A DNA stretch of 39,973 nt. Origin: a virus. The stretch is from the IMG/VR virus record IMGVR_UViG_3300025732_000094, positions 1 to 39,973 of that record. The stretch is one strand, 5' to 3'. Below, one piece after another: positions 1 through 39,973 of the stretch; the stretch's first letter is position 1, and the number at the start of each line of letters is the position of its first letter. The notes under the pieces were generated by a model. The model did not search any database. It was not told where the DNA came from and saw only the letters and a list, made by a program, of their open reading frames with translations. Both the position numbers and the translations under genes were made by a program.

Positions 1-440
1 AATAACTGGTCGTACTGCCTGCAGTGATGCTGGAATATTTACATACGATGCGTGTGCGTTAACTGAGACGTGGGCGCGACCAGCAAGGCGAGCGGAGGGG
101 TCGTTCGCCCAGTGGTCAGCGCCGCCTACAGTAAGTGTATTACTGTGGTAGAGATGATCAAACCTTCGGAAAAGATTACGTCGTCGGTCTGCTTCAGACT
201 GAGTTGATGACTTACGGTTAAGAATTTCAGTATATAGTTTTAGTTGATTATCATAATCTTCTGTACCCTCAAGTGCCGCACGCTTCTTAAGAGAGTCAAT
301 ACTCGCCTTGTACGTATCTGACAACTTCTGTTCAAAGTATCGTGTCCTTGCACTAGCAATAGTATCTACGCCCTTTGAACCAAGTCGGTTCATTTCAAAT
401 ACTTGTGGATCAGTTGTGATCTGACCAGCAACAGCCTTGC
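1..440. repeat. Contig-end overlap, left copy (matches 39534-39973)
   Basis: These 440 bases repeat at 39534-39973 with six differences, at 127, 178, 196, 208, 304 and 313. Every difference falls on a third codon position of the portal frame and is silent (Val, Arg, Ser, Ser, Ala, Thr codons). The repeat lies inside one gene and is best read as the two ends of a circular or circularly permuted assembly meeting over strain variation, not as a biological terminal repeat. Confidence 0.9.
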
Positions 441-495
441 CTCCGCGAGTTAGCGCTGGATCATTTGTAAAGAGACTAGGACTCTTCTTTGCCAT
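1..495 (-). CDS. Portal protein, N-terminal part (cut by contig end)
   Basis: This is the first 165 codons of the portal gene; the remainder lies at 37980-39533 at the other end of the window. The ATG at 495 gives an N-terminus beginning MAKKSPSLFTNDPALTRGG and overlaps the terL stop by one base (TGATG), which supports this start over the internal Met used in the other copy. Joining the two pieces across the contig ends gives a 682-residue protein. Portal proteins form the dodecameric ring at the capsid vertex through which DNA is packaged and ejected. Identification rests on the C-terminal part and on position directly after terL. Confidence 0.85.
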   Translation of the reverse strand, partial: MAKKSPSLFTNDPALTRGGKAVAGQITTDPQVFEMNRLGSKGVDTIASARTRYFEQKLSDTYKASIDSLKKRAALEGTEDYDNQLKLYTEILNRKSSTQSEADRRRNLFRRFDHLYHSNTLTVGGADHWANDPSARLAGRAHVSVNAHASYVNIPASLQAVRPVI

Positions 496-2000
496 CAGTT
501 CGCTCCAAAGTAATTGAATTCTGCATCAGCGACCGAATCACCTGCAGACCGTACAGCGTAACGAATAGCGACAGCAAGAGCCATGACCGCATCCGTCTCC
601 AGTTTCCTATCATCTAGTTTATACCCCAAGAGTTGTCTCCTCAATTCCAGCCATACTCCTGTACGCGGAAACTTAATCATCTCTTTATCAATAACAGCCT
701 TTAGGTCTGATAGTATTTCAAGTTTCTTAGCCTTAGTCCCAGAGAAGTCTACCTGCCTCAGGGGTCTAATTATACTTAGTTCTTGAGCAAACATCTTACC
801 ACCAAATCCTGTACTATCTAATATAGTAGTACAGGTAGCCCCCTGATTATACAACAAGTGGGTTTCACGAAGCATATTTACCACGTTTGTGATGGTCTGA
901 CGACCCCCCCTACGCCTAGCACGTACCCCCAACATCTTGCGTTTGTCGGTCATATTGATGGTTACCGACCATGTAGCATCCGAAGAGATACCTGGATCGC
1001 AACCTTGGACGTAGCGATTCTTATTGATGGGAGGACTCTCTTGCTCAAGATCGTTAACGAACGCCTTGTCCACCTGCTCGGACGAAAAGTAGGCTTCTCT
1101 GGCTTCAATGAAGTATCCGTCAATATTCTGCGGAACAAGATGTTCTACCTGCTGACGGATGATATTGTCAAAATTCTCCTTGGAAAGACCAAACCCAATA
1201 TTGTCACGCGTAGACATGCGGTAGGAGATGAACTGGGGATCTTTGTCTGGATTGTCGGGATTCCCCATCTCCCAGAGGTCGGCATAGTCGTTGATCCCTT
1301 CGGTGGGAGTGGAGATGAAGTGGAGTTGTCCACCAGTGGAGAGTCGTCGCAAGTTGAGGACTTCTTGGTAGATGAGCATGAGGTAGGGGTCAAAGGCAGC
1401 CTCGTCAAAGGAGATGCCATGCATGTCCTTACCAAGAAGAGCCTTAGCCTTGTCTTGCGTGGTGCGGAAGTGGATACTTCCTCCGCCGACAGCCTTGTTG
1501 AATTGAACCCAAAGGTACTCCCCGCGATACTTCTTATCCAGCGAGGCGATTGGTCCCAACTCCAAGAAAAGCGGACAACCCCTCCCTTTTTGGGCAGGGT
1601 GGATCCCTTGGGTAATCATGGAGATCTCCCTAAATACGAGTTCAGCGGTCTCTTGCTGGATTCCAACATGATACCAATCATAGGGAGCGTTGATCCATCG
1701 CAACGCATCCACAGCGTCATCGGGCTTCGGAGGCTGGATCCCTAGTTTATAAAACGCTGAATGAAAGATGACAAGCGCCATTGCAAGCGTCTTTCCAGCG
1801 CGGTTGCCAGCAGACACGACAGTAGTAAGATAGCGAGGAGACCATCCGTTCTCTGATCGCTCAGAGCATCCAGAAGCCCATCGCCTCTGCCCCTCATTCA
1901 TCTTTACCCCTAGGAAACGTTCTGCAAAAAATGCGGGATCTGTGCGACCCCTATGCAGATCTCCTAGTAGACTTTGACTTGGTGCTTTGATACTTGGCAA
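495..2000 (-). CDS. terL: Terminase large subunit
   Basis: This is the ATPase and nuclease of the DNA-packaging motor. In 501 residues it shows a Walker A loop SAGNRAGKT at about 63-71, a Walker B segment GISFDEAAF at about 195-203, a coupling motif HFISTPT near 227-233, and a C-terminal RNase-H-like nuclease domain beginning GCDPGISSDATW near 332. The length is normal for the family. Translation appears to begin at a TTG (2000) inside the upstream gene, preceded by AGGGACAGG, so the two genes overlap by 50 bases; a later start is possible. It is followed by portal with a one-base stop/start overlap and preceded by small virion genes. Packaging type (pac or cos) cannot be read from the protein alone. 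Confidence 0.95.
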   Translation of the reverse strand: MPSIKAPSQSLLGDLHRGRTDPAFFAERFLGVKMNEGQRRWASGCSERSENGWSPRYLTTVVSAGNRAGKTLAMALVIFHSAFYKLGIQPPKPDDAVDALRWINAPYDWYHVGIQQETAELVFREISMITQGIHPAQKGRGCPLFLELGPIASLDKKYRGEYLWVQFNKAVGGGSIHFRTTQDKAKALLGKDMHGISFDEAAFDPYLMLIYQEVLNLRRLSTGGQLHFISTPTEGINDYADLWEMGNPDNPDKDPQFISYRMSTRDNIGFGLSKENFDNIIRQQVEHLVPQNIDGYFIEAREAYFSSEQVDKAFVNDLEQESPPINKNRYVQGCDPGISSDATWSVTINMTDKRKMLGVRARRRGGRQTITNVVNMLRETHLLYNQGATCTTILDSTGFGGKMFAQELSIIRPLRQVDFSGTKAKKLEILSDLKAVIDKEMIKFPRTGVWLELRRQLLGYKLDDRKLETDAVMALAVAIRYAVRSAGDSVADAEFNYFGAN

Positions 2001-2316
2001 GTAATGCCTGTCCCTTTCTATAAAGTCTTGCTCGTCCAGCGTCGCTTGTCGGTACTGGTTCGCCCCACGCAGCGGCGCTTAACGCCCTCCGCGTTGGCTT
2101 TCCATTCGTTCCAACCATTGCTCCAGGCGCTCCAGGTCCAAACATCCTAGATAGGAAAGAACCTTTTCGGCGCATCTTTTCTGGAGTGTCAGCAGCGCCA
2201 GTGACACCCTTCTTAATGTTATGACCAGCCGCTCGCAGCGAGGCACGACCCTTGGCGTTGAGTCCGCCCTTAGGGTCTTTGCCAGCCGCTCGCTGCCACG
2301 CAGGAGATTTACCCAC
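1951..2316 (-). CDS. Small basic protein, DUF6321-like
   Basis: A 121-residue Lys/Arg/Gly/Ala-rich protein. Its N-terminus (GKSPAWQRAAGKDPKGGLNAKGRASLRAAG) resembles the DUF6321 family seen beside terminase genes in many environmental phages; this match is from memory of the motif. The start is a GTG at 2316 overlapping the end of the preceding gene by 8 bases. Function is unknown. The composition fits a nucleic-acid-binding or virion-packed protein, and the position between the metallopeptidase and terL fits a packaging accessory, but that is inference. Confidence 0.75.
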   Translation of the reverse strand: MGKSPAWQRAAGKDPKGGLNAKGRASLRAAGHNIKKGVTGAADTPEKMRRKGSFLSRMFGPGAPGAMVGTNGKPTRRALSAAAWGEPVPTSDAGRARLYRKGQALLAKYQSTKSKSTRRSA

Positions 2317-2497
2317 GTGGCTTTCTCGTCATCTTATTCCAAGGATCAGTTGCAACCTCTGAAACGATATTCCGCTCAATAGGTGCTTGTGTAATTCGTG
2401 GTGTGCCGTCCCGAAGTGGCGGATCCCACTTATCAATCCTTGGGTCGCGTTTAGCGACCTTTGCGGGATTTACGAGTTTTCTTGGTCCGAATACCAT
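2309..2497 (-). CDS. Small hypothetical protein (62 aa)
   Basis: A 62-residue basic, proline-containing protein starting MVFGPRKLVNPAKVAKRDPR, with no recognised domain. It overlaps the metallopeptidase gene upstream by 47 bases and the DUF6321-like gene downstream by 8 bases, the close packing seen through this late unit. The Trp-Asp and Arg-Pro content and lack of hydrophobic stretches suggest a soluble, possibly partly disordered protein. I do not recognise it. Confidence 0.65.
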   Translation of the reverse strand: MVFGPRKLVNPAKVAKRDPRIDKWDPPLRDGTPRITQAPIERNIVSEVATDPWNKMTRKPRG

Positions 2498-2894
2498 CTT
2501 GACTCTCCTTAAATTCAGGTAGTGGAAGCAACTTATCCACTACACAGGAAATTGCATCTGCTGCTCTTTCCGTTTCAACATCCCAAATTTTCTCAACGAT
2601 TTCGTACGCCTGACTTCCAAGCGTATGCTCCAATGTGTCTACCACTCTCTCAACACTAGCATAGTGAAGATGCATAAGTTCGTGAGCCAGAATCTGCCGT
2701 TGCTTCTCTGGCTTCTCCTTAAACAGATCATTACTGACCCTGATTGTAGCCTCCCATAAATTACTGGAAGCCTCTACATCAGCCCATGAATCATCTGGCG
2801 GGAGGTCATCACTTACCTTGACCGTCCACTGCTTGAGGTTGAGGAGCGGCAGCGCATCATTAAGATATGCGCTTACCTGCTCCCTCAACGTCAT
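2451..2894 (-). CDS. HExxH zinc metallopeptidase-like protein
   Basis: A 147-residue protein with an HELMH motif at residues 71-75 in the context QRQILAHELMHLHYAS, the Glu-zincin signature; a downstream ETERAAD segment could give the third zinc ligand. No signal peptide or membrane segment is visible, so it would act in the phage-producing cell or be carried in the virion. The tail is Lys/Arg-rich (TKKTRKSRKGR). It lies among structural genes, so roles in head maturation or in clearing host protein at entry are both possible; neither is shown. Length is typical of small stand-alone phage metallopeptidases. ImmA/IrrE-like regulators share the motif, but there is no HTH domain here. Confidence 0.75.
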   Translation of the reverse strand: MTLREQVSAYLNDALPLLNLKQWTVKVSDDLPPDDSWADVEASSNLWEATIRVSNDLFKEKPEKQRQILAHELMHLHYASVERVVDTLEHTLGSQAYEIVEKIWDVETERAADAISCVVDKLLPLPEFKESQDGIRTKKTRKSRKGR

Positions 2895-2903
2895 GGGTTT
2901 CTC

Positions 2904-3599
2904 CTATCGCTTCTTCCTAAGTTCTGCTGCTACCAACTGCGCAATTGCGCTAATCGCTGCACCAGACAGACCGCCAGCAATTCGTGATCGGCGGCTTGCG
3001 CCAACCGTACCGCTTGCAAGTCGGGTTCGTGCAGTAGCGGCATCAAGGATGTCTCCAGAGGAGCGAGCCTGACGAGCCTTTCGTGCAATTGCCTTTCGGC
3101 TCTGAAGAAGTTTCTCTTCTGCTCGCGTCATGCCAGCAGCCTTGCTTGCCTTTCTTCCCATTGCTTCATACTGACCATTTCGTGGAATGCCACCCTTATT
3201 CTTTGCATGGTACTGATCATACAGTGCATCTGCAGTTGCGCGACGCTTGTTCAACTTTGTCTGCGAAACGGAAGGAAGTTTATCCCCAGCCTTCGCATAG
3301 GCGTACATCGCTGCAGCATCACGGTCAGTATTGCTGAACTTAGGTGCGCTCTTAGTCGTCAATCCCTGTGACCAAGGGTCGTCTGGGCGAAGTCTTCCTG
3401 CGAGATTGGACTCGTAGTTAGAGGTCACACTTCGGCGTGCCTGGATATCGCGCTTGCGATTGCTAATTGCACTACCAGCCTTATAACCAGCAGCAGCACC
3501 TGCGCCTACGAGCAGCGGATTAACGCTACCGTCGCTTCTTCGTGGAAGCATCTTCTTTGGACGCTTCAGTGAAATTGGTTTACGCTTTGACTTTGGCAT
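2904..3599 (-). CDS. Lysine/arginine-rich hypothetical protein with hydrophobic C-terminus
   Basis: A 231-residue strongly basic protein. The N-terminus (KRKPISLKRPKKMLPRR) is followed by a short Gly/Ala segment near 30-45 (LLVGAGAAAGYKAGSAIS), an extended basic middle, and a C-terminal Gly/Ala/Ile helix (GGLSGAAISAIAQLVAAEL) ending in a KKR tag. The same plan is seen in the 247-aa gene directly upstream and the 600-aa gene at 8980. There is no known domain. Its place in the late unit and its composition suggest a virion protein that packs with DNA or meets the membrane at entry; that is inference. Confidence 0.75.
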   Translation of the reverse strand: MPKSKRKPISLKRPKKMLPRRSDGSVNPLLVGAGAAAGYKAGSAISNRKRDIQARRSVTSNYESNLAGRLRPDDPWSQGLTTKSAPKFSNTDRDAAAMYAYAKAGDKLPSVSQTKLNKRRATADALYDQYHAKNKGGIPRNGQYEAMGRKASKAAGMTRAEEKLLQSRKAIARKARQARSSGDILDAATARTRLASGTVGASRRSRIAGGLSGAAISAIAQLVAAELRKKR

Positions 3600-3600
3600 G

Positions 3601-4344
3601 TTACTTCTTTCCCTTCTTCTTCAACTCTCCACTGAGCCAGCCAGTAGCAAGAGTTGCTACAACTGGAATAATACCTGCAAGCGGCTTACTGCGCGAGGAA
3701 ACCATTCTTGCGCGCTGAGAAACAATTTCTCCTCGCAATGGCTTTGCGCCACGTACTTTCTTTGACGGCATTGAGTCATACTTCGCTGCAGCAACGTCTT
3801 CAATAACATGAATACCCTTATTCTTTAGGGTGCTTCGGTTTGATCCGCTCTGAACATAAGAACTTGGAATCATGACTCTTGCATTCTTTCCAATTGTAAC
3901 AAGAGCCTCTGCATTAAGACGACCAGCAGTGCGACCAAATGCAATCTTCTTACCCTTGATTCGCGGCTGGTTTTTTGCAATTCTTACGAGTTCCTTTGCT
4001 ACAGCAATCTTGCGACCAGCCTCGCGACCAGCAGCCTTTCGCTTTGCCTTCTCCGCCTGAATAATATCGCGCCTTCGTGTCTCAAGGCGACTCTTTCGGA
4101 TAGCAATACTACGAGCCTTTGCCTTAGCAAGATTTGGACTCTTTCTACCAGCGTCTCCGCTTGCAGGTTTAGGCTTCGCAGCAACAGGTTTCTTCTTTAC
4201 TACTGGCTTTCGCTTCTTAGGCTTAGTCTTTTCTGGCTTAGGCAAAGCCCAGTCCGAATTATCTCGCGCCTTGAGATCATCCTCAAGACTCCACTCGTAG
4301 CCAGGTCGCGGCTTATCTGCTGGATGCTTACGCTTCTTTGGCAT
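3601..4344 (-). CDS. Lysine-rich hypothetical protein with hydrophobic C-terminus
   Basis: A protein of about 247 residues starting at the ATG at 4344 (MPKKRKHPADKPRPG); a TTG two codons earlier is also open. Residues about 35-65 are a KPK/KKP-rich low-complexity tract like a histone tail, followed by a long basic segment, and the C-terminus has a hydrophobic stretch (LAGIIPVVATLATGWLSGEL) then KKKGKK. It overlaps the upstream probable terS by 17 bases and leaves one base before the next gene. No known domain is recognised. Candidate roles are DNA condensation or membrane contact by a virion protein. Confidence 0.75.
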   Translation of the reverse strand: MPKKRKHPADKPRPGYEWSLEDDLKARDNSDWALPKPEKTKPKKRKPVVKKKPVAAKPKPASGDAGRKSPNLAKAKARSIAIRKSRLETRRRDIIQAEKAKRKAAGREAGRKIAVAKELVRIAKNQPRIKGKKIAFGRTAGRLNAEALVTIGKNARVMIPSSYVQSGSNRSTLKNKGIHVIEDVAAAKYDSMPSKKVRGAKPLRGEIVSQRARMVSSRSKPLAGIIPVVATLATGWLSGELKKKGKK

Positions 4345-4849
4345 ATTCAATTACTCCTTGCTCAACTTCTGTTGCGCTACCTTCAATAATCATTGCACCG
4401 CCCAAAACTTGAGCGAGCATAATAGTGAGATCGCGATCAACAGACTTTTCGTTCCGTCGGTCCATGATCTCTTGAGCGCGCAACCCTTCCGCGAGGGTCG
4501 GAGTGAGCGCTCCGTCTTCAACCATTGCGTAGACCTGATTGGCTACTAGCGACGCAAGGTCGCCCTTAGCCTTAATAGTCTTCGCCTGCTTTTCCAGCAC
4601 CTTCTGAGCCGCTATTCTAGCAGCCTCGTGGCGCTCCACTAGGTGGTCGCGCTTGTGCTTTCCAAGACTTACCCTACTAATATACCCCCCATTTTCCTTG
4701 AGCCAGTCCGCAATACGGATATCTGGTATACCCTCTTTCATTTTCTTGTTAATTGCCTCTACGAAGGGGCTACGGCAGGCTGCGCACTGCGTTAGAACAG
4801 GGGCTAGTTCAGCCACGCTTAATGATGACACAGCGCGTAGCAGGTGCAT
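4328..4849 (-). CDS. HTH/CxxC protein, probable terminase small subunit
   Basis: Up to 173 residues from the ATG at 4849. A GTG at 4816 would give 162 residues and overlap the upstream gene by only 8 bases instead of 41, so it may be the true start. Near the N-terminus it has CAACRSPFVEAINKKMKEG followed by a helix-turn-helix-like segment (IRIADWLKENGGYISRVSLGKHKRDHL). This CxxC plus 'G-x-IA-WL … S-x-G-x-H-x-R-x-H' layout is common in phage DNA-binding proteins annotated as small terminases. The C-terminal half is helical and could oligomerise. Position six genes upstream of terL is compatible. The alternative is a late regulator. Confidence 0.6.
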   Translation of the reverse strand: MHLLRAVSSLSVAELAPVLTQCAACRSPFVEAINKKMKEGIPDIRIADWLKENGGYISRVSLGKHKRDHLVERHEAARIAAQKVLEKQAKTIKAKGDLASLVANQVYAMVEDGALTPTLAEGLRAQEIMDRRNEKSVDRDLTIMLAQVLGGAMIIEGSATEVEQGVIEYAKEA

Positions 4850-5381
4850 CTCCCTTGCTTGAAGCGATAGCCTTAAGTTCCTGCTCTGTAATAATCACAG
4901 CAAACTTCTCCTTGCCCTTGCCAGTGAATGTTGGGTCGGCAAACTGGAAGCCCTCCTCTGGAGTCCATACAGCACAGACCATATGCCCATAGGTAGCACC
5001 TGCGTGACGACCAACAAATCGTTTATGCCATGCACTGATTGCCTGAGGGGGATATCCTCGTGGAGCCTCTACATTAATAATAACTGCATGTCCACGCTTA
5101 AGTGCGTCAATGACATCCTGCCAGTCCTTAGCATAGCGAGCATCTGCTCCGAGTACCTTTACGGTCTTTGCTAGTTCAGATAGACTAGATCCGTTGTCAC
5201 TAACTCCCTGTTTCTCGGTAAATCCAGTTGCTTTAGCCTTTGCTGCAATTCCCTGAGCAGCAGTAATATCTTTGCTAAGAACCCACGATGCGGCGCATGC
5301 TGCAGATGACGGTCCGCAATCATCTAGTATTCCACCTTTTTCTTCGTGGTCAAGTTGTGAACGGATAATTAATTTACTCAT
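4809..5381 (-). CDS. C39-like cysteine peptidase (possible endolysin or virion peptidase)
   Basis: 190 residues with a papain-like C39 layout: Cys22 in DDCGPSSAACA, His133 in TYGHMVCAVW and Asp149 in FADPTF form the expected Cys-His-Asp/Asn set, with the central segment (DWQDVIDALKRGHAVIINVE) typical of the fold. There is no signal peptide or cell-wall-binding repeat. The gene sits directly after the tail fibre, propeller and 57-aa genes. Because no classical muramidase, amidase or CHAP protein is recognised elsewhere, this is a candidate peptidoglycan peptide cutter, used for lysis or carried on the tail. Processing of a virion protein is the alternative. Confidence 0.75.
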   Translation of the reverse strand: MSKLIIRSQLDHEEKGGILDDCGPSSAACAASWVLSKDITAAQGIAAKAKATGFTEKQGVSDNGSSLSELAKTVKVLGADARYAKDWQDVIDALKRGHAVIINVEAPRGYPPQAISAWHKRFVGRHAGATYGHMVCAVWTPEEGFQFADPTFTGKGKEKFAVIITEQELKAIASSKGDAPATRCVIIKRG

Positions 5382-5547
5382 CTATCTTACTCAAATCAAT
5401 AAGACCATTGTTAATGTTGTTAGTAAAGTCATTACAATACCATTCAACCTCTTCGGAATTGGCATATGGACCTACTTGCCATACGACAACGTTATCTTCG
5501 TCAAAGATTTTTCCAGTAAAATCTGGATATGTTTCGTATCTATACAT
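5374..5547 (-). CDS. Small hypothetical protein (57 aa)
   Basis: A 57-residue acidic, aromatic-rich ORF (MYRYETYPDFTGKIFDEDNV…) fills the gap between the propeller protein and the C39-like peptidase. Its ATG shares a base with the upstream stop (TAATG) and its stop overlaps the next start by 8 bases, the same coupling as its neighbours, which is the main support. No domain is recognised. A tail-fibre accessory or chaperone is conceivable from position only. Confidence 0.65.
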   Translation of the reverse strand: MYRYETYPDFTGKIFDEDNVVVWQVGPYANSEEVEWYCNDFTNNINNGLIDLSKIDE

Positions 5548-6487
5548 TATACGCTCATATTGATTAAACCGTTGGTATACGAACCAGTAAATAGAATTGG
5601 GTTTGTTGCCCCTTCTGGATTTGCTACCCTGATTTGGACTCCAGCCGCCGTAGTAAATACCTTAACCCATGAGCCAGATGGGTCGCTCGTATTACTTCTC
5701 CAAATTTCTCCAATACTATTTCCAATAAACCAATGTCCACGATAGAATGTAATTCCAGAAGCGTTTGAAGTAGTTCCAGTAATAGTTTTTGATGTCCATG
5801 TTACGCCATCATTTGTTGAATATGCGTATGTTCCACTTCCCCCGCCAATCATCCATGTTGAAATAGATGATTCATAATATACTGCTCTGCATCCTTGAGT
5901 CTGTGATATCGTAGACCATGCAGACGCAGAAAGTGTAGCATTTGTACTTCTAAAAAATTCGGTAGACCCACCAGTAATAACACACGTTGGACTTGCAGCA
6001 ACCGAGTGCAACTGAACCGTCATATTCTGGTTTGAACTAGTGTTTGAGGTCCACGTTGTCCCATTTGACGATAGTGTATATGTTCCATTAGTTCCAACAA
6101 TAATCCATCTTCCTGCATGCGGAGCATATACTCCAGCCCGTGAACCAGAAAGAGAAGCCTCAGTTAACGATCCTCCAAGTGAAGACGCCACTTTTGGTCC
6201 AGCAGTAACTGAAGCGCTATCATTTGGATAGATATATAAACTATTAGAAATGCTTGGCACAGCATTAACAATATTTGTTCCCCATTCCATCTGGGCATCT
6301 GTATATCTAGTAGATCCACTTGCCATGTTTAATGAGTCAAATGAAATTACTCCAGCACCAATTGTCGCAAATACATGTTTTCCTCCAGCATACATGGCAT
6401 TGCCAGTACTCGTTTGCCCAGCAATAGCAGTATTATGGATAACCCAACGAACTCCAGGACCAGTGTGCGATGCGGTAGTTCCTGGAA

Positions 6488-6491
<4 letters not shown>
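5547..6491 (-). CDS. Beta-propeller (Asp-box/BNR-like) tail-associated protein
   Basis: About 314 residues starting at the ATG at 6491, which overlaps the tail-fibre stop (ATGA). The sequence is built of repeated beta blades rich in Ser, Thr, Gly and Trp. One blade contains a full Asp-box, STNDGVTW, followed by TSKTITGT; another has SSNGTTWTSN, and degenerate copies occur around SNTSDPSGSW. Such propellers occur in sialidases and in phage tail spikes that bind or trim surface glycans. No catalytic Arg triad or FRIP motif of a true sialidase can be assigned, so binding rather than cleavage is the safer reading. It probably works with the collagen-like fibre encoded just upstream. Confidence 0.75.
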
Positions 6492-8979
<2,488 letters not shown>

Positions 8980-8980
<1 letters not shown>

Positions 8981-10782
8981 TAACGCCTACCCTTCTTACT
9001 TTCTTCTAGTTGCGACAAAATGTAGTTCGCTCCAAACGATGTTGCAAGCCCCATGATTCCGCCAGCCTTTGCCAACTTAATGACATTCTTTGTCGGCTTG
9101 AGCGACTTCGCAAGCAAGCGAGCATTCGTCTTGCTGCCAGCCGCCTTGAGCGCATTAAGGTGCAGCGTCTCAATCTTGCTTAGTTTACCAGATACTGGAG
9201 CCTTTGGTGTTCTTGCCTTTGACACGCGTACTTTTCCTGCGGCTTCAGCATCCTTAACAATTCCCTTGACGGTTGGCTTCTTAAATACAGGCTCTGCCTT
9301 CTTTACGCCACCCTCAACTTCCTTCTCAAGACGCTTTGCCTGCTTGACCGATGCAGCCTTTGGCTTTTGCACTGGAGTAGGCACTTCTCCGCGAAGGGCA
9401 GCGGCACGCCGACCAGCGGCGCGTGTTTCCTTAGACCTGCTCTTTGCGCGAGCGGTATCAATCTGCTTCTTCGTTGCCTTTGGTCGTCGCGTACCTGTAA
9501 TGTCCTCGCCAAGTACGTTATACTTTCGGTTACCACCAGAGACCTTTGGCTTACCAGCACTCTTTCGGATCTTTCGTTCAACTTTCTTTTGCTTACGAAC
9601 GATCTTTACCCTGCCAGCAATCTTCGCAAGTTCACGAGGATCCATCCCCTTGAAGTGTGGCTGTTCTGCAAGTATGCCAACATATCCGCTCTTTGTAATA
9701 TTGCGAGTCTTGAGAGCATCAACGATATACCGCTGCGCAATTTCAACATCTCGCTCAAAGTTTTGCTGTGCGCCAATTCCAGAGAGTTTCTCAAGTCCCT
9801 TTGTTTGAGTCTTGGTTCCGCCAACCTTAGCGCGTACAACTCGCGTCTTGCCAGTCTTTGGATCAACCTCTTCACCAAGGGTGACTGTCGTCTGTTCTGC
9901 CTGAACTGCTTCTTCAAGACCCTTAGCAAACTTTGCCTGCTTTTCTGCACGTGGATCAAAGATCTTGCGTCGCTGTTCAGTGCGTCCGCGAACATCTCCA
10001 ATTTGTGTTTCACCCTTCTTCCTCTTTGCAACTGGCACTCGTGCGCGACCAGTCTTGCCACGTCCCTTTGTAATACGTACACGGCGGTTACCCTTGCCAC
10101 CCTTGATCAACTTACCCTCGGCATCGTACTCGTTGCCCTTACCAAACTCCTTACGGATATTGAGTGATCGTCCAACAATCGCCTTTACCCCACCCTCAAC
10201 AGCGGATCCAAACGCAGAAGAGATTGCAGCAATTGCGGCAGCACCCTGACGCGAGTTAGCAACTCGTTCAGTTACAATATGTTGTCGCACCATCTGGTCA
10301 ATGACTCCAGGGATAAGATCCTGTGGAACTTTTGACTTCTTAAGTGCAGCAATGTTGAGTTTTACCTTCTCGTCAATTGGAAGTGTTGACCAATTTGGCG
10401 TACCCTTCTTAAGCGCTCGGAAGATGTCGCGCTGTAGTGCGTTGCCAGAATCAAATGCAAGTTGCGCAGGACTCATGCCACGCGTCGTATTCATACGAGG
10501 GGTAAGTTTAGCGCGCTTCTGCTTCTTTGGCTTGCCCTTTGGAGTTGCCTTTACCTTTGATTCTGATTTCGGAGCGGATTGGGCAGTGTCGGAGATGACG
10601 CGATCTCGTGGAACTTGGAATGTGCGACCATCTTCAGTAGTGAATGCAACATTATCTCCACTTGTCGTCAGTTGAGTATAGGAGACATCAATACGCTTTG
10701 GCTGTTCGCCTTCAAGAACAGGCTTGGACCAATAGGAAATCTGTCCTCCGCTGCTATTCTTCTTGGTCTTTGTTACTGCCAT
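8980..10782 (-). CDS. Large lysine-rich hypothetical protein
   Basis: 600 residues, extremely rich in Lys, Arg, Ala and Gly, with no recognised enzyme domain. After a short beta-rich N-terminus that resembles a small SH3-like or head-binding fold, there are basic low-complexity tracts (KVKATPKGKPKKQKRAKL), a helical region near 125-215 with a Gly/Ala amphipathic stretch (AAIAAISSAFGSAVEGGVKAIVG), and many KK/RR patches. The C-terminus (KAGGIMGLATSFGANYIL, then SQLEESKKGRR) has the same hydrophobic-then-basic ending as the 231- and 247-aa proteins. It sits between the 484-aa membrane protein and the tail fibre. A virion protein delivered with the DNA is plausible; function unknown. Confidence 0.8.
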
Positions 10783-10912
10783 GACGCTTCTCCTTCTTTT
10801 CTCCTACAAGTTTCTTCTTTTTAGGAATCTTCTGGAACTTTATCGTATCTTCGTCCCATTCAATACCTGGATCATACCAGATTTTGGGGCTATTCTTCGG
10901 CTTTGATTGCAT
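10754..10912 (-). CDS. Small lysine-rich hypothetical protein (52 aa)
   Basis: A 52-residue ORF (MQSKPKNSPKIWYDPGIEWDED…) fills the 107-base gap between the 484- and 600-aa genes, overlapping the first by 23 bases and the second by 29. The C-terminal half is Lys-rich (KIPKKKKLVGEKKEKR). The reading frame and continuous packing with neighbours support it; no clear Shine-Dalgarno precedes the ATG, so translation may depend on coupling. Function unknown. Confidence 0.55.
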   Translation of the reverse strand: MQSKPKNSPKIWYDPGIEWDEDTIKFQKIPKKKKLVGEKKEKRHGSNKDQEE

Positions 10913-12344
10913 ATTGTTCAATATCCTGATATTGGGTCAGGAATAGTTGCCTAATCTCCGCGTCAGTTAGCGGATTTTCAGCAGTAAGTGAGGTAGTTAT
11001 ACGCTCATTGAGGGGTGGAAGCATGCGGGTCTGCGCCTTAATTGACTCTGGATCTTTAGAAACCCCAGCAATCCACATGGTCTTTTCAAACCAGTCAGTA
11101 AATGCTCCGTAGTCAAATAAGAATACGCGGACTGTCTGTTTCTTTCCACCAGTAACAACTTCTTGCGTCGCTGTTGTTGGAGATAGGAAGAATCCCTGAG
11201 CAAGTACTGCCTTTACTTCTTCAGTCCTAGGACCAAATGTCTTATAGGTAATCATTGGTCCTTCATTTGTAAGCCATTCTTGCGCACCCATCTCCATTCG
11301 CAGTTGCTGCTTCTGCTCTGGAGTGCGGACCTTAGCATTATCCCATCCAAATGTCCTGATCATATCTGAAATTGGCGTTGCTCGGTATAGGGCATCTCCA
11401 AAGTTTTGACCGTATACAGATGTATAGTATGCCCCAGCGTACCTCGCAGTCGTACCAGCGGCTCCTAATACGCCAACTGGTACTTCTACTGGACCAATAG
11501 GAGTTGATTCTACTCCCCTTGCTGATGCTTCCGCAACTGACATTTCAATATCGGTTCCTGGATTTGTATTTGGCTGTCCGCTTGTGATGGCATCAAGAAT
11601 AATTGGAAGAGCAAAAAATGCAATTCCCATTGCGATCCATCCAGCAGGACCAGCCCCGACCAATGGGGCAAGGAAGGATGCTGCTCCTCGTTGAACAATT
11701 CCCATTGCTGCAGTATCCACGAGACCGCCAATAGTCTGAGCAACAGCAGAGCCAGAAAGATCTCGTGCTAGATCTTCTGGTGATGCATACTTCAACTTTA
11801 GTGTTGGATCTGCTTCCCACATAGCGCGAGCGTCATCCTCAGAGGATGCAATGGCACTGATTGTGCCTCCAATAAGAATTGCGTTATTTACTGCCATGAA
11901 TGCTGCTCCGCCCCATCCAGCCTTTGTCGTTGGCAACCTAAACCGTCCTGGCTTCTTAAGTTCAGTAGCCTTTCCTTCAATTGTTAGTCCCTGTTCTCCA
12001 ACTGGGACAACTGCACGAGTTCTACTTACTCCTGCAGTTGCAGCCTGCGCTGCGGCTGCTGCTGGGTTTGCTGCTCCACGTGGTTTGCGTGCTGGCAGCG
12101 GCTTAAGTGCTGGGGCAGCCTTAGGTGTGGCTACACGCGATTTCTTTGCTGGGGGGTTCTTTGGAAGATCCTGTCTGGTTCTAGTAACCGATGGCTTCCA
12201 TCCTTGGCGTGTTGCCTGCTGAGGTGCGCTGATATTCCGCGTACTGCTCTTCGGCACGCGTGGGGCAAGTTGGGATGAGTCAGGAGTGGCGGCTCCAGAC
12301 CCATACCCCTCATATGATCGGGGTTGCGATATTGGTTTTACCAT
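10890..12344 (-). CDS. Membrane-segment-containing virion-type protein (484 aa), first late gene
   Basis: First gene of the leftward unit. Residues 1-110 are Pro/Ala/Arg/Lys-rich and probably disordered. Hydrophobic segments follow near 140-165 (WGGAAFMAVNNAILIGGTISAIA), 200-225 and 228-255 (GPAGWIAMGIAFFALPIILDAI); the C-terminal 180 residues look globular with Trp/Phe-rich patches. A Shine-Dalgarno GGAAGG lies 6 bases before the ATG. The combination of disordered basic N-terminus, glycine-rich membrane helices and late position resembles ejection or internal virion proteins of short-tailed phages, but no family was recognised. Confidence 0.75.
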   Translation of the reverse strand: MVKPISQPRSYEGYGSGAATPDSSQLAPRVPKSSTRNISAPQQATRQGWKPSVTRTRQDLPKNPPAKKSRVATPKAAPALKPLPARKPRGAANPAAAAAQAATAGVSRTRAVVPVGEQGLTIEGKATELKKPGRFRLPTTKAGWGGAAFMAVNNAILIGGTISAIASSEDDARAMWEADPTLKLKYASPEDLARDLSGSAVAQTIGGLVDTAAMGIVQRGAASFLAPLVGAGPAGWIAMGIAFFALPIILDAITSGQPNTNPGTDIEMSVAEASARGVESTPIGPVEVPVGVLGAAGTTARYAGAYYTSVYGQNFGDALYRATPISDMIRTFGWDNAKVRTPEQKQQLRMEMGAQEWLTNEGPMITYKTFGPRTEEVKAVLAQGFFLSPTTATQEVVTGGKKQTVRVFLFDYGAFTDWFEKTMWIAGVSKDPESIKAQTRMLPPLNERITTSLTAENPLTDAEIRQLFLTQYQDIEQYAIKAEE

Positions 12345-12354
12345 TCACCTTCCG

Positions 12355-12530
12355 CCTTTAAGGGTCTCGTTAGTATTCTTTTTAATCCTTATATACGGAT
12401 TAATGGGTCAATTATACACCATCCTTGACTACTTTTTGCTCTCGCTTAATTAAAATTTTTTTAAATTTTCTTAATATCAGGGGTAAATATACTACTGTTG
12501 GGTCATTTCAGGGGACCCTTTAAGGGTCTC
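12355..12530. repeat. 14-bp direct repeat CCTTTAAGGGTCTC (two copies)
   Basis: CCTTTAAGGGTCTC occurs at 12355-12368 and again at 12517-12530. The second copy is part of a near-perfect palindrome GACCCTT-T-AAGGGTC (12514-12528). The copies bracket the leftward TATAAT box and AT-rich tract, and the first lies immediately upstream of the late ribosome-binding site. A protein bound to both could loop out the promoter. Confidence 0.6.
12382..12416 (-). promoter_or_regulatory. Putative late promoter (TATAAT) with inverted repeat downstream
   Basis: On the minus strand a consensus -10 box TATAAT is complementary to 12411-12416. The AT-rich tract 12431-12476 upstream could serve as an UP-like element; no good -35 is present, as expected of an activator-dependent promoter. 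Just downstream lies an inverted repeat TTAATCC-N8-GGATTAA (12382-12403), placed where a repressor would block initiation or early elongation. It is the only convincing start for the roughly 27-kb late unit. Confidence 0.5.
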
Positions 12531-12570
12531 TCCATGGTGATTGTGAAGGCATCTTAACTCTCCCTTCTGT

Positions 12571-12631
12571 GAGGGGGCTGATAACCCATACTTACAGGCT
12601 GGAAGACCCGCGTCGGGGTTATCAGAGGGGG
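12571..12631. repeat. 10-bp inverted repeat flanked by 7-bp direct repeats
   Basis: CTGATAACCC (12578-12587) and its reverse complement GGGTTATCAG (12616-12625) are separated by 28 bases. GAGGGGG abuts the left arm (12571-12577) and recurs at the right arm (12625-12631, sharing one base). A small CCCG-CGT-CGGG hairpin lies inside the right half. It may be a folded RNA, an origin element or a protein-bound dyad; at about 60 bp it is too small to be a mobile element with a gene. Confidence 0.6.
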
Positions 12632-12637
12632 TGTTCA

Positions 12638-12664
12638 GTGCGGAGGTACGGTGTACCGCCGCAC
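12638..12664 (+). promoter_or_regulatory. Strong hairpin burying a Shine-Dalgarno sequence
   Basis: GTGCGG-a-GGTAC-GGT-GTACC-g-CCGCAC folds into an 11-bp stem with one internal mismatch and a three-base loop. The left arm contains CGGAGGTACGG, an 11-mer found again at 12991-13001 as the ribosome-binding site of the first early gene. There is no following T-tract, so a plain terminator is unlikely. Confidence 0.55.
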
Positions 12665-12666
12665 GC

Positions 12667-12829
12667 ACACGCACGCACAAAGCCGCCGAGGGACCCGCCC
12701 CAGCAAAATTCGGGTCTATTCCACACGCACGACCGATCAATTGTGCAAACCGTCCCACACGCAGGGAGGTTGTGTTATACCCCCCTCTTTTCCCACACGC
12801 ACGTATGACACGCACGACGTGACACGCAG
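12667..12829. repeat. Iteron-like array of ACACGCA(C/G), six copies
   Basis: ACACGCAC or ACACGCAG starts at 12667, 12723, 12757, 12795, 12808 and 12822, all in the same orientation; the last three are 13-14 bases apart, a little over one helical turn. One more copy lies inside the first early gene at 13089. Same-strand clusters of this kind bind initiators or regulators. The lead position before an operon that encodes a DnaB helicase makes an origin plausible. Confidence 0.55.
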
Positions 12830-12862
12830 GACGCGAGCGTCATGACGTGGGTGTCAACGCGT

Positions 12863-12904
12863 TCTGTCAACTTTGTTGACAGATGCAGACCGACCCCTTA
12901 ACTT
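12863..12904 (+). promoter_or_regulatory. Putative early promoter overlapped by a 21-bp dyad
   Basis: A consensus -35 TTGACA (12876-12881) is followed after 17 bases by TAACTT (12899-12904), a modest -10. The -35 lies in the right arm of a perfect dyad TCTGTCAAC-TTT-GTTGACAGA (12863-12883), and a further GTCAAC sits at 12853. A protein binding the dyad would compete with RNA polymerase, so this is a candidate operator. Confidence 0.5.
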
Positions 12905-13004
12905 GTTGTCTCATGGTTGGCGGTAGCCTTGCCCAAAGCATAGTGCCGCTCTCCCATCGGCAGCCTAGCCGCCCTAGGCAACGGATGACACGGAGGTACG
13001 GAAC

Positions 13005-13385
13005 ATGGCAGGAATCAAGAAGATCGTCGTAGACGATCTGCAGCGACAGGTTGCTGAACTCAAGGCAGCCTTGGCAGCACAGACAGGGACACGCACACAG
13101 GCTTCGGCAAAGCCGAAGAAGAAGTCTGCTAAGAAGCCTACGGCTTCGGCATTTGTCAAGGCTGCATCGGCTACGCCGATCAAGTCTGGCAAGGGCAAGG
13201 CTTACACCATCACCCTTGGTGATGTTGTACTGAATTGCAACGAGCAGACACGGGGAATTATCAAGACGACGGCTACCCTTGGTAGCCAGACTCGCCACTT
13301 GGTATTCCGACCAAGCACCAACTCTGCTATGCAGAGTGGGGCTTATATCGCTTCGGTTCTCCGAGGCAAGGGACTCTTTGCTTAA
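13005..13385 (+). CDS. First early gene: small basic protein with coiled-coil N-terminus
   Basis: 126 residues. Residues 1-27 form a predicted coiled coil (KKIVVDDLQRQVAELKAALAAQ), followed by a Thr/Lys/Ala-rich linker (SAKPKKKSAKKPTASAF) and a compact C-terminal domain of about 65 residues beginning GKGKAYTITLGDVVLN, with a beta-rich start and SNSAMQSGAYIASVL at the end. The ribosome-binding site CGGAGG is strong and a small hairpin (12963-12979) precedes it, so it may be the most expressed early gene. No family was recognised. A basic linker with an oligomerising helix would suit a DNA-binding early regulator or host-takeover protein. Confidence 0.8.
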   Translation: MAGIKKIVVDDLQRQVAELKAALAAQTGTRTQASAKPKKKSAKKPTASAFVKAASATPIKSGKGKAYTITLGDVVLNCNEQTRGIIKTTATLGSQTRHLVFRPSTNSAMQSGAYIASVLRGKGLFA

Positions 13386-13409
13386 GCAAAGAGCAAGCAA
13401 GCGTCATGA

Positions 13410-13431
13410 CCCAGCCCCTTATGGGGCTGGG
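13410..13431 (+). terminator. Hairpin after first early gene (attenuator or processing site)
   Basis: CCCAGCCCC-TTAT-GGGGCTGGG makes a perfect 9-bp stem 24 bases past the stop of the first early gene. There is no T-tract after it, so full intrinsic termination is doubtful; partial attenuation or protection of the first message is more likely. Confidence 0.5.
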
Positions 13432-13457
13432 CATGCGCACAATTGGAGGTTAGGGAT

Positions 13458-13619
13458 ATGCATTACATTGATTGCCCAATTAGCGAGGGCAAGGATTGTA
13501 CCTGTAGGAATTGCCAACACTATTCTTATAGAATAGTGAGGGACGAGGATGGCAGGAGAATTGTCTGGCTATGCTTTGATTGCGAAGCAACAATTTGGAG
13601 GGAGATTGATTATGTATGA
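13458..13619 (+). CDS. Small zinc-ribbon-like protein (53 aa)
   Basis: 53 residues with six Cys; CRNC near 16-19 and CFDC near 39-42 form two CxxC knuckles around a short beta hairpin, the pattern of a small zinc ribbon. A Shine-Dalgarno GGAGG precedes the ATG. It overlaps the next gene by 8 bases. Ribbons of this size bind nucleic acid or a protein partner such as RNA polymerase; here the target is unknown. Confidence 0.65.
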   Translation: MHYIDCPISEGKDCTCRNCQHYSYRIVRDEDGRRIVWLCFDCEATIWREIDYV

Positions 13620-13818
13620 GCAGATCCACACAAATGGAGCAACCACCACTTTCGCGAGGGTCTATGAATTGAAGCGTCCCGAAGGGACGGTCTGGATCTT
13701 TGAGAAGATGGCAGCGGATATTGTCAATAGCGAATGTGAAACATTCGGTATTGAGGAGTTTGAACTGCAGTATTATGCAGAGGAGCGGCTGCAGCAGGCA
13801 ATTAAGGAGGGCGTATGA
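13612..13818 (+). CDS. Small hypothetical protein (68 aa)
   Basis: 68 residues starting at the ATG at 13612 behind GGAGGG (MYEQIHTNGATTTFARVYELKRPEG). It has an alternating beta-rich first half and an acidic helical second half ending EERLQQAIKEGV. No domain recognised. It overlaps neighbours on both sides (8 bases upstream, ATGA downstream), so translation is likely coupled. Confidence 0.65.
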   Translation: MYEQIHTNGATTTFARVYELKRPEGTVWIFEKMAADIVNSECETFGIEEFELQYYAEERLQQAIKEGV

Positions 13819-13925
13819 TTTGGCTTGAGGATATTGTTGAAGCAATTGGCAAGGTGTTCGTACTAGTAGGCTTTGCCTACCTATTTGCCCATGTAGTTGT
13901 ATGGGTGTTTGGAATTGGGAGGTAG
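13815..13925 (+). CDS. Single-pass membrane mini-protein (36 aa)
   Basis: 36 residues (MIWLEDIVEAIGKVFVLVGF…) with one hydrophobic segment spanning about residues 13-33. The ATG overlaps the upstream stop (ATGA) and follows AAGGAGG. It may sit in the host membrane; superinfection exclusion or interference with a membrane complex is possible for such a product, without direct evidence. Confidence 0.5.
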   Translation: MIWLEDIVEAIGKVFVLVGFAYLFAHVVVWVFGIGR

Positions 13926-13926
13926 C

Positions 13927-14115
13927 ATGAAGGTGCAACTTGAATGGATTGACGGACAAGAGCAGGAATTGTACGAGAAATTGTACGAGGACGCAATTAC
14001 TACCAACAAGGGGTATCGGAAGTTTGATTTGCATGGGCTATGCAATATCCTTGGCTACTGTGATTGTGCCGAGGCAAGTAAGCCAGAAAGGGAAGGTCTA
14101 TTGGATTGTGAGTAG
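13927..14115 (+). CDS. Small hypothetical protein (62 aa)
   Basis: 62 residues starting MKVQLEWIDGQEQELYEKLYEDA, one base after the previous stop and behind GGGAGG. It is acidic with Cys residues at the end (LCNILGYCDCAEA) that could bind a metal, though spacing is not a standard ribbon. Function unknown. Confidence 0.6.
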   Translation: MKVQLEWIDGQEQELYEKLYEDAITTNKGYRKFDLHGLCNILGYCDCAEASKPEREGLLDCE

Positions 14116-14329
14116 GCAAATCGGCATCAGCGCAACGGATCGCAATCAACCAGTGGTTGAATGTTTCCGCTGCAAGAAGGAAGCCAATTGGTTGGGCGTG
14201 GAATTCACGCACACACAAACAGACAAGGAGGTGGAATTTGTAGAAGCGTACTGCGATAATTGTGGGCATCACGACACCCACGTAGGGAATTGCTGCCACC
14301 TAGGAAGAGAGCAGCGCAAGAAGAGGTAA
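14108..14329 (+). CDS. Zinc-ribbon protein (about 73 aa, GTG start)
   Basis: Reading from a GTG at 14108, which overlaps the preceding gene by 8 bases, gives about 73 residues with two CxxC knuckles (CFRCKKEANW and CDNCGHHDTH) about 30 residues apart plus a CC pair near the end, a treble-clef or ribbon-like zinc site. No ATG exists upstream outside the previous gene. The tail is basic (REQRKKR). Unknown target; likely nucleic acid or protein binding. Confidence 0.6.
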   Translation: MSRQIGISATDRNQPVVECFRCKKEANWLGVEFTHTQTDKEVEFVEAYCDNCGHHDTHVGNCCHLGREQRKKR

Positions 14330-14332
14330 ATT

Positions 14333-14713
14333 ATGTACCGCATGTACACAATTAAGGTGAACGAGCATGGTGTTCAGTTTCAATTAATGGATCTTAATAT
14401 ATCAAAGCATGACTTTGATATGGAGGATCAGATCGCATTCTATGCACAAGTTGTGCATGACCTGCGGCTGCGTTGCGACAATTGGGATGGGTGTCCAGAC
14501 AGGGAGAACTTTGACAGGGAGTATTGCACCTTGGCTATGGACAGGACAATTGAGCAGCGCGCAAGAATGGTTGAGGAATTGATCAAAGATTGGGTCAAGT
14601 CCAATAGCGTATGGCAAGTCTCGCTCAAGTATGGCGAGCAATTCAGGCAGATCACCTGCTTTGATCTGACTGGAGAAGCAATTATGCAGGTGCAAATTGA
14701 GGAGGAACGATGA
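14333..14713 (+). CDS. Hypothetical protein (126 aa)
   Basis: 126 residues, mixed alpha/beta, with a beta-rich start (MYTIKVNEHGVQFQLMDLNIS), a helical middle (TIEQRARMVEELIKDWVKSNSVWQVSLKY) and an acidic end. It follows GAAGAGG and overlaps the next gene by four bases (ATGA). No family recognised. It lies in the block of small early genes likely to tune host functions. Confidence 0.65.
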   Translation: MYRMYTIKVNEHGVQFQLMDLNISKHDFDMEDQIAFYAQVVHDLRLRCDNWDGCPDRENFDREYCTLAMDRTIEQRARMVEELIKDWVKSNSVWQVSLKYGEQFRQITCFDLTGEAIMQVQIEEER

Positions 14714-14967
14714 GGGAATACGGCAATTATCGTATGCTCATGAACAAGTACAACCAATTGTCCAAGTACATGCGTAAGGTACGCAATTGGATGGAGGTGT
14801 ACCAGAATAGAGCGCTCGCAATTGACGCAGGGTGGAGTGATATTGTTGAGATTGAACAATATTACACGACGCTTGAGATGCGTAAGATCTCGCACGATCT
14901 TGCGGAACTTGATCCGCAAGGGGTATTGCGACGCAAATATGAGGAGGACAACAATGGCAGCCGATGA
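14710..14967 (+). CDS. Helical hypothetical protein (85 aa)
   Basis: 85 residues, almost entirely helical and rich in Tyr, Lys, Met and Glu (NYRMLMNKYNQLSKYMRKVRNWMEVYQNRALAIDAGW). A two-helix hairpin or coiled coil is likely. Its start overlaps the upstream stop (ATGA) and its end overlaps the next gene by 14 bases. Function unknown. Confidence 0.65.
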   Translation: MREYGNYRMLMNKYNQLSKYMRKVRNWMEVYQNRALAIDAGWSDIVEIEQYYTTLEMRKISHDLAELDPQGVLRRKYEEDNNGSR

Positions 14968-15265
14968 ATTGCGCATGCAACTACAGGACATCGTTGATCG
15001 GCTCGTGGAAAACCACGATCCAGAAGACGATGACAACCAGTTCCTATCAATTGATTTGGAGCGGGTTGCAAAAGTGTGGATCACCTTTGGTGGTCCCAAT
15101 ATCTGGATTGAATTGCGGGAATATTCCAAGTCCGTAATTCATGGTGCATGGGGTTCCGACACAGCCAAAGTATGGCTGACCGATGAGGAAGAGGCAAGCG
15201 TATTGGCAGCGCTTGGCGCATCGGATATTGCGGAACTGTTGGATGGATTGGAGGCACGAGGATGA
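14954..15265 (+). CDS. Hypothetical protein (103 aa)
   Basis: 103 residues starting at the ATG at 14954 behind GAGGAGG (MAADELRMQLQDIVDRLVEN). It has an acidic helix, a beta meander around a VWITFGGPNIWIELREYS segment, and a C-terminal acidic helix (EEEASVLAALGASDIAELLDGLEARG). Reminiscent of small phage proteins of unknown function; no domain assigned. Overlaps the next gene by four bases. Confidence 0.65.
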   Translation: MAADELRMQLQDIVDRLVENHDPEDDDNQFLSIDLERVAKVWITFGGPNIWIELREYSKSVIHGAWGSDTAKVWLTDEEEASVLAALGASDIAELLDGLEARG

Positions 15266-15636
15266 GTATTGAGCAGGATATTCTGGACGCAATTGAGGCT
15301 GGCGTAGCAGCGGGGAGGGACGCAATTCCTGAACCAATGGTCGTCAAAGATACACAGTCCGATAGGAATTGGTACGTGTCCGAGGGTCCATGCGGATTTG
15401 CATGGGTAGAATTCAAGGGCAATACCAAGTTTGCTCGTGCTGTCAAGAGGATCTTTGAGGGCAAGGATCGCAATGGGTTGGTGTCATATGGCAACGCCTA
15501 CCCTACAGGCAAGCAACTCTGGATCACAGCGTTCGGTCAATCATATGATCGGAAGTCTGCTATGGCAGGTGCTATCGCTAGAGTATTGCGTGAGCGTGGG
15601 TACGCTGACGTATGGGCAGGCGGGAGGTTGGACTGA
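15262..15636 (+). CDS. Hypothetical protein (124 aa)
   Basis: 124 residues starting with an acidic helix (SIEQDILDAIEAGVAAGRDAI) and then an alpha/beta domain with Trp/Gly-rich turns (SEGPCGFAWVEFKGNTKFARAVKRIF … LWITAFGQSYDRKSAMAGAIARVLRERGY). Start overlaps the previous stop (ATGA) behind GGAGG, and its stop shares a base with the next start. No family recognised. Confidence 0.65.
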   Translation: MSIEQDILDAIEAGVAAGRDAIPEPMVVKDTQSDRNWYVSEGPCGFAWVEFKGNTKFARAVKRIFEGKDRNGLVSYGNAYPTGKQLWITAFGQSYDRKSAMAGAIARVLRERGYADVWAGGRLD

Positions 15637-15779
15637 TGAGTTGGCACACAGACAATTGCGACATATGCAATATGGACTTCGGTCCATTCGGGATGATCAT
15701 TTGTCCTGAGTGCATGAAGTCATATTGCAATGAGTGCAATTCAACAGGGCATGATTGTGAGGTGCAAGATGATGAGTAA
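15636..15779 (+). CDS. Small zinc-finger protein (47 aa)
   Basis: 47 residues with CDIC, CPEC and CNEC knuckles plus a closing HDC, eight potential ligands in total (MSWHTDNCDICNMDFGPFG…). The density suggests a two-zinc, RING- or B-box-like fold or a ribbon pair. The TGATG junction couples it to the upstream gene, and it overlaps the next ORF by 11 bases. Target unknown. Confidence 0.6.
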   Translation: MSWHTDNCDICNMDFGPFGMIICPECMKSYCNECNSTGHDCEVQDDE

Positions 15780-15999
15780 GATGAAGGAGTCGGTTGACTT
15801 CTGGCTTGACAATCATGGGTCGCTTGGGATTCTCCGCCCATATTCGGAGCGAGCAAAGGAGTGGATGGATGAGCGCAAGTTAGAGAACACATTCGGGCAG
15901 GACAATTACCTGTTCGGATTTGGTGGTATGGTAATTGAACCAAGGTACTTCAACGCAATTGTTGAAGCGCTGACAGACGAGGGATACCTCGTCGGATAG
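15769..15999 (+). CDS. Small hypothetical protein (76 aa)
   Basis: Starts at the ATG pair at 15769/15772, seven bases after GAGG; the longer frame is open further upstream but has no better site. Aromatic, mixed-charge protein with a GFGGMVIEPRYFNAIVEALTDEGYLV end that looks well folded. Unknown function. Confidence 0.6.
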   Translation: MMSKMKESVDFWLDNHGSLGILRPYSERAKEWMDERKLENTFGQDNYLFGFGGMVIEPRYFNAIVEALTDEGYLVG

Positions 16000-16011
16000 G
16001 AGGACATATGA
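15994..16011 (+). repeat. 18-bp translation-initiation module, copy 1
   Basis: GGATAGGAGGACATATGA, containing the stop of one gene, a perfect AGGAGG ribosome-binding site and the next ATG, is repeated exactly at 17174-17191. Shared junctions of this type can act as recombination points for gene shuffling. Confidence 0.65.
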
Positions 16012-16451
16012 GCAGCAACTATTTCTATAGCGATTACAGCGACATGAACGATATCGCATCAGCAATTGATGACGCTATGTCAGCGTTGCGTGAGGCGGAA
16101 TCAGTGGTCAGCAACTTTGAGGATGTGGATATTGATGATATCGTATCCGAGAAAGTTGGCGACCAGATTGAGGAAGTGCGCGACCAGTACAAGGAATTGT
16201 ACGAGTCCGCGTTCGCCGCAACTAACTCCGTCGTTAAAAACACTGAGGATGAGATTGACACTAACGTGGCAATTAAACTCTTCAATGTAATTACTTGGCT
16301 GTTTGATAACGCAAGCAGCGACCCATATCGCAGCAAGTACCACGTCCTGTCTGGTATTGAGCAGACGCTACGTGAGTACAAGGACAAGCGATTTGAAGAG
16401 TTGCAGGCAGCAGAGGCAGCGAAGTCTGCCCCTGATACGGCAGCGTACTAA
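16008..16451 (+). CDS. Acidic coiled-coil hypothetical protein (147 aa)
   Basis: 147 residues, strongly acidic and helical. Residues about 14-70 (NDIASAIDDAMSALREAESVVSNFED … IEEVRDQYKELYESAF) look like a coiled coil; a short hydrophobic helix follows (VAIKLFNVITWLFDNASS). An ideal AGGAGG lies 7 bases before the ATG. No family recognised. Acidic small early proteins sometimes mimic DNA or sequester host factors; there is no direct sign here. Confidence 0.65.
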   Translation: MSSNYFYSDYSDMNDIASAIDDAMSALREAESVVSNFEDVDIDDIVSEKVGDQIEEVRDQYKELYESAFAATNSVVKNTEDEIDTNVAIKLFNVITWLFDNASSDPYRSKYHVLSGIEQTLREYKDKRFEELQAAEAAKSAPDTAAY

Positions 16452-16873
16452 TGGTAATCGCGCTGCTATTGGCAGCGCTGAGTGGCATCGTCCCTCCCCC
16501 TATTGCGGGGGAGGGACGCGCTACTTGGTATGACGCAACACGGAATAACGCTTGGTATACCAGAGGCGGCAACCGTATGTACGGAGCCGTTGGTAATTGG
16601 AGATGGGGAGACACGCCGTATGACGTGATCGTAACTAATATCCAGAATGGCAAGCGAGTACGAGTCGTCATCACCGACTATTGCGAGGCTTGCGACGAGG
16701 GTAGAAACCTGATAGACTTATCGCCAGAGGCGTTCAAGAAGTTGGGCTACCCCCTATTAAGAGGAGTCATGTGGGTACGAATTACGTACCCAAATAGAAA
16801 GGACGTATATGAAAAAGTTTCTTGTAAGTGTCAAGGTTCCTTCGGTCAGCACCTCTATTTGTGTTACCGCTAA
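16451..16873 (+). CDS. Secreted RlpA-like double-psi beta-barrel protein
   Basis: 140 residues with a short N-terminal hydrophobic segment (VIALLLAALSGIV), likely a signal peptide, followed by a DPBB domain: GEGRATWYDA near 20-29, then VRVVITDYCEACDEGRNLIDLSPEAFKKLG at about 70-99. The latter carries the Asp of the 'V-x-D-x-C' motif (Asp76), Cys78 and Cys81, and IDLSPEAF, hallmarks of RlpA and expansin-like barrels. Host RlpA proteins cut or bind glycan strands at the cell wall. The last 25 residues, after the barrel ends at VRITYPN, are read through the start of the next gene. An early-expressed exported wall-active protein is unusual; a lysis or host-wall remodelling role is inferred. Confidence 0.8.
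   Translation: MVIALLLAALSGIVPPPIAGEGRATWYDATRNNAWYTRGGNRMYGAVGNWRWGDTPYDVIVTNIQNGKRVRVVITDYCEACDEGRNLIDLSPEAFKKLGYPLLRGVMWVRITYPNRKDVYEKVSCKCQGSFGQHLYLCYR
16489..16518 (+). promoter_or_regulatory. 12-bp GC-rich hairpin inside the RlpA-like gene
   Basis: CGTCCCTCCCCC and GGGGGAGGGACG pair perfectly around a six-base loop (16501-16506), 38 bases into the RlpA-like reading frame at the end of the signal peptide. No T-tract follows, so pausing or control of translation of the exported protein is more likely than termination. Confidence 0.6.
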
Positions 16874-17096
16874 TGACGAACGCGAAGCGCAAGTCATAGC
16901 AGATTCAGTAATTGCAAATGCAGATCCTAATCTGTATGAGGGATTGCTTGATTCCTTTTACGATGAGTACGCAGACGTAGAGGAAATCATGGAGGACGAC
17001 AACAATTGGGGCGAGAAGATGCCCAAGTTCAAGGCTGCATATAGCAGTGATGGTTCCATCATTGGCTATGAGGAAGAGATTGTAGACAAGTCTTGA
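16809..17096 (+). CDS. Hypothetical protein (95 aa)
   Basis: 95 residues (MKKFLVSVKVPSVSTSICVTANDEREAQ…), beta-rich at the start then acidic and helical. The frame overlaps the RlpA-like gene by 65 bases but has its own AGAAAGGA ribosome-binding site. This beta-alpha layout of a short phage protein resembles DpnD/PcfM-like small domains, but the match is weak. Function unknown. Confidence 0.65.
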   Translation: MKKFLVSVKVPSVSTSICVTANDEREAQVIADSVIANADPNLYEGLLDSFYDEYADVEEIMEDDNNWGEKMPKFKAAYSSDGSIIGYEEEIVDKS

Positions 17097-17179
17097 CGCG
17101 GGGCGATCAAGCCTATACAATTGGGGCAACAGTGGTGATGATCGCCTTGCTGTTGTACCTGCAGATATGTACAGGATAG
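17093..17179 (+). CDS. Possible membrane mini-protein (28 aa, TTG start)
   Basis: A TTG overlapping the previous stop (TTGA) opens a 28-codon frame (MTRGDQAYTIGATVVMIALL…) with one hydrophobic segment over residues 10-25. Support is limited to coupling, the hydrophobic profile and the filling of a 90-base gap. Confidence 0.35.
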   Translation: MTRGDQAYTIGATVVMIALLLYLQICTG

Positions 17180-17191
17180 GAGGACATATGA
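17174..17191 (+). repeat. 18-bp translation-initiation module, copy 2
   Basis: Exact repeat of 15994-16011 (GGATAGGAGGACATATGA), again joining a stop codon, AGGAGG and an ATG. Confidence 0.65.
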
Positions 17192-17469
17192 CGTTTGATC
17201 CATTAGCATACACATACCAAGGACAATACTATTGCACCACCTGCGGTGAGGCGCTGCCTGACGACGGTGAATTGCAGCCAGTATTTGGATACCATTGGAG
17301 CGAGATGGCTGAAGCCAACCCGCATGGTGAGTTGTGTACTGAATGCAACACCGTTCTAATTGAGGGATGGTGTGAGGCGGCAGACGCAGGCAATATAGGC
17401 AATGGCTTCTGTGGCGATTGCGATTTGAGTGGACGCGTAAGTCTGGAGGATCAGTATGAAGATCAATAG
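17188..17469 (+). CDS. Zinc-ribbon hypothetical protein (93 aa)
   Basis: 93 residues from the ATG at 17188 behind AGGAGG. It has CTTCGEALPDDGE, then CTEC and CGDC knuckles, eight or more Cys in total, and is strongly acidic. The first and second CxxC could form a ribbon with the third as a second site. It overlaps the next gene by 14 bases. Target unknown. Confidence 0.65.
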   Translation: MTFDPLAYTYQGQYYCTTCGEALPDDGELQPVFGYHWSEMAEANPHGELCTECNTVLIEGWCEAADAGNIGNGFCGDCDLSGRVSLEDQYEDQ

Positions 17470-17887
17470 TATTACTCTCACGAACGAGGACGCTGCCGAC
17501 ATTGTACACTGTGCAGTTGAGGGCGGCACTAACTATTGGGCAGAGGTACGCAATTACAATTGGAAGGACTGGTACGAGAAGGATCCGCTACGATCAACGC
17601 CTCGCTATGATGGCGAGCGTATCAAGTTGGATCTACCAGAGGACTATGTATTTGTAGAGATGCGTGAGGATGACGAGCAGGTAGAACCAGAGAGGGCTAT
17701 CAACTCGTGGGTTCCAATTACGCGTAAGAATTTGGAGAAGGGTGTGATCTATCTTATTGAGAACATGCCGCACCTAATTCATGGCGTATCAAATCGTGGC
17801 GAAGGAGACATTGAGTTTGACTTTGATGGCACGTCATGCGACGTGATTATCCAGTACGCAATGTTTGAGGAGGTCATCTATGGATGA
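17456..17887 (+). CDS. Hypothetical protein (143 aa)
   Basis: 143 residues, acidic, with a conserved-looking core (ITLTNEDAADIVHCAVEGGTNYWAEVRNYNWKDWYEKDP) that is familiar from hypothetical proteins of many phages of aquatic bacteria, though no function is known. The second half (NLEKGVIYLIENMPHLIHGVSNRGEGDIEFDFDGTSCDVIIQYAMFEEVIYG) is an alpha/beta unit. A GGAGG site precedes the ATG. Confidence 0.7.
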   Translation: MKINSITLTNEDAADIVHCAVEGGTNYWAEVRNYNWKDWYEKDPLRSTPRYDGERIKLDLPEDYVFVEMREDDEQVEPERAINSWVPITRKNLEKGVIYLIENMPHLIHGVSNRGEGDIEFDFDGTSCDVIIQYAMFEEVIYG

Positions 17888-18092
17888 GACGAAGTATATC
17901 AACGACGAGATGATTAAGCCACTGATCGGGTGGACTGTTGTCGGTGGCGTAATTGACAACAACGTCACGAAGGGATGGGGACAGGCGTTCCCTATCCTGA
18001 TACTTGAGCGAGAAGGCAAGCGTGTCTACGCCACAATTACGGCGGACGACGAATGGAATGAAGGCGGGAGGATCATGATTGATGCGGACTAA
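17880..18092 (+). CDS. Small hypothetical protein (70 aa)
   Basis: 70 residues from the ATG at 17880 behind GAGGAGG. A compact beta-rich protein (LIGWTVVGGVIDNNVTKGWGQAFPILILEREGKRVYATITADDEWNEGG) of a kind common in phages, possibly SH3-like. It overlaps upstream by 8 bases and downstream by 11. Function unknown. Confidence 0.65.
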   Translation: MDETKYINDEMIKPLIGWTVVGGVIDNNVTKGWGQAFPILILEREGKRVYATITADDEWNEGGRIMIDAD

Positions 18093-18357
18093 GAAGGTGG
18101 GAATTGCCTACCTTCCTGTGCTGTTGTCGCTCACATTTGAGGGCGACCCACTGGATGACACGAAGATGGCGGCTAAAGAAATAATGCTGTCAGTCTTTGA
18201 AGAGTTGCAGGGAATGCAGTATGAGGTCGGGAATGCGACGTTTGAATTCTATACACTAGACTGGTTGCCTGGTTCTTACATGGATCAGGTGCAAGAATTT
18301 GAAGTGGAGGATGATGTTGACGACGAAACTACGGAAGAAACTGAAGAGCCAAGTTAG
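18082..18357 (+). CDS. Acidic hypothetical protein (about 91 aa)
   Basis: Starts at the ATG at 18082, nine bases after GGGAGG; a TTG one codon earlier is also open. A small alpha/beta domain (VGIAYLPVLLSLTFEGDPLDDTKMAAKEIMLSVFEELQ) is followed by a very acidic tail (EFEVEDDVDDETTEETEEPS). Function unknown; the tail may mimic nucleic acid. Confidence 0.6.
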   Translation: MRTKKVGIAYLPVLLSLTFEGDPLDDTKMAAKEIMLSVFEELQGMQYEVGNATFEFYTLDWLPGSYMDQVQEFEVEDDVDDETTEETEEPS

Positions 18358-18778
18358 TCAAATGTCTGAGATGTTCGCGATAAGTATTGCGGAATGCTCA
18401 GTACATGGCGAAGGCAATCGGGAATGCGAATGCGGTACGCTTGCGTACCATTACGACTATCTCGTGAATGCATTACGCGCTACGGATGCACTACCTGTAG
18501 GCAAGAGTGGCAAGCAGTATTCGCGCAGACGTAAGTATCGCCCGATCCATGCAGCCCCACACTTTGCGAAGCCTGGGCTTGTCCAACAGGCGGACGAGTC
18601 CTACTTGAAGGCGCTTGACTTAGGTCATGATGTTGAGGTAATCTGGGATGACTCATGTTGTGCTGCGATGTACTGCAGTGAATGCGACACATGGGGATTC
18701 ACGATGTATGATTACCTTGATGACCCAGAGGGAGCCGTTGAGGAAGGAGAAATGTATCTGAAAGAATGTGGATCTTAG
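18314..18778 (+). CDS. Cys-rich hypothetical protein (about 154 aa)
   Basis: Open from several starts; the ATG at 18314 behind GGAGG is preferred, giving about 154 residues that overlap the previous gene by 44 bases. A start at MSEMF (18362) would remove the overlap but has no ribosome-binding site. It contains CSVHGEGNRECECG, a basic middle (KQYSRRRKYRPIHAA), and DDSCCAAMYCSECDTWG, a plausible zinc site. Last gene before the dnaB operon; function unknown. Confidence 0.6.
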   Translation: MLTTKLRKKLKSQVSQMSEMFAISIAECSVHGEGNRECECGTLAYHYDYLVNALRATDALPVGKSGKQYSRRRKYRPIHAAPHFAKPGLVQQADESYLKALDLGHDVEVIWDDSCCAAMYCSECDTWGFTMYDYLDDPEGAVEEGEMYLKECGS

Positions 18779-18780
18779 TA

Positions 18781-18804
18781 TATAATATTAGATCTATATA
18801 TAAT
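18781..18804 (+). promoter_or_regulatory. Possible promoter before dnaB
   Basis: The 39-base gap before dnaB is almost pure A/T with two TATAAT boxes (18781-18786 and 18799-18804), 14 and 33 bases upstream of the ATG. No convincing -35 is seen. It could give dnaB and the recombination genes their own start. Confidence 0.35.
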
Positions 18805-18817
18805 AGAAAGAGGACGT

Positions 18818-20086
18818 ATGAATCAAACACCACCGAGGTACGAACAGGCTGAGGAATCCGTTATTGGCAGTGTCCTGATTGATCAGGAATGCGTAGATGA
18901 TTGCATCTCCGTACTCACTTCCGATGACTTCTCCAAGCCAGAGCATGCCAAGATCTGGCGTGCTATTGAAGCGCTGCACAAGCGTAGTGCAGCAATAGAT
19001 ATCGTCACCGTTAACGAGGAATGTGGCGGCGACATGGGCAGCGCACTGTCTCTCCTAATTGAGAAGACACCTACGTCTGCCAACGTCGCAACATACGTCA
19101 AGATGGTGGACGAAGCGTCAGTCAACCGCACGATCATCAAGACCGCTGCCAAGATTGCAGAGATCGGGTATCAGAACATGACACCTGACGAGGCGATCAA
19201 TGCTGCGGAGCAGGCGATCATGCGCATCCGCAATGCGAAGGCGACGAATTCGTTTGCAAGTATGCAGACGCTTGTCAACAACGCATTGACCAAGGGTGAG
19301 GATGCTGCTGTTAAGGCAGGCATCAAGCCACTGGATGACTTGACTGGGGGCTGGCACAACTCTGACCTGATCATTGTTGCAGCACGTCCAAGCGTAGGTA
19401 AGACGGCACTCGCCGTCAACCTTGCGGTTGAGGCTGCGCTATGGCAGAAGAAGAGCGTGGCAATCTTCTCACTAGAAATGTCAGGCGAGCAGATTACTTC
19501 TCGCATGTTGGCAGACGAAGCGAAGATTGACATGAAGCGTATCAAGTCGGGCGACCTCACCATTGAGGAGCGTGCCAACCTGACCGCTGCTGCCGACCGT
19601 ATTGCCAAGGCAAGGATTTGGATTGACGACTCAGCGTCGTTGACACCATTGGATATCCGCTCTCGCTGCCGTAAGTTGCGGCGTGACGTAGGTCTGGACA
19701 TGGTGATCATTGATTACCTGCAGTTGTTGCAATCCAATCGTCAGTCGCATGATGCTAACCGCGTGATGGAAACGTCGGACATTAGCCGTAGCCTTAAGGC
19801 TGTGGCTCGTGAGTTCCACGTGCCTGTCATTGCGCTGTCGCAACTCAGTCGTCAGTCTGAGTATCGTGAGGGTGGCGAGCCTCGGCTCTCCGACCTGCGA
19901 GACAGCGGCTCTATTGAGCAGGATGCGGATATCGTACTTATGCTATGGCGACCGAAGACTTCTGAGGAAGAGACGTACTTTGATACGGTCAACTTCAAGG
20001 TAGCCAAGCATCGCAACGGACCTATCGGGGACTTCTCCCTGCTATTCAAGCGGGAGACAACATCATTCAGGGGGATGCATGAATAG
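18818..20086 (+). CDS. dnaB: Replicative DNA helicase, DnaB family
   Basis: 422 residues with both DnaB parts: an N-terminal helical domain (EESVIGSVLIDQECVDDCISVLTSDDFSKPEHAKIWRAIEAL) and a RecA-like motor with Walker A ARPSVGKT at about 189-196, FSLEMSGEQ near 217-225, Walker B VIIDYLQLL near 296-304 and the LSQLSRQ and SGSIEQDAD motifs later. It unwinds DNA ahead of the replisome as a hexamer. The phage encodes no recognisable primase, loader or polymerase, so it probably recruits host partners. It overlaps the downstream nuclease gene by 8 bases. Slightly shorter than bacterial DnaB (about 470), typical of phage copies. Confidence 0.97.
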   Translation: MNQTPPRYEQAEESVIGSVLIDQECVDDCISVLTSDDFSKPEHAKIWRAIEALHKRSAAIDIVTVNEECGGDMGSALSLLIEKTPTSANVATYVKMVDEASVNRTIIKTAAKIAEIGYQNMTPDEAINAAEQAIMRIRNAKATNSFASMQTLVNNALTKGEDAAVKAGIKPLDDLTGGWHNSDLIIVAARPSVGKTALAVNLAVEAALWQKKSVAIFSLEMSGEQITSRMLADEAKIDMKRIKSGDLTIEERANLTAAADRIAKARIWIDDSASLTPLDIRSRCRKLRRDVGLDMVIIDYLQLLQSNRQSHDANRVMETSDISRSLKAVAREFHVPVIALSQLSRQSEYREGGEPRLSDLRDSGSIEQDADIVLMLWRPKTSEEETYFDTVNFKVAKHRNGPIGDFSLLFKRETTSFRGMHE

Positions 20087-20759
20087 CATCAGCGACGCAA
20101 TGAACATGTCGCTGCGCAAGAAGCAGGAGGTGGGTCGCCCATCTCTTGCCTTCTGGCGTGGCTCGCTCATGGGCGGATGCCTACGAGCGCACTGGTACAA
20201 TAGCACTGGCGAGGAGGGGAAACCTTTTGATGATGCCACCCTGCGTCTCTTTGAGCGTGGGCATGTCGTCTCGGATACGGTGAACAAACTCCTCGCTAGT
20301 AGCCCAGCCTTCACATCATTTGAGTCAGAGGTTCCTGTAGCAATTGAACGCTACGATTTCGCTGGCAACATTGATGCGGTGGTTCAGTGGGCAGGCACAG
20401 GACACGTGGAAATCCTTGAGTACAAGAGTGTCAGGCAGAGGGCGCTCGCCTATCTCAAGGAGGTGAAGCCTGAGCATGCGATTCAGGCGGCGCTCTACTC
20501 CAACGGTCTGACCTTGCAGCGGGTAGCCCAACACAGGATCCCCGCTCGTGTGGTATACTTCTCTGCAGACGACCTTGAGACGAGGGAGTTCCTACTAGAG
20601 GATCACTGGTACGAGAGGGCGTGGCGTGTGCTAGAAGTGGCACATAAGTTTAAGGTGGCGAACAGGATTCCACCAAGGATTCCAGGCGCTACAGAAGGAC
20701 GCAAGTATCCATGTGGGTACTGCAACTATCAGGCGAAATGCCTAGGAGGACAATCATGA
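20079..20759 (+). CDS. PD-(D/E)XK nuclease, Cas4/AddB-like with Fe-S cluster Cys
   Basis: 226 residues with a PD-(D/E)XK core: His62 (RGHVV), Asp99 (GNIDAVV), Glu114-x-Lys116 (EILEYKSV) and Gln136 (HAIQAALYSNGL). One Cys near the N-terminus (Cys34) and three at the end (CGYCNYQAKC, Cys212, 215, 221) match the four ligands of the iron-sulphur cluster in Cas4/AddB/RecB-type nucleases. It would resect DNA ends to single strands. Placed between dnaB and the ERF annealing gene, it probably forms an exonuclease/annealase recombination pair with ERF. No cas1 or CRISPR array is present. Confidence 0.88.
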   Translation: MNSISDAMNMSLRKKQEVGRPSLAFWRGSLMGGCLRAHWYNSTGEEGKPFDDATLRLFERGHVVSDTVNKLLASSPAFTSFESEVPVAIERYDFAGNIDAVVQWAGTGHVEILEYKSVRQRALAYLKEVKPEHAIQAALYSNGLTLQRVAQHRIPARVVYFSADDLETREFLLEDHWYERAWRVLEVAHKFKVANRIPPRIPGATEGRKYPCGYCNYQAKCLGGQS

Positions 20760-21274
20760 CAGGATCACTCCATAAGAAACTGGCTGAGGTATTGACCGCA
20801 GTCGGATACATTGAGAAGGCGGGGACCAACGCTTCTCAGGGCTACAAGTATGTGATGGCTGCACAGGTAGCGGACAAGGTTCGCGACGAGTTTGCCAAGC
20901 GCAATCTCACCATGCTTCCGACAAACATTGAAGTCGTTGAGTCTGGTCTCACCCCAAGTCAGAAGCAGGTACTGACCACGCTACGAGTTACGTGGACAAT
21001 CACCGATGCTGACAGCAATAGCAGCATCTCGTTCCAGTCCGTCGGCTCTGGTTCCGACAGTACGGATAAGGCTGTGTACAAGGCAATGACAGGCGCACTT
21101 AAGTATGCGCTGCTCCTTGGATTCCTAATCCCAACTGGCGATGACCCTGAGCATGAGAGCGGCGACAAGGTTGTTGCCGATGCAGCCAAGCGGATCTTTA
21201 CAGAAGATCCAAAGGCAATCAGGACAGCAGAGAAGAAGGCGTTGGCATTTGATCCTAACGCCATTGAGTTCTAG
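20756..21274 (+). CDS. erf: ERF-family single-strand annealing protein
   Basis: About 172 residues from the ATG at 20756 behind AGGAGG, overlapping the previous stop (ATGA). The N-terminal half has the ERF core: KLAEVLTAVGYIEKAGTNASQGYKYVMAAQVADKVRDEFAKRNLTMLP, and then the conserved SVGSGSDSTDKAVYKAMTGALKYALLLGFLIPTGDDPE segment. ERF proteins anneal complementary single strands during phage recombination. It likely works with the adjacent nuclease and possibly the SSB-like protein. Confidence 0.92.
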   Translation: MTGSLHKKLAEVLTAVGYIEKAGTNASQGYKYVMAAQVADKVRDEFAKRNLTMLPTNIEVVESGLTPSQKQVLTTLRVTWTITDADSNSSISFQSVGSGSDSTDKAVYKAMTGALKYALLLGFLIPTGDDPEHESGDKVVADAAKRIFTEDPKAIRTAEKKALAFDPNAIEF

Positions 21275-21282
21275 GAGGTTAC

Positions 21283-21459
21283 ATGCCAGGTAAGAAGAAA
21301 AAGGTTTCACTAGTTGAAGGATATGCAGGAATGTTTGAGCGTTACAAGAACGCAAAGCAGAAGAGCAAGCACGAGAAGAGCGAGTCCAAGTCAGACATGG
21401 CTAAGGAATCTAAGCGAGAGAAGTTGCTTGCAAAGAAGAAGGGCAAAGGCAAGAAGTAA
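21283..21459 (+). CDS. Lysine-rich mini-protein (58 aa)
   Basis: 58 residues ([20 protein letters not shown]…), about 40 % Lys, behind AGGAGG. Only the first third looks folded; the rest is a charged helix or disordered. Its stop overlaps the next ATG by one base. Located in the recombination cassette, it may bind DNA. Confidence 0.65.
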
Positions 21460-21620
21460 TGCCAATGAAGAAGGGGTCTTCTAAGAAGACCATCTCATTC
21501 AACATTAGTCGGGAGGTCAAGCGTGGTCACCCGATTAAGCAGGCAATTGCAATGGCATTGTCTGCAGCAGGTAAGTCTAAGCCTAAGAAGGCGAAGACTA
21601 AGAAGCGAGGAGGACGGTAA
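21459..21620 (+). CDS. Lysine-rich mini-protein, DUF6496-like (53 aa)
   Basis: 53 residues with basic ends and a central [21 protein letters not shown] motif that resembles the '(R/K)QAIAIALSEAGKS' core of DUF6496 proteins found in many phages; the match is from memory. Coupled to both neighbours by one-base TAATG overlaps. Likely DNA-binding; role unknown. Confidence 0.65.
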
Positions 21621-22006
21621 TGGATCGTATTGATATCTGGCTTTCAGACAAGAAGGCTCCGACCCGCAAGGTCACAAAGAACGGAACTAATGTCATGGAG
21701 TTCTATGGCTCATGGCAGACGGAAGCGTATGACGCATGGATTAGCGCTGGCAAGACTGGCGCTGCACCAGAGCGCTACGTGTATGTCAATGTCAGCGTCT
21801 TTGACGAAGGCTTGATGGCACATGTAGAAAAGGTATACGCCAAGGTCACTGGTTCTGAGACGCGAGACGCACGACCGCATGCTCACCTTGTGGGCAAGTG
21901 GCGACAGGGCGGTAGTCGCGAAGTGAATGGCAAGACATACGCTGACTTCACAGCCAACGAAGTCTCGCCACTTCTATACCATGCAAAGAGTTTCCCAAAT
22001 GGGTGA
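21620..22006 (+). CDS. SSB-like OB-fold protein (probable)
   Basis: 128 residues beginning [32 protein letters not shown]. The central and C-terminal pattern (YVYVNVSVFDEGLMAHVEKVYAKVTGSETRDARPHAHLVGKWRQG … GKTYADFTANEVSPL) resembles single-strand DNA-binding OB folds, in which a strand pair ends in a 'kxyadftaxEV' segment; the position next to ERF supports it. No acidic C-terminal tail is seen. Could instead be an unrelated beta-barrel. Confidence 0.55.
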   Translation: MDRIDIWLSDKKAPTRKVTKNGTNVMEFYGSWQTEAYDAWISAGKTGAAPERYVYVNVSVFDEGLMAHVEKVYAKVTGSETRDARPHAHLVGKWRQGGSREVNGKTYADFTANEVSPLLYHAKSFPNG

Positions 22007-22157
22007 GGTCATTGCGTCGCTATTTATTGGAGGTGTTGTCGGTGTTCTATTTGCGTTCGTTCATGTTCCAGTTCCAGCCCCGCCTACGGTTGCTGGAGTT
22101 GCTGGAATCCTTGGTCTTACACTGGGGTATGCGGCTATCGCGTCGTTAACTGCATAA
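21999..22157 (+). CDS. XapX-like membrane protein (52 aa)
   Basis: Starts at the ATG at 21999, overlapping the previous gene by 8 bases. Residues about 3-22 and 30-50 form two membrane segments around the signature VPVPAPPTVAGVAGILGLTLGY, which matches XapX-domain (DUF1427-like) proteins. Bacterial XapX proteins are small membrane proteins of unknown function. A phage copy in an early operon is unusual. Confidence 0.7.
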   Translation: MGEVIASLFIGGVVGVLFAFVHVPVPAPPTVAGVAGILGLTLGYAAIASLTA

Positions 22158-22483
22158 TGGATTCCCGCAAAGGACGGCTCAATCGTTCAAGAGGAATATC
22201 TTTTGAGCGAGAGATTGCGAAAGCAATCAAGGGCAGACGGACGGGAATGTATGGGGGGAAGGATGATGTAGCCAGTGATGATCTTGTCGCCCAGACGAAG
22301 GTAGGCAAGATGTTTCCAGAACGTATCTGGGACTGGCTCATCACCGTTCCTGCTAAAGCAGACCAGATCAAGAGCGTCATTATTGGTGACGCTCCTGGGG
22401 CTGGCACAAAGAGAAGGGTCATCATTGTGATGGACTTTGAGGATTTTAAAAGGAGATATCTAGATGCCACCAAAGAGGACTGA
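22157..22483 (+). CDS. Small PD-(D/E)XK-type nuclease (variant QxK)
   Basis: 108 residues with RGISFEREIAKAI (candidate Glu17/19), then ASDDLVAQTKVG where Asp41/42 and Gln46-x-Lys48 fit a PD-(D/E)XK core with Gln in place of Glu, as in some Holliday-junction resolvases and phage endonucleases. A C-terminal RRVIIVMDFEDFKRRY strand-helix completes the fold. A resolvase that trims branched DNA before packaging is the likely role; the first gene base overlaps the XapX stop. Confidence 0.65.
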   Translation: MDSRKGRLNRSRGISFEREIAKAIKGRRTGMYGGKDDVASDDLVAQTKVGKMFPERIWDWLITVPAKADQIKSVIIGDAPGAGTKRRVIIVMDFEDFKRRYLDATKED

Positions 22484-22652
22484 GATTGCAGAGGTATGCA
22501 CCGACTGGATGTACGCATTCCGTTACGCAATCCTTGTAATCGCAGAAGCAAAAGGTCTACCAATGGAAAAGGATACCAAGGTGGACGAAGCAACAGTTGA
22601 GCAGGCGCTGCGCGTAAGCGAAGCGACGCTTGGAAAGGTACGGTTTCCATAA
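22464..22652 (+). CDS. Small hypothetical protein (62 aa)
   Basis: 62 residues (MPPKRTEIAEVCTDWMYAFRYAILVIAEAKGLPMEKD…) with a central amphipathic helix, behind AAAAGGAG; a 20-base overlap with the nuclease gene. No domain recognised. Confidence 0.6.
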   Translation: MPPKRTEIAEVCTDWMYAFRYAILVIAEAKGLPMEKDTKVDEATVEQALRVSEATLGKVRFP

Positions 22653-22852
22653 TGGCAACCAACCCAGATAGTATTGAAGATAATCCAAACCCAATTAGGG
22701 TAGTGGTTAATAGTGTAGTGACAAAGGCACGAGGCTGGAGTCAGAGGATCTTGTTCGCAATAGCGACCGCAATCATTGCGACTGGTGCGTCACCGCTTGA
22801 CGCTATTGGTGCTGCACTCATGGTTCTTGTGATCTATGAGGTGCTTAAGTGA
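22652..22852 (+). CDS. Small two-helix membrane protein (66 aa)
   Basis: 66 residues; an N-terminal 30-residue hydrophilic part is followed by two hydrophobic segments (RILFAIATAIIATGA and AIGAALMVLVIYEVL) separated by a short SPLDA turn. It could be a holin-like pore or a host-membrane modifier. The stop overlaps the next GTG start (GTGA). Confidence 0.6.
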   Translation: MATNPDSIEDNPNPIRVVVNSVVTKARGWSQRILFAIATAIIATGASPLDAIGAALMVLVIYEVLK

Positions 22853-23202
22853 ATGTGAAGGAGTACCAAGAATTTGTGCGAGCAACAAGTGGAGCATACA
22901 GAGAACTGTCTTCGCGAGAAGGAAGAGTTGCTGCGGCTGCTCTGGGACTCGTTGGCGAGGCAGGGGAAACTAGTGAGGTCATCAAGAAGTGGCTCTTTCA
23001 CAGGCATCCCTATGACGCTAATGCCTTTATCAAAGAACTCGGAGACGTACTCTGGTATGTCACAGAACTATGCAATGCGACTGGCATCGCGCTTGAAGAA
23101 GTCCTTCAGGCTAACGTTGTCAAACTAAAGGCACGCTACCCAGATGGGTGGTCTGCAACGGATAGTATTACACGCAAGGACGAAAGTGTCCAAGGTGTCT
23201 AA
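22849..23202 (+). CDS. MazG-like nucleotide pyrophosphohydrolase
   Basis: 117 residues from a GTG at 22849. The metal-binding helices are present: GLVGEAGETSEVIKK with Glu37, Glu40 and Glu43, then KELGDVLWYVTELC with Glu63 and Asp66, the 'EAGE…E-x-x-D' signature. The length matches single-domain phage MazG-like enzymes, which hydrolyse (d)NTPs to monophosphates and may clean the nucleotide pool or affect alarmone signalling. Placed in the DNA-metabolism block. Confidence 0.9.
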   Translation: MNVKEYQEFVRATSGAYRELSSREGRVAAAALGLVGEAGETSEVIKKWLFHRHPYDANAFIKELGDVLWYVTELCNATGIALEEVLQANVVKLKARYPDGWSATDSITRKDESVQGV

Positions 23203-23398
23203 GTACGTCGGGAATATCCGACGTACTATTTCCAATCCATCTGAACCAACCTATAGAAAGGTCGTGGTCAAGATGCTTGAGGAACATCGCTTGCCGCGTG
23301 ATATCATTGGAGCAATCCATCTAGGGATGGAGATTGCGCTTGATGCTGTTGAGGCGGAAGCGAGGAAGGAGGACTTAAATGTCCAACGCACTAACTAG
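23195..23398 (+). CDS. Small hypothetical protein (about 67 aa, GTG start)
   Basis: Reading from GTG at 23195 (or 23186) gives about 67-70 residues: basic beginning (SKYVGNIRRTISNPSEPTYRKVVVKMLEEHRLPRDIIGAIHLGMEI) and an acidic end. The helical 'LPRDIIGAIHLGMEIALDAVEAEARK' resembles a small helical bundle. Both ends overlap neighbours, so translation is coupled. Function unknown. Confidence 0.55.
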   Translation: MSKYVGNIRRTISNPSEPTYRKVVVKMLEEHRLPRDIIGAIHLGMEIALDAVEAEARKEDLNVQRTN

Positions 23399-24119
23399 GC
23401 AGATCATTGCCATGAAGGAAGAAGGTAAGTCCTATACGCAGATCGGCAAGGTTGTCGGGATGAGCAAGGACGCAGTACAAAAGGTGTATAAGCGATACCT
23501 AGAGGATGATGGCACAGCGATTACCGCAGCCAAGATCCCACCGTCAATGTCGGCGAGCAAGTCTCCAAAGGGATATGTCGGACCGACGATTGCGTTCTAT
23601 GATATTGAGACAACCTACTCCGCATGGAGCAGGATCCTTTCGGTATGTATCGTAGACGGATTCGGAAACCTTGAGGTCTTCCGACTGGATGATCCTAAGT
23701 ATAAGGGCAAGTCGTGGACAGACGACTCAGTTCTTGTGCGTGCTGTCAAGGAAAGCCTTGAAGGATACGACATTATTGTAGGATGGAATAGCAAGTTGTT
23801 TGACTTGCCTATCATTAACGCACGTCTCCTTGCTTCGGGGCAAGAGCCATGCGATCCGCTGATGCACATTGACCTGATGTACAAGGCGACTGGTTCGGCA
23901 GTACGTGTCGGACGGAAGTCACTTGACAACGTATCCAAGTACTTTGGCGTAGAGAATAAGAAGACTCCTCTTGACCCGCGCATCTGGGATCGCGCTGATC
24001 ATGGAGACAAGGGTGCTTACGAAAGCATCATTGAACATAACATTGCAGACGTATACGTCACACGAGATGTATACGGTAAGTTGAAGCGCCTCGTGCGCAA
24101 TATCCACCGAGGAGGGTGA
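23379..24119 (+). CDS. DEDDh 3'-5' exonuclease with N-terminal HTH
   Basis: 246 residues. Residues about 3-41 form a helix-turn-helix (AMKEEGKSYTQIGKVVGMSKDAVQKVYKRY). After a linker, an RNase-H-like exonuclease follows: FYDIETT (Asp75, Glu77), GWNSKLFDLPIINAR (Asp142) and IEHNIADVYVTRDVY (His220, Asp224). This is the set of motif residues of DnaQ/PolB-type proofreading domains, without any polymerase domain. A sequence- or structure-guided exonuclease acting on recombination intermediates, or a degraded relic of a PolB, are both possible. It ends by overlapping the holin start. Confidence 0.82.
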   Translation: MSNALTRQIIAMKEEGKSYTQIGKVVGMSKDAVQKVYKRYLEDDGTAITAAKIPPSMSASKSPKGYVGPTIAFYDIETTYSAWSRILSVCIVDGFGNLEVFRLDDPKYKGKSWTDDSVLVRAVKESLEGYDIIVGWNSKLFDLPIINARLLASGQEPCDPLMHIDLMYKATGSAVRVGRKSLDNVSKYFGVENKKTPLDPRIWDRADHGDKGAYESIIEHNIADVYVTRDVYGKLKRLVRNIHRGG

Positions 24120-24439
24120 TGATGGATCAGATTCTAATCAACACGGTAATCCCAATACTGGCTACCGTTATCTCAGGCTTTGTTCTTCTGGTGGTACGCA
24201 ATACCAATCAGTGGATCAAGGCTCGTACAACAGAGGAACAGTACCGCTTCATTGAGCAGGTAGTAACTACCGCAGTCAATGCAGCAGAACAGTACCTTGG
24301 CAGCGGGGAAGGGGAGCAGAAGAAGCGACTCGTCCTCACCGCCGCAACACAGGTTCTTCAGAAGCGTGGAATTGATGTTGATGCAGATCAACTAGACATT
24401 GCTATTGAAGCAGCCGTTCGTAAGGAATTCGCGAAGTAA
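24116..24439 (+). CDS. Holin, LL-H family-like
   Basis: About 107 residues from a GTG/ATG cluster at 24116-24122. A single N-terminal membrane segment (IPILATVISGFVLLVV) is followed by a helical cytoplasmic part (RTTEEQYRFIEQVVTTAVNAAEQYLGSGEGEQKKRLVLTAATQVLQKRGIDVDADQLDIAIEAAV), the architecture of phage LL-H-type holins. It would make the membrane lesion that lets the endolysin reach the wall. Odd that it ends the early strand, opposite the late genes. Confidence 0.8.
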   Translation: MMMDQILINTVIPILATVISGFVLLVVRNTNQWIKARTTEEQYRFIEQVVTTAVNAAEQYLGSGEGEQKKRLVLTAATQVLQKRGIDVDADQLDIAIEAAVRKEFAK

Positions 24440-24493
24440 CCTGTTATACTTCGCGCTAACTGAGCCGCCAGGGTCGTCCTCCCCTGGCGGCTC
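24430..24493. terminator. Two stacked hairpins at the convergent junction
   Basis: Hairpin one, CGCGAAGTA-N8-TACTTCGCG (24430-24455), overlaps the holin stop. Hairpin two, GAGCCGCCAGGG-N8-CCCTGGCGGCTC (24462-24493), has a 12-bp perfect stem and touches the stop of the last leftward ORF. No long T-tract follows on either strand, so these may act as bidirectional terminators with other factors, or protect mRNA 3' ends. Confidence 0.65.
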
Positions 24494-24616
24494 CTACATT
24501 ACCTTGTCGGTAATGAGGAGATAGTTAATAGAGTAGACATCTTCACAGCGATCAACGTAGCCATACTGCCACGTGTAGTACCTAAGGATTGCTTCCTTAG
24601 TTTCCCTTTTGCGCAA
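24494..24616 (-). CDS. Possible last late gene (40 aa, uncertain start)
   Basis: An open frame ending at the hairpin reads …RYYTWQYGYVDRCEDVYSIN…, protein-like and rich in Tyr. A TTG at 24616 gives 40 residues; a TTG at 24685 gives 63 but lies wholly inside the preceding gene in another frame. No clear ribosome-binding site. Included at low confidence because it fills the gap up to the terminator. Confidence 0.35.
   Translation of the reverse strand: MRKRETKEAILRYYTWQYGYVDRCEDVYSINYLLITDKVM
24582..24610 (+). terminator. Rightward intrinsic terminator-like hairpin
   Basis: CTAAGGA-TTGCT-TCCTTAG (24582-24600) is a 7-bp stem followed on the plus strand by TTTCCCTTTT. It would end rightward transcripts that escape the junction hairpins. 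It also spans the end of the leftward 85-aa gene. Confidence 0.5.
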
Positions 24617-24854
24617 GCGCTTGTAGTAACGCGGCAAGCGCAGCGCCGATGCTGGTGGCGATACCTGCTTTCCACTTCGTGTCAAGTTCAGCCTTCACTT
24701 CCACCTGCCTCGTAACAGCCTGCGCGATCTCAACGTCACGAAGGCGCTCGTCAATTTTAGTGAGACGTTCCGATAGATCCTTTAGGTCCTCACGGATTTC
24801 TGAGCGAAGGTCTATGATAGCCTCCATAATAACTGATGCGCTACCCCTTGTCAT
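24597..24854 (-). CDS. XhlA-like coiled-coil/membrane protein (possible second lysis protein)
   Basis: 85 residues. The N-terminal 50 (MEAIIDLRSEIREDLKDLSERLTKIDERLRDVEIAQ) form a heptad coiled coil; the last 25 (KAGIATSIGAALAALLQALA) are a membrane segment, as in XhlA/hemolysin-type phage proteins linked to lysis. It overlaps the tail gene's stop (ATGA). Because the LL-H-type holin is on the other strand 160 bases away, the phage has two converging candidate lysis proteins. A tail-anchoring role is the alternative. Confidence 0.6.
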   Translation of the reverse strand: MTRGSASVIMEAIIDLRSEIREDLKDLSERLTKIDERLRDVEIAQAVTRQVEVKAELDTKWKAGIATSIGAALAALLQALAQKGN

Positions 24855-27535
24855 ACAGATACCTTGAACGACGTTCGCTGCTGTGGAGAGAAGATGAAGG
24901 AGATGTTCTCTGATCCGTCTTCATTGCCTGCCCACTCCTGACGAGTAAGTACAAACTTATCTGTTACCGATACGTTGCGGCGATTCAAATAGATCTGAAT
25001 AAGATCGCCGACTTTATATCCGCTAAATGGGGTAATCTGAGTAGCAACCACCGCTAGGTTAAACTCAACTACTTGGTTCGGGTACTTATTATACAACAAA
25101 TTTGCAGCAAATTGAATATCATTTCGCTCATCATCAATACGCTCAAACACTTCAATCAATCCATAGTTATCGTAGATAGGATTGTTGAGTGCGCTCTTGA
25201 CACCGAAGAGCGACGTTGACGTTGTAGCCGACGTATCGTAGGAATAGTTAATGATGGATGCGCGGCTTGCGATCTTACTCGTGAACGGCTCATACCTAAA
25301 GTTATTTACGCTATCGCCATACTTTAGCCAGAACTTAGGACTTGGGATCTGCGCCTCACTGTGATGTCGGTACTGGATCCCTTGGTTTAGGTTCTTTGGG
25401 TTATCGGCAGGCAGCCCGATGTTTGGATCCTCAATGACTACTATATCTGTCGTACCAGCCATGAGGATGTCAGCAAACTCAGCAAGCGTGTCAAGATATG
25501 ACTTACCGTCGCACATGATGCTGCGTTTCTCTGTTACTGTTCGCAGGGTTCCAGATGATGGATTGCTGCTGACATCTGTAGTGTTGTCCAGAATATTACG
25601 TGTAGCCTGGAATGGTTCAAACATCGTTCGGCTATATCGGTTAACGATAGCAGTCCCAGCATCTGACGTGCTTGAGAAGATTGCCTCACTTGACGTGTTG
25701 TTAATGTTATACGAAAACTGAGTTGTGCTTGGCACTCGCGTAATAAGGAACGTCCCATTGAGGAACGAGATTGCCATGTCTGATACAGTAACTACATCAC
25801 CAACTACAAACGTATGCGCCGCACTTGTTGTAAGTGACACCTCAGTACCTTTGGTTGCATCGGCTACGCTAACTCTTGTTGTTACTGACTTTGTAATTGT
25901 TTGCTCTACGCCACCAGCAGCAGGCAAAAGAGAGTCGTGAATCTGATCAAGCCTAAATCCGTTGGCTGCAGTACCGTCACCAAAGGTATAGTAGCCGCCA
26001 CGCATCGTCACGTCTACCGAAACAAAGAGTCGGGACAGCATTCCTAGTTTGTCAATACCATAGACGATGACCTCGTTAGGGCTGCTTGCCGTCTCAGTGA
26101 CTAGTCCCTCCCCTATGATGATGAAGTAGCCAGCCTTCTCGTCCCACCGACATGCCCTCCAGAACGTCCGTAGAGGCACAATTCCGCCAATCTGAGGGTG
26201 GTTGGATGGCAACGTGAGGAAGAACTCCCCCGCGCCGTTAACCTGCTGGGAAATCCCGATCTTCTTGCCATCGTGAATAATGGCAGATGCAAGCCAGTTT
26301 CCATCGGCGCTCTTTTTTGGGGTTGGATTGAAAGATGGCGTGATGCTTGGGTTGGTATCAGCCTTATCAATTTCTAGTCCAGCCGTGACGGTATCTTGAA
26401 TCTGGTAGAACTCTACCCTAAACTTGTTGCGAGCGAACGTAGATACTGATGCATAGGTAGGGTTACCACCACCTCCACCGCTAGGTGGAGGCTCAACGTT
26501 TGCAGCCTGAATCCTAAACTTGGCGATCTCTTGGCTTGCCCCACTACCATTTGTAAGACTGCTGTATGGTCCATACGTTCCTGGCAGTGTATCTGCAGTC
26601 TTAACTCTCCAGTACAAATCAACATCCTTAGGAACATTATTAAAGTCAAGAACATATGTTATTGTTCCAGTAGGACTTCCTGTAGTAACCTTTACTTCTG
26701 ACCATACTGGAGATCCACTAAACGAAGAGTTATTAAATACTTCTATTGTATATTGCTGACAATAGTCACCATCTGGTTCATTAGCATCAATAAATGAGAA
26801 TCGTAAATTACATTGCGTAGTTGTTGACGCACTGAATGTTTTAATTGCAGTAGTTGATCCGTACGTTCCACCATCAGTTGCAATGTCTTGGATAACTAGA
26901 TTTGGTGCTGATGGTGCTTCTGGTGGTACAACGTAGTCAATAATCAAAGTAATATTGTCATAGAACGATGCCGCTGACATGTTGCTACTTGGTGTTGTTA
27001 GTGCTGGAGCATATGTACCACTTGTATCTGTACTCATGCGCATATAGAATCCAAGGTTTGTTCCAGCATTTGCAAACCAGTATTGAACAATTGAAGTAAC
27101 GTCTACGGAGAAAGTATCCCCATCTCCTGTAGTGCTAGTCATAGCCACAGTCCCAGCGCCTGTCGCTGTATGGATTGATGTTGACAAGTTCCATGCGGCA
27201 GTATCATAGTCTGCAGTTGCTCGGCACACCAACATACTTCTGCTCGCTGTACAGGTCTGGTTAACCTGATCATTTGGAGTTACATCAAAGTATGTTAGAT
27301 TAAGAGTTGCTGAAGTGATAGACTGCATGACGCTGAAGTCAATGTCTGTAAAGAATCCAGAGCGGCACTTTGTAGTCGTCGCTTCATCCCATCCAACTGG
27401 AAGGAAACTGTTGCTAGTAGTTGAGTTAACTGGCAGTCTTCCGCTAAATGCGTTGCTCGCAAAAGACGCAGTACGACTAGCCCTACTTGCCCGATGACCT
27501 CGGTAGTTTGTTGCGCTGATCGTATCGGTAGCCAT
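24851..27535 (-). CDS. Large tail/host-recognition protein (Tal- or gp37-like)
   Basis: 894 residues in three parts. About 1-205 resembles a DNRLRE-type beta domain (SITSATLNLTYFDVTPN … FSVDVTSIVQYWFANAGTNLGFYM). About 208-350 is fibronectin-III/Ig-like (PEAPSAPNLVIQDI … DLYWRVKTADT), ending in a PPPSGGGGG linker. The rest (FARNKFRVEFYQIQDTVTAGLEIDKA … VYGIDKLGMLSRLF) resembles the baseplate hub proteins of siphophages (gp37/Tal-like). It would sit at the tail tip and bind host glycans with its N-terminal domains. It follows the Dit-like gene as hub proteins do. Confidence 0.75.
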   Translation of the reverse strand: MATDTISATNYRGHRASRASRTASFASNAFSGRLPVNSTTSNSFLPVGWDEATTTKCRSGFFTDIDFSVMQSITSATLNLTYFDVTPNDQVNQTCTASRSMLVCRATADYDTAAWNLSTSIHTATGAGTVAMTSTTGDGDTFSVDVTSIVQYWFANAGTNLGFYMRMSTDTSGTYAPALTTPSSNMSAASFYDNITLIIDYVVPPEAPSAPNLVIQDIATDGGTYGSTTAIKTFSASTTTQCNLRFSFIDANEPDGDYCQQYTIEVFNNSSFSGSPVWSEVKVTTGSPTGTITYVLDFNNVPKDVDLYWRVKTADTLPGTYGPYSSLTNGSGASQEIAKFRIQAANVEPPPSGGGGGNPTYASVSTFARNKFRVEFYQIQDTVTAGLEIDKADTNPSITPSFNPTPKKSADGNWLASAIIHDGKKIGISQQVNGAGEFFLTLPSNHPQIGGIVPLRTFWRACRWDEKAGYFIIIGEGLVTETASSPNEVIVYGIDKLGMLSRLFVSVDVTMRGGYYTFGDGTAANGFRLDQIHDSLLPAAGGVEQTITKSVTTRVSVADATKGTEVSLTTSAAHTFVVGDVVTVSDMAISFLNGTFLITRVPSTTQFSYNINNTSSEAIFSSTSDAGTAIVNRYSRTMFEPFQATRNILDNTTDVSSNPSSGTLRTVTEKRSIMCDGKSYLDTLAEFADILMAGTTDIVVIEDPNIGLPADNPKNLNQGIQYRHHSEAQIPSPKFWLKYGDSVNNFRYEPFTSKIASRASIINYSYDTSATTSTSLFGVKSALNNPIYDNYGLIEVFERIDDERNDIQFAANLLYNKYPNQVVEFNLAVVATQITPFSGYKVGDLIQIYLNRRNVSVTDKFVLTRQEWAGNEDGSENISFIFSPQQRTSFKVSV

Positions 27536-28549
27536 TTAGTACCACGCCTCCCTCCACGAGATACTTGCAGTGTACCCAGTGGTAATCGGATTGTTTGAAC
27601 CATCAGTACAGGTAATAGATACAGTTGAAGGCGTACCTACGGTATGGTCATCGTCTGGGTCAATAAGACCAAAAAGCGCACCAGAGTTAATAACTATATA
27701 TGTTTGATTAATAGTATTTAGTACAGTGCTATCTGCCTTAGTAAACCTAGAGTCATAGACAATCTGATCATCATAGTTAATAAGGATACGGTACTTATAG
27801 GTCGCATTGTCACCAATGCTTCCTACTGGGAGGGATAGGGTAAGAGGAGTACCGTTAAGATTAATAGTAAACTTGACGATTGCAGCATTAGTTGTTGGAG
27901 TTACTCCATACGTCTTTTCAATAAGCAACTGTGCATACGCTGGCGCTGATCCGTGATTGTGGAGATTAACTGCTGTACCAGTAATTCCGACAGCGGACTC
28001 TTTGAGAGTGTCGGAGAACTTATACGGAGACTTCATGATGAAGGCAAGGATGATGCCAGTGCTATAGCCAGCCTCGTCTGATCCACTAAACATACCTGGG
28101 TTTGTCTCAACCTGTGGCATCTGTGCTGGGCGGCAAACAGAGTAGCACTCAATCTTTCCTGTAGGGAAGTTTGTTGTATCGTCGGTGATTACCGTAAACT
28201 TAAGTCGTCGGAAACCATCGCTTGACTGAAACTTCTTCGGGACAAATCGCATCATCTTTGTGATCTTTTCCAACTTGCCAGCAAGATCTTGGCGCGTAGA
28301 CCCATATACGTCTACTCCAACTTGAATCAAGCGACGACCAATGTATGCATCGGCAACGTCAACGCCATCTCGTGTTGCACGTGGATCTTCGTATCCAATT
28401 GGATTTGCAGCACCAAACGCAATACTCTTTACGCGATATCCAGACAATGGCTGGTTCGGAGTAAACGTAGATGTATCTGTGATCGTATTAATATCAAGGA
28501 ATACACCACTTGGTTGTTCCCAATAAATAGATGACTTAAGATCAATCAT
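27536..28549 (-). CDS. Dit-like distal tail protein
   Basis: About 337 residues; the ATG at 28549 overlaps the previous stop (ATGA) and is preferred to the one at 28594. It begins MIDLKSSIYWEQPSGVFLDI, then SGYRVKSIAFGAANPIGYEDPRATRDGVDVADAYIGRRLIQVGVDVYGSTRQDLAGKLEKITKMM, the pattern of distal tail proteins that cap the tail tube, followed by a larger beta-sandwich region. Its place directly before the hub-like gene fits. No tail-tube or tape-measure gene precedes it. Confidence 0.7.
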   Translation of the reverse strand: MIDLKSSIYWEQPSGVFLDINTITDTSTFTPNQPLSGYRVKSIAFGAANPIGYEDPRATRDGVDVADAYIGRRLIQVGVDVYGSTRQDLAGKLEKITKMMRFVPKKFQSSDGFRRLKFTVITDDTTNFPTGKIECYSVCRPAQMPQVETNPGMFSGSDEAGYSTGIILAFIMKSPYKFSDTLKESAVGITGTAVNLHNHGSAPAYAQLLIEKTYGVTPTTNAAIVKFTINLNGTPLTLSLPVGSIGDNATYKYRILINYDDQIVYDSRFTKADSTVLNTINQTYIVINSGALFGLIDPDDDHTVGTPSTVSITCTDGSNNPITTGYTASISWREAWY

Positions 28550-29226
28550 GAAATTTGACGTACCCTTCGGATGCGCGAAGCCTCCATGCGCCATCGCGTG
28601 CGAGCGGATGATGCCAAGATGGACAACTCACTGATGGTCATATCGCTTGCACCAGACGCAATCTGCCACTGCTGGAAGTCTGCGCGGTCAATCATCAAGC
28701 GCTGCAGAGCCTCTGCCTGAGCATAAATACGAACAGCGTTCTTCTCCGAGTCGCTAATATCTGCGACAGTTACGTCATCAGAAAGTAGGCTATGTCGTCG
28801 GTATCCCCAAATCTTTAGCGTTAGTCGCTCGTATGTGTTTGCACCAATCACAACTGGATAAGTTGGATACGAATAGCCAGCAGGAATATGCACCCTGCCG
28901 TTAAACCACTGCCATCCATTACCCCATCCATCGCCAGTGCTAATTGGCAGCGTCTCATAGAATCGGTTAGTAGAATCAAGTACATCTACGCGGAAGATAT
29001 TCCTAAACGTCTTAGTTGGTACGAACGATAGGCTTAGTCCCATATTCTGCCCAGAAACCTGCGGGAATGTGAACTGGTAATCCTCTGTATCCTCAAGCGG
29101 GGACAAGTCGGAGATAGCGTCAATACCAGCATTAATGAGGTCATTGATCTCATCGTTGCTCCATGTCTTACCGTCTGGATCCCGAAGGTCCCTACGAATC
29201 TCTAGCCGAATATCTTCACGATTCAT
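28546..29226 (-). CDS. Head-tail connector/adaptor-like protein
   Basis: 226 residues beginning with an acidic helix pair (MNREDIRLEIRRDLRDPDGKTWSNDEINDLINAGIDAI), the layout of gp6/adaptor-type connectors, and ending in a helical, Arg-rich tail (ARTRWRMEASRIRRVRQIS). It directly follows the major capsid gene. Such proteins bind the portal ring and seat the tail. The assignment is by pattern and position; a short-tail adaptor is equally possible. Confidence 0.65.
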   Translation of the reverse strand: MNREDIRLEIRRDLRDPDGKTWSNDEINDLINAGIDAISDLSPLEDTEDYQFTFPQVSGQNMGLSLSFVPTKTFRNIFRVDVLDSTNRFYETLPISTGDGWGNGWQWFNGRVHIPAGYSYPTYPVVIGANTYERLTLKIWGYRRHSLLSDDVTVADISDSEKNAVRIYAQAEALQRLMIDRADFQQWQIASGASDMTISELSILASSARTRWRMEASRIRRVRQIS

Positions 29227-29245
29227 TCTATCTCCTATCGGATCA

Positions 29246-29271
29246 GGGGGCTGACCCGCCAGCCAGCCCCC
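29246..29271 (-). terminator. Hairpin downstream of the capsid gene
   Basis: GGGGGCTG-N10-CAGCCCCC (29246-29271) lies between the capsid and connector genes. No T-tract follows on the minus strand, so partial termination or mRNA protection is likely, giving more capsid protein than tail protein. Confidence 0.5.
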
Positions 29272-29294
29272 ATCACCTATTACCTAACTAGACC

Positions 29295-30239
29295 TTAGGC
29301 ATCAAGGGTTGCACCAGTCTCAAGGCGAACGTATCGTGCGCCAGTGAGATCAAGCAACTTCGCGCCGAAGCGCATCTTGAAGCCAGCGAGCGCACGCTGC
29401 GCAAGTGGGTCATTGTGATCGCCACCAGGCGACACAAAGTACGCCTGAAGGGTCTGCGAATCGCCGACGGTATAAGCGTCAGGACCAAAGAAGAAGGACG
29501 AATAGACGTTAGCGTCATCCGCACCTGACTCCTCAAAGGTCTTCGCATTGGACGACACGAGGAAGCGAACGCCAGCGTAGCGCCCGATCTCGCCGTTAAG
29601 AAGCGGGGTGTTGTCCACGTACTTCGTGGAATCCATCCAGCCACCATTGGCGGTGTCAGTCAGAATGTCATACTCCTGGAACGGATGAAGAATGCAGCGG
29701 TAGAAGCCGTCAGCAAACGTAGGAACGTTTGCAGCCTTCAGCGTCGCAACCATCTTCTTAACAAGAGCGCCAGTGATCACGTCCGTCTGAGCAACCTCAG
29801 CGCGGGACGTAGCATCGCCAGCATACTTAACGTTGGAACCAGCGGCGAGAACATCCTTCACCACGATGTCCATCGTCTCAGCAGCCTGTCGCGCAATGCG
29901 CTCCGAAGCGATTGAGATGAGGTCATGCGGCGAGTCCAACTGCGCAAGGTCGGTGACCGCAATGGTCTTACCGTACTGCGTAGCGGTGAAGTAGTCGCTG
30001 CCGATTGAGAGAGCCTGAGTCTCAGGCGTTTCACCCTCTGAGAGAGGGGTCGTGTCTGGGGTCAGGTCAGCGTAGCGAGCGAAGCGGATGGTGTTCGTAC
30101 CCTTCACGAAACGCCCAGGAACATAGTTCCCTGGCATCACGTGAACAAGTCGCCCACGCAGTTCTTCCTGCGCCTTAGCAAGAACAAGTTCCTGGACTAG
30201 AGCGCTGAAGCCCGTAGTCGTCGTGCTAGTAATAGCCAT
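29295..30239 (-). CDS. Major capsid protein, N4-gp56 family
   Basis: 314 residues, HK97-fold type. The segments GNYVPGRFVKGTNTIRFARYADLTPDTTPLSEGETPE, FTATQYGKTIAVTDLAQL, GFYRCILHPFQEYDIL and GGDHNDPLAQRALAGFKMRFGAKLLDLTGARYVRLETGA match the N4-gp56 group of coat proteins. The scaffold gene lies 11 bases upstream and a hairpin 23 bases downstream. Expected to be the most abundant virion protein. Confidence 0.93.
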   Translation of the reverse strand: MAITSTTTTGFSALVQELVLAKAQEELRGRLVHVMPGNYVPGRFVKGTNTIRFARYADLTPDTTPLSEGETPETQALSIGSDYFTATQYGKTIAVTDLAQLDSPHDLISIASERIARQAAETMDIVVKDVLAAGSNVKYAGDATSRAEVAQTDVITGALVKKMVATLKAANVPTFADGFYRCILHPFQEYDILTDTANGGWMDSTKYVDNTPLLNGEIGRYAGVRFLVSSNAKTFEESGADDANVYSSFFFGPDAYTVGDSQTLQAYFVSPGGDHNDPLAQRALAGFKMRFGAKLLDLTGARYVRLETGATLDA

Positions 30240-30250
30240 AATTTACTCCT

Positions 30251-30814
30251 TTAGTCGGCAAACGGATTGCCGAGTTTTTCAATATCCGAGATGATATCGT
30301 TAATGCCGCGCTTACCGCCTTCAGCATTTCCCTTTCTCGGATTGTTAGGTTCAATAAATACGTCCGCCTTCTCTTTAGCCGTTTCCCTGCTAAGAGCCGC
30401 CATGTACTTTTCAAACGCTGCGGCTCGCGCATCGTCAGAAAGACCTGCGGTATCAGAAAGGAACTGACTATAGTTCGGGTATGCATTGCGCAGCCGCTCC
30501 ATTTTAGCAGCCTCCTTTGCATCGTTCAGTTCTTGTTCAAGCGCAGCCAGCCGATTCTGAGCCTTTTCAAACTCGGACATGTTTGCGTTCTCATTCTCTG
30601 CCTTCCACTTCTTCAAAGACTCTGCCTCCTTGCGGAGGTTATCCAGTTCTGCCTTCGCAGACGTGAGCGCTTGATCTTTACCAGCCAAACGCTTCTTCCA
30701 AGTGGTGATGTCATTCTCATCCTGAGTGGTTTCTGGAGCAGGCGCAGCAGGTGCTGCCGCCTCCACCTTCGGCGACTCAGGAACAGCCGCATTCACGACT
30801 TCGGTTTCAGCCAT
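30251..30814 (-). CDS. Scaffolding protein
   Basis: 187 residues, acidic and helical, with Ala/Pro-rich start (APAAPAPETTQDENDITTWKKRL) and a long coiled coil (DQALTSAKAELDNLRKEAESLKKWKAENENANMSEFEKAQNRLAALEQELNDAKEA) over about 45-110. This composition, the length and position immediately before the capsid gene are typical of scaffolds that shape the procapsid and then leave. No protease domain is present. The ribosome-binding site is AGGAGA. Confidence 0.88.
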   Translation of the reverse strand: MAETEVVNAAVPESPKVEAAAPAAPAPETTQDENDITTWKKRLAGKDQALTSAKAELDNLRKEAESLKKWKAENENANMSEFEKAQNRLAALEQELNDAKEAAKMERLRNAYPNYSQFLSDTAGLSDDARAAAFEKYMAALSRETAKEKADVFIEPNNPRKGNAEGGKRGINDIISDIEKLGNPFAD

Positions 30815-30842
30815 TTTCTTTCTCCTATTCTACCAAATCGTT

Positions 30843-33800
30843 TTACTCATTGCGAATAAAACGACCAAATCCCTCTAGACTACTCAGCACCCATTGCTGA
30901 ACTGATTCAATCGGACCGCCCTCCATCCCTTGCACTTGATTAATAATAGACGATGCTTGACCAATTGCCCCTGGAATACCAATGCGCTTGGTCGCTCGCT
31001 CAGTAGCATAGAGTCCTGTTCCTACTCCTTCGCCAAGAGCAGCAATTGGGTCTTGAGAGTTTGCGTATGTATCAATACCCTTCTGGATACCAGTCACGAT
31101 TGCTGAGTTTGCACTTACTGTAATGTCTGTTGGCAAGCCAGGAATGAGTGTCTGCGTAAGGAAGAATAGTAATGGGTTACTCTGAAGGACATCTTCTGTC
31201 ATGTTGCGAGCAAGTGCCTGTCGTGCGCGATAGGCTGCAGCAAATCCAGTAAGCGGAGCAAAATCGCTCCAAGCCTTAACGCTGAATTTGCCTCCAGATG
31301 CAACCTTAAGTGCAAGGTTATATGGGCTTAGTCGGCTAACAAGACCCATTGCAGATGATGTGCGCGTTGCGTAAAGTAGACGCATGTACTCTGGCAATAC
31401 CTTTCCGAACATGTATGACGTTGGGTACAGCGAGAAGAATACATGGTTCATTGTGCGTTCAGCAAACGAACGCTGTGTATTGTAGAAGTGAACACGCATT
31501 GACTCTTGCTCTATCTGCTGCTCAATGCCATCCTGAATTGTATTCCATACCGACTCTTCGCTAGTGCGCGCTTCACGAATTGCCTGCAGATGATCGGCAA
31601 CCTTCTCAACATCAGCAGCGTCAAGAGCGCGCTCTCCCTTTAGCGCCTTCTCTGCAAGGATAGTAAGTTCTGGAAGCATCTCTCCGCGACGTTGTGCTAC
31701 AACAAATAGGGAAGCCATCTCTGTTGCGACTGGCTGTGGAACATTCAACTTAGTCATCAACTCTTCCTTGATCAGTTTGCGTCGTGCTACAGCAACCTCA
31801 AGTTCTGCTGACATTGCGACCTTTGCCGCATCAAGATCTTGGAAAATGCTTTCAATAATCTTGTTCTTGTTTCGTGATCCATCTGATAGAGATGATGCGC
31901 GCTTAATTGCTGACTGAACAAGTGCAAGTGATTCGTCTGAGTATCCTACTGCCTTGCCACCAGCATGAACAATGCCAAGTACTTCAGCCAAGCGCACACC
32001 GCCAGCAGATGCTCCTCGTTCCTTTATATCCTTCTTTGTCTCACGCACTGCCTGAGAAAGGTTCTTAATTGGATCATCGTCAAACTGCCGACCAAAGCCA
32101 AACCCAAACGGCTTATTGCGTTCAATGAACTGTCGTGCTGTTGCGCGACCTGATCGCAACTGTGACTGCTGATGCAGGTAAAGCATGGCTGCTCCACGAG
32201 CATCTCCACCAGCATCGTCAAGCCACATCTTCCACTGTTCTGGCTGTTCTGAGAACATTCGTGGGAGATCATCTGCCAGTCTCCGAACATTGCTATCAGC
32301 GGTTAGAAGCCAGAAGTCATTTCCCTTAGAAGCCCTTACGACATCTGCCTTACGCTCAAACCACGAGCGCCCCTTCCACATGTTCTTTGCAAAGTTCTCT
32401 CCTGCACTGCCAGCATTCAAAAGTGTATCTGTTGCACTAAATCCAAAGTACTGATTAAGCATTGCCATGTCCTGAGCAAACTTCAACTCTGGTCGTTCGG
32501 CGACAGAAAGATCCTGAACAATCTTGACTGCATCAAGACGAATCTTTTTCCCATTATGCATCACGTCATAGTATCGCTGCGTTCCAAATCGGATATCCCT
32601 GTTTCCAACCTTGATCTTCCATTCTGGGAAAACACCGCGTAGTCCATTAAAGAACTTTGACTCTACGAGTTCCTGACCTTGGAAGATTGGATTTAGTTCA
32701 AACTTCAACTTAGGATATAGGTGATCTGTCCATGTAACGAGCCACTTCTTTACCGTCGCGTTAAGTACTGGTTGCGCACGCAGTGCCTGCTTAAACGCAC
32801 CGCTTGCATATTGAGCAGCACCCACAACCTCAAGGTCGCCTTTTGCTGCGTAGTAAATCATATCCTCAAAGTCTCCCTTGTGTACCATTGCCCTGAACTC
32901 TTGCAGCGCATCAGCACCTCGTTGAGCGACACGATCTTCAATAAACTTCACAAACTCTACTGCATCCTTATCACCATTCCCAGATAGTGCAAGTGCAACT
33001 GTTCGTAGTGATCCTCGCTTCTCAAATGCGTAGTCCATCATGGATCGGTGAATGTCTGCGATAATGTTCATGCTCAGTGTCTTAGACGTACCGCTTGCAA
33101 GTCGGGTTGCGGCGTACTCGTTCATGCGGTCAAGGGTATTCTGCATTGTCTTAAGCGTTGATCGGTCAGAGAACATGGCATCAACAAACTTGCCCATCTT
33201 CGTACGATCCCCGATCACTACATCCATACCATCATCTGTTAGTGGAACCCAGACTGATACCTTAGGCTTAATTGCAGATCGTGATCCCTTCTGTAGCACG
33301 TCTGGCTTTGGAAGTGAAACTACTCCTTCTGGCTCAAGGATTAAGCGATAGCCAAGGCGCTCAGTATCATTAACCAACTTCTGGTACTCTGGCACATCCT
33401 CAAGCACGTTAGTAAACTTAACTGGTACTTCTTCTGCCAAGTCTGTGAGCGAGTTAATCTTATTCATAAATGAATTCATGACATTATCATCAACAGTAAT
33501 TTTTCCAGTTCCTACCTGAGCAAACTCAGCAGCCATGTTGTCAAAGTCTTCAATGGCGTTTGCGATAATTGCACGCTTCTGATTAATATCATCAGTCTCT
33601 TCCAGTGCCTTAAGGATGCGCGCTTTGTCCTGCATCGTCATTGTTCGTGCGCCAACTACGCTCATCCTTCCGACCTGTGCGCGCACAAGTGGTCGGAACT
33701 TTCGGTCAACATTACGCAAGAATGCAGTTGTATCTGACATGCGTCGGAGTGCCTTAAGATTTCCAGACAGTTCCCGCGCAGCATATCCAAGATGCATAAA

Positions 33801-35240
33801 GTTTGCTGCGCTTACTGCTTGAATTGCAACACGTCGGCGATTTGCAGCCTTTGCTGATTCCTGAATTCCAATGGCAGCCTCGCCAAGAAGTTCATCAAAC
33901 AATCGGTATGCGTCGTCGCGCCCAAGCATGAATGACAACTTCTCAGCGAAGTGGGACTTGGCTGCAAGTTCTCCCTTGTCAACAATGATTGCAGCCTGTC
34001 GTCCTTCATAGACAAGGATGTCATCAACTTCGCGATTCACAGATCGGCTATTAACAACAATGCTTTCATCCAAAGCATTAAGCAGACCGCCCTTGCCAAT
34101 CTTCTCTCCGATCTCTCCAGAAACTGCGCTATCAAGTAATAACTTTCGCTCACCAGCAGCCCAGTCACTTCCCTTACCTTGTGTCATCTTAGAGTCGCGA
34201 AGATCAATTAGTCGGTCAAACTCGTCATCAATCTGCGCGTCTGTAAGAATTGCTGCACGTTCGTCTAGGGAGGTTGCGCGTCGGAATTGCTCTCGTGCTG
34301 CAGTATCTGCCTTATTTGCTGCATTATTGACAGCAGTAATGCGAGCCTCAATAGCCGACGCATTACGAGTAATAGAATTATTTACAAGATGATTTCCAGC
34401 AGCGCCACGAGTTGTGTGTGCGGCAGCAAGTGAGAGCGCATCATCAAATTGATTTCCAACTCCAGCGCTATCAGCAAACGTTGCAATCTTCCTAATGGTG
34501 CTTACACCCAGCGAAGCAATGATTGCAGAAGAAGCCTTGCCAAAGATAATCTGAGCAAGTGTCTTCCCAGCACCACCCACCTTATTCCCAATCGTTGAGT
34601 ATCCCTTTCCTAAAGAACGCCAAACACGGTTCTTAATAAACGCCTCGTCGCTAGTGGTCAATGGCGTACGAGACTTAATATTTCCCATGATGTCCCGCTG
34701 CGTATATCCACCCATCTGATGCAGAATATTAGAAGCCCTTCTGGTCCTTTGCCATACCCCTCCAGCCGCTGGCATAATGACATTCATGGGGTCAGCAAAG
34801 ATTGAAAGGATCAGGTCATGTGCGACTCCACCAGTAACTGCAACGCCGTCTCGGTACATTTCGTCCGCAACTTCGTCAACAGAAAATCCACCACTGTTAA
34901 TCATGTTAATATACTTCTGATCAATCTTAGAGTCTGGTGTTGCAAGCGATCTTCGCAGTCTCCACTTCCCTACTTCGCTTTGCATAATTCGGTTAGGCGT
35001 GTCATAGAAATTGAACAGTGAAGAAATTCCTGTGCCAATGCCGCCAGCAATAGCACCAGGCACTCCAAGGATTCCCTCGTCCTGCTGTGGTTGAAGATTT
35101 GGATCATTGCCAAGCAGGTCAAATCCAATCTTTCTGTCCTTATACGTGCCAGCACTGGATGTCCCCGATGTCCCAAGGTCTGGTGCTGGGGCTTGATCTC
35201 CTGCGAGATCTAGTTTATCTGGATCTGGTACATAAACCAT
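30843..35240 (-). CDS. Giant virion-type protein (1465 aa)
   Basis: 1465 residues, mostly alpha-helical. A Pro/Ala start is followed by glycine-rich hydrophobic segments (ILGVPGAIAGGIGTGISSLF near 57-77; HDLILSIFADPMNVIMPAAGGVW near 140-162), long basic and Ala-rich helices, and C-terminal hydrophobic segments near 1300-1440 (SNPLLFFLTQTLIPGLP). No enzyme motif was recognised. The length and helical, Gly-rich profile are those of internal ejection proteins of short-tailed phages or of large virion proteins in uncultured phages. It sits unusually between portal and scaffold. A tape measure is unlikely given this position and the lack of a regular coiled coil. Confidence 0.75.
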   Translation of the reverse strand: MVYVPDPDKLDLAGDQAPAPDLGTSGTSSAGTYKDRKIGFDLLGNDPNLQPQQDEGILGVPGAIAGGIGTGISSLFNFYDTPNRIMQSEVGKWRLRRSLATPDSKIDQKYINMINSGGFSVDEVADEMYRDGVAVTGGVAHDLILSIFADPMNVIMPAAGGVWQRTRRASNILHQMGGYTQRDIMGNIKSRTPLTTSDEAFIKNRVWRSLGKGYSTIGNKVGGAGKTLAQIIFGKASSAIIASLGVSTIRKIATFADSAGVGNQFDDALSLAAAHTTRGAAGNHLVNNSITRNASAIEARITAVNNAANKADTAAREQFRRATSLDERAAILTDAQIDDEFDRLIDLRDSKMTQGKGSDWAAGERKLLLDSAVSGEIGEKIGKGGLLNALDESIVVNSRSVNREVDDILVYEGRQAAIIVDKGELAAKSHFAEKLSFMLGRDDAYRLFDELLGEAAIGIQESAKAANRRRVAIQAVSAANFMHLGYAARELSGNLKALRRMSDTTAFLRNVDRKFRPLVRAQVGRMSVVGARTMTMQDKARILKALEETDDINQKRAIIANAIEDFDNMAAEFAQVGTGKITVDDNVMNSFMNKINSLTDLAEEVPVKFTNVLEDVPEYQKLVNDTERLGYRLILEPEGVVSLPKPDVLQKGSRSAIKPKVSVWVPLTDDGMDVVIGDRTKMGKFVDAMFSDRSTLKTMQNTLDRMNEYAATRLASGTSKTLSMNIIADIHRSMMDYAFEKRGSLRTVALALSGNGDKDAVEFVKFIEDRVAQRGADALQEFRAMVHKGDFEDMIYYAAKGDLEVVGAAQYASGAFKQALRAQPVLNATVKKWLVTWTDHLYPKLKFELNPIFQGQELVESKFFNGLRGVFPEWKIKVGNRDIRFGTQRYYDVMHNGKKIRLDAVKIVQDLSVAERPELKFAQDMAMLNQYFGFSATDTLLNAGSAGENFAKNMWKGRSWFERKADVVRASKGNDFWLLTADSNVRRLADDLPRMFSEQPEQWKMWLDDAGGDARGAAMLYLHQQSQLRSGRATARQFIERNKPFGFGFGRQFDDDPIKNLSQAVRETKKDIKERGASAGGVRLAEVLGIVHAGGKAVGYSDESLALVQSAIKRASSLSDGSRNKNKIIESIFQDLDAAKVAMSAELEVAVARRKLIKEELMTKLNVPQPVATEMASLFVVAQRRGEMLPELTILAEKALKGERALDAADVEKVADHLQAIREARTSEESVWNTIQDGIEQQIEQESMRVHFYNTQRSFAERTMNHVFFSLYPTSYMFGKVLPEYMRLLYATRTSSAMGLVSRLSPYNLALKVASGGKFSVKAWSDFAPLTGFAAAYRARQALARNMTEDVLQSNPLLFFLTQTLIPGLPTDITVSANSAIVTGIQKGIDTYANSQDPIAALGEGVGTGLYATERATKRIGIPGAIGQASSIINQVQGMEGGPIESVQQWVLSSLEGFGRFIRNE

Positions 35241-37976
35241 TTATAGCGAAATCTTACTTGGTGAGTTCCTAAAGAATCCACCACCGCTTTTACTTGTAGT
35301 TCCTGACAAATACCCGCCGACTCCCCATGCAGTATCTCGTGTAAAGCCAGTGCCAGTTGGGTCACGTGGAGTTGCGATTTTTGGTGGGGCAGGAGGGTTA
35401 TATGGCTTTGGAGGCGGAGGAGCAGTTGGCGACGTGCCAGCGGCTGGAGCCGTTGGCAGCGTTGCCTGTGTAAGTAGATATGAACTTACTGGAGTTGTCG
35501 GAGTTGTAGCAGCCTGTGTCAGAGGAGTTGCTGGCTTTGCCTCTGGACCAGTCGTCGTGACATACCCACTTGATCCAATACTTCGTGTAGGTTCAGATGG
35601 AGTTGGCGCAACTACCCTTGGCTTCCATCCACTAATGCCAGCACCTGAGTCGCTAACACCAGCAGATGCAACCTTAACTTCCTTGGTAATTCCGCTTGTA
35701 GGATCCTTAATCTCAAGGTCATTTGTGTCAATAAGACGAAGTGTACTCTTCAAGAACTCTTCTCCATAGACACGACCAATATCAATTACGTTGCCATCGT
35801 CATCTGTGGTTGTAACCATGCGACCATACCCTGGCACGTTTGAAACAGTGTATTCACGATTCTTAAACCAGTTTCGGATCCTATCGTCGGTGGCAGATTG
35901 ATCTTCGCCACCGCCAATTCCAGATCCTTTATCAGTAGTAAACTCTCCATTTCGTACTTCATAAATTGAGAGTACTCGTGTCGTCATATTACTAAATAGT
36001 GTCTGAAGATTTGCTGGTACATTAAATCTTGCTGCATCAACTCCGCCAGCAAGAAGTGACTTTAATGACTCAGCAGTATAGCCAGCGGCTGAAAGAGCCT
36101 TATTAATAGTATTCGTATCAAAGAATGCCAACGAATTACCATTATTTGTGATTTTACCAGCAATAACTTTTCCATTGACAATAGAGAAGAATCCAATCTT
36201 AGACCCCTTTGAATCATACGCTGGTACGATTTGATTAACGACATTCCTTCCGCGCTCATCCTTTGCCATAATTCCAGTCTGATCCCAACTTGGAACTTGG
36301 TACGTATTTCCGAATTCATCTTTCCACCCAGAAACCGCTGGCGGCATTGTTGTCTCGTCTCCAAGGACATTCTTGTAGGTAACTAGAGCAGATGAATCTG
36401 TCCCATCAGTCCATGCATAAATTTGCGCTGGGGAATCAATAAAGTTTCTCCACTCGGATCCATCAGTAGTATTAACTGGGAAGTTCCCACTTAACTCTCC
36501 ATAGAAATCCATTCGCTCTTCGTCATAATTACCAGTAGTAAAGAACTTAGATTCAGTAATAAGATTATCGTAGATTGATGACCCGCTACCAATGCTACCT
36601 GCAATAGTATTTAGCGTAGTTCCAAATCGCTCATACGCTCGTCGGATTGCAAAGATATCTCCATTAGATGAATCAACGTCCTGCTCCAACTTTTTGCGAG
36701 CAGCATCGTACTTGTCCTCAACTGAGAACACGTCTGAATTCTGCACAAACCCAAGCATGCCTTCAGCAATATCCTTAAAGTGATTTGCCCACTCCTTCAT
36801 GCCGTCTTGCTTGTTTGCATACTTCACCATACTCATGGCAGTATTGTATGCATCCTTAATGTGTCCACCCATAGACGATGTATCAAATGAGATCTTCTGA
36901 CCATCTTCTCCAACGAATGATCGGTCGCCGCCATTGTTGCGTGCAATTGCATCAAGATAATCATCAAGTTCATCAATCGTTACGACACGAGAAGACATCA
37001 AATCCTTCATAGACTTGTAGCCACTAAGGTAATCGCTCTGGCTTCCCTTTAGTACCTTTGCTCCAAACTTATCAATTTGATCAAGAACTGCACCAATCTT
37101 ATCGTCACCCTTCTGAACCTTTTCACCAGCAACCTTAGCCGCAGCGTTCTTTTCGTAGGTTGCAATGTTTCCCTTAGTTGTGTCCAAGTACTCAAGGATC
37201 TTTAGGTACTCATCCGTTTGTAGAACATCATACTTAGACTTTTGCATAAGATCTGCGGCAGATTCGTATGCCTTGAGCATGAGTCGCTCAGACTGAAGTT
37301 TGCCAGCATCAGTTGCATCTGATATCTTAGAAGCATCAAACTGTGCTTTCTTAATGATTGTAAATGCACGTGAGATTTCAAGGGTAGGACCGAACTCATC
37401 TGCCATATCTGGATTACCAGCAATCACACCCTCAACAAGAGAGACGATGCTATCTGAATTTGCTGCAATGTCAAAGTTAATAACCTTGCCATCTACAGTT
37501 ACCGACTTACCATCCTGGTACTGAGTAAGCAAAAGGTTAACGTAATTCCTCGTCTGTGTTGCAATAGCCGCAGTAAGAGTTTCTTTCTCAGTTGCTGTGA
37601 TCGTGGGGTCAGACAATACGTCCTTCATTGTCTTAATTAAAATTGCATAGTCCTTCGTTGCAGCATCTTGAGTTCCAAGAAGTGTAATTGCCTTATTTAC
37701 ACGTCGCGTTCGGTCTTCCTGCCGAATAAGATCAATGTATTCCTTAATGTCATTTGCCGCCTCACTACCAGCGCCAACAGTTGCAAGTAGTGCTTGCAGT
37801 TTAGCAACGGCAGTTTCTGCTGTAACAAGTGATCCTTCAAACGTAGTTTCATCACGATATGCCTGGAAGATTCTTCGGATCTTATCGGACAGGATCTGTC
37901 GGGCAAGCGAGCCAATGCTGCCGCCGAGAGTATTCCCAGTAATTACCCGACCAAATGATCCGTAAATCTCAGCCAT
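35241..37976 (-). CDS. Giant virion-type protein (911 aa) with Pro-rich tail
   Basis: 911 residues, directly after portal (3-base gap). Residues about 1-500 are helical with Gly/Ala-rich start (GRVITGNTLGGSIGSLARQIL); residues about 500-770 look beta-rich (YGELSGNFPVNTTDGSEWRN … IVNGKVIAGKITNNGNSLAFFDT); residues about 800-911 are a disordered Thr/Pro/Ala tract (TPTTPVSSYL, APPPPKPYNPPAPPKIATP) ending SKISL. No family recognised. Candidate ejection or head-neck protein. The stop lies directly before the ATG of the 1465-aa gene. Confidence 0.75.
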   Translation of the reverse strand: MAEIYGSFGRVITGNTLGGSIGSLARQILSDKIRRIFQAYRDETTFEGSLVTAETAVAKLQALLATVGAGSEAANDIKEYIDLIRQEDRTRRVNKAITLLGTQDAATKDYAILIKTMKDVLSDPTITATEKETLTAAIATQTRNYVNLLLTQYQDGKSVTVDGKVINFDIAANSDSIVSLVEGVIAGNPDMADEFGPTLEISRAFTIIKKAQFDASKISDATDAGKLQSERLMLKAYESAADLMQKSKYDVLQTDEYLKILEYLDTTKGNIATYEKNAAAKVAGEKVQKGDDKIGAVLDQIDKFGAKVLKGSQSDYLSGYKSMKDLMSSRVVTIDELDDYLDAIARNNGGDRSFVGEDGQKISFDTSSMGGHIKDAYNTAMSMVKYANKQDGMKEWANHFKDIAEGMLGFVQNSDVFSVEDKYDAARKKLEQDVDSSNGDIFAIRRAYERFGTTLNTIAGSIGSGSSIYDNLITESKFFTTGNYDEERMDFYGELSGNFPVNTTDGSEWRNFIDSPAQIYAWTDGTDSSALVTYKNVLGDETTMPPAVSGWKDEFGNTYQVPSWDQTGIMAKDERGRNVVNQIVPAYDSKGSKIGFFSIVNGKVIAGKITNNGNSLAFFDTNTINKALSAAGYTAESLKSLLAGGVDAARFNVPANLQTLFSNMTTRVLSIYEVRNGEFTTDKGSGIGGGEDQSATDDRIRNWFKNREYTVSNVPGYGRMVTTTDDDGNVIDIGRVYGEEFLKSTLRLIDTNDLEIKDPTSGITKEVKVASAGVSDSGAGISGWKPRVVAPTPSEPTRSIGSSGYVTTTGPEAKPATPLTQAATTPTTPVSSYLLTQATLPTAPAAGTSPTAPPPPKPYNPPAPPKIATPRDPTGTGFTRDTAWGVGGYLSGTTSKSGGGFFRNSPSKISL

Positions 37977-37979
37977 CTA

Positions 37980-39973
37980 TTAGATCCCTTCTGGGGCTTG
38001 CCCCATCAATTGTTCAGCGCCAAGCGCTGGACCAGTTCCATTCTGCGGTTGACCTTCTGCAGCGCCAGCAGCATTAAGGGCTTGGTCGTTCTGACCTGGA
38101 ACCATCTGCTGTGCTGGATTCTGCTGTCGCATAGCATTCATTGCCTGTTCAATTCCTCCACCCTGCTGCTGTTGTCCAGCCTGCTGCATTTGCTGCATCT
38201 GCGTAATAACTTGCGTCATTGTAGCAACTGCCGCTGGGTTGAGTGTAGCATCTGTCTGCTCGTCGCGAATAATATCCTTCTCTCCATTTGGATCTTCCAC
38301 GCCAACGCGATCCATTGCGCGCTCTGCGCTCCAGATGCGGTTCTGTACAAGATTGATCGCGGTGCTTGCAAGTTCCAGTGTATCTCGTGGGGTAAGTTCT
38401 GGAGGCGTAATCTCAAGTCGGTACTGACCGTCAAAGATAATCTTAACATCAGCATTCTTCTCTTCCCATACCTGAGCGCTCAACTTCCATACATTCTTGA
38501 GCCACTGGTAGAGCAACTTGCGCTTTGGGGCAATGCGCTGCTCATAGTTCGCAATGAGTGAGGCGATAGCGCGGCTTGATCCAAGCACGCCAGACGGAGC
38601 AATACCAAGGAGCAACTCGTTAAGACCAGAGATAACCGTCAACTCACGGTCAATGCGTCGGTTGTAATCTTCAATCTGCATCTGCGGAATAAACGGTTGA
38701 ATCGGCTCAATGCGATTGCCAGCACCAGGAGTTGCAATGCGACCTGGCTTTGGAATTGCGTTAGCAGGTACTTCCTCTGGAGCATCCTGACCAATCAACT
38801 GGAACATCTGACCACCAACAATCTGGTGAATAAACTGCGCCTGATTGGTGATTCGCTCGTCCTTTTCGCGCAGCAACTGCTCAATGTCATAGAGTTCTGG
38901 CTTACCATATGGCGATCCTGGGATACGACTATTTGTCAGAATAATGTATGGGATCTGACCATTGTATTCTGGATGCTCTTCATCCTTAATAATCTGATTT
39001 GCAACGAATACCGCGTTGCGTACCATTGGAGCCTTGCCCTTTCCACGTGGAACTTTGTACCAGTAGTCGTATACCTCAACCTGCATTCGCTCGTAATCCG
39101 TCTGCCGTCGCATAAAGTTGCGTTCAAACGAATCTCGGAATAGTGTCGCAAGCGGGTCGCTATGCGTTGAGTTAGTCACATATGGATAGAAGACCTCGCC
39201 TTCCTTTGCAGGAATAACATCAACTCCAAACTCCTCCATTGCTGCGGTTGGAGAAATGCCATAGCAGTACAATGCCCAGTCAATGCGCGAGTAATCTGAT
39301 GCACCATATCCAATCTGTAGATTCTCTGGTGACGAGATAACCTGCACTCGTGGAATTTCTGAAATTGGATCCCAATATACTTTCGCAGCGGTATCACCAT
39401 AGAGAGCCTTATACAATGCAGCGTCCTCAAGAACAAGATCCATCTCTGTTTCTTCCCACCATCGGAAGAACAACTTCTCTCGTTCTGATGCTACCTGTCG
39501 GTCTTCCTTATCTGTGCCGTTAGGTACATAGTTAATAACTGGTCGTACTGCCTGCAGTGATGCTGGAATATTTACATACGATGCGTGTGCGTTAACTGAG
39601 ACGTGGGCGCGACCAGCAAGGCGAGCGGAGGGGTCGTTCGCCCAGTGGTCAGCGCCGCCGACAGTAAGTGTATTACTGTGGTAGAGATGATCAAACCTTC
39701 GGAAAAGATTGCGTCGTCGGTCTGCTTCGGACTGAGTTGACGACTTACGGTTAAGAATTTCAGTATATAGTTTTAGTTGATTATCATAATCTTCTGTACC
39801 CTCAAGTGCCGCACGCTTCTTAAGAGAGTCAATACTTGCCTTGTATGTATCTGACAACTTCTGTTCAAAGTATCGTGTCCTTGCACTAGCAATAGTATCT
39901 ACGCCCTTTGAACCAAGTCGGTTCATTTCAAATACTTGTGGATCAGTTGTGATCTGACCAGCAACAGCCTTGC
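37980..39973 (-). CDS. Portal protein, main part (continues at 495-1)
   Basis: From the window end this frame stays open; joined to the piece at 1-495 it makes a 682-residue portal. Visible portal features are an N-terminal helical region, a beta-rich stem (WYKVPRGKGKAPMVRNAVFVANQIIKDEEHPEYNGQIPYIILTNSRIPGSPYGKPELYDIEQLLREKDERIT), the helical SGLNELLLGIAPSGVLGSSRAIASLIANYEQRI segment, and a Gln/Ala-rich C-terminus (MQQMQQAGQQQQGGG) that may reach into the capsid. An apparent start at 39926 is internal. The protein forms the packaging and ejection ring. Confidence 0.93.
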   Translation of the reverse strand, partial: KAVAGQITTDPQVFEMNRLGSKGVDTIASARTRYFEQKLSDTYKASIDSLKKRAALEGTEDYDNQLKLYTEILNRKSSTQSEADRRRNLFRRFDHLYHSNTLTVGGADHWANDPSARLAGRAHVSVNAHASYVNIPASLQAVRPVINYVPNGTDKEDRQVASEREKLFFRWWEETEMDLVLEDAALYKALYGDTAAKVYWDPISEIPRVQVISSPENLQIGYGASDYSRIDWALYCYGISPTAAMEEFGVDVIPAKEGEVFYPYVTNSTHSDPLATLFRDSFERNFMRRQTDYERMQVEVYDYWYKVPRGKGKAPMVRNAVFVANQIIKDEEHPEYNGQIPYIILTNSRIPGSPYGKPELYDIEQLLREKDERITNQAQFIHQIVGGQMFQLIGQDAPEEVPANAIPKPGRIATPGAGNRIEPIQPFIPQMQIEDYNRRIDRELTVISGLNELLLGIAPSGVLGSSRAIASLIANYEQRIAPKRKLLYQWLKNVWKLSAQVWEEKNADVKIIFDGQYRLEITPPELTPRDTLELASTAINLVQNRIWSAERAMDRVGVEDPNGEKDIIRDEQTDATLNPAAVATMTQVITQMQQMQQAGQQQQGGGIEQAMNAMRQQNPAQQMVPGQNDQALNAAGAAEGQPQNGTGPALGAEQLMGQAPEGI
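39534..39973. repeat. Contig-end overlap, right copy (matches 1-440)
   Basis: Partner of the left copy, with differences at 39660, 39711, 39729, 39741, 39837 and 39846, all silent. Five are transitions and one a transversion. Confidence 0.9.

Follow-up and report, generated by a model that had tools for sequence, protein, structure and literature searches.

The locus raises the question why one short palindrome, AATT, is crowded into a block of small genes and scarce in the genes that follow on the same strand. The window, meaning the whole stretch of 39,973 bases that was analysed, is an IMG/VR virus record of an unclassified phage, with a terminase gene at 495-2000 and structural genes lying mostly on the minus strand. 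Between about 13.0 and 24.4 kb the genes lie on the plus strand: first the small-gene block, then dnaB, followed by genes for a Cas4-like exonuclease, an RNase H-like protein and a holin. An earlier note on this DNA had estimated by eye about 50 AATTG or CAATT sites in the block and about 5 in the next 5.6 kb, with a sharp edge near 18.1 kb. The contrast was rightly seen: a total of 53 distinct sites (AATTG 37, CAATT 32, CAATTG 16) lie in 13440-18110, versus 6 word starts (AATTG 3, CAATT 3) in 18110-23700, and the rest of the window predicts about 5.5 CAATT and 7.5 AATTG for the block. The edge is real as well, since a change-point fit of AATT density places it at 18.3 kb; the left edge falls at 12.4 or 13.2 kb, and the AATT usage per gene jumps at 13458.

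The core of the signal is AATT itself (62 in 13440-18110 vs 8 in 18110-23700), and the excess of AATTG and CAATT follows from AATT together with ATTG or CAAT. Isolated S-AATT-S runs number 31 in the block against 11.4 expected. Other four-letter A/T runs are not comparably raised (TATT comes second, 14 vs 6.8) and neither are longer A/T runs; a general A/T enrichment has been rejected, the rest of the A/T runs being flat or depleted. GATC and ATAT are likewise somewhat raised in the block. Expressed as a share of synonymous opportunities, AATT is used at 44% in the AATT-rich domain (13440-18300, plus strand, about 18 small genes), at 6% in the dnaB-to-holin genes (18362-24439, plus strand; 8 vs 19.4 expected) and at 17% in the structural genes, the difference between block and dnaB-holin having a p of 4e-14. 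The domain consists of two parts on the plus strand; a core at 13458-15999, where 57% of the opportunities are used (about 41/72), and a weaker part at 16008-18092, with about 28%. The weaker part includes an RlpA-like DPBB gene (16451-16873, plus strand) and a phrog_2355 gene (17456-17887, plus strand), the latter with a synonymous switch relative to its relatives. A very strong hairpin with an 11-bp stem (GTCCCTCCCCC/GGGGGAGGGAC) is located at 16490-16517, within the opening part of the RlpA-like gene and near the fall in usage from 57% to 28%; a hairpin has also been found at 8231 in the relative L024, near its RlpA homologue.

The earlier note held that codon bias alone could not account for the sharp edge, and codon shuffling shows that it does not explain the excess. 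In synonymous shuffles of the block coding sequence with proteins and codon usage fixed, about 33.4 AATT were obtained vs 58 observed, and keeping the neighbouring bases as well raised the figure to 39.8; this rejects codon usage as such, the amino-acid content and the context of neighbouring bases as explanations. Since AGCT, TCGA, GGCC and CCGG are banned completely by this phage, a Monte Carlo synonymous null in which these four words are forbidden was also run (300 simulations). It gives 33.3 +/- 4.2 AATT with a simulated maximum of 48, and none of the 300 simulations reaches 58. Of the 256 tetramers, none is as over-represented under this null as AATT (z 6.0; the largest z of any word in simulated sequences is 4.1), and CAATTG stands at 14 vs about 5.9. 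A cause acting at the level of the word is thus needed, AATT being 1.5 to 1.75-fold above the codon-usage nulls.

The same preference is visible codon by codon. In the block, isoleucine is written ATT rather than ATC in 29 of the 32 cases that follow an A-ended codon vs 30/62 otherwise (p 4e-5); the corresponding figures are 5/20 vs 55/101 in the dnaB-holin genes and 81/119 vs 256/380 in the structural genes. In the isoleucine context, therefore, AATT is favoured in the block, disfavoured in dnaB-holin and neutral in the structural genes, where the Asn and E/Q/K contexts disfavour it. For E/Q/K codons before TT, the choice spelling AATT is favoured in the block (p 0.02), and Asn before T leans in the same direction, not significantly. 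Within codon context AATT is favoured across all three frames of the block. The flanks are asymmetric on the coding strand, GAATTG and CAATTA together reaching 24 vs 6.7 while their reverse complements stand at 9 vs 6.4; this asymmetry is weak in the relatives L101 and L024. AATT shows no significant helical phasing at 10-11 bp in the window (p 0.09) or in the relative (p 0.4-0.5), the window core alone giving p 0.03 before correction.

The limits of the domain have a counterpart in putative transcription signals. At its left edge lies a 9-bp GC-rich hairpin (13410-13431, plus strand; CCCAGCCCC TTAT GGGGCTGGG), and hairpins occur at the matching place in L024 and L093, the one in L093 followed by six T. 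Before dnaB there is an intergenic promoter-like element, CTGAAA-17-TATAAT (18758-18786, plus strand), whose TATAAT-like core is conserved in the window, L024, L006 (as TATACT) and L007. Promoter-like matches are no commoner than in shuffled sequence, so that for this element it is the conservation that counts. Because of the hairpin and the conserved element, the AATT-rich domain probably forms one transcription unit, separate from dnaB, and the edges of the enrichment fit this likely unit. This makes a common operon of the block and its neighbour, as the earlier note supposed, doubtful. The tRNA and Rfam scans gave no matches.

The earlier note had also proposed that related phages be compared. 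The relatives are metagenomic fragments with genes called by a simple script, and some modules had to be compared across different contigs. The outcome is divided: the excess recurs in L002 and in L024/L101, is absent from L005/L006 and gives way to almost no AATT in six sister contigs. In the near relative L002 the AATT excess is kept; of the single AATT sites compared with the window 15/20 are conserved, other tetramers having a mean of 0.81, and no site-by-site conservation beyond the average was found. L024 and L101 are 99.8% identical to each other and so count as one lineage, not two; their block proteins are about 55% identical to those of the window. Here the excess is clearest for CAATTG (11 vs 3.9), followed by AATTG (20 vs 10.6), and is smaller for bare AATT (35 vs 25.4). 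The blocks of L005/L006, L007 and L093 use 6-8%, 15% and 20% of their AATT opportunities, which are few in some relatives. In orthologous genes the use is 0.50 in the window vs 0.44 in L101, and 0.43 vs 0.08 in L006.

In the six sister contigs (L020, L014, L084, L012, L092 and L095; DnaB about 55-58%) the orthologous genes hold no AATT. Their blocks use one of 566 opportunities (0/287 and 1/279 by group), with AATT counts of 0/34 and 1/39 against expectation, and the structural genes of the two groups use 0.18 and 0.09, so that AATT is missing only from the early part while structural genes contain ordinary numbers. The switch is seen most closely in the gene at 17456-17887, with five AATT in the window, six in L002, none in L006/L005 at about 95% protein identity and none in L020 at 88%; several of the differences between the window and L006 are synonymous. 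In trees of DnaB and of the exonuclease, the AATT-poor L005-L007 are nested within the AATT-rich group, and the AATT state has therefore changed at least twice there. The dnaB-holin genes are AATT-poor in every lineage, including those where the block is AATT-free. A/T runs as a class are scarce in every lineage's early region, so part of the depletion in the sisters is not specific to AATT. A distant RlpA-like gene is found in L103, L108, L109 and L102, which lack AGCT only and are AATT-poor.

The background to these changes is a phage group under strong selection on palindromes. AGCT, TCGA, GGCC and CCGG do not occur once in the whole 40-kb window (48.5% GC), where a Markov model expects 152, 121, 88 and 53, and the ban also holds inside the block, in its AATT-poor neighbours and in the sisters. 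The four words are absent across the close clade, with one TCGA in G001, and are all present in cousins at 65-70% terminase identity. The subclade of G002, G003 and G024 contains TCGA. L025-L027, L085, L086 and L099 represent a subclade without AGCT, GGCC and CCGG and with normal TCGA, which suggests that one restriction pressure has been gained or lost. GGTACC, GACGTC and CGATCG are also absent from the window and CCATGG nearly so; TTGA is over-represented in nearly every module of the window and its relatives, largely as a replacement of the banned TCGA. About a tenth of viral genomes are described as having lost sites completely or almost completely, and in dsDNA phages the affected sites are those of orthodox type II systems (PMC6286503). 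The absence of AGCT, GGCC and CCGG (and, in most members of the clade, TCGA) fits this classic signature of restriction avoidance.

As to AATT, the cousin G007 (L070, L090) has none in the roughly 37 kb read, and its other palindromes are present; AATT thus appears to be itself a target of restriction in this group. The sister blocks also lose ATAT, and some of them ACGT, TTAA or TATA, and their structural genes do not: the blocks of L012, L092 and L095 hold 0 of 41 expected ATAT and 23 of 65 ACGT. Further losses of this kind are seen in the blocks of L006 and L007, with ATAT at 4/25, ACGT at 3/23 and TTAA at 1/14. These block-limited losses look like a restriction pressure focused on the early region. 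A palindrome far below expectation is thus found for AGCT, TCGA, GGCC and CCGG throughout the window, and for AATT in the sister blocks; in the window's own block AATT is enriched.

The reading tentatively preferred here, whose probability falls somewhat short of even, is that AATT is under strong word-level selection in this module, in a direction that differs between lineages. Most of the sister lineages would have cleared AATT out of the module and the replication genes, the likeliest cause being an early entry or early action of these genes that exposes them to type II restriction of AATT by the host. The pressure would be reversed in the lineages of the window and of L024/L101, where synonymous choices would keep AATT dense, mainly as [C/G]AATT[G/A] on the coding strand of the apparent single transcription unit. 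The most likely reason would be a sequence-specific reader of AATT, a phage or host protein, which would act on the DNA or mRNA of the unit through density and not through fixed sites. Reading of the message is suggested by the unit borders and by the coding-strand flank asymmetry of the window (weak in L024/L101), and reading of the DNA by the palindromic word in a clade that selects strongly on palindromes. Neither a reader protein nor a methylase was recognised among the proteins sampled, most of them of unknown family, and a host search through the terminase gave no match in 84,980 genomes or among isolate phages. A more explicit version is possible, if unlikely: the phage would mark one transcription unit with AATT dispersed at any position by means of synonymous codons, a factor of phage or host would read its density in DNA or message, and the sisters would have erased the mark altogether.

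Several other explanations have to be weighed against selection by a reader. The window's lineage may merely be free of an AATT-cutting host, its module having drifted to the local equilibrium of codon usage and context-dependent mutation; this would agree with the strong avoidance of AATT in the sisters and in G007, with a turnover of AATT between the window and L002 like that of other words, and with the lean of block codons toward A/T endings. It is nevertheless regarded as rather unlikely, since AATT lies above all the codon-usage nulls, the codons chosen for Ile and E/Q/K shift specifically where AATT results, the neighbouring genes did not relax and other A/T runs show no matching rise. 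Release from restriction predicts the codon-usage level of about 24% of opportunities, not 44-57%, and positive selection is favoured for this reason. It is also conceivable, with a small probability, that AAUU in the messenger of the unit is the target of a sequence-specific RNA-binding or RNA-cleaving protein, for instance in clearing early messages, and that the next unit avoids the word. The coincidence of the domain with the likely transcription unit, the flank asymmetry in the window, the keeping of density and not of position, and the depletion in the following unit would all suit such an activity; however, the core word is palindromic, the asymmetry fades in L101/L024, the dnaB-holin genes are AATT-poor even beside an AATT-free block, and no RegB-like gene was recognised among the sampled proteins, most of unknown family.

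The causes named in the earlier note besides a signal word, and two further proposals, fare less well. A plain mutation bias is unlikely, because a single tetramer carries the signal, whose sign changes between lineages. A recent separate origin of the module from an AATT-rich donor would explain the sharp edge and the block genes without relatives, but most block genes have orthologues in the same order in the relatives, with low or zero AATT, and the block is therefore not foreign; the ban on the four palindromes is obeyed within it, and the gene at 17456 has five AATT vs none in L006 at such close protein identity. Synteny and the shared ban lead us to reject this origin, which is very improbable. 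A translational or codon-pair preference of the host for early genes, to which the many sites formed by an A-ended codon plus ATT might be ascribed, appears equally remote, or slightly more so, given that all three frames are affected, that the frame pattern differs between the window and L024, and that the neighbouring same-strand genes show the opposite behaviour. The least credible proposal is a by-product of the forbidden words, in which the ban on AGCT and TCGA forces TTG, ATT and A-ended codons that spell AATT. The TTGA excess is largely explained in this way; the AATT excess is not, because the null including the ban refutes it (33.3 vs 58), AATT-poor neighbours and sisters obey the same ban, and the loss among the alternative words is only about equal to the gain of AATT.

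The proposed selection on AATT, by restriction in one direction and by a reader in the other, can be compared with several known systems; no report of a region-limited AATT excess was found in the open-access literature. The first-step-transfer DNA of phage T5 lacks EcoRI sites, and the early region of T7 is protected. The sister blocks would resemble these cases in that the DNA which is first to enter or to act is devoid of sites (the early position being putative here), whereas the window's own module is enriched. The RegB protein of T4 is an endoribonuclease acting at GGAG in early messages; the likeness would lie in a short word read by one enzyme in early messages, which is putative here, and the difference lies in the palindromic nature of AATT and in the lack of a recognised homologue among the sampled proteins. 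Stoperators, Chi and uptake sequences are dispersed words, many copies of a short word being under selection; unlike these, the word of the window has four to six bases, lies inside genes, is limited to one module and is reversed in relatives.

A further parallel is restriction-site avoidance in dsDNA phages (PMC6286503), to which the removal of AGCT, TCGA, GGCC and CCGG corresponds and into which the loss of AATT in the sisters may fit too; the survey text does not mention AATT or early genes. That three to four palindromes are lacking across the clade hints at hosts with many restriction enzymes. In contrast to the avoidance described there, that of AATT is confined to early-region modules and is replaced by enrichment in the window's lineage. 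Avoidance of restriction sites is usually viewed as acting on the whole genome and in one direction; here the share of possible sites taken up by one palindrome varies between related phages from 0% to about 50% in orthologues that occupy the same place on the map, while the dnaB-holin replication module stays constant. This constitutes a natural experiment on the speed and locality of word-level selection, and it allows a clean search for the protein that would read AATT.
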